This document shows, one piece after another, positions 1-42,170 of a stretch of 42,170 nucleotides of DNA. The notes under the pieces are model-generated. The model did not search any database. It saw only the letters and a list, made by a program, of their open reading frames with translations, and was not told the origin of the DNA. Location of the stretch: contig REGJ01000007.1 of assembly GCA_003702525.1 (NCBI GenBank), positions 1-42,170 on the forward strand, written 5' to 3'. Position 1 is the stretch's first letter. The number at the start of each line of letters is the position of its first letter. This DNA is from Candidatus Nitrosopumilus sp. (GTDB lineage: Archaea > Thermoproteota > Nitrososphaeria > Nitrososphaerales > Nitrosopumilaceae). The position numbers were made by a program, and so were the translations under genes.

Positions 1-455
1 TCTTCTCTAATTTTGGTCTGTTCTCTTCTTAATCCAGTAATCCATCCATCAAGTGTACTCAACATTTTGTTCATTGGATGTACTTTGCGTATTTCACAAC
101 AGAGTTTTCTGTTCTCTACACTTTCATAGAACAAGTTTAGTCCTTTTTCTCTTACCATATCTTCAACTTCTTTGGTATCAGGGAATAGAACTTCAATTGT
201 AATATTGTATTTTTTTCTCAATACATCCATGATATCATATGTCTCTTGAGGCAATCGTCCTGTATCCAAAGTAAAGAATCTAAATTCTGGATTAATTTTT
301 AACATCATATCCATTACGACTGCATCTTCAGCGCCAAAGCTTGAAGCTTTTGCAACCTTAGGATGTAGATTATCAGATACCCATTGAAGAGCTTCCTCTG
401 CAGTTTTTATCTTTGAGTTGAGTTCATCCACTTGTTCTTGTGTAAATCTAGTCAC
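1..455 (-). CDS. cysH: Adenylyl-sulfate (APS/PAPS) reductase, 3' end cut off by window edge
   Basis: Reduces activated sulfate to sulfite in assimilatory sulfate reduction. I translated the minus strand from GTG at 455: about 151 residues run off the window start. Visible are the PP-loop-like SSFGAEDAV at residues 38-46, LDTGRLPQETY at 63-73, and a Cys pair C119-C120 in KLCCEIRKV. In this family the CC pair followed by a second distal CC pair binds a [4Fe-4S] cluster and marks enzymes that can use APS; the second pair would lie outside the window. GTG 455 is the chosen start because no ATG is available in frame nearby; this is moderately sure. It diverges from the ThiI-like gene at 540. CysC and CysQ genes near 19 kb belong to the same chemistry. 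Substrate preference (APS versus PAPS) is inferred from the CC pair only. Confidence 0.88.
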   Translation of the reverse strand, partial: MTRFTQEQVDELNSKIKTAEEALQWVSDNLHPKVAKASSFGAEDAVVMDMMLKINPEFRFFTLDTGRLPQETYDIMDVLRKKYNITIEVLFPDTKEVEDMVREKGLNLFYESVENRKLCCEIRKVHPMNKMLSTLDGWITGLRREQTKIRE

Positions 456-539
456 ACATTCACTTGAAGTATTTGTTTTATATTGATTACCCGAAGTTTT
501 GTCCTAAATTATAAACAAGTAGATTTCCAAATAGAAAAT

Positions 540-1652
540 ATGAATGAAACATCATATGTTGTAGTTTTTCCGACTATATTTTCAAAAAATAAAATTCCGC
601 AATTAATTTCTAATATCAAAAAGATTCTCAAAATAAAAAATCAAGAATTCAAATCAGTAAAGAGAGATGGAGAGGTTATTCTAGTAGATGCAAATGATCC
701 AGTATTTGCATCATCTGCAATTAACATGCTTTTTGGAATTCAAGAGGTTGCAATTGCAAGACAGATAAAAAATGATTATCAAGAAATTGTTTCTGAAATC
801 ACTTCTGTAGGGGGTAATTTACTTCTAAAAGGCGAAAAATTTCTAGTCAAAGTTGAGGGAATATCAAAAGGATTTCTTGTAAAGGATGTAGAGATTGCAG
901 CTACATCAAGTATTATAGAAAAAAAATCAAAACTTGGTGCGCATCCAGGAACAGAACAAGATTATGACAAGTTATTGTATACATATCTAACAAAGAACAA
1001 TGCATACATCTGTATTTTTTCAGATAAAGGAAAAGGCGGTATTCCATATCAATCACAAAGTCAGAAAACAATTTGTGCAGTATATGATGAATTATCTGCA
1101 GTTTCTTGTTATGAGACCATAAAACAGGGATACGATACAAAGGTAATAGTTTGTTATCGACAAAAATCAGAGTTGATGAATCTAGCTAAAATACTAAACC
1201 AAATAATTCCAAGACTAGTTCAAGAAAAAATTGAATTAGAGTTCTTCTATCTGAAAATAAATCCAAAAGGAGTCAAAAATTATCTAACATATGTAAATTC
1301 AGTTGTAGAAATAATGCTACAATCTACAATCAAACGAGTATCATTATCTATATCACCACAAATATTTTCATCAGATTTTCTGGATAATGCACTAAAACTT
1401 GTATTTTCAAAAAAGAAGATTCCACTAGTTCCATTAGCTGGAGTAGACACAAACTTGTTTGATGAAGCAAAAGAGATTGGACTGGAGAGAAATATCAAGA
1501 AATTAGAAAATATTGCAACTATTAGTTCAGATGAAATACCTCCTTTTGCAAAAAAAGAGGTTGAAAATGCCCTTAAAACAAAAAAAGTGATCTCTATTCA
1601 GGCAGGACCAAACAATGTGCATGATATTTTAGATTCGCTAGAAAATCATTGA
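540..1652 (+). CDS. ThiI-like THUMP protein with degenerate PP-loop domain
   Basis: About 370 residues with the layout of tRNA 4-thiouridine synthase ThiI: N-terminal ferredoxin-like part, THUMP domain (roughly 55-160), then the adenylation domain. The linker GGIPYQSQ at 166-173 lines up with the ThiI motif GGLPVGTQ, and GYDTKVIVCY follows at the expected place. The catalytic SGGxDS PP-loop should then fall at 181-186, where the sequence is VYDELS, so the ATP pyrophosphatase signature is absent. The C-terminal part (240-315) still resembles ThiI. It probably binds tRNA through THUMP but is unlikely to adenylate it. I prefer ATG 540 over an upstream in-frame TTG at 483 because a TATA-like ATTATAAAC lies about 27 nt before ATG 540. 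It is followed after 31 nt by the glycosyltransferase gene. Confidence 0.7.
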   Translation: MNETSYVVVFPTIFSKNKIPQLISNIKKILKIKNQEFKSVKRDGEVILVDANDPVFASSAINMLFGIQEVAIARQIKNDYQEIVSEITSVGGNLLLKGEKFLVKVEGISKGFLVKDVEIAATSSIIEKKSKLGAHPGTEQDYDKLLYTYLTKNNAYICIFSDKGKGGIPYQSQSQKTICAVYDELSAVSCYETIKQGYDTKVIVCYRQKSELMNLAKILNQIIPRLVQEKIELEFFYLKINPKGVKNYLTYVNSVVEIMLQSTIKRVSLSISPQIFSSDFLDNALKLVFSKKKIPLVPLAGVDTNLFDEAKEIGLERNIKKLENIATISSDEIPPFAKKEVENALKTKKVISIQAGPNNVHDILDSLENH

Positions 1653-1683
1653 GAATTTAAACAGCATATTTGGTTGCAATATT

Positions 1684-2919
1684 GTGCTCAAAATAGGAGA
1701 ATTCATCTATCCATGGGGAAGTGGCCACTATTCAAGAATGATGAGGCTAAACGAAGTTCTTGGAGATCATATTAAAGAAGATTTTGAGGTTCATTTCTCC
1801 AGCAAGGACCACGTATACGAAAAATTATTGAAAAAATTTCCAGATGAGAAAGAAAGAATTCATGAAATTTTAATGCCAACTCCAATTGATGGAAAGTTTG
1901 GTCCAAGTGTTTCAATGTCATTAATGAATTTGCTATTGCCAATTTCAAAAAATCCACCTCTAGTAAGACAGATTGCAAATTATCTTAGAGAGGAAAGAAA
2001 ACTCTACAACAAAGAAAAATTTGATTTGGTAATTAATGATGGAGATATGGGATCAAATATTTTAGCAAAAAATAGAAACATACCAAGCTTATTCATAACA
2101 AATCAATTTAGACCAAGATTATACAATTCGAGATCATATCTATATCCATCATTGATATTTGTTGCAAAACAAATTCAAAAAGCATCAAAGATTCTTGTTG
2201 CTGATTCTCCACCACCTTATACAATGTGTGAGTATAATCTAAATTTCATAAAAGAAGCTGAGGATAAAGTAACTTATGTTGGTCACTTTACAAACAGTAA
2301 GAAAATTGAAAAGACAGAAAGTACTGATCTTGAAAAACTAATTGAAAATGATGAATTTGGTTACTGGATGAGAACCGGAAACAAATCAACAAATGACGGA
2401 ACTGGTCAGAGATACGAAGAAGTATTTCATAAAGATGAAATGAAAACAGAGAAGAGAATAATTTCTCATGCTAGAAATGATCCAAAAATTGACTCTGTTA
2501 TTGGAAAAGATGGAAAGAGTTATTCCATATCTGAAGCATTAGAGAAGAAAATAGATTGGATTCAGATTGATGTTGGATTTCTTTCAGAACAAGAAAAAGA
2601 TAGAGTATTGGATTTATGCAAGTATGCCGTAGTGAATGGTTCACATACCGTGATGGGCGAGATTATGGGTGGAAAAACAAAGCCAATTATTGGAATTCCC
2701 ATCTATGATGAGCATACAAACAACATCAAGTGGGCTGAAGAGAAGAATTTGGGAATTCTAGCCACAAAAACAAAGCAGGTAATTGAAGGAATATCAAGAA
2801 TTAGAGAGAATTATGAGAGATTTGAAGAGAGTTTGAACGAGTTTTCAAAGAATTTTGTCCCAAATGGGGCTGAAAATTCAGCAAAGATAGCTGCCCAAAC
2901 GTTAGAAGAAAAGAGATAA
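1684..2919 (+). CDS. GT-B fold glycosyltransferase (family 28/MurG-like)
   Basis: A 411-residue protein resembling nucleotide-sugar glycosyltransferases. The N-terminus has a glycine/histidine loop GSGHYSR (12-18), like the acceptor-side loop of MurG-type enzymes. The C-terminal half holds NGSHTVMGEIMGG (318-330) and GIPIYDEHTNN (337-347), the usual donor-binding region in which an invalid processing site is recognised and the nucleotide sugar is held. No signal peptide or membrane segment is visible, so it is probably cytoplasmic or peripheral. Start is GTG 1684, with a TATA-like AATTTAAAC about 27 nt upstream. Sugar and acceptor cannot be read from the sequence; roles in glycolipid or protein glycosylation are possible. 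Confidence 0.68.
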   Translation: MLKIGEFIYPWGSGHYSRMMRLNEVLGDHIKEDFEVHFSSKDHVYEKLLKKFPDEKERIHEILMPTPIDGKFGPSVSMSLMNLLLPISKNPPLVRQIANYLREERKLYNKEKFDLVINDGDMGSNILAKNRNIPSLFITNQFRPRLYNSRSYLYPSLIFVAKQIQKASKILVADSPPPYTMCEYNLNFIKEAEDKVTYVGHFTNSKKIEKTESTDLEKLIENDEFGYWMRTGNKSTNDGTGQRYEEVFHKDEMKTEKRIISHARNDPKIDSVIGKDGKSYSISEALEKKIDWIQIDVGFLSEQEKDRVLDLCKYAVVNGSHTVMGEIMGGKTKPIIGIPIYDEHTNNIKWAEEKNLGILATKTKQVIEGISRIRENYERFEESLNEFSKNFVPNGAENSAKIAAQTLEEKR

Positions 2920-2940
2920 TACATTATTTTGAGAATTTTG

Positions 2941-3012
2941 CTCGTCTGGCACGCGGGATTTCGATGGGCGAACGGACCGAAAGGGATGATGAAACAATCC
3001 GCGTGTCAGATG
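2941..3012. ncRNA. Putative structured RNA of unknown family
   Basis: A GC-rich island between two AT-rich genes. Bases 2945-2956 pair with 2999-3010 in a 12-bp stem with only one G-U pair, extended inward by 2958-2960 with 2996-2998 across a bulged G. The enclosed 35 nt contain a GAAA tetraloop closed by CC/GG (2977-2984) and a box-C-like ATGATGA (2986-2992) that could take part in a kink-turn. No box D partner, tRNA T-arm, SRP or RNase P signature was found. Strand is unresolved: the best TATA-like element nearby (CTTTTATGG, 3042-3050) fits the downstream gene on the plus strand. It could also be a 5'-UTR element or protein-binding hairpin. Confidence 0.5.
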
Positions 3013-3041
3013 TTTATCGATCAATTAACAATGTGGGAACG

Positions 3042-3050
3042 CTTTTATGG
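3042..3050 (+). promoter_or_regulatory. TATA-like element for the GTG-start gene at 3073
   Basis: CTTTTATGG centred about 27 nt before GTG 3073. The spacing fits a leaderless transcript and supports the GTG as the true start. It also separates this gene's transcription from the structured element just upstream. Confidence 0.5.
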
Positions 3051-3072
3051 AAAAAATTAAGCCAAATCATCA

Positions 3073-3384
3073 GTGCCTAACTGTCCAGAATGTACACACA
3101 GAGAGAAAAAAAAGATTCAAGAAAAATATGAATCTGAAGTTCCTGAAGAAGAAAGAAGCAGAGAGGATCTTTTCAAATTATACGATGAAATTGACATTCC
3201 AATGAAAATGGATGAGAAGAACAGAAGAAATTTTGTCTGCAAACGATGTGGTCTTTATGCAACACGAGAACAAGTTTCAGATATCAGATACAAACTAAAC
3301 CAAAAAGAAAGAACACGTGATGATAAGCATGACGACTATTTAGAATGGTGGTCAAAGAGCAAAAAAGAAAAAGCTGAAAACTAG
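3073..3384 (+). CDS. Small zinc-ribbon protein, function unknown
   Basis: A 103-residue highly charged protein with two CxxC knuckles, C4/C7 and C56/C59, which together could bind one zinc ion. Between and after them are Lys/Glu-rich, probably helical stretches (10-50 and 65-103). No enzymatic motif is visible. It starts with GTG at 3073 behind a well-placed TATA-like element, and the next gene begins 11 nt after its stop, so the two are probably co-transcribed. The basic/acidic composition would suit a nucleic-acid or ribosome-associated protein, but this is only a guess. Confidence 0.72.
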   Translation: MPNCPECTHREKKKIQEKYESEVPEEERSREDLFKLYDEIDIPMKMDEKNRRNFVCKRCGLYATREQVSDIRYKLNQKERTRDDKHDDYLEWWSKSKKEKAEN

Positions 3385-3395
3385 CGTGAGTTATT

Positions 3396-3797
3396 ATGGT
3401 AAAAAAGAAAAAAGAAGATGAGATTCCTGAATGGGTTACTGATGAAATTCAGAATGCAAAATTCAAGAAACCTGAAGAATTAAAAAAATCAGGATACATA
3501 CTAGAGTTTTATTACGAAGATAACAAAATTGATGTTCAATTGTATGATGCTGTAGAAGATGGCAGACACATTGTAACTATGGATGTTCCAAAAAGTGTCA
3601 AAATAGATGACTTGTTAAAAGGTGAAGTCTATGAATTTGTTTTTGATCAACACAAAGCACCACTTAGCAAAAAAGTCTCAGAATATTTAGAAAAAGAAAA
3701 AGAGATTGATATGAATGCAATTTATCAATTTGATTTAAAATCACTTGAATTGTTAGATGTAGGCTCTAATGAAGCCGCAGATGATGATGAAGAGTAA
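3396..3797 (+). CDS. Hypothetical cytoplasmic protein with basic head and acidic tail
   Basis: A 133-residue protein not recognised. It starts with a lysine run (MVKKKKED), has a central part (about 30-105) with alternating hydrophobic residues that looks like a small beta-rich domain, and ends in an acidic tail (DDDEE). No cysteines, signal peptide or membrane segment. It lies 11 nt after the zinc-ribbon gene, suggesting a two-gene operon, and converges with a short-chain dehydrogenase gene with only 7 nt between stop codons. A partner role with the zinc-ribbon protein is inference from the operon. Confidence 0.68.
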   Translation: MVKKKKEDEIPEWVTDEIQNAKFKKPEELKKSGYILEFYYEDNKIDVQLYDAVEDGRHIVTMDVPKSVKIDDLLKGEVYEFVFDQHKAPLSKKVSEYLEKEKEIDMNAIYQFDLKSLELLDVGSNEAADDDEE

Positions 3798-3804
3798 TTC
3801 AGAA

Positions 3805-4599
3805 TTATTTTACAGCGTCTAATTGTTTTTTGAAAGACTTGCCCATGATAGGATTAATGAAGTAAGGAAATGTGTGCTTTAGCCATACAGCACTTCTAAC
3901 TACAGAAGGAACAATAATTTCTAGTCTAGGAGAGTTTGCGGCTTTTAGGATTGCTTTTGCAACAGTTCTAGAACTAAGAGATGTTGGAGAATACTTTGGC
4001 ATTTTCTCAAATGAGGGATGATCAAAAAAGTCTGTTCTAACCATTATTGGACTAACAACAGTAATTCCTACTCCAGTACCATGAAGTTCATGCTTTAGAC
4101 CCTCTGAGAAACCTAACATTGCAAATTTTGATGCACAATATGATGCAATTCCAGGAAGGCCAAAGCTTGCAGCAACTGATGCAACATTGACAATATGACC
4201 AGATTTTTTATCCAACATAGATGGCAGAAAGTTCTTGATGCAATACATCATTCCAAAGTAATTTGTTTCCATCTGGGATTCTATTTCATCAATAGATAGA
4301 TCTTTGACAGAACCATAAATTGCAAAACCTGCATTATTTACCAACACATCAATAGAATCAAATTTTTCTAAAACGGTTTTTGACATTTCTTTTACTTGTG
4401 CTTTATCAGATACATCACATTGACAAACAAGTATAGTTACATTGAATTTGTCTAATTCGTTTGCAAGTTCATCTAATTTTTCTTTTCTTCTTGCAACCAG
4501 AATTATGTTAGCACCAAGTTTTGCAAACTCTATTGCAGTTTGCTTTCCAATTCCAGATGATGCTCCAGTAATTAGTACTGTTTTGTTTTTGAAATCCAC
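3805..4599 (-). CDS. Short-chain dehydrogenase/reductase (classical SDR)
   Basis: NAD(P)-dependent oxidoreductase of 264 residues. The dinucleotide-binding TGASSGIG is at 11-18, NNAG at 88-91, catalytic Ser around 141 and the YxxxK pair Y154/K158 (YCASK). An arginine-rich RRKEK after the second strand (37-41) favours NADP(H). The C-terminal extension (about 225-264) is longer and more hydrophobic than in FabG-like enzymes, as in SDRs that act on lipids or sterol-like substrates. Start is GTG 4599, just downstream of the UPF0104-type membrane protein gene (stop at 4634), with a TATA-like CTTTATC about 26 nt before the GTG. Substrate unknown. Confidence 0.87.
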   Translation of the reverse strand: MDFKNKTVLITGASSGIGKQTAIEFAKLGANIILVARRKEKLDELANELDKFNVTILVCQCDVSDKAQVKEMSKTVLEKFDSIDVLVNNAGFAIYGSVKDLSIDEIESQMETNYFGMMYCIKNFLPSMLDKKSGHIVNVASVAASFGLPGIASYCASKFAMLGFSEGLKHELHGTGVGITVVSPIMVRTDFFDHPSFEKMPKYSPTSLSSRTVAKAILKAANSPRLEIIVPSVVRSAVWLKHTFPYFINPIMGKSFKKQLDAVK

Positions 4600-4633
4600 A
4601 AATCAAAAAAATCATTTAAAGATAAAGTGGTTT

Positions 4634-5650
4634 CTATGTGGCTTGAGGTTTTGAGATTCTACTCAAGGCTAATTTTACTAAAAGTAACCAAGTAATCACA
4701 ATTGGTACATAGTATGTTGCAATTCTCCAGCCTATTACTGCATCCCATGCTAAACCACCTTGAGAGGCATCAAAGTCAAACGGATTTAGATTGTTAAGAT
4801 ATGCTACAATTCCAAATTCAGCAAGACCAGAGCCACCAATAGTGATTGGAAGATTTCCAATTGCGTTTGCTCCCATGACAGCCATAATGGAATCAAATGC
4901 GTTGATAACATATCCAGTTCCCATTGCAATGATCATAAACGAAATTCCATAAAATGACCAAGATGCTATTGAAAACAAAAATGATATTGTAAAGACTTTT
5001 TTTGATTCAGAAGTTTTGAGATTTTTCCTGCTCATAGTACACACTTCCTCCATCCAAGAGTTTGTTTGTTCAATATACTTGGCACCTTTTTCTTTTCCAA
5101 ATCTTTGTGCTAGTTTTCCTAATACTTTAGGGACCTGGAATGTACGTTTTGAAGACAAGAAGAACAGTACCATCCACAATGTAGTTACAGTAATACTGGT
5201 TCCCAAAACTACTGCTGCAACAACATATGCTCCATTTAGCAGTGCAATTATTCCTGCGATAATAGATAACAGCCCAGCTGCAAATACTTCAGTTACGATA
5301 TCCATTATTGCAATCCATGTTGATTTTGAAGGCTTTACTCCCTTTTTGTGCAAATAATAGATTACAATGAATTCTGCTCCAATGAACATTGGGGTTGTAA
5401 ATTTGATAAACTCACTACCCACACGAACTCCAGTTAATTTCAAAACAGAATCAAAATTACCAAGATATTTTCTGGCAATGTAGGCAAACTTGACTCCCTG
5501 AAGTCCTAGTTTAATCATCATTGCGACAACTGCACCAATAAATGGAAAGAAACCAATTGCAAGAACATCTTCAGGTTTAATATCAAATTGAATAGCTATA
5601 ATGATAATTGGAATTAGGGTAGCAGGAATAGCTGCAAGTCTCCAGTTCAT
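4634..5650 (-). CDS. UPF0104 / lysylphosphatidylglycerol-synthase-type transmembrane protein
   Basis: Polytopic membrane protein of 338 residues with about seven to eight hydrophobic segments and no large soluble domain. The segment near residues 273-288 (ITIGGSGLAEFGIVAY) resembles the conserved late motif of the UPF0104/LPG_synthase_TM family, whose members include the membrane part of MprF and archaeal proteins linked to dolichol-phosphate or lipid flipping. This suggests a flippase-like role for lipid-linked molecules; the substrate is unknown. It begins with ATG 5650. The SDR gene downstream starts 34 nt after its stop, possibly in one transcript. Confidence 0.8.
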   Translation of the reverse strand: MNWRLAAIPATLIPIIIIAIQFDIKPEDVLAIGFFPFIGAVVAMMIKLGLQGVKFAYIARKYLGNFDSVLKLTGVRVGSEFIKFTTPMFIGAEFIVIYYLHKKGVKPSKSTWIAIMDIVTEVFAAGLLSIIAGIIALLNGAYVVAAVVLGTSITVTTLWMVLFFLSSKRTFQVPKVLGKLAQRFGKEKGAKYIEQTNSWMEEVCTMSRKNLKTSESKKVFTISFLFSIASWSFYGISFMIIAMGTGYVINAFDSIMAVMGANAIGNLPITIGGSGLAEFGIVAYLNNLNPFDFDASQGGLAWDAVIGWRIATYYVPIVITWLLLVKLALSRISKPQAT

Positions 5651-5729
5651 TTGATGATTCCTTTAAGGGATCAAATATGAAAGTTGACAAAAATTGTTCT
5701 ACACCTAAAGTTAGGCACGGTTTTTGTGG

Positions 5730-5882
5730 TTAATTGAGGCTTTTTTGATGATATTGGAGTTCTTCTTTAATTTCATCAAATAATGAATCCAATAATTCAA
5801 AATCTTTCAGATTTTTTTCTTCAAGTAGTTTGACAACTAATTCTTTGAGATGTGCTTCTTTTTCAAGCACGTTTTGACTCAT
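5730..5882 (-). CDS. Small 50-residue helical protein, function unknown
   Basis: I read this small gene on the minus strand from ATG 5882 to TAA 5730-5732. The product, 50 residues starting MSQNVLEKEAHLKEL, is rich in Leu, Glu and Lys with hydrophobic residues spaced as in an amphipathic helix or short coiled coil. Thaumarchaeal genomes carry many such small proteins, but I do not recognise a family. An AT-rich TATA-like stretch (CATAAAATAATA) lies upstream. It sits alone between the divergent membrane-protein and GPN-GTPase genes in an otherwise empty 327-nt gap. Confidence 0.55.
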   Translation of the reverse strand: MSQNVLEKEAHLKELVVKLLEEKNLKDFELLDSLFDEIKEELQYHQKSLN

Positions 5883-5977
5883 AATGAATCTATTATTTTA
5901 TGAGATAAAGATCAGATGGAAATTTTTTATGATTTTTAGTACCAATTCGGTATCATTAACCAGATAATCAAGCTAGT

Positions 5978-6769
5978 TTGAAATATGAGCAAATTATGAA
6001 TCAGACAAGATTGAAAACCATTTTTGTTTCTGGAACTGCAGGTTCAGGAAAATCATTACTCTCATCAAAATTATATGATTACTATACAAAGAATGGAGCA
6101 TTTACTGCAGTTCTAAATTTAGATCCCGGAGTAGAAAATTTACCATATACTTGTGACGTTGATGTTAGAGACTTTGTAGATATTGTATCTATTATGCAAC
6201 AATATGATCTTGGTCCAAACGGTGCAGTAGTTATGGCAGCTGATTTGATTGCATCAAAGATTGACGATATTCAAAATGAGGTAAACAGAGTAAATCCAGA
6301 TTATCTAATTGTTGACACGCCAGGCCAAATCGAATTATTTGCATATCGTTCTAGCGGACGTTTTCTTATAGATAATATTTCATCTGAAGAAAAAACAAGT
6401 ATATTTCTTTTTGATGGTGCATTGATTACAACTCCAGTTAACTTTGTATCAATTGCACTTTTAGCAACATCAATTAGATTGCGTCTTAATCTACCAACAA
6501 TTAACGTCCTAACAAAAACGGATCTTATTGGGGCTAATCTCAAAAATATTCTACAATGGTCAAGTAGTTTGAGTACTTTGGAGAATGCTATAGCAAATGA
6601 TGCAGATGGGGACACCTATACTCTGACTACAAACATCTTGAGAGGATTGAATCTAAGCGGATTTGCACAGGGGTTAATTCCAATCTCAAATGTAACTGGA
6701 GATGGATTTGTCAATCTTGAGGGAGCTCTTAGCAGAATTCTTAATTTGGGCGAAGAGGTAGAAGACTAG
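5978..6769 (+). CDS. GPN-loop GTPase (XAB1/Gpn family)
   Basis: Cytosolic P-loop GTPase of 263 residues. Counting from TTG 5978, the P-loop GTAGSGKS is at 19-26, the family-defining GPN triplet at 79-81 (YDLGPNG), a DTPGQIE switch motif near 113, and TKTD near 179 as the guanine-specificity motif (NKxD-like). The GPN loop inserts into the partner active site of the dimer; eukaryotic homologues assist RNA polymerase II assembly, and archaeal ones form homodimers of unsettled role. The start may be TTG 5978 or ATG 5996. Its stop codon overlaps the GTG start of the homoserine kinase gene by one base, so the two are translationally coupled. Confidence 0.88.
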   Translation: MKYEQIMNQTRLKTIFVSGTAGSGKSLLSSKLYDYYTKNGAFTAVLNLDPGVENLPYTCDVDVRDFVDIVSIMQQYDLGPNGAVVMAADLIASKIDDIQNEVNRVNPDYLIVDTPGQIELFAYRSSGRFLIDNISSEEKTSIFLFDGALITTPVNFVSIALLATSIRLRLNLPTINVLTKTDLIGANLKNILQWSSSLSTLENAIANDADGDTYTLTTNILRGLNLSGFAQGLIPISNVTGDGFVNLEGALSRILNLGEEVED

Positions 6770-7692
6770 TGGCATCTAAAGTTACGGTAAAAGCACCTTC
6801 TTCTACAGCAAATTTGGGTCCAGGATTTGACGTATTTGGTTTAGCAGTAGATGCATTTTATGATGAAGTAACTCTCACTAAAACAAAAAGTGGAATCACA
6901 ATAGTAACTGATGACAATATTCCAACAAATCCAGATAACAACACTGCAGGATTGGTTGTAAAAAATATGAAGAAAAAATTCAAGATAAAAAGTGGTGTGG
7001 AGATTAAAATCAAGAAAGGTGTTCCTGCAGGATTTGGAATGGGAAGTAGTGCTGCATCAGCTGCTGCTACTGCAGTAGCATTTGACAAATTATTTGGATT
7101 AAAGTTGAATGGAGACTCTCTAGTAGAGTATGCAGGTTCTGGTGAAAAAGCAAGTGCAGGTTCAGTTCACTATGATAATGTTGCAGCTTCTGTACTAGGA
7201 GGATTTGTAATTGTTAAAACAAATCCATTGCAAGTAACTAGAATAGATCCTCCAACAAATCTTAGAATGTGTGTTGCTGTTCCAAAACTTGAGGTTCCAA
7301 AGAAGAAAACCAAGGTTTCAAGAGGAGTTATTCCAAAGAAGATAAAATTAACAGACAGTATTTTGAATTTATCAAATGCATCAGCAATCGTTGCAGGATT
7401 TATGAAAAAAGATCCAGAATTGATTGGAAACTCAATCAAAGATGTGATTGTAGAGCCTGCAAGAAAGCACATGATTCCAGGATTTGACAAGGTCAAAGCA
7501 AATGCCCTAAAAGCAGGTGCATTAGGCGTGACAATCAGCGGAGCAGGACCTTCAGTAATTGCATTTTCTAAAAGTTCAGCTGATTTGAAAAAGATTAGTT
7601 CGGCAATGTCAAGAGGATTTGCATCAGCAAAAACAGAATGCCAGACAGTAATCTGCAAATCAAGCAAAGGTGCTGCAGACAAAAGAAGATGA
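6769..7692 (+). CDS. thrB: Homoserine kinase
   Basis: GHMP-family kinase of 307 residues that phosphorylates homoserine with ATP on the way to threonine. The N-terminal signature APSSTANLGPGFD is at 9-21 and the ATP-binding glycine/serine loop PAGFGMGSSAASAAA at 86-100; the C-terminal GVTISGAGPSVIAF near 247-260 is the third GHMP motif. Length matches the family. The GTG start overlaps the stop of the GPN-GTPase gene (TAGTG), and QueC follows after 3 nt, so all three are one operon. The mix of threonine synthesis, GTPase and preQ0 genes is probably only positional. Confidence 0.92.
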   Translation: MASKVTVKAPSSTANLGPGFDVFGLAVDAFYDEVTLTKTKSGITIVTDDNIPTNPDNNTAGLVVKNMKKKFKIKSGVEIKIKKGVPAGFGMGSSAASAAATAVAFDKLFGLKLNGDSLVEYAGSGEKASAGSVHYDNVAASVLGGFVIVKTNPLQVTRIDPPTNLRMCVAVPKLEVPKKKTKVSRGVIPKKIKLTDSILNLSNASAIVAGFMKKDPELIGNSIKDVIVEPARKHMIPGFDKVKANALKAGALGVTISGAGPSVIAFSKSSADLKKISSAMSRGFASAKTECQTVICKSSKGAADKRR

Positions 7693-7695
7693 GTT

Positions 7696-8370
7696 ATGAA
7701 AAAAGCAGTAGTTGTTTTTAGTGGAGGAGTTGACTCTGTTTGTGCGGTATCATTTCTAAAATCAAAGTATGAGTTGTATGGAATTACTTTTTCATACGGT
7801 CAAAAAGCAAACATGGAAATTTCTGCTGCAAAATCTTTTGCAAAGAAACTAGGACTAAAGCAGCATAAGATTATCGATATTGGTTTTATGAAAGAGTTGT
7901 ATGGAGACTCTAATGTCTTGACTAGCTCAAAGAGAAAGATTCCAAGTAAATTTGAGTACTCTATAGTAGTTCCAATTAGAAATGCAGTATTTCTCTCAGT
8001 TGCATCTGCATGGGCATATACCCTAAATGCATCCCTAGTCGTATACGGTGCACATACTGGAGACAAGCATTATCCAGATTGCAGACCTGCCTTTGCAAAG
8101 AAATTAGAATCAGCATTTAACCAAGGCGAAATTGATGGAATTAATTCAAAATTAAGAAAAAAAATAGAGATTTGGTCCCCATACAGAGAAGGATTATCAA
8201 AAAGTGACTTGTTGAAGAAAGGAAAAACAGTACTGGGAGATTCTATCTTTAAAACTTGGAGTTGTTATTCAAACAAAAAACTTCACTGTGGTGTTTGTGA
8301 GTCTTGTAACAATAGAAAGATTGCATTTGAAAAAGCAGGAATTACAGACAAAACAAAATATCTAAAGTAA
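7696..8370 (+). CDS. queC: 7-cyano-7-deazaguanine (preQ0) synthase
   Basis: Converts 7-carboxy-7-deazaguanine to preQ0 using ATP and ammonia. The PP-loop SGGVDS is at 9-14, and four cysteines at 190, 198, 201 and 204 (WSCYSNKKLHCGVCESC) form the zinc site typical of QueC. Length of 224 residues is normal. In archaea preQ0 is inserted into tRNA position 15 by archaeal TGT and converted to archaeosine. It is the third gene of the GPN-thrB-queC operon, 3 nt after thrB. FolE and QueE genes lie within 2 kb on the opposite strand, which supports the assignment. Confidence 0.94.
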   Translation: MKKAVVVFSGGVDSVCAVSFLKSKYELYGITFSYGQKANMEISAAKSFAKKLGLKQHKIIDIGFMKELYGDSNVLTSSKRKIPSKFEYSIVVPIRNAVFLSVASAWAYTLNASLVVYGAHTGDKHYPDCRPAFAKKLESAFNQGEIDGINSKLRKKIEIWSPYREGLSKSDLLKKGKTVLGDSIFKTWSCYSNKKLHCGVCESCNNRKIAFEKAGITDKTKYLK

Positions 8371-8372
8371 TT

Positions 8373-8627
8373 CTAATACTTGTTGTTTAGAATTTTCTTT
8401 TTTAGGACAAATCCTCTTATTCCAATATACCATGCCAAGAATATCAATCCAGTGATTCCCCACCAGATGTAGTTCTGAAGGTCTGGAGATAGTTCTGACA
8501 GAGTTGCAACAACTTCTCTTGCAACTAACATACAGACTGCAAGGACTATTGCAAATTCAATTGCATACCAAGTAAAACTAGGCCATCCTTCTTTTGGAAC
8601 ATATGCAATCTTTCTTCCATCATCCAT
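8373..8627 (-). CDS. Small membrane protein with two transmembrane helices
   Basis: An 84-residue protein starting MDDGRKIAYV, with a short soluble head, two hydrophobic helices (about 20-45 and 53-75) and a basic tail (KKKI). I chose ATG 8627 rather than a longer reading from 8690, because a good TATA element (AAATTAAATACC, 8648-8659) lies 27 nt before it and the longer form would overlap the end of folE. It converges with queC with a 2-nt gap. No family recognised. Confidence 0.7.
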   Translation of the reverse strand: MDDGRKIAYVPKEGWPSFTWYAIEFAIVLAVCMLVAREVVATLSELSPDLQNYIWWGITGLIFLAWYIGIRGFVLKKKILNNKY

Positions 8628-8647
8628 GAGTTTTTTGAAATTGAATC

Positions 8648-8659
8648 GGTATTTAATTT
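8648..8659 (-). promoter_or_regulatory. TATA element deciding the start at 8627
   Basis: On the minus strand this reads AAATTAAATACC. Its centre is about 27 nt upstream of ATG 8627, the spacing of a leaderless thaumarchaeal transcript, so it supports the short form of the membrane protein. Confidence 0.55.
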
Positions 8660-8667
8660 TTGAGTAT

Positions 8668-9225
8668 CTAATATGCAGAATCTGAAGCACGTTTTCGGAT
8701 TAGAGTCATAATGCTCTCTTTTTCCTCTTTATTTTCATAAATTCCTCTAAATGCGGATGATGAAAGTGTTGCATCATTTCTAACACCACGCATTTTCATA
8801 CATAGATGCTCTGCATCAGCTAAAACAACTACTCCCTTAACTCCTTGAGAGTATAGTTCATCTGCGATGTTCTTGGTGAGTCGCTCTTGAATTTGGAGTC
8901 GTTTAGAGTATTTTTCAACTAGTCTAACAAGTTTTGAGATTCCAAAGACTCTGCCATTTGGAGAATATGCAATGTGGATTTTACCAAAGAATGGAAGCAT
9001 ATGATGCTCACACATTGAATAAAACTGAATATCACGTGCTATAACCACATCAGAGTCTTCTGAGAATTGAACTGCTAATTCTGAATCAGAGTCATATCCA
9101 GAAAAGATTTCTTGATACATGTTTGCGATTCTCTCAGGTGTTTCACGCAAGCCTTCACGGGTAGGATCTTCGCCAACTTCGATTATCAATTCTCTGACAA
9201 GTTTCTTGACACGGTCTTCATCCAT
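8668..9225 (-). CDS. folE: GTP cyclohydrolase I
   Basis: Converts GTP to 7,8-dihydroneopterin triphosphate, the entry substrate for both folate-like pterins and 7-deazaguanines. The 185-residue length fits type IA FolE. The zinc ligands are visible: C72 and H75 in MCEHHMLPF and C142 in AEHLCMKMRG. The GVRNDATLSSSAFRG segment near 147-161 is also typical. It starts with ATG 9225. QueE lies directly upstream on the same strand (stop at 9289) and QueC is close by, so here FolE very likely feeds preQ0/archaeosine synthesis, although a pterin role is not excluded. Confidence 0.94.
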   Translation of the reverse strand: MDEDRVKKLVRELIIEVGEDPTREGLRETPERIANMYQEIFSGYDSDSELAVQFSEDSDVVIARDIQFYSMCEHHMLPFFGKIHIAYSPNGRVFGISKLVRLVEKYSKRLQIQERLTKNIADELYSQGVKGVVVLADAEHLCMKMRGVRNDATLSSSAFRGIYENKEEKESIMTLIRKRASDSAY

Positions 9226-9288
9226 TTTGATGATTTGAGACGATTTTTCTAGTATTTGAACGTAATCTGAATTTTAGGCTGGTGGTAA

Positions 9289-10002
9289 CTATGGTGCGCC
9301 AATGAATTTGTGCAATTGGGGTACAACCTTGACTTCGTTGTAGTGTGGAAAAACAACATCATACAAACTCAACAACAGATCAAGTGAAGGTTCTGCAACA
9401 CCATATGTTGGTTGGATGATAAATCCATCAATGTCGTCTTTTGATACAATCTCAAAGATTTGATTGACTAGTTGTGTAAAATCATCAGGCTTTGTTTTAG
9501 AGCTAACAACTACTTTGATGTATGTTATCTTTTTTGCAGAGACTGATGATTCCAAACATTTCATGGTATGACCAATCAGTTTCTCATAGTGTTGAGAGTC
9601 TACAAAGTCTGAATCCTTTGTTTTGAATTCAATTTTTACAATGTCAATAAATGGCAAGACATGATTGAATCTGTCAATATCAAAACATGATGATTCTAGG
9701 TATGTTGGAATCTTTTTGTCCTGAATGTGTTTTGCAAGTTGTGCTACTGCTTGGTGTTGAATGAGTGGATCACCACCTGTGAAATTTACCTTGTATGTTT
9801 GGTTTTTCAGATTAGAATCAATGAGCTTGTTTGCCTCCTCAATTGAATATTCTGTTCCAGAATCAAGTGGAAGAGATTCTTTTGTATCACAATAAAAACA
9901 AGTAAAGGGACAACCTGCTAGTCTTACAAAAAGTGTCTTTGTTCCATAAAGAATACCTTCTCCTTCTACTGATGTAAATATCTCAAATAGTCTGACTTTC
10001 AA
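9289..10002 (-). CDS. queE: 7-carboxy-7-deazaguanine synthase (radical SAM)
   Basis: Radical SAM enzyme of 237 residues that rearranges 6-carboxy-tetrahydropterin to 7-carboxy-7-deazaguanine. The N-terminal FEIFTSVEGEG (6-16) is a QueE hallmark, and the cluster-binding cysteines C31, C35 and C38 form the CX3CX2C motif (GCPFTCFYCD). A TGGDP motif near 74-78 contributes to SAM binding. The start is TTG 10002; no in-frame ATG exists upstream before a stop, and a TATA-like TAAATAA lies about 27 nt before it. The gene reads toward folE, consistent with a shared transcript. A QueD gene, needed between FolE and QueE, is not in the window. Confidence 0.92.
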   Translation of the reverse strand: MKVRLFEIFTSVEGEGILYGTKTLFVRLAGCPFTCFYCDTKESLPLDSGTEYSIEEANKLIDSNLKNQTYKVNFTGGDPLIQHQAVAQLAKHIQDKKIPTYLESSCFDIDRFNHVLPFIDIVKIEFKTKDSDFVDSQHYEKLIGHTMKCLESSVSAKKITYIKVVVSSKTKPDDFTQLVNQIFEIVSKDDIDGFIIQPTYGVAEPSLDLLLSLYDVVFPHYNEVKVVPQLHKFIGAP

Positions 10003-10043
10003 GTAATGATGGTAATTTTGTTCATTATTTATTCAGTGAGTTT

Positions 10044-10238
10044 CTAATGCATCACTGGTTCTTTTGTGTAGAACAATCCAGAGATAAAGAACACTATGCC
10101 TAAAATTCCAATTGTGCTTCCAATTAGTTCTACTTGACTTTGAAGATCTCCTTCTAATGGAGCCCATAACCATGCCATCAAAGCGCCAACTACAATCATT
10201 GGAATTCCGACTCCAACTGTAATTGCCTTAGATGCCAT
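10044..10238 (-). CDS. Small membrane protein with two transmembrane helices
   Basis: About 64 residues from ATG 10238 (an in-frame TTG at 10244 is the alternative). Two hydrophobic helices (around 6-26 and 38-57) flank a short acidic loop (EGDLQSQVE). A TATA-like CTTATTATAC centred near 10262 fits ATG 10238. The composition resembles many short thaumarchaeal membrane proteins, including the one at 17902, but no family could be named. Confidence 0.62.
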   Translation of the reverse strand: MASKAITVGVGIPMIVVGALMAWLWAPLEGDLQSQVELIGSTIGILGIVFFISGLFYTKEPVMH

Positions 10239-10297
10239 GCTCAATCCTGTTTGGAAAATGTATAATAAGTTTATGATAATTTTTGGGGGTTTGAAAA

Positions 10298-10646
10298 TTA
10301 TTGGTTGAGATTGACTATGAGTTGTTTTGCAGTGATGATGTTGTCTTTGGAATCATAGCTAATCACATAGAGTAATGCGAATGAGCCATTAGGGAACGGT
10401 GTAACGTTATGGATGGTCATGCTATTACCAGTTGTAAACTCTACAACATTTGGAGTGCAGCTAACACAGCCAACTTTGTAGTTTTTAGCTGAATCATCAC
10501 TATTCCAGGTAATCTTTACAGTTGCTGAATCGCCATCATAGTTTGAGACAGATGTTCTAACATTTTCTAATGGTTCGGCAAATGCTTCGTTTGTAGAAAT
10601 AACACCTACTGCCAATACCAATAGTGCTAGTAATGCTAAACTCTTC
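10298..10646 (-). CDS. Small secreted protein with fibronectin III-like fold
   Basis: About 116 residues, with the coding frame entered at a TTG just before 10646 that overlaps the stop of the upstream gene (bases 10645-10648, ATTGA arrangement), so translation is probably coupled. Residues 1-24 form a signal peptide ending AFA-EP. The mature part has alternating beta strands and ends in an FnIII-like pattern (residues 40-115) with a Cys pair C61/C64. It is the third gene of an operon after a soluble and a membrane-bound winged-helix protein, so it may be the exported output or partner of that regulatory pair. Function unknown. Confidence 0.66.
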
Positions 10647-11664
10647 AATTCTCTTCCTCCAAGTTGTTTCGTAATTTGACCATATTTAGAAGATCTTTTT
10701 TGTAAATTTCAACTACACCTAGTCTTTCTAGTCTTTTTACTGCTCTCCACATAGTAGTTCTTGGCTGAAGGAACTTTTTTCTTAGATCACTTTCAAATAC
10801 CTCTCCACCATTCTCAGAGATGAATTTTACAATCTCTTTGTCGTCTTCTCTCATATCTGGTCTGAGATCAAAAATTGCATCAGGAGTTAGTGAATCAGTT
10901 GTTGGTTTTGGAGTTTGAATAGTTTCAGTTTGTATTACTTCGGTTTGCAGTTGAGGTTTTGATTGTCTCTTTTTTGCTACAATTACACCTGCAATGGCAG
11001 CTGCCGCAATTGGACCAACTATCATACCAATAGTTACAGGGTCAAATGAAGACTCTGATGGGGTTGTAGGTGCTTCTATTGGAGTGCTAAAGATATAATC
11101 AATTTGTGCTGGACCAGTAGGAATTTGGAGTTTAATTTGGGAATCTAACTGTTCCATGTTTTCAGGTAAAATGTTCATTCCAACAATGACAGAATTTTCT
11201 GGCATCAGTAGGGAATAGCTTGTAGGAGAATCAAATGAAAATGTCCAGACTCTACCTTCTTTTGAAATCAAGTCGTGAATATCATAGTTTATGGTAATAG
11301 AGGAATAGTCATCTGTCTGAATCATTACCTTGTCTTCAATGACTTGTCCAGATAGAGTCGAACCATCAGATCCAATTGCGACAAAGTTGTCAATGGATGG
11401 ACCAAAGAGACTTAGCTCAAAGTTTGAAGAATCTACATCAATTTGAGATGAGATGTGTGTCGAACCATCAGTATTGATGATTAGATCAAGAGTTCGAGTA
11501 GTAGCAAATGAGGTCTGCAAAGGTATCGTTAGTGCTACAACTAGCAATCCTGCAACTATCAGAGGTGCATTGACCATTGTATCGATGATACCATCAGTCC
11601 TTACAAAAAGCATTCCATCTTCTTGAGACTCTGTCCTATGAATTGGTACGATTTCGGGGTTCAT
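10645..11664 (-). CDS. Membrane-tethered winged-helix regulator with extracellular sensor domain
   Basis: A 339-residue protein in four parts: a short cytoplasmic head (1-30), a hydrophobic segment (31-55), a beta-rich extracellular domain (56-205), a second transmembrane helix (208-231), a proline/threonine linker, and a cytoplasmic winged helix (about 268-330; TTMWRAVKRLERLGVVEIYK is the recognition/wing region). The topology is that of a one-component transmembrane transcription factor, similar in plan to archaeal proteins with C-terminal DUF7343-type helix-turn-helix domains. The start ATG 11664 is 3 nt after the stop of the preceding winged-helix gene. An alternative start at residue 30 would make the first hydrophobic segment a signal peptide. 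Ligand and targets unknown. Confidence 0.68.
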   Translation of the reverse strand: MNPEIVPIHRTESQEDGMLFVRTDGIIDTMVNAPLIVAGLLVVALTIPLQTSFATTRTLDLIINTDGSTHISSQIDVDSSNFELSLFGPSIDNFVAIGSDGSTLSGQVIEDKVMIQTDDYSSITINYDIHDLISKEGRVWTFSFDSPTSYSLLMPENSVIVGMNILPENMEQLDSQIKLQIPTGPAQIDYIFSTPIEAPTTPSESSFDPVTIGMIVGPIAAAAIAGVIVAKKRQSKPQLQTEVIQTETIQTPKPTTDSLTPDAIFDLRPDMREDDKEIVKFISENGGEVFESDLRKKFLQPRTTMWRAVKRLERLGVVEIYKKDLLNMVKLRNNLEEEN

Positions 11665-11667
11665 TGG

Positions 11668-11955
11668 CTAATACCTTAGGTTCATGCTCTCCACGAGTCC
11701 CTGAAATCTCTTGAATTCCTGGAAAAACTGAAGTCCTTTTTCAGTGATTTGAAAGACTCTATTTCTGTCGTTTTTGACAGACTCGACCAAGCCTGCTTCT
11801 ACCAGTTTCTCACATTTGTCTAGTACTGCATAGTGAGATAGGTTGGCTTTGCGAGATATTGCAGATACAATGATTCCTTCACGACCGCCATCAGCAGTAA
11901 CGCTTAGGATATCACCCATGATGCCCATTTCGGACCTGTATTGTTGTTTTGACAT
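11668..11955 (-). CDS. Winged-helix transcriptional regulator
   Basis: A 95-residue single-domain winged helix from ATG 11955 (MSKQQYRSEMGIMG); a TTG at 11973 would add six residues. Helix-turn-helix residues lie at about 33-60 (ISRKANLSHYAVLDKCEKL), followed by the wing (LVESVKNDRNRVFQIT) and a C-terminal helix suited to dimerisation. The family is the short archaeal wHTH group related to ArsR/PadR-like proteins. It is the first gene of a three-gene operon whose second product is a membrane-tethered winged helix. Repeats of a GGAACAC motif lie 30-70 nt upstream and could be its binding sites. Confidence 0.75.
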   Translation of the reverse strand: MSKQQYRSEMGIMGDILSVTADGGREGIIVSAISRKANLSHYAVLDKCEKLVEAGLVESVKNDRNRVFQITEKGLQFFQEFKRFQGLVESMNLRY

Positions 11956-11984
11956 GGTATAGTATACAATCAATTAGTTATTGA

Positions 11985-12027
11985 GGAACATTTTGAAACA
12001 CCATAGCGGAACACAAAGCGGAACACC
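11985..12027. repeat. Repeated GGAACAC-type motif, candidate operator
   Basis: Four related words follow each other: GGAACA at 11985-11990, GAAACAC at 11995-12001, and GCGGAACAC at 12006-12014 and 12018-12026. The last two are identical and 12 bp apart, near one helical turn. The cluster covers and extends upstream of the expected TATA region of the winged-helix gene at 11955, where an activator or autoregulator would sit. Confidence 0.45.
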
Positions 12028-12271
12028 ATTTTGAATGAAAAAAATGGGCAATTTTTGGCAAAATGGTTACGGGGAAGAAAATTACTAGAAATTCTGTGCC
12101 TAGTTTTTTGAATGAAAAATACCTGTTTTCATGCAAAAATGCGACTTTTTGAAAATTTGAGAAAAAATATCTCAATTTGGCTGATTTTGGAAATTTTTGG
12201 AGAAAATTTGCATATAAAGAACAGAACGATTCCTGTCCGTTCCTAATGTATGATTTTGAAGTGTACTCTTC
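12028..12271. other. Intergenic region with direct repeat and promoter for 12272
   Basis: A 244-nt AT-rich gap without a credible gene. It holds a direct repeat of TTTTTGAATGAAAAA at about 12028-12041 and 12104-12119, several ATTTTTGG words, and a TATA-like CATATAAAG at 12211-12219. The TATA predicts transcription from about 12240 and thus a short leader for the gene at 12272. Between TATA and start, GAACAGAACG and CCGTTCC form an imperfect inverted pair around the probable transcription start, related to the GGAACAC words upstream of the neighbouring regulator. Confidence 0.45.
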
Positions 12272-12913
12272 ATGGTAAAACCCCAAAACAGAACTATTGG
12301 TGTTATTGCTGTCCTTTTGATGCTTGGTGCATCTCCAATCACTGTAACCTACTCGTTTGCAGACAATACTGGAGTGTATGAGCCAAAAGGAAGTTCCAAA
12401 AATGAGGGACTAGGAGTAATTCTAACCGAAAAAATGGTTGATGGAAAACTCAAAGTCCAACGTTATGCCTTGCCATCTGATACTTCAAAAGAAGACATGC
12501 AGAGAATGCTGTCAACTGAGACATCAGGATGGGCAATAATGAATTACAAGGCCTATAATGCTGGAATTACTCTCTTTGATGGAAAAGCAGTAAAGGTCGG
12601 GCAAGACTTGTGGGAGATTTCAACTAATGGAATCCTAAGTCTTGAAGATAGAGAGTTTGACCTAGAATTAAGTGGAAAATCCAATGGTTCCCATGTAGAA
12701 CTGCATGGAACTGCCTCAGACGAGGATCTCAGTTACAAAGTTGTATTTTCTGGCAAAATTTCAGAAAATGAGAATACCTTTGAAATTTTCTTTAATTCTG
12801 CAGTAAATCCTGAGATGGGTCAAAATATCAAATTTCTTCAGATAGGAGCTACCAGTTTTGAAAAATCAGTTGATTCTAACCAAGAGTTCAGAAATTCAAT
12901 TTCGGTGAGATAA
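12272..12913 (+). CDS. Secreted protein of unknown function
   Basis: A 213-residue protein with a signal peptide (residues 1-30, hydrophobic IGVIAVLLMLGASP, cut after SFA). The mature part is beta-rich without cysteines. Residues 85-180 (an ILSLEDREFDLELSGKS run and VVFSGKISENENTFEIFF) follow the same strand pattern as the N-terminal domain of the cupredoxin-like protein at 35504-36400 (FITLDDEEFTISELEGKF and FFGRLVAESSDAVVYGF), so the two may share a domain. It is divergent from the winged-helix operon across a 300-nt gap with repeated motifs and may be one of its targets. Confidence 0.68.
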   Translation: MVKPQNRTIGVIAVLLMLGASPITVTYSFADNTGVYEPKGSSKNEGLGVILTEKMVDGKLKVQRYALPSDTSKEDMQRMLSTETSGWAIMNYKAYNAGITLFDGKAVKVGQDLWEISTNGILSLEDREFDLELSGKSNGSHVELHGTASDEDLSYKVVFSGKISENENTFEIFFNSAVNPEMGQNIKFLQIGATSFEKSVDSNQEFRNSISVR

Positions 12914-12922
12914 TTCACCACA

Positions 12923-12936
12923 TTTTTCCTTTTTTT
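12923..12936 (+). terminator. Poly-T transcription termination tract
   Basis: ATTTTTCCTTTTTTT lies 10 nt after the stop of the secreted-protein gene. Archaeal RNA polymerase terminates at such U-tracts without a hairpin. None is visible here. Confidence 0.45.
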
Positions 12937-13013
12937 GAGTAAAAATCATTCACCTTGTCAGCTTTGGGATTCATAGTAACTTTTTATTCCCATTTTAGAA
13001 AGTAAATCATAAA

Positions 13014-13484
13014 ATGTTTGATAAATTCAAGAAAGAAGAGGGCGGAGAGATGGTAGAAGAAAGACCTGAAGAAAACACTACACAAGAGACTCCAGAACCT
13101 ACAGTTTCAGAGACTCCAAGTCAGATTGGAATCGGGGAATTAATGGGAAAACGAGCCCAGCTTGAAGAGGCAATTGATTATGTCGGTTTAATGATTAAAA
13201 ATCTCAAAGACAAGCGAACTTTGCTTGAAAAGGACATTGAAGAAGAATCAGTAGATATCAAAAATCTCAAAGAGAAACTCCAAAAGGTCAATGAGTACAT
13301 TGAGGAGGAAAATAGAGGGATTTCAGAACTTGCTGCAAAGAGACAACAAGTTGAGGCTGAAGCTGACGAGGTAGGTACCATTATCAACAATTTGCGAGAG
13401 AAACTATCAGGTGTTGACAGAATTATAGATGATGAGGGAAGCCGAGTCAGAAAGATAAAAGAATCTCGTGAGTCTACAGAGTAA
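13014..13484 (+). CDS. Coiled-coil protein, function unknown
   Basis: A 156-residue cytoplasmic protein. After a charged, Pro/Glu-rich head (1-40), residues 45-156 form long heptad-rich helices with two similar units: YVGLMIKNLKDKRTLLEKDI (56-75) and EVGTIINNLREKLSGVDRII (118-137), suggesting an internal duplication that folds as an antiparallel coiled coil. A TATA-like CTTTTTATTCC is about 28 nt before ATG 13014. No catalytic motif is seen. It converges with the repeat-rich secreted protein gene. A structural or scaffolding role is a guess. Confidence 0.7.
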   Translation: MFDKFKKEEGGEMVEERPEENTTQETPEPTVSETPSQIGIGELMGKRAQLEEAIDYVGLMIKNLKDKRTLLEKDIEEESVDIKNLKEKLQKVNEYIEEENRGISELAAKRQQVEAEADEVGTIINNLREKLSGVDRIIDDEGSRVRKIKESRESTE

Positions 13485-13512
13485 ATTTTAAGATTTTAAA
13501 AATTTGAAATTA

Positions 13513-14955
13513 TTATTTGGGTTTTGGTCCTTTTTCCTTTGATTCTAGTTTAGATAACTTCTCTTTTTCTTTCTGAGCTTTCTCAGCATCTCTTTGTTTT
13601 TGGTCAGCTTGTTGTTTTGCTAGCTTTTCAGCTTCTTGAGCTGCTTTCTTGGCATCTCTTTGTTTTTGGTCAGCTTGTTGTTTTGCTAGCTTTTCAGCTT
13701 CTTGAGCTGCTTTCTTGGCATCTCTTTGTTTTTGGTCAGCTTGTTGTTTTGCTAGCTTTTCAGCTTCTTGAGCTGCTTTCTTGGCATCTCTTTGTTTTTG
13801 GTCAGCTTGTTGTTTTGCTAGCTTTTCAGTCTTTAATTGAGACGTAGAACTGTCAGTACATTGACCTAGATAATCATCATCATGGTGCTCCAAGTGATTT
13901 CTTGCAGCTTTTCCTGGAAGAGAAAGAGTAGTTTTTCCGTTATGACATATGTCAACTCTCTCATTTGAGAATGTGATTTGTGGTGTAACAGGTGCGGTTA
14001 TAGCTGAAAATGAATTGGAATAAGTAATCTCTGAACATGTACCTCTAGTGTCTCCATGATTAAGATGTGCAGGTAATGCATTTGCAGAAATTGTTATAGT
14101 GTTTTTTCCTTTATGACAGAGAGTTACCTTTTCGTTATTTCCTGATATTTCAGTTCTATGAAATGCTTCAAGTGCAGAAATTCTTTCTTTAAGTAAGGCA
14201 TTTTCTTCTTTGAGTTGAATTACTTCATCCTCTAAGGCTAGAACTTTATCAAAGATTAGTTGGATTTGATCAAAAATTTCCTCAAATAGAGAGTCATTTG
14301 GTTCTTCATCAATCGCAATTACAGAGATTGTTACATTTGCAGAATTACTGGTATCCTTTCCATCAGATGTCCAATAAGAAAATGTTGTATTTCCAACAAA
14401 TCCAGCTAGAGGAGTAAACAAAACTTGAGATTCTTGGATTTCAACAAATCCTCTTGTTTCTGATGAATTATTTTCCAAAAAGATATTCAATGAATCATTA
14501 TCTACATCAAAATCATTTTCAAGAACATCTATACTGATAGGAACATTTTGTTGAGTTTCAACATAATCATTTTGGGCAACAGGTGCATCATTAATTGGAT
14601 TAACAAAAATTATAACAGTAGCTTCATTGCTGTTGTCAGTTCCGTTATTTGCTACATAAATAAATGAATCAGTTTGAATAGAATTTTCATCTGGAAGATA
14701 AGTAAAATTACCATTCTGATGGAATGACAGGGTTCCGAAATTAACATCAGATAGAAGGATTGCATTTAATGGCTCGCTTGTGGTGTTGGTATCATTTTGT
14801 AATACTCCAATAGGCTCAACAGTTAGAAGAGAATCCTCATCAATAGAGTAAAAGTCATCTACTGCAATTGGTGCTTCTTGAGCAAATGCAAAACTAGAGA
14901 AAAGAGTTCCAGAGATCAGTACAGTCAGCAAGAATATTCCTGAAAGTTTTTGCAT
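13513..14955 (-). CDS. Secreted multidomain protein with cadherin-like modules and C-terminal repeats
   Basis: A 480-residue exported protein. Signal peptide 1-25 (ends AFA-QE). Residues 30-215 hold two Ig/cadherin-like modules of the tandem type found in adhesins (AVDDFYSIDEDS and AQNDYVETQQN openings, VLxND motifs). A short coiled coil follows (225-265). Two copies of a Cys/His motif come next: VTLCHKGKNTITI...HLNHGDTRGTC (about 278-308) and VDICHNGKTTLSL...HLEHHDDDYLGQC (about 335-365); this CHxGxx...AHLxHGD pattern recurs in secreted proteins of unknown role. The tail (375-480) is four 22-residue Ala/Lys/Gln/Asp repeats encoded by near-perfect 66-bp DNA repeats. Probably cell-surface or matrix-associated. 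Confidence 0.8.
   Translation of the reverse strand: MQKLSGIFLLTVLISGTLFSSFAFAQEAPIAVDDFYSIDEDSLLTVEPIGVLQNDTNTTSEPLNAILLSDVNFGTLSFHQNGNFTYLPDENSIQTDSFIYVANNGTDNSNEATVIIFVNPINDAPVAQNDYVETQQNVPISIDVLENDFDVDNDSLNIFLENNSSETRGFVEIQESQVLFTPLAGFVGNTTFSYWTSDGKDTSNSANVTISVIAIDEEPNDSLFEEIFDQIQLIFDKVLALEDEVIQLKEENALLKERISALEAFHRTEISGNNEKVTLCHKGKNTITISANALPAHLNHGDTRGTCSEITYSNSFSAITAPVTPQITFSNERVDICHNGKTTLSLPGKAARNHLEHHDDDYLGQCTDSSTSQLKTEKLAKQQADQKQRDAKKAAQEAEKLAKQQADQKQRDAKKAAQEAEKLAKQQADQKQRDAKKAAQEAEKLAKQQADQKQRDAEKAQKEKEKLSKLESKEKGPKPK
13586..13829. repeat. Tandem 66-bp repeat, 3.7 copies, within a coding region
   Basis: Copies run 13586-13651, 13652-13717, 13718-13783 and a partial copy 13784-13829. 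They look identical base for base, although synonymous change would be free, so they arose or were homogenised recently. Each encodes a 22-residue charged helical unit (AEKLAKQQADQKQRDAKKAA plus QE) of the secreted protein. A less similar copy continues toward the C-terminus below 13586. Confidence 0.93.
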
Positions 14956-15061
14956 TATTGAAAAATCTCAAAGGAGCATATAACAGACAAGCAGAAAAGC
15001 TCAGTATCAATACAGAGTAATGGTTATAAGAAAAGATTTTTTGAAAAAATAATTTATTTTT

Positions 15062-15709
15062 CTAATAAAATTTTGAAGTTGATTCTGTTGATGATGTTGT
15101 TTGTGTTGGAACTGATGGGAACATCTGTCCTGCAGAACTCTCAGCTACTGCTGCTGCTTCTTTGAGAATTGCTTCAGATTCAGAGTTTGTGGTTTCATCG
15201 GTTCCAAATGCTGCATCGCCTGAGAAACTTTCAGTCATAAATCCACCTAGCATTTCAGCCATTTGGCCAATTTCGGCTTCAGCTCCAGGCATTACTTTTC
15301 CCAATGATGATTTGAGATTCTTCATCAATCCCATTGTTGGCATGATTGCCACAACAGTATCTCCAAGATCACTAAATGTTGTTAATCGTAATTCTATTTG
15401 TTCTAGAGCAATTCTTGCGCTGCTCATGATTTTGATAACTTTTCTAATTTCTGCTAATTCATTTCCTAAAACTTTGGCTGATTGTGTATCGTGTTTTTGG
15501 GTTGCTTCTACAATTCTTGCAAATAGTTGTCCATCACGCTCCTGCAAACCAGACAACATTTTATCCAATTTTTGAATCTGTAATCGTAATCTTTTGACTC
15601 CTTCTTGAACTCGTGGTTTTAGTGCACCTTTAGGCTTGACGGCATCACCAATCTTTTCGCCAATACCAGGAGTAGGGGGTTTAGTCCACTTGTTACTCAA
15701 ATTAGCCAT
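15062..15709 (-). CDS. ESCRT-III-like CdvB paralogue (Snf7 family)
   Basis: A 215-residue protein with the Snf7/ESCRT-III pattern: a basic N-terminal helix (about 30-60, KPRVQEGVKRLRLQIQKLDK) followed by long alpha-helices 2-5 (62-160), then a flexible Ser/Thr-rich tail. CdvB proteins form membrane-remodelling filaments in archaeal cell division and vesicle budding, depolymerised by the CdvC AAA ATPase. The tail is short and has no clear winged-helix domain, which in the main CdvB binds CdvA; this makes it a paralogue rather than the primary CdvB. GQMFPSVP near the C-terminus is a possible short CdvC-binding (MIM-like) motif. CdvA and CdvC genes are not in the window. Confidence 0.85.
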   Translation of the reverse strand: MANLSNKWTKPPTPGIGEKIGDAVKPKGALKPRVQEGVKRLRLQIQKLDKMLSGLQERDGQLFARIVEATQKHDTQSAKVLGNELAEIRKVIKIMSSARIALEQIELRLTTFSDLGDTVVAIMPTMGLMKNLKSSLGKVMPGAEAEIGQMAEMLGGFMTESFSGDAAFGTDETTNSESEAILKEAAAVAESSAGQMFPSVPTQTTSSTESTSKFY

Positions 15710-15834
15710 GGTTTTGATTTAGAAAAATGTACTTAATTTCAGGTGTAAAGAATGATTCACTGCATGTGTAACTTGACTAACAAAGATCAGAATTCAATCC
15801 AAAAATCTATTTACCATTTTTCTAGGCATAACTC

Positions 15835-16386
15835 ATGAGCGAGCCCTTTGGTTTTGATTTGCCAGATAGTTCCAAAGAACTTACGGACAAGGAATATGTC
15901 AATTTGGTAAATCGCATAAGAGGTAATTTTCTTAGCTATGTTTCAGTCATAGATTCAACACTTACCGTTATAATTTCAGACCTATTTTTGAGAGACAAAA
16001 ATGATTTTCCATTATGGGCAAAAACAGTTTTCGATGAAGATAGAACTGCATCATTTGGAACAAAAATAGTTTGGATTTCACGAATAATGAAAAACCATGA
16101 AGGTTTCAAAAAAGCAATTGATGAAAAAACACGGATAAAGATTCAACAAAAGCTAAATGAGATTAGAGAGATTAGGAATGACTTTGCACATAATTTTGCA
16201 CAAAATAAAAAGATAGAATCTGAAAATGTCAAAAATAGAGTTATCAAATTGTATGATTTTGAAGAAGGAATGACTACTCCAAAATTATTCAAAATGGAAG
16301 AAATTATGGATTTGATAAATGATCCCTGGATATTAGAGCAGTTAGAAAAAATAGAAGTGTTAACAAAAAAGATAAGAGAAAATTAG
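15835..16386 (+). CDS. HEPN/MltR-like alpha-helical protein
   Basis: A 183-residue all-helical protein. Residues 32-52 (a VSVIDSTLTVIISDLF helix), SFGTKIVWISRIM at 73-85 and IREIRNDFAHNF at 110-121 follow the MltR/DUF4145-like plan in the same order. The last motif includes R114-N115-x3-H119, the RX4H signature of HEPN domains, which in toxins is the RNase active site. Here there is no visible nucleotidyltransferase antitoxin partner, so a regulatory or scaffolding role is equally likely. Start ATG 15835, divergent from the CdvB gene. Confidence 0.66.
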   Translation: MSEPFGFDLPDSSKELTDKEYVNLVNRIRGNFLSYVSVIDSTLTVIISDLFLRDKNDFPLWAKTVFDEDRTASFGTKIVWISRIMKNHEGFKKAIDEKTRIKIQQKLNEIREIRNDFAHNFAQNKKIESENVKNRVIKLYDFEEGMTTPKLFKMEEIMDLINDPWILEQLEKIEVLTKKIREN

Positions 16387-16423
16387 AAATTTATTTTTAT
16401 AATGGAATTCTTAAATTGTTTCT

Positions 16424-16852
16424 GTGAATAAGAAAATCATCATAATTCCCATTGTGGCAATTATAGGAATTTTTGCAGTAATGTCTTTGGATTCTTCTGA
16501 GAAAGATGACGGTGTTGTCTTTCATGTGACATTAGCAGATCCACAATTATATGAAAATGGAATTTACTCTGATTCATTTTTAATTTCTGAAGGAGAATAT
16601 CATTTCAGATTTGTCCCAAATGGCAGCAGTCCAGAAACCTTATCAATTTCATTAAATGGAGTAGAGCTAGATTTTTCTGAAGATTTTAAGCTAGAAAATA
16701 CTCTACATCAAACAGGGATTTCTGAATATTACACATGGGAATATCTAGGACAAAAAGAGATTACAGTTTCAGAAAATCAACAAGTAATCATCATCATCAA
16801 TCCAAATGGAAATGTAATGGGTTCGGTATCTGTCGATATTTTACAAAATTAA
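16424..16852 (+). CDS. Membrane-anchored extracellular protein, function unknown
   Basis: A 142-residue protein with one N-terminal hydrophobic helix (4-22, preceded by KK) that is a signal anchor or signal peptide, followed by a beta-rich domain with alternating polar and hydrophobic residues. No cysteines. Start is GTG 16424, supported by a TATA-like TTTATAATGG about 26 nt upstream. A C-terminal part with VSENQQVIIIINPNG resembles jelly-roll or emp24-like beta sandwiches but no family can be claimed. The 3' end meets the termination region of a putative ncRNA on the other strand. Confidence 0.65.
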   Translation: MNKKIIIIPIVAIIGIFAVMSLDSSEKDDGVVFHVTLADPQLYENGIYSDSFLISEGEYHFRFVPNGSSPETLSISLNGVELDFSEDFKLENTLHQTGISEYYTWEYLGQKEITVSENQQVIIIINPNGNVMGSVSVDILQN

Positions 16853-16985
16853 AAGAGGCGTAATCCCCTTCGTTGCAGAACTTTGAGAGATTCCCTCTCG
16901 TTTTCAAACGACCTAAGCGCTTGATTGCCTTTATCGTTCTGCGGGGTTACGCGGTTTTAGTCGATAGGAATTATATCCTTCGGCA
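16846..16985 (-). ncRNA. Putative structured non-coding RNA, about 135 nt
   Basis: A GC-rich island in an AT-rich intergenic gap with all signs of a gene on the minus strand: a strong TATA element CTTAAATAG (17008-17016), an expected start near 16985, a folded body, and a U-rich end (TCTTTTAATTTT, 16846-16856). In the body, 16858-16867 pair with 16943-16952 (10 bp) and 16875-16881 with 16936-16942 (7 bp), separated by a one-sided bulge. Inside are small hairpins (GAGAG/CTCTC at 16885-16899 and CGTT/AACG at 16899-16910). It is not a tRNA or 5S rRNA and shows no RNase P or SRP hallmarks. The family is unknown. Confidence 0.6.
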
Positions 16986-17007
16986 TTAATTATTATAGGA
17001 ACTTTAA

Positions 17008-17016
17008 CTATTTAAG
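17008..17016 (-). promoter_or_regulatory. TATA element of the putative ncRNA
   Basis: Reads CTTAAATAG on the minus strand, close to the archaeal TATA consensus. No protein-coding start lies at the right distance, so it most likely drives the structured RNA beginning near 16985. Confidence 0.55.
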
Positions 17017-17088
17017 AGTTCATCTAATAAATTACAAATAATCATATCAATTAATGAAATATTTTATTCCTATTTCTTAAAAATTGAT

Positions 17089-17097
17089 CTATAAATT
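17089..17097 (+). promoter_or_regulatory. TATA element deciding start of the SDR at 17120
   Basis: CTATAAATT centred 27 nt before GTG 17120. A longer in-frame reading from 17084 would start upstream of this element and is therefore unlikely. Confidence 0.6.
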
Positions 17098-17119
17098 ACG
17101 AATTTTTTTGTTAAAGCTA

Positions 17120-17863
17120 GTGAATTTATCAGGAAAAGTTGCACTAGTAACTGGTGGAAGTAGAGGTATTGGATTTGCTACTGCAAAAGTTTTGGCAGAA
17201 AATGGTGTCAGTGTAGTAATCACTGGAAAAGATCAGGGGAGATTAGAAAAAGCATCTTCTCAAATTTCCAATTCATTTGCAATTGTAGCTGATGTTAGAA
17301 AAACAGACGATGTAAAAAACGCAGTAAAAAAAACTGTGGAGAAATTTGGTAGGTTAGATATTCTTGTAAACAATGCAGGTGTTTTTCCAAGAATAAAGAA
17401 ATTACATGAAATTGAAGAAGAAGAATGGAATGAAGTTTTAGATGTAAATCTTACAGGACAGTTTAGAGTAACAAAAGAAGCGATTCCTCATTTACAAAAA
17501 ACATCAGGCTCAATAATTAACATTTCATCAGATGCAGGTCTAAAAGCATATCAAGGATTTAATGCAGATGCATACTCTGCAACAAAAGCAGCATTAATTG
17601 TTCTTACAAAATGTTGGGCACTGGAATATTCCAAAGATAAGATTAGAGTCAATTGTATTTGCCCAGGAGTAGTAGATACTGATATGACAAAACCATTTGT
17701 AAAAACTCAAAAAGATAGAGACTTTATGGATGCAGAACATCCACTAGGCAGAATGGGAAAACCTGAAGAAGTAGCAAAGGCTATACTCTATTTTGCCTCA
17801 GATGATGCATCATGGACTACAGGAGCAGTTTTGGCAGTAGACGGAGGAGAATCAACGAAATAA
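17120..17863 (+). CDS. Short-chain dehydrogenase/reductase (FabG-like SDR)
   Basis: NAD(P)-dependent oxidoreductase of 247 residues, the length of FabG-type SDRs. TGGSRGIG at 11-18 binds the cofactor, NNAG is at 84-87, catalytic S137 in NISSDAG, and Y152/K156 in YSATK; the C-terminal INCICPGVVDTDM-like and TGAVLAVDGG segments are also standard. A glycine-rich GKDQGR after strand 2 gives no clear cofactor choice. GTG 17120 is chosen on the TATA spacing. A 3-ketoacyl-ACP reductase assignment is not safe, because archaea lack the usual fatty acid synthase. A two-helix membrane protein gene follows after 38 nt. Confidence 0.88.
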   Translation: MNLSGKVALVTGGSRGIGFATAKVLAENGVSVVITGKDQGRLEKASSQISNSFAIVADVRKTDDVKNAVKKTVEKFGRLDILVNNAGVFPRIKKLHEIEEEEWNEVLDVNLTGQFRVTKEAIPHLQKTSGSIINISSDAGLKAYQGFNADAYSATKAALIVLTKCWALEYSKDKIRVNCICPGVVDTDMTKPFVKTQKDRDFMDAEHPLGRMGKPEEVAKAILYFASDDASWTTGAVLAVDGGESTK

Positions 17864-17901
17864 ATTCACATGAATTTAATAGCACCAAAAAAGAGTGAAT
17901 T

Positions 17902-18111
17902 ATGATGAAGGATAGAAAAGCAAAAGCAAAATTGATTATATTATTAGGAATTATTTGGATAATCATATCTTTACCACTTCCTTGGATTATTAACAATCCA
18001 CTAGTTTCAGAATCTCAATTTTTCACAATTCTTGGAATTATTGGAATTGTTTCAATTCCATTTATTGCACTTGGTGTAGTATGGACATTAAAGCCGGAAC
18101 TTACAACTTAG
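17902..18111 (+). CDS. Small membrane protein with two transmembrane helices
   Basis: A 69-residue protein: basic head (KDRKAKAK), two hydrophobic helices (about 10-30 and 41-62) joined by a short loop, and a polar tail. The start may be ATG 17902 or the adjacent ATG 17905; a TATA-like AATTTAATAG lies about 27 nt upstream. CysQ begins 9 nt after its stop, so they are probably co-transcribed. Similar in plan to the small membrane protein at 10044, but homology cannot be claimed by eye. Confidence 0.65.
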   Translation: MMKDRKAKAKLIILLGIIWIIISLPLPWIINNPLVSESQFFTILGIIGIVSIPFIALGVVWTLKPELTT

Positions 18112-18120
18112 GAATACATT

Positions 18121-18936
18121 TTGAAAGATATACCAATTTCAAGCAAGCTTCCAGAATTAGATATTGCTATTAACGCAGCACAGGAAGCAGGAAATGCAAT
18201 TTTAGAGATTTACAGAGGAGAATTTGAGGAATTTACAAAAAAAGATGATTCACCCATCACAGAAGCAGATCTAAAAAGTAACGAGATAATCAAAGAAATT
18301 CTTGCTCAAACAGAGCACAAAATTTTATCAGAAGAAGACAATGATGATCAAACTAGATTATCTGAAGAGACAATTTGGATAGTAGATCCTTTAGACGGAA
18401 CTTCTGATTTCATTGACAAGACTGGAGAATTTACAGTGATGATTGCACTTGTAAAAAACAAAAAGCCAATTCTAGGTGTTATAGGTTGGCCAACTGAAAA
18501 AACATTATTTGCAGCACAAGAAGGAATGGGTGCATTTAGGTATTCAAATGGAGAATGGAAAAAAATCACAGTAACTTCAACTCAAGAACTTCCAAAATGT
18601 AGAACTGTTGGTTCAAGACATCATCTATCTGACAAAGAAAAATTATTCATCAAAAAATTAGGAATTGAAGATTTTACAAGTATAGGAAGCTCATTAAAGG
18701 TTGGAAAGATTGCATCAGGAGAAGCTGAAGCATACATCACTACCACAAATAAAATGAAAGAATGGGATTCAGCGGCATCGCATTGCATAATTTCTGAAGC
18801 GGGGGGAAAGATGACAGATATGTCAGGAAACGAGATTTCGTACAACAATAAGGAAGTTCATCATCAAAATGGAATTCTAGTAACAAATGGAATTATTCAT
18901 CAAACAATAGTTGATGAATTTAAAAAATTAGAGTAG
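18121..18936 (+). CDS. cysQ: 3'(2'),5'-bisphosphate nucleotidase (CysQ/inositol-phosphatase family)
   Basis: A 271-residue lithium-sensitive-type phosphatase. Metal ligands are visible: E71/E72 in LSEEDND, D89 and D92 in VDPLDGTSDF, and a late EWDSAASHC (about 214-222) followed by SEAGG. The family hydrolyses inositol phosphates, fructose bisphosphate or PAP; in the CysQ branch PAP (left after sulfation or PAPS reduction) is converted to AMP. I favour PAP because the gene converges with, and overlaps by 9 bp, an APS kinase gene. Inositol monophosphatase activity is the alternative. The start TTG 18121 follows the small membrane protein gene after 9 nt. Confidence 0.8.
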   Translation: MKDIPISSKLPELDIAINAAQEAGNAILEIYRGEFEEFTKKDDSPITEADLKSNEIIKEILAQTEHKILSEEDNDDQTRLSEETIWIVDPLDGTSDFIDKTGEFTVMIALVKNKKPILGVIGWPTEKTLFAAQEGMGAFRYSNGEWKKITVTSTQELPKCRTVGSRHHLSDKEKLFIKKLGIEDFTSIGSSLKVGKIASGEAEAYITTTNKMKEWDSAASHCIISEAGGKMTDMSGNEISYNNKEVHHQNGILVTNGIIHQTIVDEFKKLE

Positions 18937-19443
18937 GTTTCTTGATTTAAGAAATTCCTTTACTTTGTTTGCACTATCATCAAGTGATTCATTTTCTGTA
19001 TCAACTATGAGATCTGCTTTTTCAGGAGCCTCGTAAGGATCATCAATTCCTGTAAATCCTTTGATTTCTCCTTTTCTTGCCTTGGCATACATGCCTTTGA
19101 CATCTCTTTTCTCACATTCTTCTAGTGAACATTTGACATAGCATTCTGCAAACTGATCACCTGCATCGACAATAGTTCTAGCATTTTCTCTGTTCTCAAG
19201 ATATGGTGAAACTAGAGATACTGCACTTGGAACACCATGTTTTAGCAATAGTTTTGCCAAGTGTGCAACTTTTTTGTTATGTTCATCACGTCCTGCTTTT
19301 GAGAAGTCTTTTGGAGAAAACCATTCTCTTAGCTCATCTCCATCAAGCATTGCCAAATTTGGAATATCTTTTTGCAAGTCTTTTACGATGGTAGTCTTTC
19401 CAGAACATGGAAGACCAGTCATCCAAAGAACAAAAGGTTTCAT
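18928..19443 (-). CDS. cysC: Adenylyl-sulfate (APS) kinase
   Basis: Phosphorylates APS to PAPS with ATP. From ATG 19443 the product is 171 residues, opening MKPFVLWMTG, with Walker A GLPCSGKT at 10-17 and a DGDELR motif near 34-39; DDPYEAPEKADLIVDT in the last third is typical for CysC. I chose ATG 19443 rather than the upstream ATG 19467, because that region carries a TATA-like CTTTATGGG (19463-19471) about 24 nt before 19443. The 3' end overlaps cysQ by 9 bp tail-to-tail. PAPS would serve sulfotransferases or a PAPS-using reductase. Confidence 0.9.
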   Translation of the reverse strand: MKPFVLWMTGLPCSGKTTIVKDLQKDIPNLAMLDGDELREWFSPKDFSKAGRDEHNKKVAHLAKLLLKHGVPSAVSLVSPYLENRENARTIVDAGDQFAECYVKCSLEECEKRDVKGMYAKARKGEIKGFTGIDDPYEAPEKADLIVDTENESLDDSANKVKEFLKSRNLL

Positions 19444-19479
19444 GCAAAAAATTTCTGATTTACCCATAAAGAGCTTACG

Positions 19480-20022
19480 TTAATTTTGAACCCAGGGTTG
19501 GTTTTCTAGATATTCAATTTCTTTAATCATGTCTTCCATTTTTTTAGAAATTGTCATGACTGATTTGAATTGGTCATACATATCCATCTCTTCTTCTTTT
19601 GTTAAGACTTCGACCTCTGCTTTATCAAAAAAGTCTTCTTCTTTGTTCATATGATCCATAAGATACACAGAGTATGTTTTCAGATATCTTGCAACAGGTT
19701 CTCTTGCATCTTCACCTTCTTTCCATCTTTTGAGATGTTTTTTGATTTGTAAAGCAATTCTTCTAGAAAATTCGTGCTCAATTAACAGACCTCTGATCTC
19801 TTGTTTTAGGTGATCATATGTTGCAACACATGGAAAATACGAGTCTTCTTCCCTGGAATAATGAATAGAATCCAAAAATTCTTCAATAATTAATGTGATT
19901 TTGTCAATATCAGAAAAGGGAATGTCTTTTCCTGCGTAAAGTTCTGTGTAGCATTTTATGATGACTTTTTCTAATCGTCGTATCTGTTTATGATCTTCGC
20001 GTAATGTCTCAGTACCACTCAA
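19480..20022 (-). CDS. Hemerythrin-like (HHE) four-helix protein
   Basis: A 180-residue protein with the spaced metal ligands of the hemerythrin fold: H11, H54, E58, H83, H124 and E128, in four long helices. Such domains hold a di-iron centre that binds oxygen or senses nitric oxide or redox state; an additional C-terminal helix (about 140-175) is acidic and coiled-coil-like. No membrane segment or regulatory domain is attached. Start is TTG 20022, with a TATA-like CATTAAATC about 26 nt upstream. Oxygen, NO or iron handling is plausible in an ammonia oxidiser, but the exact role is unknown. Confidence 0.8.
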   Translation of the reverse strand: MSGTETLREDHKQIRRLEKVIIKCYTELYAGKDIPFSDIDKITLIIEEFLDSIHYSREEDSYFPCVATYDHLKQEIRGLLIEHEFSRRIALQIKKHLKRWKEGEDAREPVARYLKTYSVYLMDHMNKEEDFFDKAEVEVLTKEEEMDMYDQFKSVMTISKKMEDMIKEIEYLENQPWVQN

Positions 20023-20137
20023 GTAAGAAAATTACATTGTAGTTGATTTAATGTGTATCTAAAATCACCACTGAGCCTAAAAAGATCAACTAGTTCTAGT
20101 TTAATTTTTATCCATAGATATGGAGATGCAGTCATAA

Positions 20138-21592
20138 ATGAATCCAATAATTTTGTCTATTTTGAATTTGATTAGAGGGCAGAGTAGTGAAATTCCACTA
20201 GCAAATTTTGATTCAAGTTTTATCTTTGAAAAATTTGCAGAGATACAGAATTCAGTTGGAACACTATCTACTCAAGATGGTTTCATTGCTCCAGCTCATG
20301 TAATTTTACTTGCAGCAGGAGTAGTAATCTTTCTTGGAGTTGCAGGTGAGGCATTTTTCAAAAGAACAGGAATTCCTGATGTTGCATTTTTGATGGTTCT
20401 AGGAGTCATTTTAGGTCCAGTGCTTGGTTTGATTCAACCAGAAGCTGTACTTCAAGTGGTTCCATACTTTGCAGCACTTGCATTGATAATAATCATGTTT
20501 GATGGTGGATTGAATTTAGATATCAAACATGTGATAAGGACTGCACATTTTTCATCAACACTAGCTATTCTTGGTTTTATTATATCAGTTGCAATCATTT
20601 CAATTGCTGCTCATTATGGATTAGGATGGCTTTGGTTAGAGAGCATATTGTTAGGCTCGATTGTAGGAGGAAGTAGTTCTGCAATAGTATTTGGGCTAGT
20701 CAGAAATGTCAAAATTTCAGAAGAAACAAAGTCAATGCTTAGTTTTGAATCAGCATTAACTGATATTTTGGCTACAATTGTAGCATTCATTCTATTTGAG
20801 GCAGTACTTGCAGGGACACTTGATTTACAGATATTACAAGAAACTATTGGAAGAGCAGTCATCGTAGGCTTGGTTCTTGGATTTGGTGTAGGAATTCCTT
20901 GGATGTACGTATCAACAAAGCTTGGAAACGCTCAACATGCATACATGCTCACATTGGGAATTTTGTTTGTATTATTTTTCTTGGCAAATTCATTTGGAGA
21001 ATCAGGTGCTTTGACTGCACTAGTATTTGGTTTGATGTTAGGAAACAAAAACCATCTTGCACGTATTCTCAGATTCAAATTGCCAAAGATTGAACTTGAT
21101 GATCCAACTCATAACCAACTCACATTTTTGGTAAGAGCATTCTTCTTTGTGTTTGTTGGACTGATGGCAAGTTTTGGACAAATCGAATACATGATATTTG
21201 GAATTTTGATTACAATTGCGGTATTCTTTGGAAGAGGAATTGTTGCAAAAGTAACATTAACGAAAAGATTTTCCAAATTAGATAAAGCTGTTACAAACTC
21301 TATGATTCCCAGAGGATTAGCGGCAGCTGTCCTTGCAACATATCCAATAACAATGGGTCTACCAAATGCTGAAGCGTATCCGCAAATAATATTCTTCATT
21401 ATTTTATCATCAGTAATTATTACTACAATTGGAATGGGAAGATCAAAGAATATTCCACCACCTGATCCAGTTAAAGGTGGATTTGTAAAACCACCTGAAG
21501 ATCCTGATGATAAATCTCAAGAGGAATCAGAAGAACTTGTTGATGAATCAAAAGAAGGTGGATTTGTAAAGAAGGTAAATTCTCAAGAATGA
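20138..21592 (+). CDS. Cation/proton antiporter, CPA1 (NhaP-like) family
   Basis: A 484-residue membrane protein with roughly 12-13 hydrophobic helices between residues 50 and 435. The conserved transport region is recognisable: MFDGGLNLD (about 120-128), GSIVGGSSSAIVFGL and FESALTDILATI, where the usual ND/DD pair is replaced by a TD. The protein likely exchanges Na+ or K+ for H+ across the cytoplasmic membrane. The C-terminal cytosolic tail (435-484) is acidic and Pro-rich and has two GGFVK copies, which the DNA shows as short direct repeats near 21473 and 21555. Start ATG 20138 follows a TATA-like TTTAATTTTTATCC at about 26-35 nt. It ends immediately before the stop of the TFB gene. Confidence 0.83.
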   Translation: MNPIILSILNLIRGQSSEIPLANFDSSFIFEKFAEIQNSVGTLSTQDGFIAPAHVILLAAGVVIFLGVAGEAFFKRTGIPDVAFLMVLGVILGPVLGLIQPEAVLQVVPYFAALALIIIMFDGGLNLDIKHVIRTAHFSSTLAILGFIISVAIISIAAHYGLGWLWLESILLGSIVGGSSSAIVFGLVRNVKISEETKSMLSFESALTDILATIVAFILFEAVLAGTLDLQILQETIGRAVIVGLVLGFGVGIPWMYVSTKLGNAQHAYMLTLGILFVLFFLANSFGESGALTALVFGLMLGNKNHLARILRFKLPKIELDDPTHNQLTFLVRAFFFVFVGLMASFGQIEYMIFGILITIAVFFGRGIVAKVTLTKRFSKLDKAVTNSMIPRGLAAAVLATYPITMGLPNAEAYPQIIFFIILSSVIITTIGMGRSKNIPPPDPVKGGFVKPPEDPDDKSQEESEELVDESKEGGFVKKVNSQE

Positions 21593-22498
21593 CTATAGTT
21601 CTAATGACTCTTTGAGTCCTTTGTACCTATTTCTGATAGTGACTTCAGTCACATTTGCAGCCTCGGCAATGTCTCTCTGAGTCTTATCCTCACCATTTTT
21701 GACACATGATAGGTACAATGCGGCAGCTGCTAGACCCATTGGATCTTTTCCTGCTGAAACCTCGTTTTCTTGTGCTTTTTTGAGAACTTTGACTGCGTAT
21801 CTTTTTGTTTTTTCTGCAATTCCAATTCTACTTGCAATTCTTGCAACACATTGAATTGAATCAGTAACTGGCATCTTCAAGTCTAGTTCTTTGACTAGTA
21901 ATCTGTAACATCTTGCAATATCTTTCCTTTTGATATTTGCTGCCTGCTCTACATCTTTGAGATTTCGTGGTGTTTCTGTATCACGGCATGCAGCATAAAG
22001 TGCTGATGCCATTAATGCTGAAATGGAACGACCTCGAACTAATCCCTTATCAAGTGCTTTTCTGTAAATGTAAGCTGCTTTTTCAATTACTGCATCTGAA
22101 ATTGCCAGTTTGTCTTTTAGTCTGTTTAATTCACTAAATGCTTGTCTAAAGTTTCTATCAACTGGTTCATGAACCTGGCTTCTACTATCCCAAGTTCTTA
22201 ATCTCTCAATAGTACTTTTCATTGAAGCTGTAAGTGGTCTTCCAGAAGCATCCTTGTTTACTGGATTGATAATTGTTGCAAGACCCATGTCATGCATTGT
22301 CAATGATGTAGGAGCTCCTGCTCTTGCTCTGTCTCCATGTTCATCTTGTGTAAAGGAACGCCATTCAGGACCTGCTTCTTGTAATTTTTCAGTGATTACA
22401 AAACCACATTTGGAGCAAAACATTTCTCCAGATTCATTATCAGTTACTAATTTTCCCTGTGCACATCTTGGACAGAGTTCTTTTGTTTTACTTACCAT
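21593..22498 (-). CDS. tfb: Transcription initiation factor B (TFB), canonical form
   Basis: A 301-residue archaeal TFIIB homologue. The N-terminal zinc ribbon has C9, C12, C28 and C31; the B-reader region contains PEWRSFT and the B-linker/finger continues to about residue 85. Two cyclin-like repeats follow (about 105-195 and 200-295), the second ending in the DNA-binding VTEVTIRNRYKG segment that contacts the BRE. It recruits RNA polymerase to TBP-TATA complexes. The promoter TATA-like CATAAATACC lies about 32 nt before ATG 22498. A second, more divergent TFB is encoded at 26145. Confidence 0.95.
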   Translation of the reverse strand: MVSKTKELCPRCAQGKLVTDNESGEMFCSKCGFVITEKLQEAGPEWRSFTQDEHGDRARAGAPTSLTMHDMGLATIINPVNKDASGRPLTASMKSTIERLRTWDSRSQVHEPVDRNFRQAFSELNRLKDKLAISDAVIEKAAYIYRKALDKGLVRGRSISALMASALYAACRDTETPRNLKDVEQAANIKRKDIARCYRLLVKELDLKMPVTDSIQCVARIASRIGIAEKTKRYAVKVLKKAQENEVSAGKDPMGLAAAALYLSCVKNGEDKTQRDIAEAANVTEVTIRNRYKGLKESLEL

Positions 22499-22615
22499 AA
22501 TTGATTCTGGAATCCTAGGATTGGTGGTATTTATGAATCAACAAGTCATTTTTAGAAATTTTTGAGCCTATAATTGCCCAGAATAGTCATAATGCAGTTA
22601 TGATAATAAAGAATC

Positions 22616-23560
22616 ATGAATCGGTTCTGGATTGCACCTTTTCTAGTAGGATTGTTCTTTATGGTCCCTAGCATTCATGGTGAAACTCTAGTTCAAAATC
22701 TAGAGGGAGGAATGGATATTGAAATTACTCATCCTGGTGAAATAGTAGTCGGTAGGGAAGGAATCATCTCAATTTTAGTAAAAAATAATGGATGGGAAGA
22801 AAAACAAGACATTTCATTTGAATTTTCATTATCTGACATTCCAGGATTAGTTGTAGAACCAAACAATGTAACAATTGAGAAACTTGCAGAGGGTGGCTCA
22901 TATGGTGAAAATGTTAGTCTAAACATCACAAATGACGCTAGTCCAGGAATTCATTTTCTCAATATAAAATATTCTCAAGTTCTAGTTTCAAATAACGAAA
23001 TACCACAAGATCCATTCTTTCATGATATTGCAATTCCAATTACAATAAAAGAAGATCCAAACGTTACAATTCACACAAAAACACCTGAATCAATTTTTGC
23101 AAATGCAGAATTTCCAATTGAAGTTGAAGTGACATCACAGGACATTGACATTACAGATGTTAGAATCAAGATCATTCCACCTAAAGATATTGAATTTAGA
23201 GGAGAAACAATGCATTCATTTTCTAAAATTGAAAAAAATAATCCGGTTGGAATTACATCACGAATCATCACTCCAACTGAAGAAGTAAATACAGAATACA
23301 AATTACCATTTGAAGTTATTGTAGAATATACTGATGATGTTGGAGATGAGAAAGAAGACTCTCAAACTGTATCAGTAGTATTACGACCTAGAACATTTAT
23401 GGAACTGACAACTGATGGTGGAATTTGGGTAGGAGACTTCTTTATTGCACCTTATGTTAGCCTTGGAACAATTATAGGAATTCCAGCTGGTGCAATCATT
23501 TCATTACTTGTAAGAAGAAAGACGTCTCCAAAAAAGCGCACACGAAAGAAAAAAGCCTAA
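22616..23560 (+). CDS. Secreted, membrane-anchored protein with NEW3/CARDB-like domains
   Basis: A 314-residue protein with an N-terminal signal peptide (1-22), a beta-rich extracellular part of probably two immunoglobulin-like modules (about 32-150 and 155-262), one transmembrane helix (279-299) and a strongly basic cytoplasmic tail (RRKTSPKKRTRKKK). The first module has the pattern of NEW3/COG1470-type domains (GREGIISILVKNNG, SDIPGLVVEPNNV). Such proteins are cell-surface components in archaea. ATG 22616 is assumed from a TATA-like CTATAATT about 45 nt upstream, giving a short leader. It overlaps tail-to-tail by 4 bp with the next gene. Confidence 0.74.
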   Translation: MNRFWIAPFLVGLFFMVPSIHGETLVQNLEGGMDIEITHPGEIVVGREGIISILVKNNGWEEKQDISFEFSLSDIPGLVVEPNNVTIEKLAEGGSYGENVSLNITNDASPGIHFLNIKYSQVLVSNNEIPQDPFFHDIAIPITIKEDPNVTIHTKTPESIFANAEFPIEVEVTSQDIDITDVRIKIIPPKDIEFRGETMHSFSKIEKNNPVGITSRIITPTEEVNTEYKLPFEVIVEYTDDVGDEKEDSQTVSVVLRPRTFMELTTDGGIWVGDFFIAPYVSLGTIIGIPAGAIISLLVRRKTSPKKRTRKKKA

Positions 23561-23856
23561 GACTCTAATTTTTCTTTGATATTTTGAATGTATTTCTGAC
23601 TATACTTTGTGAATAACTGAATTTTAGGTTGAGATAGTGCCATAGCTCCGGGTCTGCTATTTACATGAGCTTCTGCAGCTTGTTGTTGCTCTAAGAGTTT
23701 CTCAAGATCTTCTTTTGATTGTGATTCTAATTCTGAAACTAGAGTAGCAAGTTCATTTTCTAAGATATCTTGAGTATCAGGAGTTACAGGTGGTTCTGCA
23801 CCTATGATCTCTTTTGTAGTGATTCTTCCAAATACTTTTTCATCTAAATAATGCAA
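23557..23856 (-). CDS. Hypothetical helical protein
   Basis: A 99-residue soluble protein with a Pro/Thr-rich stretch (20-30) and a long Glu/Gln/Leu-rich helix (30-65), then a basic C-terminal helix. No known motif. It begins with TTG 23856, supported by a TATA-like TTTATAATAC about 24 nt upstream, and overlaps the end of the NEW3-like gene by 4 bp. Confidence 0.62.
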   Translation of the reverse strand: MHYLDEKVFGRITTKEIIGAEPPVTPDTQDILENELATLVSELESQSKEDLEKLLEQQQAAEAHVNSRPGAMALSQPKIQLFTKYSQKYIQNIKEKLES

Positions 23857-23963
23857 TAGCCAGAAATGGAAACTAGTATTATAAATTCAATTTGGATAAA
23901 ATAGAAAATCTGCGTTGCAGTGCAATCAGATCTTTTATCTTTGAATAATTTCTGGCTCTAATT

Positions 23964-24191
23964 ATGACTTATTGTATTGGTAGATGCAAAGAGTACAAGG
24001 CACTAAAACCATCACAAATTGGAAGATATGCTGCAGGACAAAAAAGATGCAATTATTGTGAAGTATTTGTTGAATATGATGGATTGACTTGTCCATGCTG
24101 TAATAGACAGTTAAGATGTTTACCTAGAAGTAGAAAAGGAAAAGAAAAGTATCTATCCCAAATTGTAGTTAAAAAACAACTATTGAACTGA
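23964..24191 (+). CDS. Small cysteine-rich zinc-binding protein
   Basis: A 75-residue basic protein with eight cysteines: C4, C8, C29, C32, C43, C45, C46 and C52, enough for one or two zinc sites, and a Lys/Arg-rich tail (RSRKGKEK). The CNYC and CPCC knuckles resemble a treble-clef or zinc-ribbon fold. A nucleic-acid-binding role is plausible. A TATA-like CTTTTATC about 26 nt before ATG 23964 supports the start. It overlaps the Hsp20 gene tail-to-tail by 12 bp. Confidence 0.75.
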   Translation: MTYCIGRCKEYKALKPSQIGRYAAGQKRCNYCEVFVEYDGLTCPCCNRQLRCLPRSRKGKEKYLSQIVVKKQLLN

Positions 24192-24656
24192 GACAGATTT
24201 CTTTTTTTGGGTCTTTGTAGGTTTGGATTTTGGTAATGTTATATCCAATACCCCATCACTGAGTTTTGCCTTTACCTTGGATGCAACTACATTTTCAGAA
24301 AGAGGCAGAGTTCTATAGTAAGAGACTTGACTACGCTCTTTTGTAAGGTAATTTTTCTTCTTTTCTTGTGATTCTTCTCTGTGCTCTCCTGAGATTTCAA
24401 GAGAGTTTTCAGTTACGTTGAGTTTTATCTCATTTTTCTTTATTCCTGGAACATCCATCTTTACTCGGAATTGTTTTCCTTCATCAATTACATCACAAGA
24501 TGTATGTGACATTTTTGGCATTGTCATTGCTGGAAATGAAGAAAATGCTTTTTCCATCTCCTTTCTTAGACTATCAATTGATTTGTCAATGTCAAACCAA
24601 TTTGATGTTTGAAATGGAGATACGGTAGAAGTTTTCTTTACAGGTTTTTTTGCCAT
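24180..24656 (-). CDS. hsp20: Small heat-shock protein (Hsp20/alpha-crystallin)
   Basis: An ATP-independent holdase of 158 residues. The alpha-crystallin domain spans about 50-145, with the MDVPGIKKNEIKLNVTENS strand region, the GEH/HREES element, and late GVLDITLPK (about 135-143) where the C-terminal GVL(x)I signature is expected. The N-terminal 45 residues (SNWFDIDKSIDSLRKEME) are variable as in other family members. The Lys/Thr tail replaces a clear IxI/V motif except in the final SVSV. A TATA-like AATTTATAAAATT lies about 22 nt upstream of ATG 24656. A second Hsp20 gene is at 30001. Confidence 0.92.
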   Translation of the reverse strand: MAKKPVKKTSTVSPFQTSNWFDIDKSIDSLRKEMEKAFSSFPAMTMPKMSHTSCDVIDEGKQFRVKMDVPGIKKNEIKLNVTENSLEISGEHREESQEKKKNYLTKERSQVSYYRTLPLSENVVASKVKAKLSDGVLDITLPKSKPTKTQKKKSVSVQ

Positions 24657-24763
24657 AATATATTTACAAAAAAAAATTTTATAAATTCTGAAAACAATTA
24701 TCAGTTTTGAAAATAACGCCTACGTTAAAGATCTACTTATAAGAAATCAAAACTAGGAGAAAT

Positions 24764-25036
24764 ATGGCAATACCATCAGACATTGAAGATTTTGTAGAAA
24801 AACATATCAAGTTAATGATATCTCAAACAGAATCATATCTTCCTTTTATCAAAGTTGCATTTCCATACTCAAAAAATGTAGCTGATGGTGTATACAATCT
24901 AATCATAGGTAGTGCTCTGTCTGTATTTGTAAATCAATATGCAATGAGAATGAAAAATCCAACTGTAGAGGATTTTTCAGATTTTGGAAAGATTGCACTA
25001 AAGTACAGAGATCAAGTTGATCAATTCTTCAAATAA
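24764..25036 (+). CDS. Hypothetical helical protein
   Basis: A 90-residue protein, mostly alpha-helical with a central hydrophobic stretch (YNLIIGSALSVFVNQY, 44-59) that is probably buried rather than membrane-spanning. No motif recognised. A TATA-like CTTATAAG about 27 nt before ATG 24764 supports the start. Its stop is immediately followed by the stop of the next gene on the other strand, with no gap. Confidence 0.65.
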   Translation: MAIPSDIEDFVEKHIKLMISQTESYLPFIKVAFPYSKNVADGVYNLIIGSALSVFVNQYAMRMKNPTVEDFSDFGKIALKYRDQVDQFFK

Positions 25037-25264
25037 TTAGGCTAGTTCACCTAGAAAATGTACAATATCATTTGTAACAATCACAGTTCTATCTTTTGGA
25101 ACATGGAATAGTTTTTTTGCGTCATTTGTTTGAACTATTAATTTTGAAAAGGGATCTTTGAGTGATTTGTACAGTATTCCTTTATCACCTACAGATTGTG
25201 ACCAATGAGTACCTTGAACAAATGAGATTGTTTGAAATTTTACAACCTGATAAGAGTAGACCAT
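25037..25264 (-). CDS. Small hypothetical protein downstream of the fluoride channel
   Basis: A 75-residue soluble protein with mixed alpha/beta character (TNDAKKLFHVPKDRTVIVTND in the second half) and no cysteines. It starts with ATG 25264, 6 nt after the stop of the Fluc gene, so the two form an operon. A role in fluoride handling is only suggested by position. No family recognised. Confidence 0.62.
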   Translation of the reverse strand: MVYSYQVVKFQTISFVQGTHWSQSVGDKGILYKSLKDPFSKLIVQTNDAKKLFHVPKDRTVIVTNDIVHFLGELA

Positions 25265-25270
25265 TTCTAA

Positions 25271-25651
25271 TCAATTAGATATTATCGCACTCATTAAGGA
25301 TTTTCCTCCAATTAGTGCTCCGATGGAAAGGCCAACATTTGCAAGAATGTTTGCTGCAAGTGTTCCATATTGATTATTTTCCAGTAAATTACTAGAATCA
25401 AGGGCAAACGAAGACATTGTTGTTAAAGAACCACAAAATCCTACTGCTGCAAATAGAGAATATCTGCCATCTAGATTCCATTGTTGTGATACAACAATGA
25501 ATGCACCAAGAATAAATGCTCCAATTACATTTACTATCAAAACGTTTAGCGGTAATGTATTGAAAATCAAATGGGATTCTGTAATTTTGTATCTTAGAAA
25601 TGCTCCAAGAACAGAGCCAGCTGCAAGAAAAACAAACTCTAGTCCTTTCAT
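25271..25651 (-). CDS. crcB: Fluoride exporter Fluc/CrcB
   Basis: A 126-residue four-helix membrane protein of the Fluc family, which forms dual-topology dimers and lets fluoride leave the cell. Family marks: GAFLRY at 16-21, the channel-lining N41 in VNVIGAFILGAF, and GFCGSLTTMSSF at 71-82, the central break that binds a sodium ion in known structures. Only one copy is present, so a homodimer is expected. The small gene at 25037 follows after 6 nt. No fluoride riboswitch was recognised upstream. Confidence 0.9.
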   Translation of the reverse strand: MKGLEFVFLAAGSVLGAFLRYKITESHLIFNTLPLNVLIVNVIGAFILGAFIVVSQQWNLDGRYSLFAAVGFCGSLTTMSSFALDSSNLLENNQYGTLAANILANVGLSIGALIGGKSLMSAIISN

Positions 25652-25777
25652 ATTTTGTTCATAGTATCAGACATTATTAGTGCTATTTGAGACATTTTAG
25701 GTTCAAAATACCTAATTTTGTTTTTGTGTGAAATCATGTCCATAGTTTTTATAGGTTTGATATTGTTCCCAGACTAA

Positions 25778-25969
25778 ATGACTCTCAAACTAAGGTGCGA
25801 AGATTATGGTTTTGAATGTCAATATCAAATTGATGAGGAGAAATCTATCAGTACAATTGAGAAATTAAGAAACCATTTTGAAGAAGAACATGGAATTGAC
25901 TATACTGTTGAAGCAGTTACACAAATGATTCAAAATCGTGGTCACTCTTTAGAATCAATTAAAAAATAA
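25778..25969 (+). CDS. DUF1059-type small protein
   Basis: A 63-residue protein matching the DUF1059 plan: LRCEDYGFECQY with C7 and C14 at the front, then a helix with H33 and H38 (LRNHFEEEH), a C2H2-like arrangement that may bind zinc. The family is common in archaea and actinobacteria with no settled function. The start ATG 25778 has a TATA-like TTTTTATAGG about 28 nt upstream. The second half (VEAVTQMIQNRGHSLESIKK) is longer than in most relatives. Confidence 0.78.
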   Translation: MTLKLRCEDYGFECQYQIDEEKSISTIEKLRNHFEEEHGIDYTVEAVTQMIQNRGHSLESIKK

Positions 25970-26144
25970 TTTTTAAAAATTTTCTTTTTCATTTTTAACA
26001 CTTAATACAATGTGTGTTGTACTGGTATTGTAAACCAGATTTTTCTAAAAGATTAGGAATTTTTTGTTTGTAAAATATAGTTTTGATTACAAAATTTCCT
26101 GTAACAATTTATTTTTATTTTATGTTCACTAATAGTAGTTAATA
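25970..26144. other. AT-rich intergenic region before the second TFB gene
   Basis: 175 nt with several T-tracts just after 25970 (TTTTTAAAAATTTTC), which may terminate the DUF1059 transcript, and a TATA-like TTTTATTTTATG (26112-26123) about 28 nt before GTG 26145. No gene or repeat recognised. Confidence 0.5.
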
Positions 26145-27065
26145 GTGGTAGAAAATTATTCAAACGATTATGATGTCAAGTGTGAATTAGACGCTTGCAA
26201 AACCTACCCTGCAATAACAGATTCTGAACGAGGAGAAATTGTTTGTGGGGGTTGCGGTCTTATTCTAGTGCAAAACTTAGCTGACGCATCATATGAAAAC
26301 AACGGTTACACTCAGGAAGACTTTATGAAGCAAGCAAGAACAGGTCCTGCAACATCACTAACGATGTTTGACAAAGGATTATCAACTGTTATTGGAAGCA
26401 ATAAAGATTCTTCAGGAAATGCATTACCAAGCAAAACAAAATACGAATTCAACAGACTAAGAACATGGGATCAAAGAAGTAAATCAAGAAAAACTGCTAC
26501 TTTGAGCAAAGCTTTCACTTTACTTCATTCAATGAAGACAAAGTTAGGCATACCAGATAATGTTGTGGAAAATGCTGCATATATTTACAGAAAAATAGTC
26601 AGTGCAAAATTGACACGAGGAAGAACAATGGCATCATTGATTTCAGCCTCATTGTATGCAGCATGTAGAGAAAACAACATTCCAAGAACATTAGACGATA
26701 TTGCAAAAGCCGGTAATGTAGAGAGAAGAATACTTTCCAGAGATTTGAGAACCATAATCAAAAAGCTTGAATTGAATCTTAATCAGTATGATACTGCCTC
26801 GTTTATCTCAAAAATCTCAAACAACATGAATTTGAAAGAAAAGACAAAACGAGGAGCATTTGAGATACTAAAGCGCTGTGAAGACGAAGAAATTACTGCT
26901 GGAAAACACCCAGTAGCGCAAGCTGCTGCTTCATTATACATTTCATGTATAATTAATGGAGAAAGAGTTAGTCAAAAGAAATTCTCAGTAGAGGCAGGAG
27001 TTAGTGATGTGACAATTAGAAACAGAACTGCTTTGATTAAGAAAATACTAAAGCTTGATGAGTAG
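26145..27065 (+). CDS. tfb2: Transcription initiation factor B paralogue with divergent N-terminus
   Basis: A 306-residue TFIIB homologue. The zinc ribbon is altered: C13, C18, C34, C37, so the first knuckle is Cx4C rather than Cx2C. The B-reader segment that reads PEWRSFT in the other TFB is SYENNGYT here, losing the Trp-Arg. The rest (TGPATSLTMFDKGLST, two cyclin repeats from about 105 to 300, VSDVTIRNRTALIKK at the end) is conserved. It is expected to bind TBP-DNA and polymerase but may support a different promoter set. The start is GTG 26145 on TATA spacing. Confidence 0.92.
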   Translation: MVENYSNDYDVKCELDACKTYPAITDSERGEIVCGGCGLILVQNLADASYENNGYTQEDFMKQARTGPATSLTMFDKGLSTVIGSNKDSSGNALPSKTKYEFNRLRTWDQRSKSRKTATLSKAFTLLHSMKTKLGIPDNVVENAAYIYRKIVSAKLTRGRTMASLISASLYAACRENNIPRTLDDIAKAGNVERRILSRDLRTIIKKLELNLNQYDTASFISKISNNMNLKEKTKRGAFEILKRCEDEEITAGKHPVAQAAASLYISCIINGERVSQKKFSVEAGVSDVTIRNRTALIKKILKLDE

Positions 27066-27077
27066 AAAATCCAAAAT

Positions 27078-27096
27078 CCTACATGTTAATTGTAGG
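27078..27096. terminator. Hairpin between convergent genes
   Basis: CCTACA (27078-27083) and TGTAGG (27091-27096) form a 6-bp stem with a 7-nt loop between the stop codons of tfb2 and the secreted coiled-coil gene. It includes the latter's stop codon. A bidirectional terminator or RNA-end element is possible; archaeal hairpins are weak evidence for this. Confidence 0.35.
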
Positions 27097-27513
27097 AGAA
27101 ATTATTTTTTCATAAAATACATCTTTTAGTCTATTTACCAAATCCATTATTACACGTAGTTGCTCCATTGTAATTTCTTCTAGATCTTTAATTCTTTCAT
27201 GTAATTGTGATATCTGAGACTGCAGTCCTGATTTTTCATTTTTTAGAGTAGATATTTGACCTTGAAGATTTTTGTTTTCTTGTTGTAGTTTTTCATTTTC
27301 TTGAGTTAATCTCTGGATTTTTTCTGATTCAGTTTCTCCTGGAAATGGTTCTGGAACAGGTTCAGGCTCTGGCAATGGAATTGGTTCAGGCTCTGGTGAA
27401 GGCTCTGGAATTTCTGGAGGTCCAGGTTCTTGCTCAGTGTCTTGTGCAAATGAAGGTGACAAGCTAACCAGAGTAACAATTGCAAGTAAACCAAACAGAA
27501 AACTGACTTTCAT
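27079..27513 (-). CDS. Secreted Pro/Glu-rich coiled-coil protein
   Basis: A 144-residue exported protein. Signal peptide 1-23 (ends SFA-QD). Residues 27-60 are an extended stalk of Pro-Glu pairs (PEPSPEPEP...), then heptad repeats (62-118; EKLQQENKNLQGQISTLKNE) give a long coiled coil, ending in a short helix. The layout suggests an oligomeric surface or periplasm-like structural protein. It converges with tfb2 across 13 nt. Similar coiled-coil segments occur in the repeat-rich secreted protein at 13513. Confidence 0.74.
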   Translation of the reverse strand: MKVSFLFGLLAIVTLVSLSPSFAQDTEQEPGPPEIPEPSPEPEPIPLPEPEPVPEPFPGETESEKIQRLTQENEKLQQENKNLQGQISTLKNEKSGLQSQISQLHERIKDLEEITMEQLRVIMDLVNRLKDVFYEKIISPTINM

Positions 27514-27584
27514 TTTGTATCATAAAGTTTAGGACAATTTTGTATATGAATATGATTATTGATTGTTAAGAATGAAAAAGAAGA

Positions 27585-27803
27585 TTATTTGTAGAAATCA
27601 GGTTCTTGATCTCTTTTTTGTTTTGGAAGATCATCCATGACGGCTTGGACCACTTCGTTGTGATTATATGTTAAGTGTCTGAGAAACTTTGCAGATTCAT
27701 CTGCTCTAGTTTTCTCATCAGCAAATAACATCTCAGGACTACTTAGTTCTGCCATCATTGTATTGCATTCTTGGCATGGGTCAAAGTCAAGATACAGTTT
27801 CAT
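27585..27803 (-). CDS. Small hypothetical protein with CxxC motif
   Basis: A 72-residue protein from ATG 27803 (MKLYLDFDPCQECNTMM) with C10/C13 and a His-rich helix (RHLTYNHNEVV) that could supply further metal ligands. I prefer ATG 27803 over ATG 27815 because the TATA-like TAAATAC at 27824-27830 fits it. It follows the cdc48 gene by 29 nt on the same strand, and that TATA overlaps the last codons of cdc48, so it probably has its own promoter. No family recognised. Confidence 0.6.
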   Translation of the reverse strand: MKLYLDFDPCQECNTMMAELSSPEMLFADEKTRADESAKFLRHLTYNHNEVVQAVMDDLPKQKRDQEPDFYK

Positions 27804-27832
27804 GTTTTTTCTCATTTCCCTTAGTATTTAGA

Positions 27833-29974
27833 CTATTTTATGGATTGAGCAAGTGGAGCCTCTTTTTTCCGAGGCTTTACCTTGTCAATTGCGTCAATTA
27901 GTTCTTGTTGAGATATCTTGATGTCTTTGACATTCTGTGCTTTGCCACCAACATACTTTTTGAGAGCTGCAATAGCGGCTCTGTTTGCAACTGCCGCAAT
28001 TTCAGCTCCACTAAATCCATCAGTCAACTCTACAAGTTTTGTAATATCTACATCACTTGCAAGTGGTTTCTTTTTGGTATGAATCTCAAAGATGTTTCGT
28101 CTTCCTTTGGCATCAGGGTTTGGAACCTCAATGATTCTATCAAATCTTCCAGGTCTAAGCAATGCATCATCTACAATGTCTAGTCGGTTTGTTGCACCAA
28201 CTATCAAGACGTTGTGCAGTTCTTCTAATCCATCTATCTCAGTTAGAATTTGAGATACCACGCTTTCTGTAACATGTGATTCTGAACCACCACTACCTCT
28301 TCGTGGTACAAGAGCATCTACTTCGTCTAAGAAGATGATACATGGTGCTGCTTGACGTGCTTTTCTGAATATTTCTCTAACTCCTTTTTCAGATTCGCCC
28401 ACCCATTTTGAGAGTAGTTCAGGTCCCTTTATGCTGATAAAGTTAGATTCTGTCATTTTTGCAAGTGCTTTTGCAATCAGTGTCTTACCAGTTCCAGGTG
28501 GACCGTGTAATAGGATTCCTTTTGGCGTTTCAACATCAACATAATCAAATGCTTCTTTGTGTTTGATAGGCCATTCGACTGCTTCACGTAGTTCCTCTTT
28601 TAATTCATCAAGACCACCAACATCATCCCAACTTACATTAGGAATCTGTACTTGGACTTCACGTAATGCACTTGGTCGGACTTCTTTTAATGCATCTCTA
28701 AAGTCTTCACTTGAAATCTCTATCTTTTGAAGAATTTCTGATGATATTTTTTCTTCATCAAGATCAATCTCAGGAAGAATTCTACGAAGTGATCTCATTG
28801 CAGCTTCTTTTGATAATACTTCCAAGTCAGCTCCAACAAATCCATGTGTAGTTTTTGAGATTTGTTTAAGATCTACCTTTTCATCTATTGGCATTCCACG
28901 TGTATGAATTGAAAGGATTTCAAATCTTCCTTCATCGTCAGGAATTCCAATTTCGATTTCTCTGTCAAATCTTCCAGGTCTTCTAAGTGCAGGATCAATA
29001 GAGTCTGGTCTGTTTGTAGCTGCAATAACTACAACTTTACCTCTAGATTTCATTCCGTCCATCAAAGTCAAAAGTTGAGAAACTATTCTCTTTTCAACTT
29101 CGCCTGAAACCTCATCTCTCTTTGGAGCAATGGAATCTATTTCATCAATGAAGACTATACTTGGAGAATTTTCTTCGGCTTGATTGAAAATTTCTCTAAT
29201 CTTCTCTTCACTTTCACCATAGTACTTGCCCATAATTTCAGGACCGCTAAGTGAGATAAAGTGAGCATTAGTCTCTCCGGCTACTGCCTTTGCAAGAAGG
29301 GTTTTTCCCGTGCCTGGAGGGCCATACAATAAGACTCCTTTTGGTGCTTCTACGCCAATTTTATCAAACAACTCTGGATGCCTCATTGGTAATTCAACCA
29401 TCTCACGAATTTTTTGGACTTCGTTTTTGAGACCACCTAGTTCATCATATGTTATTCTTGGAACAGATGCATCAACTGATTTTGTCATTGTGCCAAGTTT
29501 GAAGATTGTTTTTTCAGTTACAATAACTGGTTTTGAAGGCTTTGTGCTAGTTACAATGAATTGGACTCGCCCACCCATCTGTGTGTTAAGAGATAATGTA
29601 TCTCCAGTTGTAAATACATGATTAAGATAGTTGTAAGCCATGTATTCTTGTAACCCTTCAGCAGAAATTTTCTCAGTTGGTGACAAAACAATTTGTTCTG
29701 CGTTTGCAGCTTCAACTGATTTTAAAGAAATCTTATCACCAATTCCTGCTCCAATATTTTGTCTTGTCATTCCATCAATTTTGATAATTCCTGTACCATA
29801 TTCCTCAGGATTACCTGGCCAAAGTTTTACATGGGTTTTTTTGTTGTATGTTAATTCTAAGATTTGGCCAGTATTCCATTTTTGATCTTCAATAATTTTT
29901 GGATCAATTATTGCTCTTCCGTGTCCAACATGTTGTTGCGGAATTTCATCAACTTTTAAAATAATTTCACTCAT
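27833..29974 (-). CDS. cdc48: CDC48/VAT-type AAA+ ATPase
   Basis: A 713-residue double-AAA unfoldase. The N domain (1-180) has the double-psi-barrel plus beta-clam pattern. D1 has Walker A GPPGTGKT at 218-225 and Walker B DEID at 277-280; D2 has Walker A at 491-498 and DEVD at 550-553, with arginine-finger RRPGRFDR segments after each. The archaeal enzyme unfolds and feeds substrates to the proteasome or other partners. The C-terminus ([11 protein letters not shown]) shows no HbYX proteasome-docking motif. The start has a strong Shine-Dalgarno GAGGTGA about 5 nt before ATG 29974, unusual among the leaderless genes around it. It follows the Hsp20 gene by 26 nt in an operon. Confidence 0.95.
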
Positions 29975-30000
29975 TTTTTCACCTCAAAAATAAAGGGGGT

Positions 30001-30492
30001 TTATTCAACCTCCACCTTTTTGCCAGTTGGTTTTTCTTCAACTAGTTTGAAGACTAGTTGTAAAATTCCGTTTTTGTATGAAGCCTTTGCAGAATTCTCA
30101 TTAACTTTGTGTTGTACTGGAACTTTGACATGGTACTTTTTCTCACCATGTTCTGCAGACAAATCTACAACTTTGTTGTCAACAACAATTTTGACATCAG
30201 TCTTTTCAACTCCTGGCATCTCAGCTATGAGTTTTACAACTTTTTCTTTTTCATCAACAATTGTGTCGACTATTGGTTCTCGTGTATCAGAAGCTGGAAG
30301 TTGGTCTGGTTTGACGTTTCCATATTCTTTTACCACAGGTTTTCCATCAGGACCCATGGTCATTGTATAACCATAATAAAGTGGGCCAGATTCAGAACCA
30401 TTTCCCTTGAATCCCTCAAAGATGTCGTCTGTATTGAAAAAAGATCTAGACATCTGTTTGAAGATTCTATCAAATTCACTATCAAAGAACAT
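30001..30492 (-). CDS. hsp20: Small heat-shock protein (Hsp20), first gene of operon with cdc48
   Basis: About 163 residues from ATG 30492 (MFFDSEFDRIFKQM). Two further starts, ATG 30498 and GTG 30504, lie just upstream; I prefer 30492 because an AGGTGA Shine-Dalgarno sequence ends 8 nt before it. The alpha-crystallin domain is in the second half (about 78-155: KLIAEMPGVEKTDVKIVVDN, AEHGEKKYHVKV, GILQLVFK). The N-terminal half (YYGYTMTMGPDGKPVVKEYG) is the archaeal Hsp20 pattern. The operon with cdc48 links a holdase to an unfoldase. A TATA-like CTTTATATAATG (30525-30536) drives the operon. Confidence 0.9.
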   Translation of the reverse strand: MFFDSEFDRIFKQMSRSFFNTDDIFEGFKGNGSESGPLYYGYTMTMGPDGKPVVKEYGNVKPDQLPASDTREPIVDTIVDEKEKVVKLIAEMPGVEKTDVKIVVDNKVVDLSAEHGEKKYHVKVPVQHKVNENSAKASYKNGILQLVFKLVEEKPTGKKVEVE

Positions 30493-30523
30493 TGTCATAT
30501 TCACCTATAGTATGTAATATCTA

Positions 30524-30536
30524 TGACATTATATAA
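30524..30536. repeat. TGACATTATATAA promoter repeat, copy 1
   Basis: First of two identical 13-bp sequences (second at 30582-30594), 58 bp apart and in the same orientation. It contains the TATA of the Hsp20-cdc48 operon on the minus strand. Confidence 0.6.
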
Positions 30537-30581
30537 AGATTATTAGATTTTCTTTGATTTCTTACATAAGCCTATTATAAC

Positions 30582-30594
30582 TGACATTATATAA
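30582..30594. repeat. TGACATTATATAA promoter repeat, copy 2
   Basis: Second copy of the 13-bp sequence. It contains the TATA that fits ATG 30618 on the plus strand. Sharing it with the heat-shock operon suggests a common regulator, or may only reflect TATA similarity. Confidence 0.6.
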
Positions 30595-30617
30595 TAATCT
30601 TAATGCGAATAGCAACC

Positions 30618-31268
30618 ATGTCTGTACCTGAGGTTGCCAGGGAGATAATCACTAGAAATCGTTCAGTTTATGACTGTATGAAGATGGATTTGATAAACTA
30701 CACAGCATTAGCAGTAAAGATTCAACCAGAAATTGAGAGAATTCTTGGAAACAGTGTTAATCTCAACACCATAGTTGTAGCAATCAAGAGATATGCAGAT
30801 TCATTTGAGATTAAAGAGGAAGTAAAGGAAGAACCAGTTTTGAAGAATGCAAGATTGGTTTTGACTGATGGAATAATGGATGTTAAATTTTCAATCAAAG
30901 ATTCTAATCAAATAGATCCTATGGCAATTTTGGATAAATTCTCAAAGATTACAAATAATTACGAATTTTTTAGAATGTCTGATTCCTTTAGATTTCTTAC
31001 TGAAGATATGGAAGACATTAGGCAGATTTTTGGTAATGTTTCAGATAGAGATGATCTGTTTAGTACGGGTTTGGCAAAAATCAAAATTACAATACCTGAT
31101 TCACAAAATCAGTCAGATGTGGTGTCTTATGTTGCAGAGGTATTGCATGCAAATGGTATTGAGCTTGTAAACGCATTTTTCAGTCAGGATAATATCGTAA
31201 TTATTCTAAATGAAAAAGACGCATCAAGAGCATATGAAATTTTACACTCTGATATAATGAGAGCCTGA
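30618..31268 (+). CDS. ACT-domain regulatory protein
   Basis: About 216 residues from ATG 30618 (MSVPEVAREIITRN), chosen because the TATA at 30587-30596 lies 26 nt upstream; ATG 30603 is too close to it. The N-terminal part (1-75) is helical, with VYDCMKMDLINYTALAVKI suggesting DNA or partner binding. The C-terminal third (about 150-212) has the beta-alpha-beta pattern of ACT domains (AKIKITIPDSQNQSDVVSYV, NGIELVNAFFSQDNIVIIL), which bind amino acids. The family occurs in thaumarchaea and other archaea with unknown function. It shares a divergent promoter region with the Hsp20-cdc48 operon. Confidence 0.66.
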   Translation: MSVPEVAREIITRNRSVYDCMKMDLINYTALAVKIQPEIERILGNSVNLNTIVVAIKRYADSFEIKEEVKEEPVLKNARLVLTDGIMDVKFSIKDSNQIDPMAILDKFSKITNNYEFFRMSDSFRFLTEDMEDIRQIFGNVSDRDDLFSTGLAKIKITIPDSQNQSDVVSYVAEVLHANGIELVNAFFSQDNIVIILNEKDASRAYEILHSDIMRA

Positions 31269-31341
31269 AAATAGGCACGTACGCATAATTTATGAAAATA
31301 AACTCATAGGGATATATTCCGTCTTTTTCTGGGAGAAGCAA

Positions 31342-32697
31342 ATGGCTCGAAATAAGAAGAAAGTTGTTGTTTTAGGAGGAGGTTTTGCAGGTGTAGAGTG
31401 TACTAGGAAACTAGAGGAATATTTCAAGAATGATTCAGATATTGAGATTGTTTTAGTTAGTGAAGATAATTTTCTATTATTTACTCCAATGCTACCTCAA
31501 GTGGCATCTGGAACTATTGAAACTAGACATATTGTAATGCCAATTAGAACAATTACAAAAAAAGCAACTTTCTATGAAGGCAGAGTTAAAAATATTGATC
31601 CATATGGAAAAATTGTAAATCTTTGGGGTAGTGGAAACAAGAGAGGTATTTCACTTCATTATGATTTTCTTGTAGTTGCATTAGGAAGTGAAACTAACTT
31701 TTTTGGAATGAATGATCTTGAAAAAAATGCCTATCAGATGAAGACACTCAATGATGCAGTTATGGTTAGAAACAGAATGATAGACATGTTAGAGCAGGCA
31801 GAAAATGAAACAAACCCAATTCTAAAACAAAGTCTTCTAAATTTTGTTGTTGTAGGTGGAGGTTTTGCAGGAATTGAGACTGCAGGAGAGATAATGGATC
31901 TTTTGTTAGATGTTAGAAAATATTATCCTAATATCAAAAAAGAAAACATTCGAGTTGTTGTATTAGAGGCATTACCAAATATCTTACCTGGTTTCTCTGA
32001 AAGTCTTGCAAAATTTGCACAAGAAAAACTAACAGAGCATGGAATTGAGATCAAACTCCAAACAGCTGTAACCAGTTTTGATGGAGACGAGGTCATGATA
32101 AAGAGATTAGATGTTGATAAAGACGCAACAGGTGATTCAGTTATTAGTTCAATTCAAACAAAGACTGTAATTTGGACTGCAGGCGTAACACCAGTTAATA
32201 CAATTAAGAGATCATTATTCAAAACAGACAAGGGAAAAATCATTGTCGATAAGAATTTAGAAGTTAATGATTTTCCGGGTGTTTTTGCAATTGGAGACTG
32301 TGCGCTGTTTATGGATCCTAGTAGCCAAAGACCATTTCCACCCACAGCACAAATTGCTGAAGCCCAGGCAAAGATTGCTGCAAAAAACCTTCATGCTTTA
32401 ATTAGAAATGAAGAAAAAACTGAATTTACCTACGAATCAAAAGGTCAGATGGCAATTATTGGAAAAAGAACAGGTATTGCTTCATTTTTAGGAATGAATA
32501 TTCACGGAATTTTTGCATGGTTTCTTTGGAGGAACATTTACCTCTCAAAAATTCCAACATGGGATAAACGATTTAGAGTATTTCTTGATTGGACAGCTGA
32601 TGCAATTTTTGATAGAGACATTTCAAGACTCAAATTCATGAGACGTGAGCCAGAGAAAGAGTACAAGGTTCTTGATGAAGTCGATGATGTTTGGTAG
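31342..32697 (+). CDS. ndh: Type II NADH dehydrogenase (NDH-2)-like flavoprotein
   Basis: A 451-residue FAD-dependent pyridine nucleotide oxidoreductase. FAD Rossmann motif GGGFAG at 12-17, NAD(P) Rossmann VVVGGGFAGIETAGE near 169-183, FAD-binding GVFAIGDCA near 311-319, and the quinone-side PTAQIAEAQAKIAAKN segment that marks NDH-2. Hydrophobic residues near the C-terminus (FLGMNIHGIFAWFLWRNIYL) give a peripheral membrane anchor. It would transfer electrons from NADH to quinone without pumping protons. Sulfide:quinone reductase is an alternative but lacks the expected Cys. The start ATG 31342 follows a TATA-like GATATATTCC at about 26 nt. Confidence 0.88.
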   Translation: MARNKKKVVVLGGGFAGVECTRKLEEYFKNDSDIEIVLVSEDNFLLFTPMLPQVASGTIETRHIVMPIRTITKKATFYEGRVKNIDPYGKIVNLWGSGNKRGISLHYDFLVVALGSETNFFGMNDLEKNAYQMKTLNDAVMVRNRMIDMLEQAENETNPILKQSLLNFVVVGGGFAGIETAGEIMDLLLDVRKYYPNIKKENIRVVVLEALPNILPGFSESLAKFAQEKLTEHGIEIKLQTAVTSFDGDEVMIKRLDVDKDATGDSVISSIQTKTVIWTAGVTPVNTIKRSLFKTDKGKIIVDKNLEVNDFPGVFAIGDCALFMDPSSQRPFPPTAQIAEAQAKIAAKNLHALIRNEEKTEFTYESKGQMAIIGKRTGIASFLGMNIHGIFAWFLWRNIYLSKIPTWDKRFRVFLDWTADAIFDRDISRLKFMRREPEKEYKVLDEVDDVW

Positions 32698-34224
32698 TTA
32701 GTTTAGTTTTCTGATTTTATAGATGATTATTGTAGGAGCTGCAAAATACATTCCAACATTCATTAGAATAATTCCTACACCATACGAAATCATTTCTTCC
32801 TCAGAATCAATTTCAGCATAGTTTAGAATTGAAAGTGTTGATAGCATTGGAGTAATTGTTAATTTTACAACTTCCTTGAATAATGGAGATTCACGCTCTA
32901 AATCAGCAATTGCAGGAGAGAATGAATAGTATAGTTGGTTAAATCCACTCATAAATGCAGTTCCGGATTCTGTTGTAAGAATAGTATTATCTCTTAGTTC
33001 TCGTAATTTTTGAACCTGTGGTGCCAGTTCAGAGCCAAATGTAGCAGTTGCAATCAAACATCCACCATTTTCTTCATTAGTTGATTCCTCAGATAATTTT
33101 TTGAAAGAATCTATTGTTTCATCAAATCTTTCTATTTGAGAATCAAAGTCATCTACTCCATTACTGTATGAAAAAGTGTAATAATTATCAGAACTATGAA
33201 TTACAACTTCTTTGAATTTTACATTGTACTCTTGACCATTAGAAGAAAATAGTCCTTGTGCATTTGTTACATAGGCATCTTTGCCGTTAATGGTGATTTG
33301 TTCTTGAGAAATTATATTCAATTGTCCTGATTCAACTACTTGTCTTAATTCTTCAGTTTTATCAGAAATTAAATCATCAATGGTTTTACCATCTGTTGGG
33401 TATATTGTTAATGAGATCACAGGATTCATCATACCTACCTTGGATCCAACTGCCACAACATCAGGAGAATTCTCCTGAGCTTTCTCAGGTTGTTGGAGCA
33501 TCCAACCTGCAGGGGCACTAAATGCTATACCAAGTTCTTCACTTTCAAATAATTGGTTTCCAGTGGGAGGAGCCACATCTGTTTGAATTCGTTCAGGTTC
33601 TGTTAATGGAATTAAATCAGGAATATCTGCACGGTTGACAACTGTAACTTGAGTAATTCTAACTTGTTCTGGATTTAGAGGTTCATCTCTATTTCCAGTA
33701 GAAACTGATGTGATTTTATCTAGTGTTTCAAAGCTTTCTTCAGTTACAATTCTTCCAAATACTGTATACTGTTCATCAAGAAAATTAGAATCTTGATGTA
33801 CAATAAAGAATTGTGAGCCACCACTGTTTGGATCTGCTGATCTTGCCATAGAAACAATTCCGCGATTATGTTTAATGTTGTTAAACTCTGCATCTAATCT
33901 CTCATCAGGACCACCGGTACCCCATGTATTTGGATCACCATCAATTGTATTTGGATCACCACCTTGAATCATAAATCCAGGGATTATTCTATGGAAAAGA
34001 GTTTCATCATAAAATCCAGAAGATGATAATTTTATAAAATTTTCAACATGTTTTGGTGCATCATTTGGAAAAAAACTAATTACAATTTTTCCAAGTTCAG
34101 TTTCGATAACTACAACTGGATTAGTAATGTTAATCATGTTAAAATCAACCGTCTGAGCTGTTGCTTGATTTGTAATTCCTACAAAAAGTATTGAAATTGT
34201 AATTGCAAGAAATATTTTATTCAA
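32698..34224 (-). CDS. Exported cyclophilin-type peptidyl-prolyl isomerase with CFI-box tail
   Basis: A 508-residue exported protein. Signal peptide 1-24. Cyclophilin domain about 35-198 with FHRIIPGFMIQGGDP (77-91) and MARSADPNSGGSQFF (126-140), the core of prolyl isomerase activity. A second, probably PsbP/DUF1795-like domain lies at about 228-375 (ESEELGIAFSAPAGWML). The C-terminal CFI-box-type element GGCLIATATFGSELAPQVQ (387-405; C389) and a final transmembrane helix (480-503) suggest membrane-linked sorting. Folding of exported proteins is the likely job. Start is TTG 34224 on TATA spacing (TTTTAAGTAAG). Confidence 0.85.
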   Translation of the reverse strand: MNKIFLAITISILFVGITNQATAQTVDFNMINITNPVVVIETELGKIVISFFPNDAPKHVENFIKLSSSGFYDETLFHRIIPGFMIQGGDPNTIDGDPNTWGTGGPDERLDAEFNNIKHNRGIVSMARSADPNSGGSQFFIVHQDSNFLDEQYTVFGRIVTEESFETLDKITSVSTGNRDEPLNPEQVRITQVTVVNRADIPDLIPLTEPERIQTDVAPPTGNQLFESEELGIAFSAPAGWMLQQPEKAQENSPDVVAVGSKVGMMNPVISLTIYPTDGKTIDDLISDKTEELRQVVESGQLNIISQEQITINGKDAYVTNAQGLFSSNGQEYNVKFKEVVIHSSDNYYTFSYSNGVDDFDSQIERFDETIDSFKKLSEESTNEENGGCLIATATFGSELAPQVQKLRELRDNTILTTESGTAFMSGFNQLYYSFSPAIADLERESPLFKEVVKLTITPMLSTLSILNYAEIDSEEEMISYGVGIILMNVGMYFAAPTIIIYKIRKLN

Positions 34225-34296
34225 TATTTTTTTCCTAGCGGACTTACTTAAAAGCCAATTGTATTAGTTTTTAACAAAGTCAAACAGATTATCTCT

Positions 34297-34788
34297 ATGC
34301 AACCTGATGAGAAGATTCAGGCACATATTGTTTCAATATGGAGAGAATCAAAAAAATTTCTTTCAATTGGAGGAAAAGAAGGAATGTTGGTTCTTACTGA
34401 TAAACATCTGATGTTTATTCATAAAACTGAAGCCAAGATGAAGTGGTGGAAAGCAATTACTCAAAGACAAGTGATTAATTTTATCAGATCAAAAAATACA
34501 ATGATTCGTCATGACGGATATGATGAAGAAGAATTGATGAATGACGTAGAAGATAAGAGAAATACAGAGTTGACATTTGATGATATTTCTCATATTAGTT
34601 TTGAAGAAAAGACCTGGGGAAGTGTTTTACAATTAGAATATGAAAAAGATGGGAAAAAAGAGAAATTCCAATATGCTATTGCGCAAGACTGGGTAAAATA
34701 TCCAGCAAAAGAGCCTACAAAATACATGAAAGTGGATTGGGAGCCATTTGTGCAATATATTAAAGACAGACAGAAATTTACAAAGTAA
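34297..34788 (+). CDS. PH-like domain protein, function unknown
   Basis: A 163-residue soluble protein. GMLVLTDKHLMFIHKTEAK (29-47) is the beta-hairpin pattern of bacterial and archaeal PH/GRAM-like domains, and later strands (DDISHISFEEKTWGSVLQLEY) fit the same fold. Two aromatic clusters (WWKAI, WVKYPA) may pack on a lipid or protein. A TATA-like TTTTTAACA is about 26 nt before ATG 34297. CbiE starts 2 nt after its stop, so the genes are co-transcribed; a functional link is not evident. Confidence 0.66.
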   Translation: MQPDEKIQAHIVSIWRESKKFLSIGGKEGMLVLTDKHLMFIHKTEAKMKWWKAITQRQVINFIRSKNTMIRHDGYDEEELMNDVEDKRNTELTFDDISHISFEEKTWGSVLQLEYEKDGKKEKFQYAIAQDWVKYPAKEPTKYMKVDWEPFVQYIKDRQKFTK

Positions 34789-34790
34789 AA

Positions 34791-35507
34791 TTGGGTAAAG
34801 TTTTCGCTGTAGGTGTAGGCCCAGGCTCACCAAAATACGTAACAGAAATCGTCAAAGAGATAGTTCAAAATTGCGATATTGTGATTGGGTACAAATACAC
34901 TCTAAAAACAATTGAACATCTTCTTGACGGAAAAGAAGTTCATGAAATTACAATGAACAATCAAGAAGAATCATATCAAGAAGTTCTTCCAAGATTAGGA
35001 GATAAGACTCTAGTAATTCCATTTACTGGAGATGTAAATTTTTCAGAATCTGAAGTTGTGGATAGATTAATAGAAATTTTTGGCAAAGTGGAAATTGTTC
35101 CCGGAATCAGCTCAATACAAGTTGCAGCATCAAGAGCACAAGTGCCACTTGACAAATCCAAAGTGATTACAATGCATGTAACAACACCAATCGAAGATAA
35201 AAAATTAGAATTGCAAAAAGCGTTGATTGATGGTTTTAGTGTTGTTTTAGTGCCAAGACCTTGGCCCAAACAACCAGACAAGCATTTTATGCCATCAGAA
35301 ATTGCAATCTATCTACGTGAAAATGGTTTTGATACTGGAAAAATCAAGGTTCATGTTTTTGAAGCAATAACTACTGAGAATGAAACCAGTTTTGAAGGAA
35401 CTGTAAAAGATTTGGAAGGAAAAGAGTTTTCAGATTTGTCAGTAATGGTATTTAACCAAACAAGCTTAGATTCATACATGAATTATAGATGGCAATGGGA
35501 AAACTAG
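34791..35507 (+). CDS. cbiE: Cobalt-precorrin-7 (C5)-methyltransferase
   Basis: SAM-dependent tetrapyrrole methylase of 238 residues for cobamide synthesis, as in other archaea where CbiE and CbiT are separate. GVGPGSP at 8-14 opens the Rossmann-like domain, and VEIVPGISSIQVAASRAQVP (about 100-119) is the second family motif, close to the CbiE pattern. The usual SGDPGF loop reads TGDVNF. Start is TTG 34791, 2 nt after the preceding gene. Thaumarchaea make cobalamin with these enzymes. No other cobalamin genes lie in the window. Confidence 0.83.
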   Translation: MGKVFAVGVGPGSPKYVTEIVKEIVQNCDIVIGYKYTLKTIEHLLDGKEVHEITMNNQEESYQEVLPRLGDKTLVIPFTGDVNFSESEVVDRLIEIFGKVEIVPGISSIQVAASRAQVPLDKSKVITMHVTTPIEDKKLELQKALIDGFSVVLVPRPWPKQPDKHFMPSEIAIYLRENGFDTGKIKVHVFEAITTENETSFEGTVKDLEGKEFSDLSVMVFNQTSLDSYMNYRWQWEN

Positions 35508-36400
35508 TTTCCTAGATTCTGACCCTGTCCAAGAACTAGATTATCAGAACTTGGGAATACATATGCTACAATTTTCATCCATGGATAATCTGGATCATAC
35601 AATCTGTAAAATCCTGCATCATCAAATGTTATTTCAATAGAGTCGCCTGGTGCAATATCTCCAGTTGAAATTCTTCCATCAGGATCAAATGGATCATGTC
35701 TATCACCATAGTTTTCTTTTCCACTAAGAATACTATGAGACACTGCATCATCATTTACAATTGTAATAGTAGTACCAGGTTCAACTGAGATTCTATCAGT
35801 AGAGAAATACCCCAACCTTGTTGAATGTGAACTTGTTAGTCCAACATAGCTATCTGAACCTCCTTGAGTGGAAGAACCTCTAAGAATACGAATTTCTAAT
35901 TCGTTTGATTTTTCAGTCGTTTGTGCTACATCAATTTTTGATAGTGTAGATAATTTTGTAGTGTAGATAATTTTGTAAGTATCATCAGGTGTTGTGATTC
36001 TACCAGTAAAACCATAAACTACTGCATCAGAACTTTCTGCAACTAGTCTTCCAAAGAAGCTAATTGTTGTGTCAAATCCACCAGAACTTTCTACATTTCC
36101 ATTAATTCGGATATATCGACCTTCACGCAAAAATTTTCCTTCTAATTCTGAGATGGTAAATTCTTCATCATCAAGTGTGATAAATCCATCTTCAATTACA
36201 AAATTAATTGTGCTTCCACGTTGATCTTGAGAAGATAAGCCTAAGTCAATTTCAGTAAATTTGATTTCTTCTTCAGTCACAGCAAAACCAGAACCTTCTA
36301 AGAGAAATGCTTGGTTTTCAGAAACTTCTGCAAATGATTCATTGAAAAGATATCCTGAAAAAACTACGAGTAGTGTGAGTAATGATATTGTTAATTTCAC
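35504..36400 (-). CDS. Secreted two-domain protein with degenerate cupredoxin domain
   Basis: A 298-residue exported protein with a signal peptide (1-24). An N-terminal beta domain (30-150, resembling the protein at 12272) is followed by a plastocyanin-like domain (185-282): PGTTITIVNDDAVSHSIL contains ligand H222, and GDIAPGDSIEITFDDAGFYR precedes the C-terminal ligand loop. There the expected C-x-x-H-P-x-M reads D269-P-D-Y272-P-W-M275, so the Cys and second His are replaced. Only H222 and M275 of the four type 1 copper ligands remain. Thaumarchaea have many blue-copper proteins, but this one cannot form a normal site. It overlaps cbiE by 4 bp tail-to-tail. Confidence 0.8.
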   Translation of the reverse strand: MKLTISLLTLLVVFSGYLFNESFAEVSENQAFLLEGSGFAVTEEEIKFTEIDLGLSSQDQRGSTINFVIEDGFITLDDEEFTISELEGKFLREGRYIRINGNVESSGGFDTTISFFGRLVAESSDAVVYGFTGRITTPDDTYKIIYTTKLSTLSKIDVAQTTEKSNELEIRILRGSSTQGGSDSYVGLTSSHSTRLGYFSTDRISVEPGTTITIVNDDAVSHSILSGKENYGDRHDPFDPDGRISTGDIAPGDSIEITFDDAGFYRLYDPDYPWMKIVAYVFPSSDNLVLGQGQNLGN

Positions 36401-36475
36401 AATAGATTTGTCTATTAATTTGGTTTATAATTTGCTACTAAATTATTTTAGACTCAATAGGCAAATCCTAAGGGA

Positions 36476-37018
36476 TTAGAAGTCTAATCCAGGCATTTCA
36501 AGACCCTCTTCTTGCATCATTTCTATCATATAGATTTCTAAATAACCTCCTGCTAACAACAATCCAACCACAATTCCAATCTCAATTGCAGTAGGCTTGA
36601 TGAAAGTTCTAAGATCAATTTTTTTGGTGATGGCTCTAATCAGAATAAAACTCCTAGAAATCCCTAGTGAATATGCGGTTAATTCCATCAAACCAAATGG
36701 AGATAAGAAAAGAATGGCAAGTGGAGGTACTGCTTCTAAAATTGGAGCTGTTGTAGTTATTGCTGCAAATGCAAATCCTGTTGACCAAGCTGAAAAGAGT
36801 CCCCATGCAATACCAAATCCTGGAATAAACATTGGTAATGCGATTGTAGTATTATGAGTAAAGATTCCAAATCCGTCAATATCCATCACTAGTTCTTCAA
36901 ATTCAGACATGAAGATATCGGCTTCTTCTTGGCTTACTGTAGACATTGAACCAATTTGGTATGTACCGGCAAAAATTCCCACGAATATGAAAAATAATAA
37001 AATTCTTAGTTTATTCAC
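36476..37018 (-). CDS. SpoIIM/DUF95-type integral membrane protein
   Basis: About 180 residues from GTG 37018 (MNKLRILLFF); a TTG at 37030 would add four, but a TATA-like CTCAAATATTG centred near 37043 fits 37018. About five hydrophobic segments, with HNTTIALPMFIPGFGIAWG (about 56-74) and LSPFGLMELTAYSLG (about 104-118) matching the SpoIIM family plan (HNT and PFG(x)xE motifs). SpoIIM-type proteins occur in archaea with unknown function; in Bacillus SpoIIM works in engulfment. A C-terminal acidic cytosolic tail (EEGLEMPGLDF). Neighbours are DP1 (divergent) and the cupredoxin-like gene. Confidence 0.72.
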   Translation of the reverse strand: MNKLRILLFFIFVGIFAGTYQIGSMSTVSQEEADIFMSEFEELVMDIDGFGIFTHNTTIALPMFIPGFGIAWGLFSAWSTGFAFAAITTTAPILEAVPPLAILFLSPFGLMELTAYSLGISRSFILIRAITKKIDLRTFIKPTAIEIGIVVGLLLAGGYLEIYMIEMMQEEGLEMPGLDF

Positions 37019-37092
37019 AATACAATACAATTAGAACAATATTTGAGGGTTCGTAGGCGCAGATTTAATTAAACCACATCATATTTTTTGAT

Positions 37093-38538
37093 ATGAAAAA
37101 GGAATTATCCTTTGCATTAAACTATGCATTAAACAAAGGATTCCAGATTCATCCTGATGCTTTCAAAATCTTAGAAAATGTAGATGTGAAAAAACTAGAG
37201 AAAATTATCAAAGAGATTGTTAGAGAAAAAACAAAGCAGAAATTATTTCAAATAAATCAAGATGACTTGGAAACTTACCTTGGAATTAAAGATGACCCAT
37301 CATTAGAAAATGAAGTCAAAGTTTTGCTAGATCCTACAGACAAGATTACCACAGGAGAGGGAGTAAAGGGGTATAATGCATTATTTTCAAGCAGATTCAA
37401 CAAACTAAAACGAATAGTCTCAGACAGGCCAGAGGCTAGGATGTTAAAATCCCTGACTTTTGTTAAAAATGAAAGATCTGAGGATGACATGTATGTTTGT
37501 GGTTTAGTTACTGTAAGAAACAGTGAAAGGAATGTAACAAAAATAGTTTTAGAAGACCCTTCAGGCTCACTTGAAGGAATTATTTTTGATACTGAACTTC
37601 AAAAGACGGCAGATACCCTTCTAGTAGACCAGTTTGTTATGGCAAGAGTTAGTGTTGGAAAGAATTCAGGATTTATCATAAAGGATTTGATATTTCCTGA
37701 TATTCCTGATCAGGCTACAAACAAGTCTGAATCTGAATCCTATGCTGTATTTTTGTCTGATTTGCATATTGGAAGCAAATATTTCATGGAAGAAGAATTG
37801 ACAGAATTTTTTTCTTGGATATCTAGTCCCGATCCCACAGCAAAGAAAATCAGATTTATTTTGATAGGGGGGGATATGGTTGATGGGGTTGGAATTTACC
37901 CAAATCAGAATAAGGAGTTGGTTTGCCAAACCATTGAAGAGCAGCTCAAAAAAGTTGAAAGTTTGATTGACCAAATTCCAAAAAATATCAAGATAATCAT
38001 AATGCCTGGAAACCATGATCCTGGTAGAAGGGCACTTCCTCAGCCAGCAATTCCAAAGAAGTACAATTCTGGGTTATGGGATAGAGAAAATGTCATTATG
38101 GTTGGAAATCCTGCTGTAGTCTCATTAAATGGTGTTAAAGTGATGATGTTTCATGGGCAGAGTATTGATGATATTGTAAAGACCACACCTGGACTTAGTT
38201 ATGACAAACCAACAAATGTGATGAAGCATCTTCTCAGAGCCAGACATCTAAGTCCAATTTACGGTAGCCAGACACCTATTGCTCCTGAGATGCAGGATCT
38301 TATGGTAATTGAGGATATTCCAGATATCTTTCATGTAGGCCATGTTCACAAGGCTCAGTTGGACATGTACAAGGGAATTTTGTTGGTTAATTCAGGTTCT
38401 TGGCAAAAACAGACACCATTTCAGGCAAGTGTTGGAATGACTCCAAATCCGGGTATTGCTCTATTAGTTAATTTGAAGACCTTCCAGGTTTTCCACCAAA
38501 ATTATAATTCTAATCTAGACAATATCTTGCAAAGTTAG
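37093..38538 (+). CDS. polB: DNA polymerase D small subunit (DP1, Pol II small subunit)
   Basis: The 3'-5' exonuclease subunit of the archaeal replicative PolD, 481 residues. After an N-terminal helical part (1-100) and an OB-fold (about 135-200), the calcineurin-like phosphatase domain shows all metal motifs: D223-x-H225 in SDLHIGS, GGD261 in GGDMVDG, GNHD at 306-309, HG at 354-355 and GHVH at 416-419. These are intact, so proofreading activity is expected. It lies tail-to-tail with orc1/cdc6, overlapping by 24 bp, the same pairing seen in other archaea. The large subunit DP2 is not in the window. A TATA-like ATTTAATTAAAC lies about 25 nt before ATG 37093. Confidence 0.95.
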   Translation: MKKELSFALNYALNKGFQIHPDAFKILENVDVKKLEKIIKEIVREKTKQKLFQINQDDLETYLGIKDDPSLENEVKVLLDPTDKITTGEGVKGYNALFSSRFNKLKRIVSDRPEARMLKSLTFVKNERSEDDMYVCGLVTVRNSERNVTKIVLEDPSGSLEGIIFDTELQKTADTLLVDQFVMARVSVGKNSGFIIKDLIFPDIPDQATNKSESESYAVFLSDLHIGSKYFMEEELTEFFSWISSPDPTAKKIRFILIGGDMVDGVGIYPNQNKELVCQTIEEQLKKVESLIDQIPKNIKIIIMPGNHDPGRRALPQPAIPKKYNSGLWDRENVIMVGNPAVVSLNGVKVMMFHGQSIDDIVKTTPGLSYDKPTNVMKHLLRARHLSPIYGSQTPIAPEMQDLMVIEDIPDIFHVGHVHKAQLDMYKGILLVNSGSWQKQTPFQASVGMTPNPGIALLVNLKTFQVFHQNYNSNLDNILQS

Positions 38539-39723
38539 ATCATCTTTGAAGGTCTTTTTGATCATTTCAGAGGATACAGTTAGTTTGTATTTTTTCGTCC
38601 TACCATGAATTCCTTGATGAACCAGTCTTCCAGAGATAATTCCAGAAAGTTCAATCTCACTTAGCATTTGTGTAATCCTTCTTTGAGTAAGCTCATCACG
38701 GCCCACAACTTTACAGAGATTTTTGTATGATGAGTAGATTTCCCCTGTTGATGAGCCATTGGCCTTCATTATAGCAAGTATGACTAATTTTTCATGTAGG
38801 GGATAAGATTTGAGGGATGTCTCTTCTTTGTTTTCCTCAATTTTTTGAGATGCGTCTCGGACATGTGTTTCGGTGACTTTGTCGGATTGTTGTCTTTCAG
38901 CGAGTTCGCCTGCAACCCTAATCAAGTCAATTGCTCTTCTTGCATCACCATGTTCTCCTCCTGCCAGAGCAGCACATAGGTTTAGGGCAGATTCATCTAC
39001 AGATTCAGCCTCAAAAGCTTCAGATATTCTCTCTTCAAGAATTTTCTTTATCTGTTCAACATTATAATTTGTAAAGACAATCTCCTCTTCTCCCAGACTA
39101 CTGATTACCCTAGGGTCTAGTTTTTCTTTGAATGTCAAATCATTTGAAATTCCAATCAAAGTCAACGAGCCGGAATTAAGGCCTTCATTTGCTCTGGTTA
39201 GTTGGTAAAGAATATCCTTTCCAGTTTTTGATACTAGTTCTGCAAGATAATCAATTTCATCAATTACAAAGACGACGTTGGTTTTTTCCTGATCAATATT
39301 GTTTAGGATTCGTTTGAATACCTCACTTATGGCAAGGCCAGTTGAGGGTAATTCCTTGTCAGTTAGCCCTAATTGACGCCCAAAACTAACTAGTAAGCCG
39401 TAAAGTGTGGTCTCTTTTTTTGCGTTTGAATAGATTAGTTTTATTGGGAAATTCGATTTTTCAACCCTCTCTTGGATTTTTGAGATGACTTTTTTGACGA
39501 CAAGGGTCTTACCAGTACCAGGTTTACCATAAACTAGAAGATTGGATGGTCTTGATTGTTTGAGAATTGGTAAGAGAGATTGGGTGACTTGTTCTTGTTC
39601 GGTATTCCTATGTTGGATAGTTTTTGGAATGTAGGTAAAATGTAAGATTTCCCTGTTCTTGATAATTGATTTACCAGATTCAGCTGCATCTAACAATCTA
39701 TCAATTGGATCAGACATACTCAC
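38515..39723 (-). CDS. cdc6: Origin-binding initiator Orc1/Cdc6
   Basis: A 402-residue AAA+ initiator (GTG 39723, or ATG 39717 two codons later). Walker A GKPGTGKT at 66-73, Walker B VFVIDEID at 151-158 (D155/E156), sensor-2 GDARRAIDLIR near 254-264, and a C-terminal winged helix (about 312-395) that binds ORB DNA. It marks and melts the origin and loads MCM. The origin with ORB elements lies 230-315 nt upstream. Its 3' end overlaps the DP1 gene by 24 bp, and the DP1-Cdc6 neighbourhood is a common replication cluster. Confidence 0.95.
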   Translation of the reverse strand: MSMSDPIDRLLDAAESGKSIIKNREILHFTYIPKTIQHRNTEQEQVTQSLLPILKQSRPSNLLVYGKPGTGKTLVVKKVISKIQERVEKSNFPIKLIYSNAKKETTLYGLLVSFGRQLGLTDKELPSTGLAISEVFKRILNNIDQEKTNVVFVIDEIDYLAELVSKTGKDILYQLTRANEGLNSGSLTLIGISNDLTFKEKLDPRVISSLGEEEIVFTNYNVEQIKKILEERISEAFEAESVDESALNLCAALAGGEHGDARRAIDLIRVAGELAERQQSDKVTETHVRDASQKIEENKEETSLKSYPLHEKLVILAIMKANGSSTGEIYSSYKNLCKVVGRDELTQRRITQMLSEIELSGIISGRLVHQGIHGRTKKYKLTVSSEMIKKTFKDDLTLQDIV

Positions 39724-39954
39724 ACACCTTTGTTTCCTATCAATTTCATCTTAACCATATCTCAATTAAGAGAGTATAGAATAGAATAGTAATTCTAGTT
39801 TAGTTTGTAATTAATTATTTTTAGTTAGTTTTTGTTTTTTCTCAAAAAAAAAAATTAAGAAAAAGAAGAGTGGAAATATTGGTGTGTGGGTTTCCTTAAT
39901 GGTTAACAATATGTTAATTTGGTGTTAAGAAAACTCCCAAAAACCCAATTTTGA

Positions 39955-39976
39955 CCCCCTAATTTCCATTCCAGGC
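39955..39976 (-). other. ORB-like initiator site 1
   Basis: Read on the minus strand it is GCCTGGAATGGAAAT followed by TAGGGGG. Known archaeal ORB sites read TTCCAGTGGAAACGAAAGGGG-like, with a GGAAA core and a G-string. The core CTGGAATGGAAAT and G-string are both conserved here. Confidence 0.75.
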
Positions 39977-40016
39977 GTTAAGATTGACGTTAACACTGTG
40001 AATATCTCAAATCTAA

Positions 40017-40038
40017 CCCCTTTATTTCCACTCCAGGC
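40017..40038 (-). other. ORB-like initiator site 2
   Basis: Minus strand: GCCTGGAGTGGAAAT followed by AAAGGGG. Identical to site 1 in 18 or so of 22 positions and closer to the ORB consensus. The two sites are 62 bp apart, near six helical turns, and in the same orientation. Confidence 0.78.
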
Positions 40039-40196
40039 ATGATAATCTCTTAATTTAGGGGGCTTAAACATGATTAATTGTTAATAACAAAAAAACGGCT
40101 AGGCGTGGCTTACGCAGTCAATGTTAACAAACCATTTAGTTAACAAATTTTCGCGGATCATTTGAACTGTTAACATCAGATCGAATAGATCCTAAC

Positions 40197-40583
40197 ATGG
40201 CCAAAAAACGTATTCGTATAGACATGGAAGACTCTGACGGTGCACGTTATGATATCAAACTTGAAGGTAATGTAACCAGGGACAAAGTCTTGAAAATATT
40301 TGAGATGATGGACTTGATGAATATTGAAGAAGAGCAAGAAACAACAAACATCGATTCTGTAGGGTCTAAAATTTGGCATATTGTGGATAAATTCTTCCCT
40401 ATGGGCAAATTTACATCAACTAACATTCTTGAAAAATATGAGGATGAATTCAATGAACCTATCAAACTTAGTGTAATTTCCACATATCTCTCAAGATTTT
40501 CATCAAAAGGTAGGGTGGATAGGACCAGAAATGGTAGAGAATGGACCTATCAAACCATAAAAATCGGCCAAAAACAACACTAA
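40197..40583 (+). CDS. Winged-helix protein at the replication origin
   Basis: A 128-residue DNA-binding protein. The N-terminal 40 residues have beta strands (RIRIDMEDSDGARYDIKLEG), and residues 58-118 form a winged helix (GKFTSTNILEKYEDEF, SVISTYLSRFSSKG, TRNGREWTYQT as the wing). The GTTAACA copy at 40169 sits where its TATA/BRE would be, so it could autoregulate. Its position at the origin, divergent from cdc6, suggests origin binding or replication control, but that is inference. It converges with the AbrB-type gene across 5 nt. Confidence 0.7.
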   Translation: MAKKRIRIDMEDSDGARYDIKLEGNVTRDKVLKIFEMMDLMNIEEEQETTNIDSVGSKIWHIVDKFFPMGKFTSTNILEKYEDEFNEPIKLSVISTYLSRFSSKGRVDRTRNGREWTYQTIKIGQKQH

Positions 40584-40588
40584 ATCAA

Positions 40589-40750
40589 TTAAGATATAGT
40601 GATTTTTCTAACAATTAAACGGTCTTTTCCAAGGATTAGTTTCACATATTCGCCTTTTTGGACGTCCATATACTTTCGAAATTGTTTTGGGATAGAAATT
40701 GTCCCGGCAGATGTGATTTTTACCAAGACTTCATTTTCTTGAATAGACAT
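40589..40750 (-). CDS. AbrB/SpoVT-type DNA-binding protein
   Basis: A 53-residue protein that I read from ATG 40750 to TAA 40589-40591. The swapped-hairpin AbrB signature is clear: VKITSAGTISIPKQFRKYM (about 10-28) followed by EYVKLILGKDRLIVRKI (34-50). These dimers are transition-state regulators or antitoxins; no toxin gene is next to it. It lies immediately downstream of the origin winged-helix gene on the opposite strand, with an AT-rich TATATATAATTT promoter region at 40775-40785. Function is likely transcriptional. Confidence 0.82.
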   Translation of the reverse strand: MSIQENEVLVKITSAGTISIPKQFRKYMDVQKGEYVKLILGKDRLIVRKITIS

Positions 40751-40876
40751 ATTATAACTATAAATTAATAATATATATAATTTAATAAAATATGTTAATT
40801 ATAATTAATAATAAAAAATGGTATTTTTTGCATAAAATTATGTAAAATGACTTTGGAAAAACTTGAAAGATATCTT

Positions 40877-41479
40877 TTAGGCAACAGTTGGATTTGTTTC
40901 AACTTCTCCAACCTTTGCTATTCCCTTTTCAGTAATGGAATATGTGTATGGTTTAGATTCAGTGTTTCTTTGAACAAGACCCTCTTCAAACAACTTCTTC
41001 ATCAGTCTTGAAGTGTGCTCTCTACTCTTCTTTAATGTGATTTGTATGTCACGTGATGTCATAGCTTTGTTTGTGATTAGATGCAACACGTAATTGGTAG
41101 GGTTTGTGTGCTCAATATTGGCAATTTTAGGCGTGGAAACTGGTTTTTCAGGAACTTTTTCTGGCTCTTGTGATATTACAACTTCCTTCTCTTGAACCTC
41201 ATTCTTTGCTAATTTTTCTAAGAATTGTTTTAACTCCAAATTTGGATCCTCTGTTTTTTGCTCAATTCCCTGAATTTCTAGTGCATCTAGGCGTATTTTC
41301 ATGTCAATCAACTGTCTTTCATAATACTCTAAACGCTCAGATTGTGATGCATCAACCATATCACTCTTAGATTTGATAAATGGTCGAATCTTATAATATC
41401 CATACAAGCCTCCCAAACCTACAATGAAGGCTAATATCACACTCAAAATCACTTCTGGGTCAGGAATTTCTACTAACAT
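40877..41479 (-). CDS. Membrane-anchored winged-helix protein
   Basis: About 200 residues from ATG 41479 (GTG 41482 precedes it). One N-terminal transmembrane helix (10-30, VILSVILAFIVGLGGLYGYY), a coiled coil (45-75), a Pro/Glu-rich linker (95-120), and a C-terminal MarR-like winged helix (about 125-190; MTSRDIQITLKKSREHTSRL). The winged helix is cytoplasmic, tied to the membrane, similar in plan to the regulator at 10645 but without an extracellular domain. A TATA-like GATAAATCAC is about 26 nt upstream. Close to the origin, it could link DNA to the membrane, but this is speculative. Confidence 0.75.
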   Translation of the reverse strand: MLVEIPDPEVILSVILAFIVGLGGLYGYYKIRPFIKSKSDMVDASQSERLEYYERQLIDMKIRLDALEIQGIEQKTEDPNLELKQFLEKLAKNEVQEKEVVISQEPEKVPEKPVSTPKIANIEHTNPTNYVLHLITNKAMTSRDIQITLKKSREHTSRLMKKLFEEGLVQRNTESKPYTYSITEKGIAKVGEVETNPTVA

Positions 41480-41559
41480 CACAAATTTTATGCCTATATT
41501 GTGATTTATCGTGATAGAACAACATTATTTCACACTTTAGATTAACAAACTCACACACA

Positions 41560-41604
41560 TTATCACAACCAACCCAATTAATTGAACTCAACAATTATCA
41601 CAAC
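41560..41604. repeat. TTATCACAAC direct repeats
   Basis: TTATCACAAC occurs at 41560-41569 and 41595-41604, 35 nt apart, in the gap between the membrane winged-helix gene and the next gene. ATCACA-type words continue on both sides (41434-41720), partly inside coding sequence. Possibly regulatory. Confidence 0.45.
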
Positions 41605-41605
41605 A

Positions 41606-41968
41606 TCACATACTACATGCCTGTCTTACGAGCCTATCTATCACACTAATGACCTCTTCCTCTCTTTCTGGGAAGATATCACTCTCATTTATCACACTAA
41701 TCTGCTCAGATAACTTGGATATCACATCAATATCATCAGGTAAAATGATGCCTAAACCACGTAAAAGTATGATTGAGTAGAATAATGAGACTAATTTCTC
41801 TCTAGACTGCCCAACTTGCCTATAATACGCACCTTTTGAAATTGAAAACTCTGATTCAAGAAGATTCTTCTGATTTAAAATAATTTCAATTTGTCGCTCT
41901 GTAAACAAAGATTTTTTGATAATTTTTCTAATAATATTGTTAAAATTAGATCCTTCAAACTCCGACAT
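41606..41968 (-). CDS. Hypothetical protein, possibly HTH-containing
   Basis: A 120-residue helical protein. Residues 15-58 (SLFTERQIEIILNQKN, SISKGAYYRQVGQSREKL) look like a helix-turn-helix with a sigma-like four-helix pattern, followed by a hydrophobic helix and an acidic C-terminal helix. No membrane segment. A TATA-like CTATTATACAG lies about 22 nt before ATG 41968. It is divergent from the GGGP synthase gene. No family claimed. Confidence 0.6.
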   Translation of the reverse strand: MSEFEGSNFNNIIRKIIKKSLFTERQIEIILNQKNLLESEFSISKGAYYRQVGQSREKLVSLFYSIILLRGLGIILPDDIDVISKLSEQISVINESDIFPEREEEVISVIDRLVRQACSM

Positions 41969-42033
41969 AGCTATACAAATCTGTATAATAGCATTCCAAT
42001 TAAACTTTAAAGAGCCACATACGAACCATTGCT

Positions 42034-42170
42034 ATGGCTGGAAATAAAGTTGAAACATTCCTAAAATCAGAATTAAAAAAGAAAAATGCATTATTGTTTG
42101 TTCTAATAGATTCAGAGGTATCAAATCTAGAGGCATCTGCTAAACTAGCAAAAGATGTCGAAAAGATTGG
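42034..42170 (+). CDS. Geranylgeranylglyceryl phosphate synthase, 5' part only
   Basis: The first 45 residues of a protein cut by the window end: MAGNKVETFLKSELKKKN then ALLFVLIDSEVSNLEAS, with SAKLAKDVEKIG. This is the N-terminus of GGGP synthase (TIM barrel), which joins geranylgeranyl diphosphate to sn-glycerol-1-phosphate, the first step to archaeal ether lipids: the K-A-L-x-F-x-L-I-D strand with its Asp is the family start. A TATA-like CTTTAAAGA lies about 26 nt upstream of ATG 42034. Only the N-terminus is visible. Confidence 0.83.
   Translation, partial: MAGNKVETFLKSELKKKNALLFVLIDSEVSNLEASAKLAKDVEKI

Follow-up and report, generated by a model that had tools for sequence, protein, structure and literature searches.

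Structure of the RNA gene

The window (the whole stretch of DNA analyzed, 42,170 nucleotides long) carries on its minus strand a small RNA gene, which consists of a leaderless minigene, a structured body and a U-rich 3' end. The TATA box, the two helices of 10 and 7 bp and the U-rich end picked out by the first-pass annotation were all found in place. The span then given for the gene (16846-17016) holds the RNA together with the TATA box, and the RNA proper runs from 16986 to 16847. The island is GC-rich in an AT-rich background, as had been noted (GC content of 0.44 in the RNA vs about 0.34 in the surroundings). Read 5' to 3' on the minus strand, the features are:

17027..17064 (-): AT-rich dyad TTWYAWNA-N12-TNWTRWAA upstream of the TATA box, spanning -78 to -41 relative to the ATG
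17009..17015 (-): TATA box TTAAATA, 22 nt before the ATG
16847..16986 (-): the RNA (minigene, structured body, U-rich 3' end), matched in the window by covariance model R2 with 129.3 bits, E 6e-30
16957..16986 (-): leaderless mini-ORF ATGCCGAAGGATATAATTCCTATCGACTAA (MPKDIIPID, stop TAA), its start, length and stop conserved across 159 distinct homologues
16943..16952 (-): 5' strand of helix P1, GCGUAACCCC, starting 4 nt past the stop codon
16936..16942 (-): 5' strand of helix P2, GCAGAAC; 97% paired, double changes at 6/7 pairs
16925..16935 (-): junction segment GAUAAAGGCAA, single-stranded according to the alignment (GAAAAAGGCA in most Nitrosopumilus copies)
16904..16924 (-): hairpin P3, UCAAGCG / CGUUUGA; 88% paired, double changes at 5/5 modeled pairs
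16885..16899 (-): hairpin P4, GAGAG-GGAAU-CUCUC; 96% paired, 2 pairs with double changes
16875..16881 (-): 3' strand of P2, GUUCUGC, from the predicted fold and the alignment
16858..16868 (-): 3' strand of P1, GGGGAUUACGC, after a 6-nt bulge, from the predicted fold and the alignment
16847..16857 (-): U-rich 3' end CUCUUUUAAUU, by direct reading an archaeal-type terminator

The 5' strands of P1 (10 bp) and P2 (7 bp) are contiguous, with the 6-nt bulge located between the 3' strands, and P2 meets the hairpins P3 and P4 in a three-way junction. The junction segment is partly common to a divergent paralogue described below. The mini-ORF segment is also able to form a weak 5' hairpin (78% paired in 29 diverse sequences). 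In the alignment, the U-rich 3' end is present in nearly all Nitrosopumilus homologues; in the window it reaches into the stop-codon end of the convergent ORF 16424-16852.

The minimum free energy of the minus-strand fold is -43.8 kcal/mol (z -3.67), and none of 200 shuffled sequences was as stable. An equally good fold is obtained for the plus strand (z -3.46), so folding alone cannot assign the strand. The assignment comes from the pattern of substitutions: across P1-P4 there are 34 G-U pairs vs 5 A-C mismatches, an excess that only a minus-strand RNA is expected to show.

Among the 29 diverse sequences, 92.3% of the cells are paired, vs 37-51% when the 3' partners are slid, although the alignment was fitted to the model and the pairing figures lean towards it. 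Double changes are observed at 21 pairs, with 100 double-change cells vs 27.8±5.1 in shuffles (0/500 reaching the observed number); P1 is 97% paired in the same set, with double changes at 5 pairs. An independent MAFFT alignment gives double changes in 8 of the 15 predicted pairs. Conservation of the stems in relatives, on which the first-pass annotation had beforehand made its claim of a complete, independent minus-strand RNA gene depend, was thus found: the stems are kept and they covary. We regard the presence of a conserved structured RNA gene at this locus as practically certain.

Distribution and genomic context

Of 41 genomes, 21 contained the element by BLAST, all of one genus and mostly with two copies each. 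Covariance model R1, based on 28 copies, extended the reach to other genera of Nitrosopumilaceae, and a second model (R2) was built from 29 diverse copies. With R2, a check of the kind that the first-pass annotation had proposed, matches were obtained in 112 of the 116 sampled Nitrosopumilaceae genomes (1-4 copies each, usually 2-3), bearing in mind that this model includes the AUG and favors the recovery of AUG-bearing copies. The four genomes without the family belong to three genera. None of 84 genomes from other families of the same class gave an R2 match, nor did about 100 genomes outside Nitrosopumilaceae in a sample of the phylum; these large scans used stricter filters, and relaxing them for 20 genomes of other families brought no match either. 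In the named sequence collection, almost all homologues come from Nitrosopumilus and Nitrosarchaeum, which, together with the GC content of about 0.34, marks the contig of the window as that of a Nitrosopumilus-like archaeon. Three copies (L048, L111, L115) come from contigs that binning had assigned to Nitrososphaeraceae, Hyphomicrobiales and Chitinophagaceae; L048 and L115 are likely mis-binned, since their neighbors are Nitrosopumilaceae-type.

The genome of the window has three copies: that of the window, C43:17524-17660(-) and the divergent C51:25518-25645(+). In another genome (G117), copies were located at 22398-22537(+), 690171-690307(+) and 488160-488287(+). The divergent paralogue type (L160, L165, L174, L207-L212) keeps the minigene, P1 and the CGCC-U end, with P2 missing, and has a conserved GAGAAUGCUUUU hairpin of its own.

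The copies are found in several gene neighborhoods (gene names were read from the sequences; only the SDR gene of the window was named by a family search). The window-type copies are located between an SDR gene and a gene for a small membrane or secreted protein, which is convergent, with TFB beyond in several genera. A second type adjoins a myo-inositol-1-phosphate-synthase-like gene, another adjoins TYW1 and a CorA-like gene, and aroC and aroA flank the divergent type. A mobile repeat is ruled out by the occurrence of copies at conserved gene neighborhoods across genera. The search for virus-borne copies returned none with two patterns, and the 13 loci given by a third included only two matches (17.7 and 19.6 bits), both without the ORF. 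At 127 of 157 loci, that of the window among them, the ORF closest on the 3' side runs on the opposite strand, and for this reason the RNA is, as judged from its genomic setting, a stand-alone gene and not a leader. Elsewhere in the window, the minus strand encodes a 215-residue protein (15062-15709) with a sub-threshold Snf7 match (E 7e-5), possibly a CdvB/ESCRT-III paralogue, and a 480-residue protein (13513-14955) with cadherin-like/Big_9 repeats, probably a surface protein.

The marine, ammonia-oxidizing Nitrosopumilaceae are among the most abundant archaea of the ocean, and their regulatory RNAs are little known. The family is new and absent from Rfam 15, in which the RNA and its relatives gave only chance matches at both gathering and permissive thresholds, yet it is nearly universal in the sampled Nitrosopumilaceae. 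Our literature search, mostly of open-access papers, found no earlier report of a matching RNA, and no regulatory RNA like the minigene family for Nitrosopumilaceae. One genome paper speaks, without specifying it, of a conserved noncoding RNA in N. limnia (PMC3043068), and an earlier annotation of the family is possible on that account.

The leaderless minigene

The first-pass annotation had seen no protein-coding alternative at the locus. This part did not stand: a leaderless 9-codon ORF (16986-16957) occupies the 5' end of the RNA and is kept in all 159 distinct homologues. Its length is 9 codons in 149 of them, 8 in 9 and 10 in 1; the start codon is ATG in 151, TTG in 5 and GTG in 3. The stop codon is TAA in 88, TAG in 48 and TGA in 23, and on a quick tree of the RNA body it switches type at least 33 times without ever becoming a sense codon. 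The gap between the stop codon and P1 is 3-4 nt in 148 of the 159. All of the 25 divergent copies, which are counted within the 159 and were fetched after the pattern had been seen, keep an ORF of 8-10 codons. A small clade (L021, L043, L044, L072, L100) has lost the ATG and would start one codon later, at TTG, with 8 codons.

The peptide shows the opposite behavior. The 87 distinct 9-codon ORFs with ATG encode 77 different peptides, and single-step neighbors differ by 26 nonsynonymous vs 1 synonymous change, where random single changes would give about three to one. The depletion of synonymous changes could instead reflect a constraint of the 5' hairpin on the wobble positions. As far as sequence comparison goes, the peptide is not conserved, and what selection keeps is the start, the length, the stop and the distance to the helix. 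The peptide itself is probably disposable; the mini-ORF, on the other hand, is very probably translated.

The promoter agrees with a leaderless transcript. In 125 of 139 homologues, TTAAATA or TTATATA precedes the start codon by exactly 22 nt, and TATA-like hexamers before the long protein ORFs of the same genomes peak at 20-25 nt. As the spacing falls inside this peak, the ATG is most likely the 5' end of the transcript. The upstream dyad is palindromic about -59.5 (column information from 123 homologous promoters) and is perhaps the site of an unnamed activator. In G006 (1.36 Mb of a complete relative genome), the full promoter model places the two family copies at ranks two and three; high scores for the dyad by itself are also found before the EF-1A and FBP aldolase/phosphatase genes. 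The dyad hints at strong expression, a weak indication in so AT-rich a genome. Among the TATA-plus-ATG mini-ORFs of G006, the two family copies are followed by the most stable folds (-38.4 and -36.3 kcal/mol vs -29.2 kcal/mol for the next mini-ORF).

Proposed mechanism and alternatives

The combination of fixed start, length and stop with a free peptide suggests that the passage of the ribosome matters more than its product. In the mechanism that we propose, the TATA promoter and the dyad would drive transcription from the A of the AUG, give or take a nucleotide or two, and the transcript would present, in this order, the minigene of about nine codons, 3-4 nt, the coaxial P1/P2, the P3/P4 three-way junction and the U-rich terminator. 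A ribosome would load on the 5' AUG, read nine largely arbitrary codons and halt with its leading edge inside P1. Given general ribosome geometry, the terminating ribosome would cover about half of the P1 5' strand, so that an intact P1 and a terminating ribosome would be mutually exclusive. The minigene would be a device fixing one ribosome at a set point, which gates the fold or shields the 5' end, and the structured body would then act in trans on a putative target.

We tentatively prefer this reading, that is, a stand-alone trans-acting RNA whose minigene sets the terminating ribosome against P1 and in this way gates or protects the RNA, and we would give it slightly less than an even chance. 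If the gating is true, the family offers a directly testable case in which the ribosome serves for positioning on an RNA that is otherwise non-coding. A stronger version is conceivable but rather doubtful: a new kind of archaeal RNA, in which obligatory translation of a minigene of fixed length and free sequence would switch the trans activity, with the ribosome as the ligand and the RNA reporting the availability of ribosomes or initiator tRNA.

The invariant start and stop imply engagement of a ribosome, and this would also be expected of an RNA directed at the ribosome itself, such as a decoy or hibernation factor, in which the leaderless AUG and the body sequester ribosomes or subunits in trans. 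High expression, hinted at by the dyad shared with the EF-1A and FBP aldolase/phosphatase genes, would suit such a role. We consider it unlikely, as the RNA complements the 16S 3' tail no better than shuffles do (median rank 0.35) and no rRNA match beats shuffles.

Somewhat less likely still is a dual-function sRNA, with a functional peptide of nine residues and a base-pairing regulator in the 3' part. Archaea offer a precedent in M. mazei sRNA154, with its leaderless sORF of 20 amino acids (PMC11456600), and some subgroups do have a peptide in common, e.g. MPKDIIPID in many species. However, peptides such as MSLVIKSGD, MQKDVKSTA, MAEKSAHMT and MLVEPQKMA share little, and the 77 peptides from 87 ORFs, with their 26 nonsynonymous to 1 synonymous single steps, argue against selection on the product.

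A plain, untranslated structured sRNA, in which promoter and hairpin sequence would give rise to the AUG and the stop by coincidence, is improbable: the 5' segment can fold as a hairpin in many copies, but its pairing (78%) is kept less well than the ORF (159/159), the stop changes among its three types without a sense codon, and the ORF lengths vary by whole codons. A cis element, either an attenuator or leader of a downstream gene or an antisense regulator of the convergent gene, is highly improbable, since the overlap of the RNA 3' end with the end of ORF 16424-16852 and the same-strand CorA-like gene downstream in some genera stand against paralogues adjoining unrelated genes and a nearest 3' ORF that is mostly on the opposite strand (127/157).

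Comparison with known RNAs

Several known classes were compared with the RNA of the window. The suggestion of H/ACA guide features in the first-pass annotation found no support: the 3' end is CGCC followed by the U-rich stretch, with no ACA box, the internal loop is one-sided (0:6) and leaves no two-sided guide pocket, and there is no Rfam match. By direct reading, the termini of the window copy and of the consensus have no C (RUGAUGA) or D (CUGA) boxes of a C/D box sRNA. A guide for rRNA was rejected, with no rRNA match better than shuffles. Anti-Shine-Dalgarno pairing, either by GAGG of P4 or by the AGGUGAUC that some copies have in the junction, was rejected too, being likewise no better than shuffles. 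A leader or attenuator would need a co-transcribed downstream gene, which the mostly opposite strand of the nearest 3' ORF (127/157 loci, the window included) argues against. The RNA Tan1 comes from marine group II euryarchaea, which are another lineage. The archaeal SRP RNA and RNase P RNA are likewise stand-alone structured ncRNA genes; neither model matches at the locus, and each RNA is encoded by a separate gene elsewhere in the same genome. In one other genome (G117), RF00373 gives no RNase P RNA match, whereas close relatives match strongly.

The tmRNA is also a structured RNA with a short ORF, of about ten codons. The present RNA differs from it in that the ORF is AUG-started and placed at the 5' end, and in that there is no tRNA-like domain (ARAGORN found none in the window, neither of tRNA nor of tmRNA type). 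In the mg2 minigene of axe-txe, the effect comes from translation and not from the product, possibly through protection of the RNA (PMC8708949). That bacterial minigene has two codons and affects, in cis, the gene downstream of it, whereas the Nitrosopumilaceae RNA is stand-alone, with no downstream cistron.

The closest known system is sRNA154, a regulatory RNA of M. mazei, whose leaderless sORF of 20 amino acids is highly conserved in Methanosarcina (PMC11456600). Both are archaeal small RNAs that begin with a leaderless sORF, here seen in 159 of 159 distinct homologues together with the TATA spacing. A functional, conserved peptide is not what the substitutions indicate here (26 nonsynonymous vs 1 synonymous): the sORF has 8-10 codons and no peptide conservation, with a fixed length and a fixed gap between stop and helix. 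Unlike sRNA154, the family thus separates conserved translation, visible in the start, length, stop and helix distance, from conservation of the peptide.
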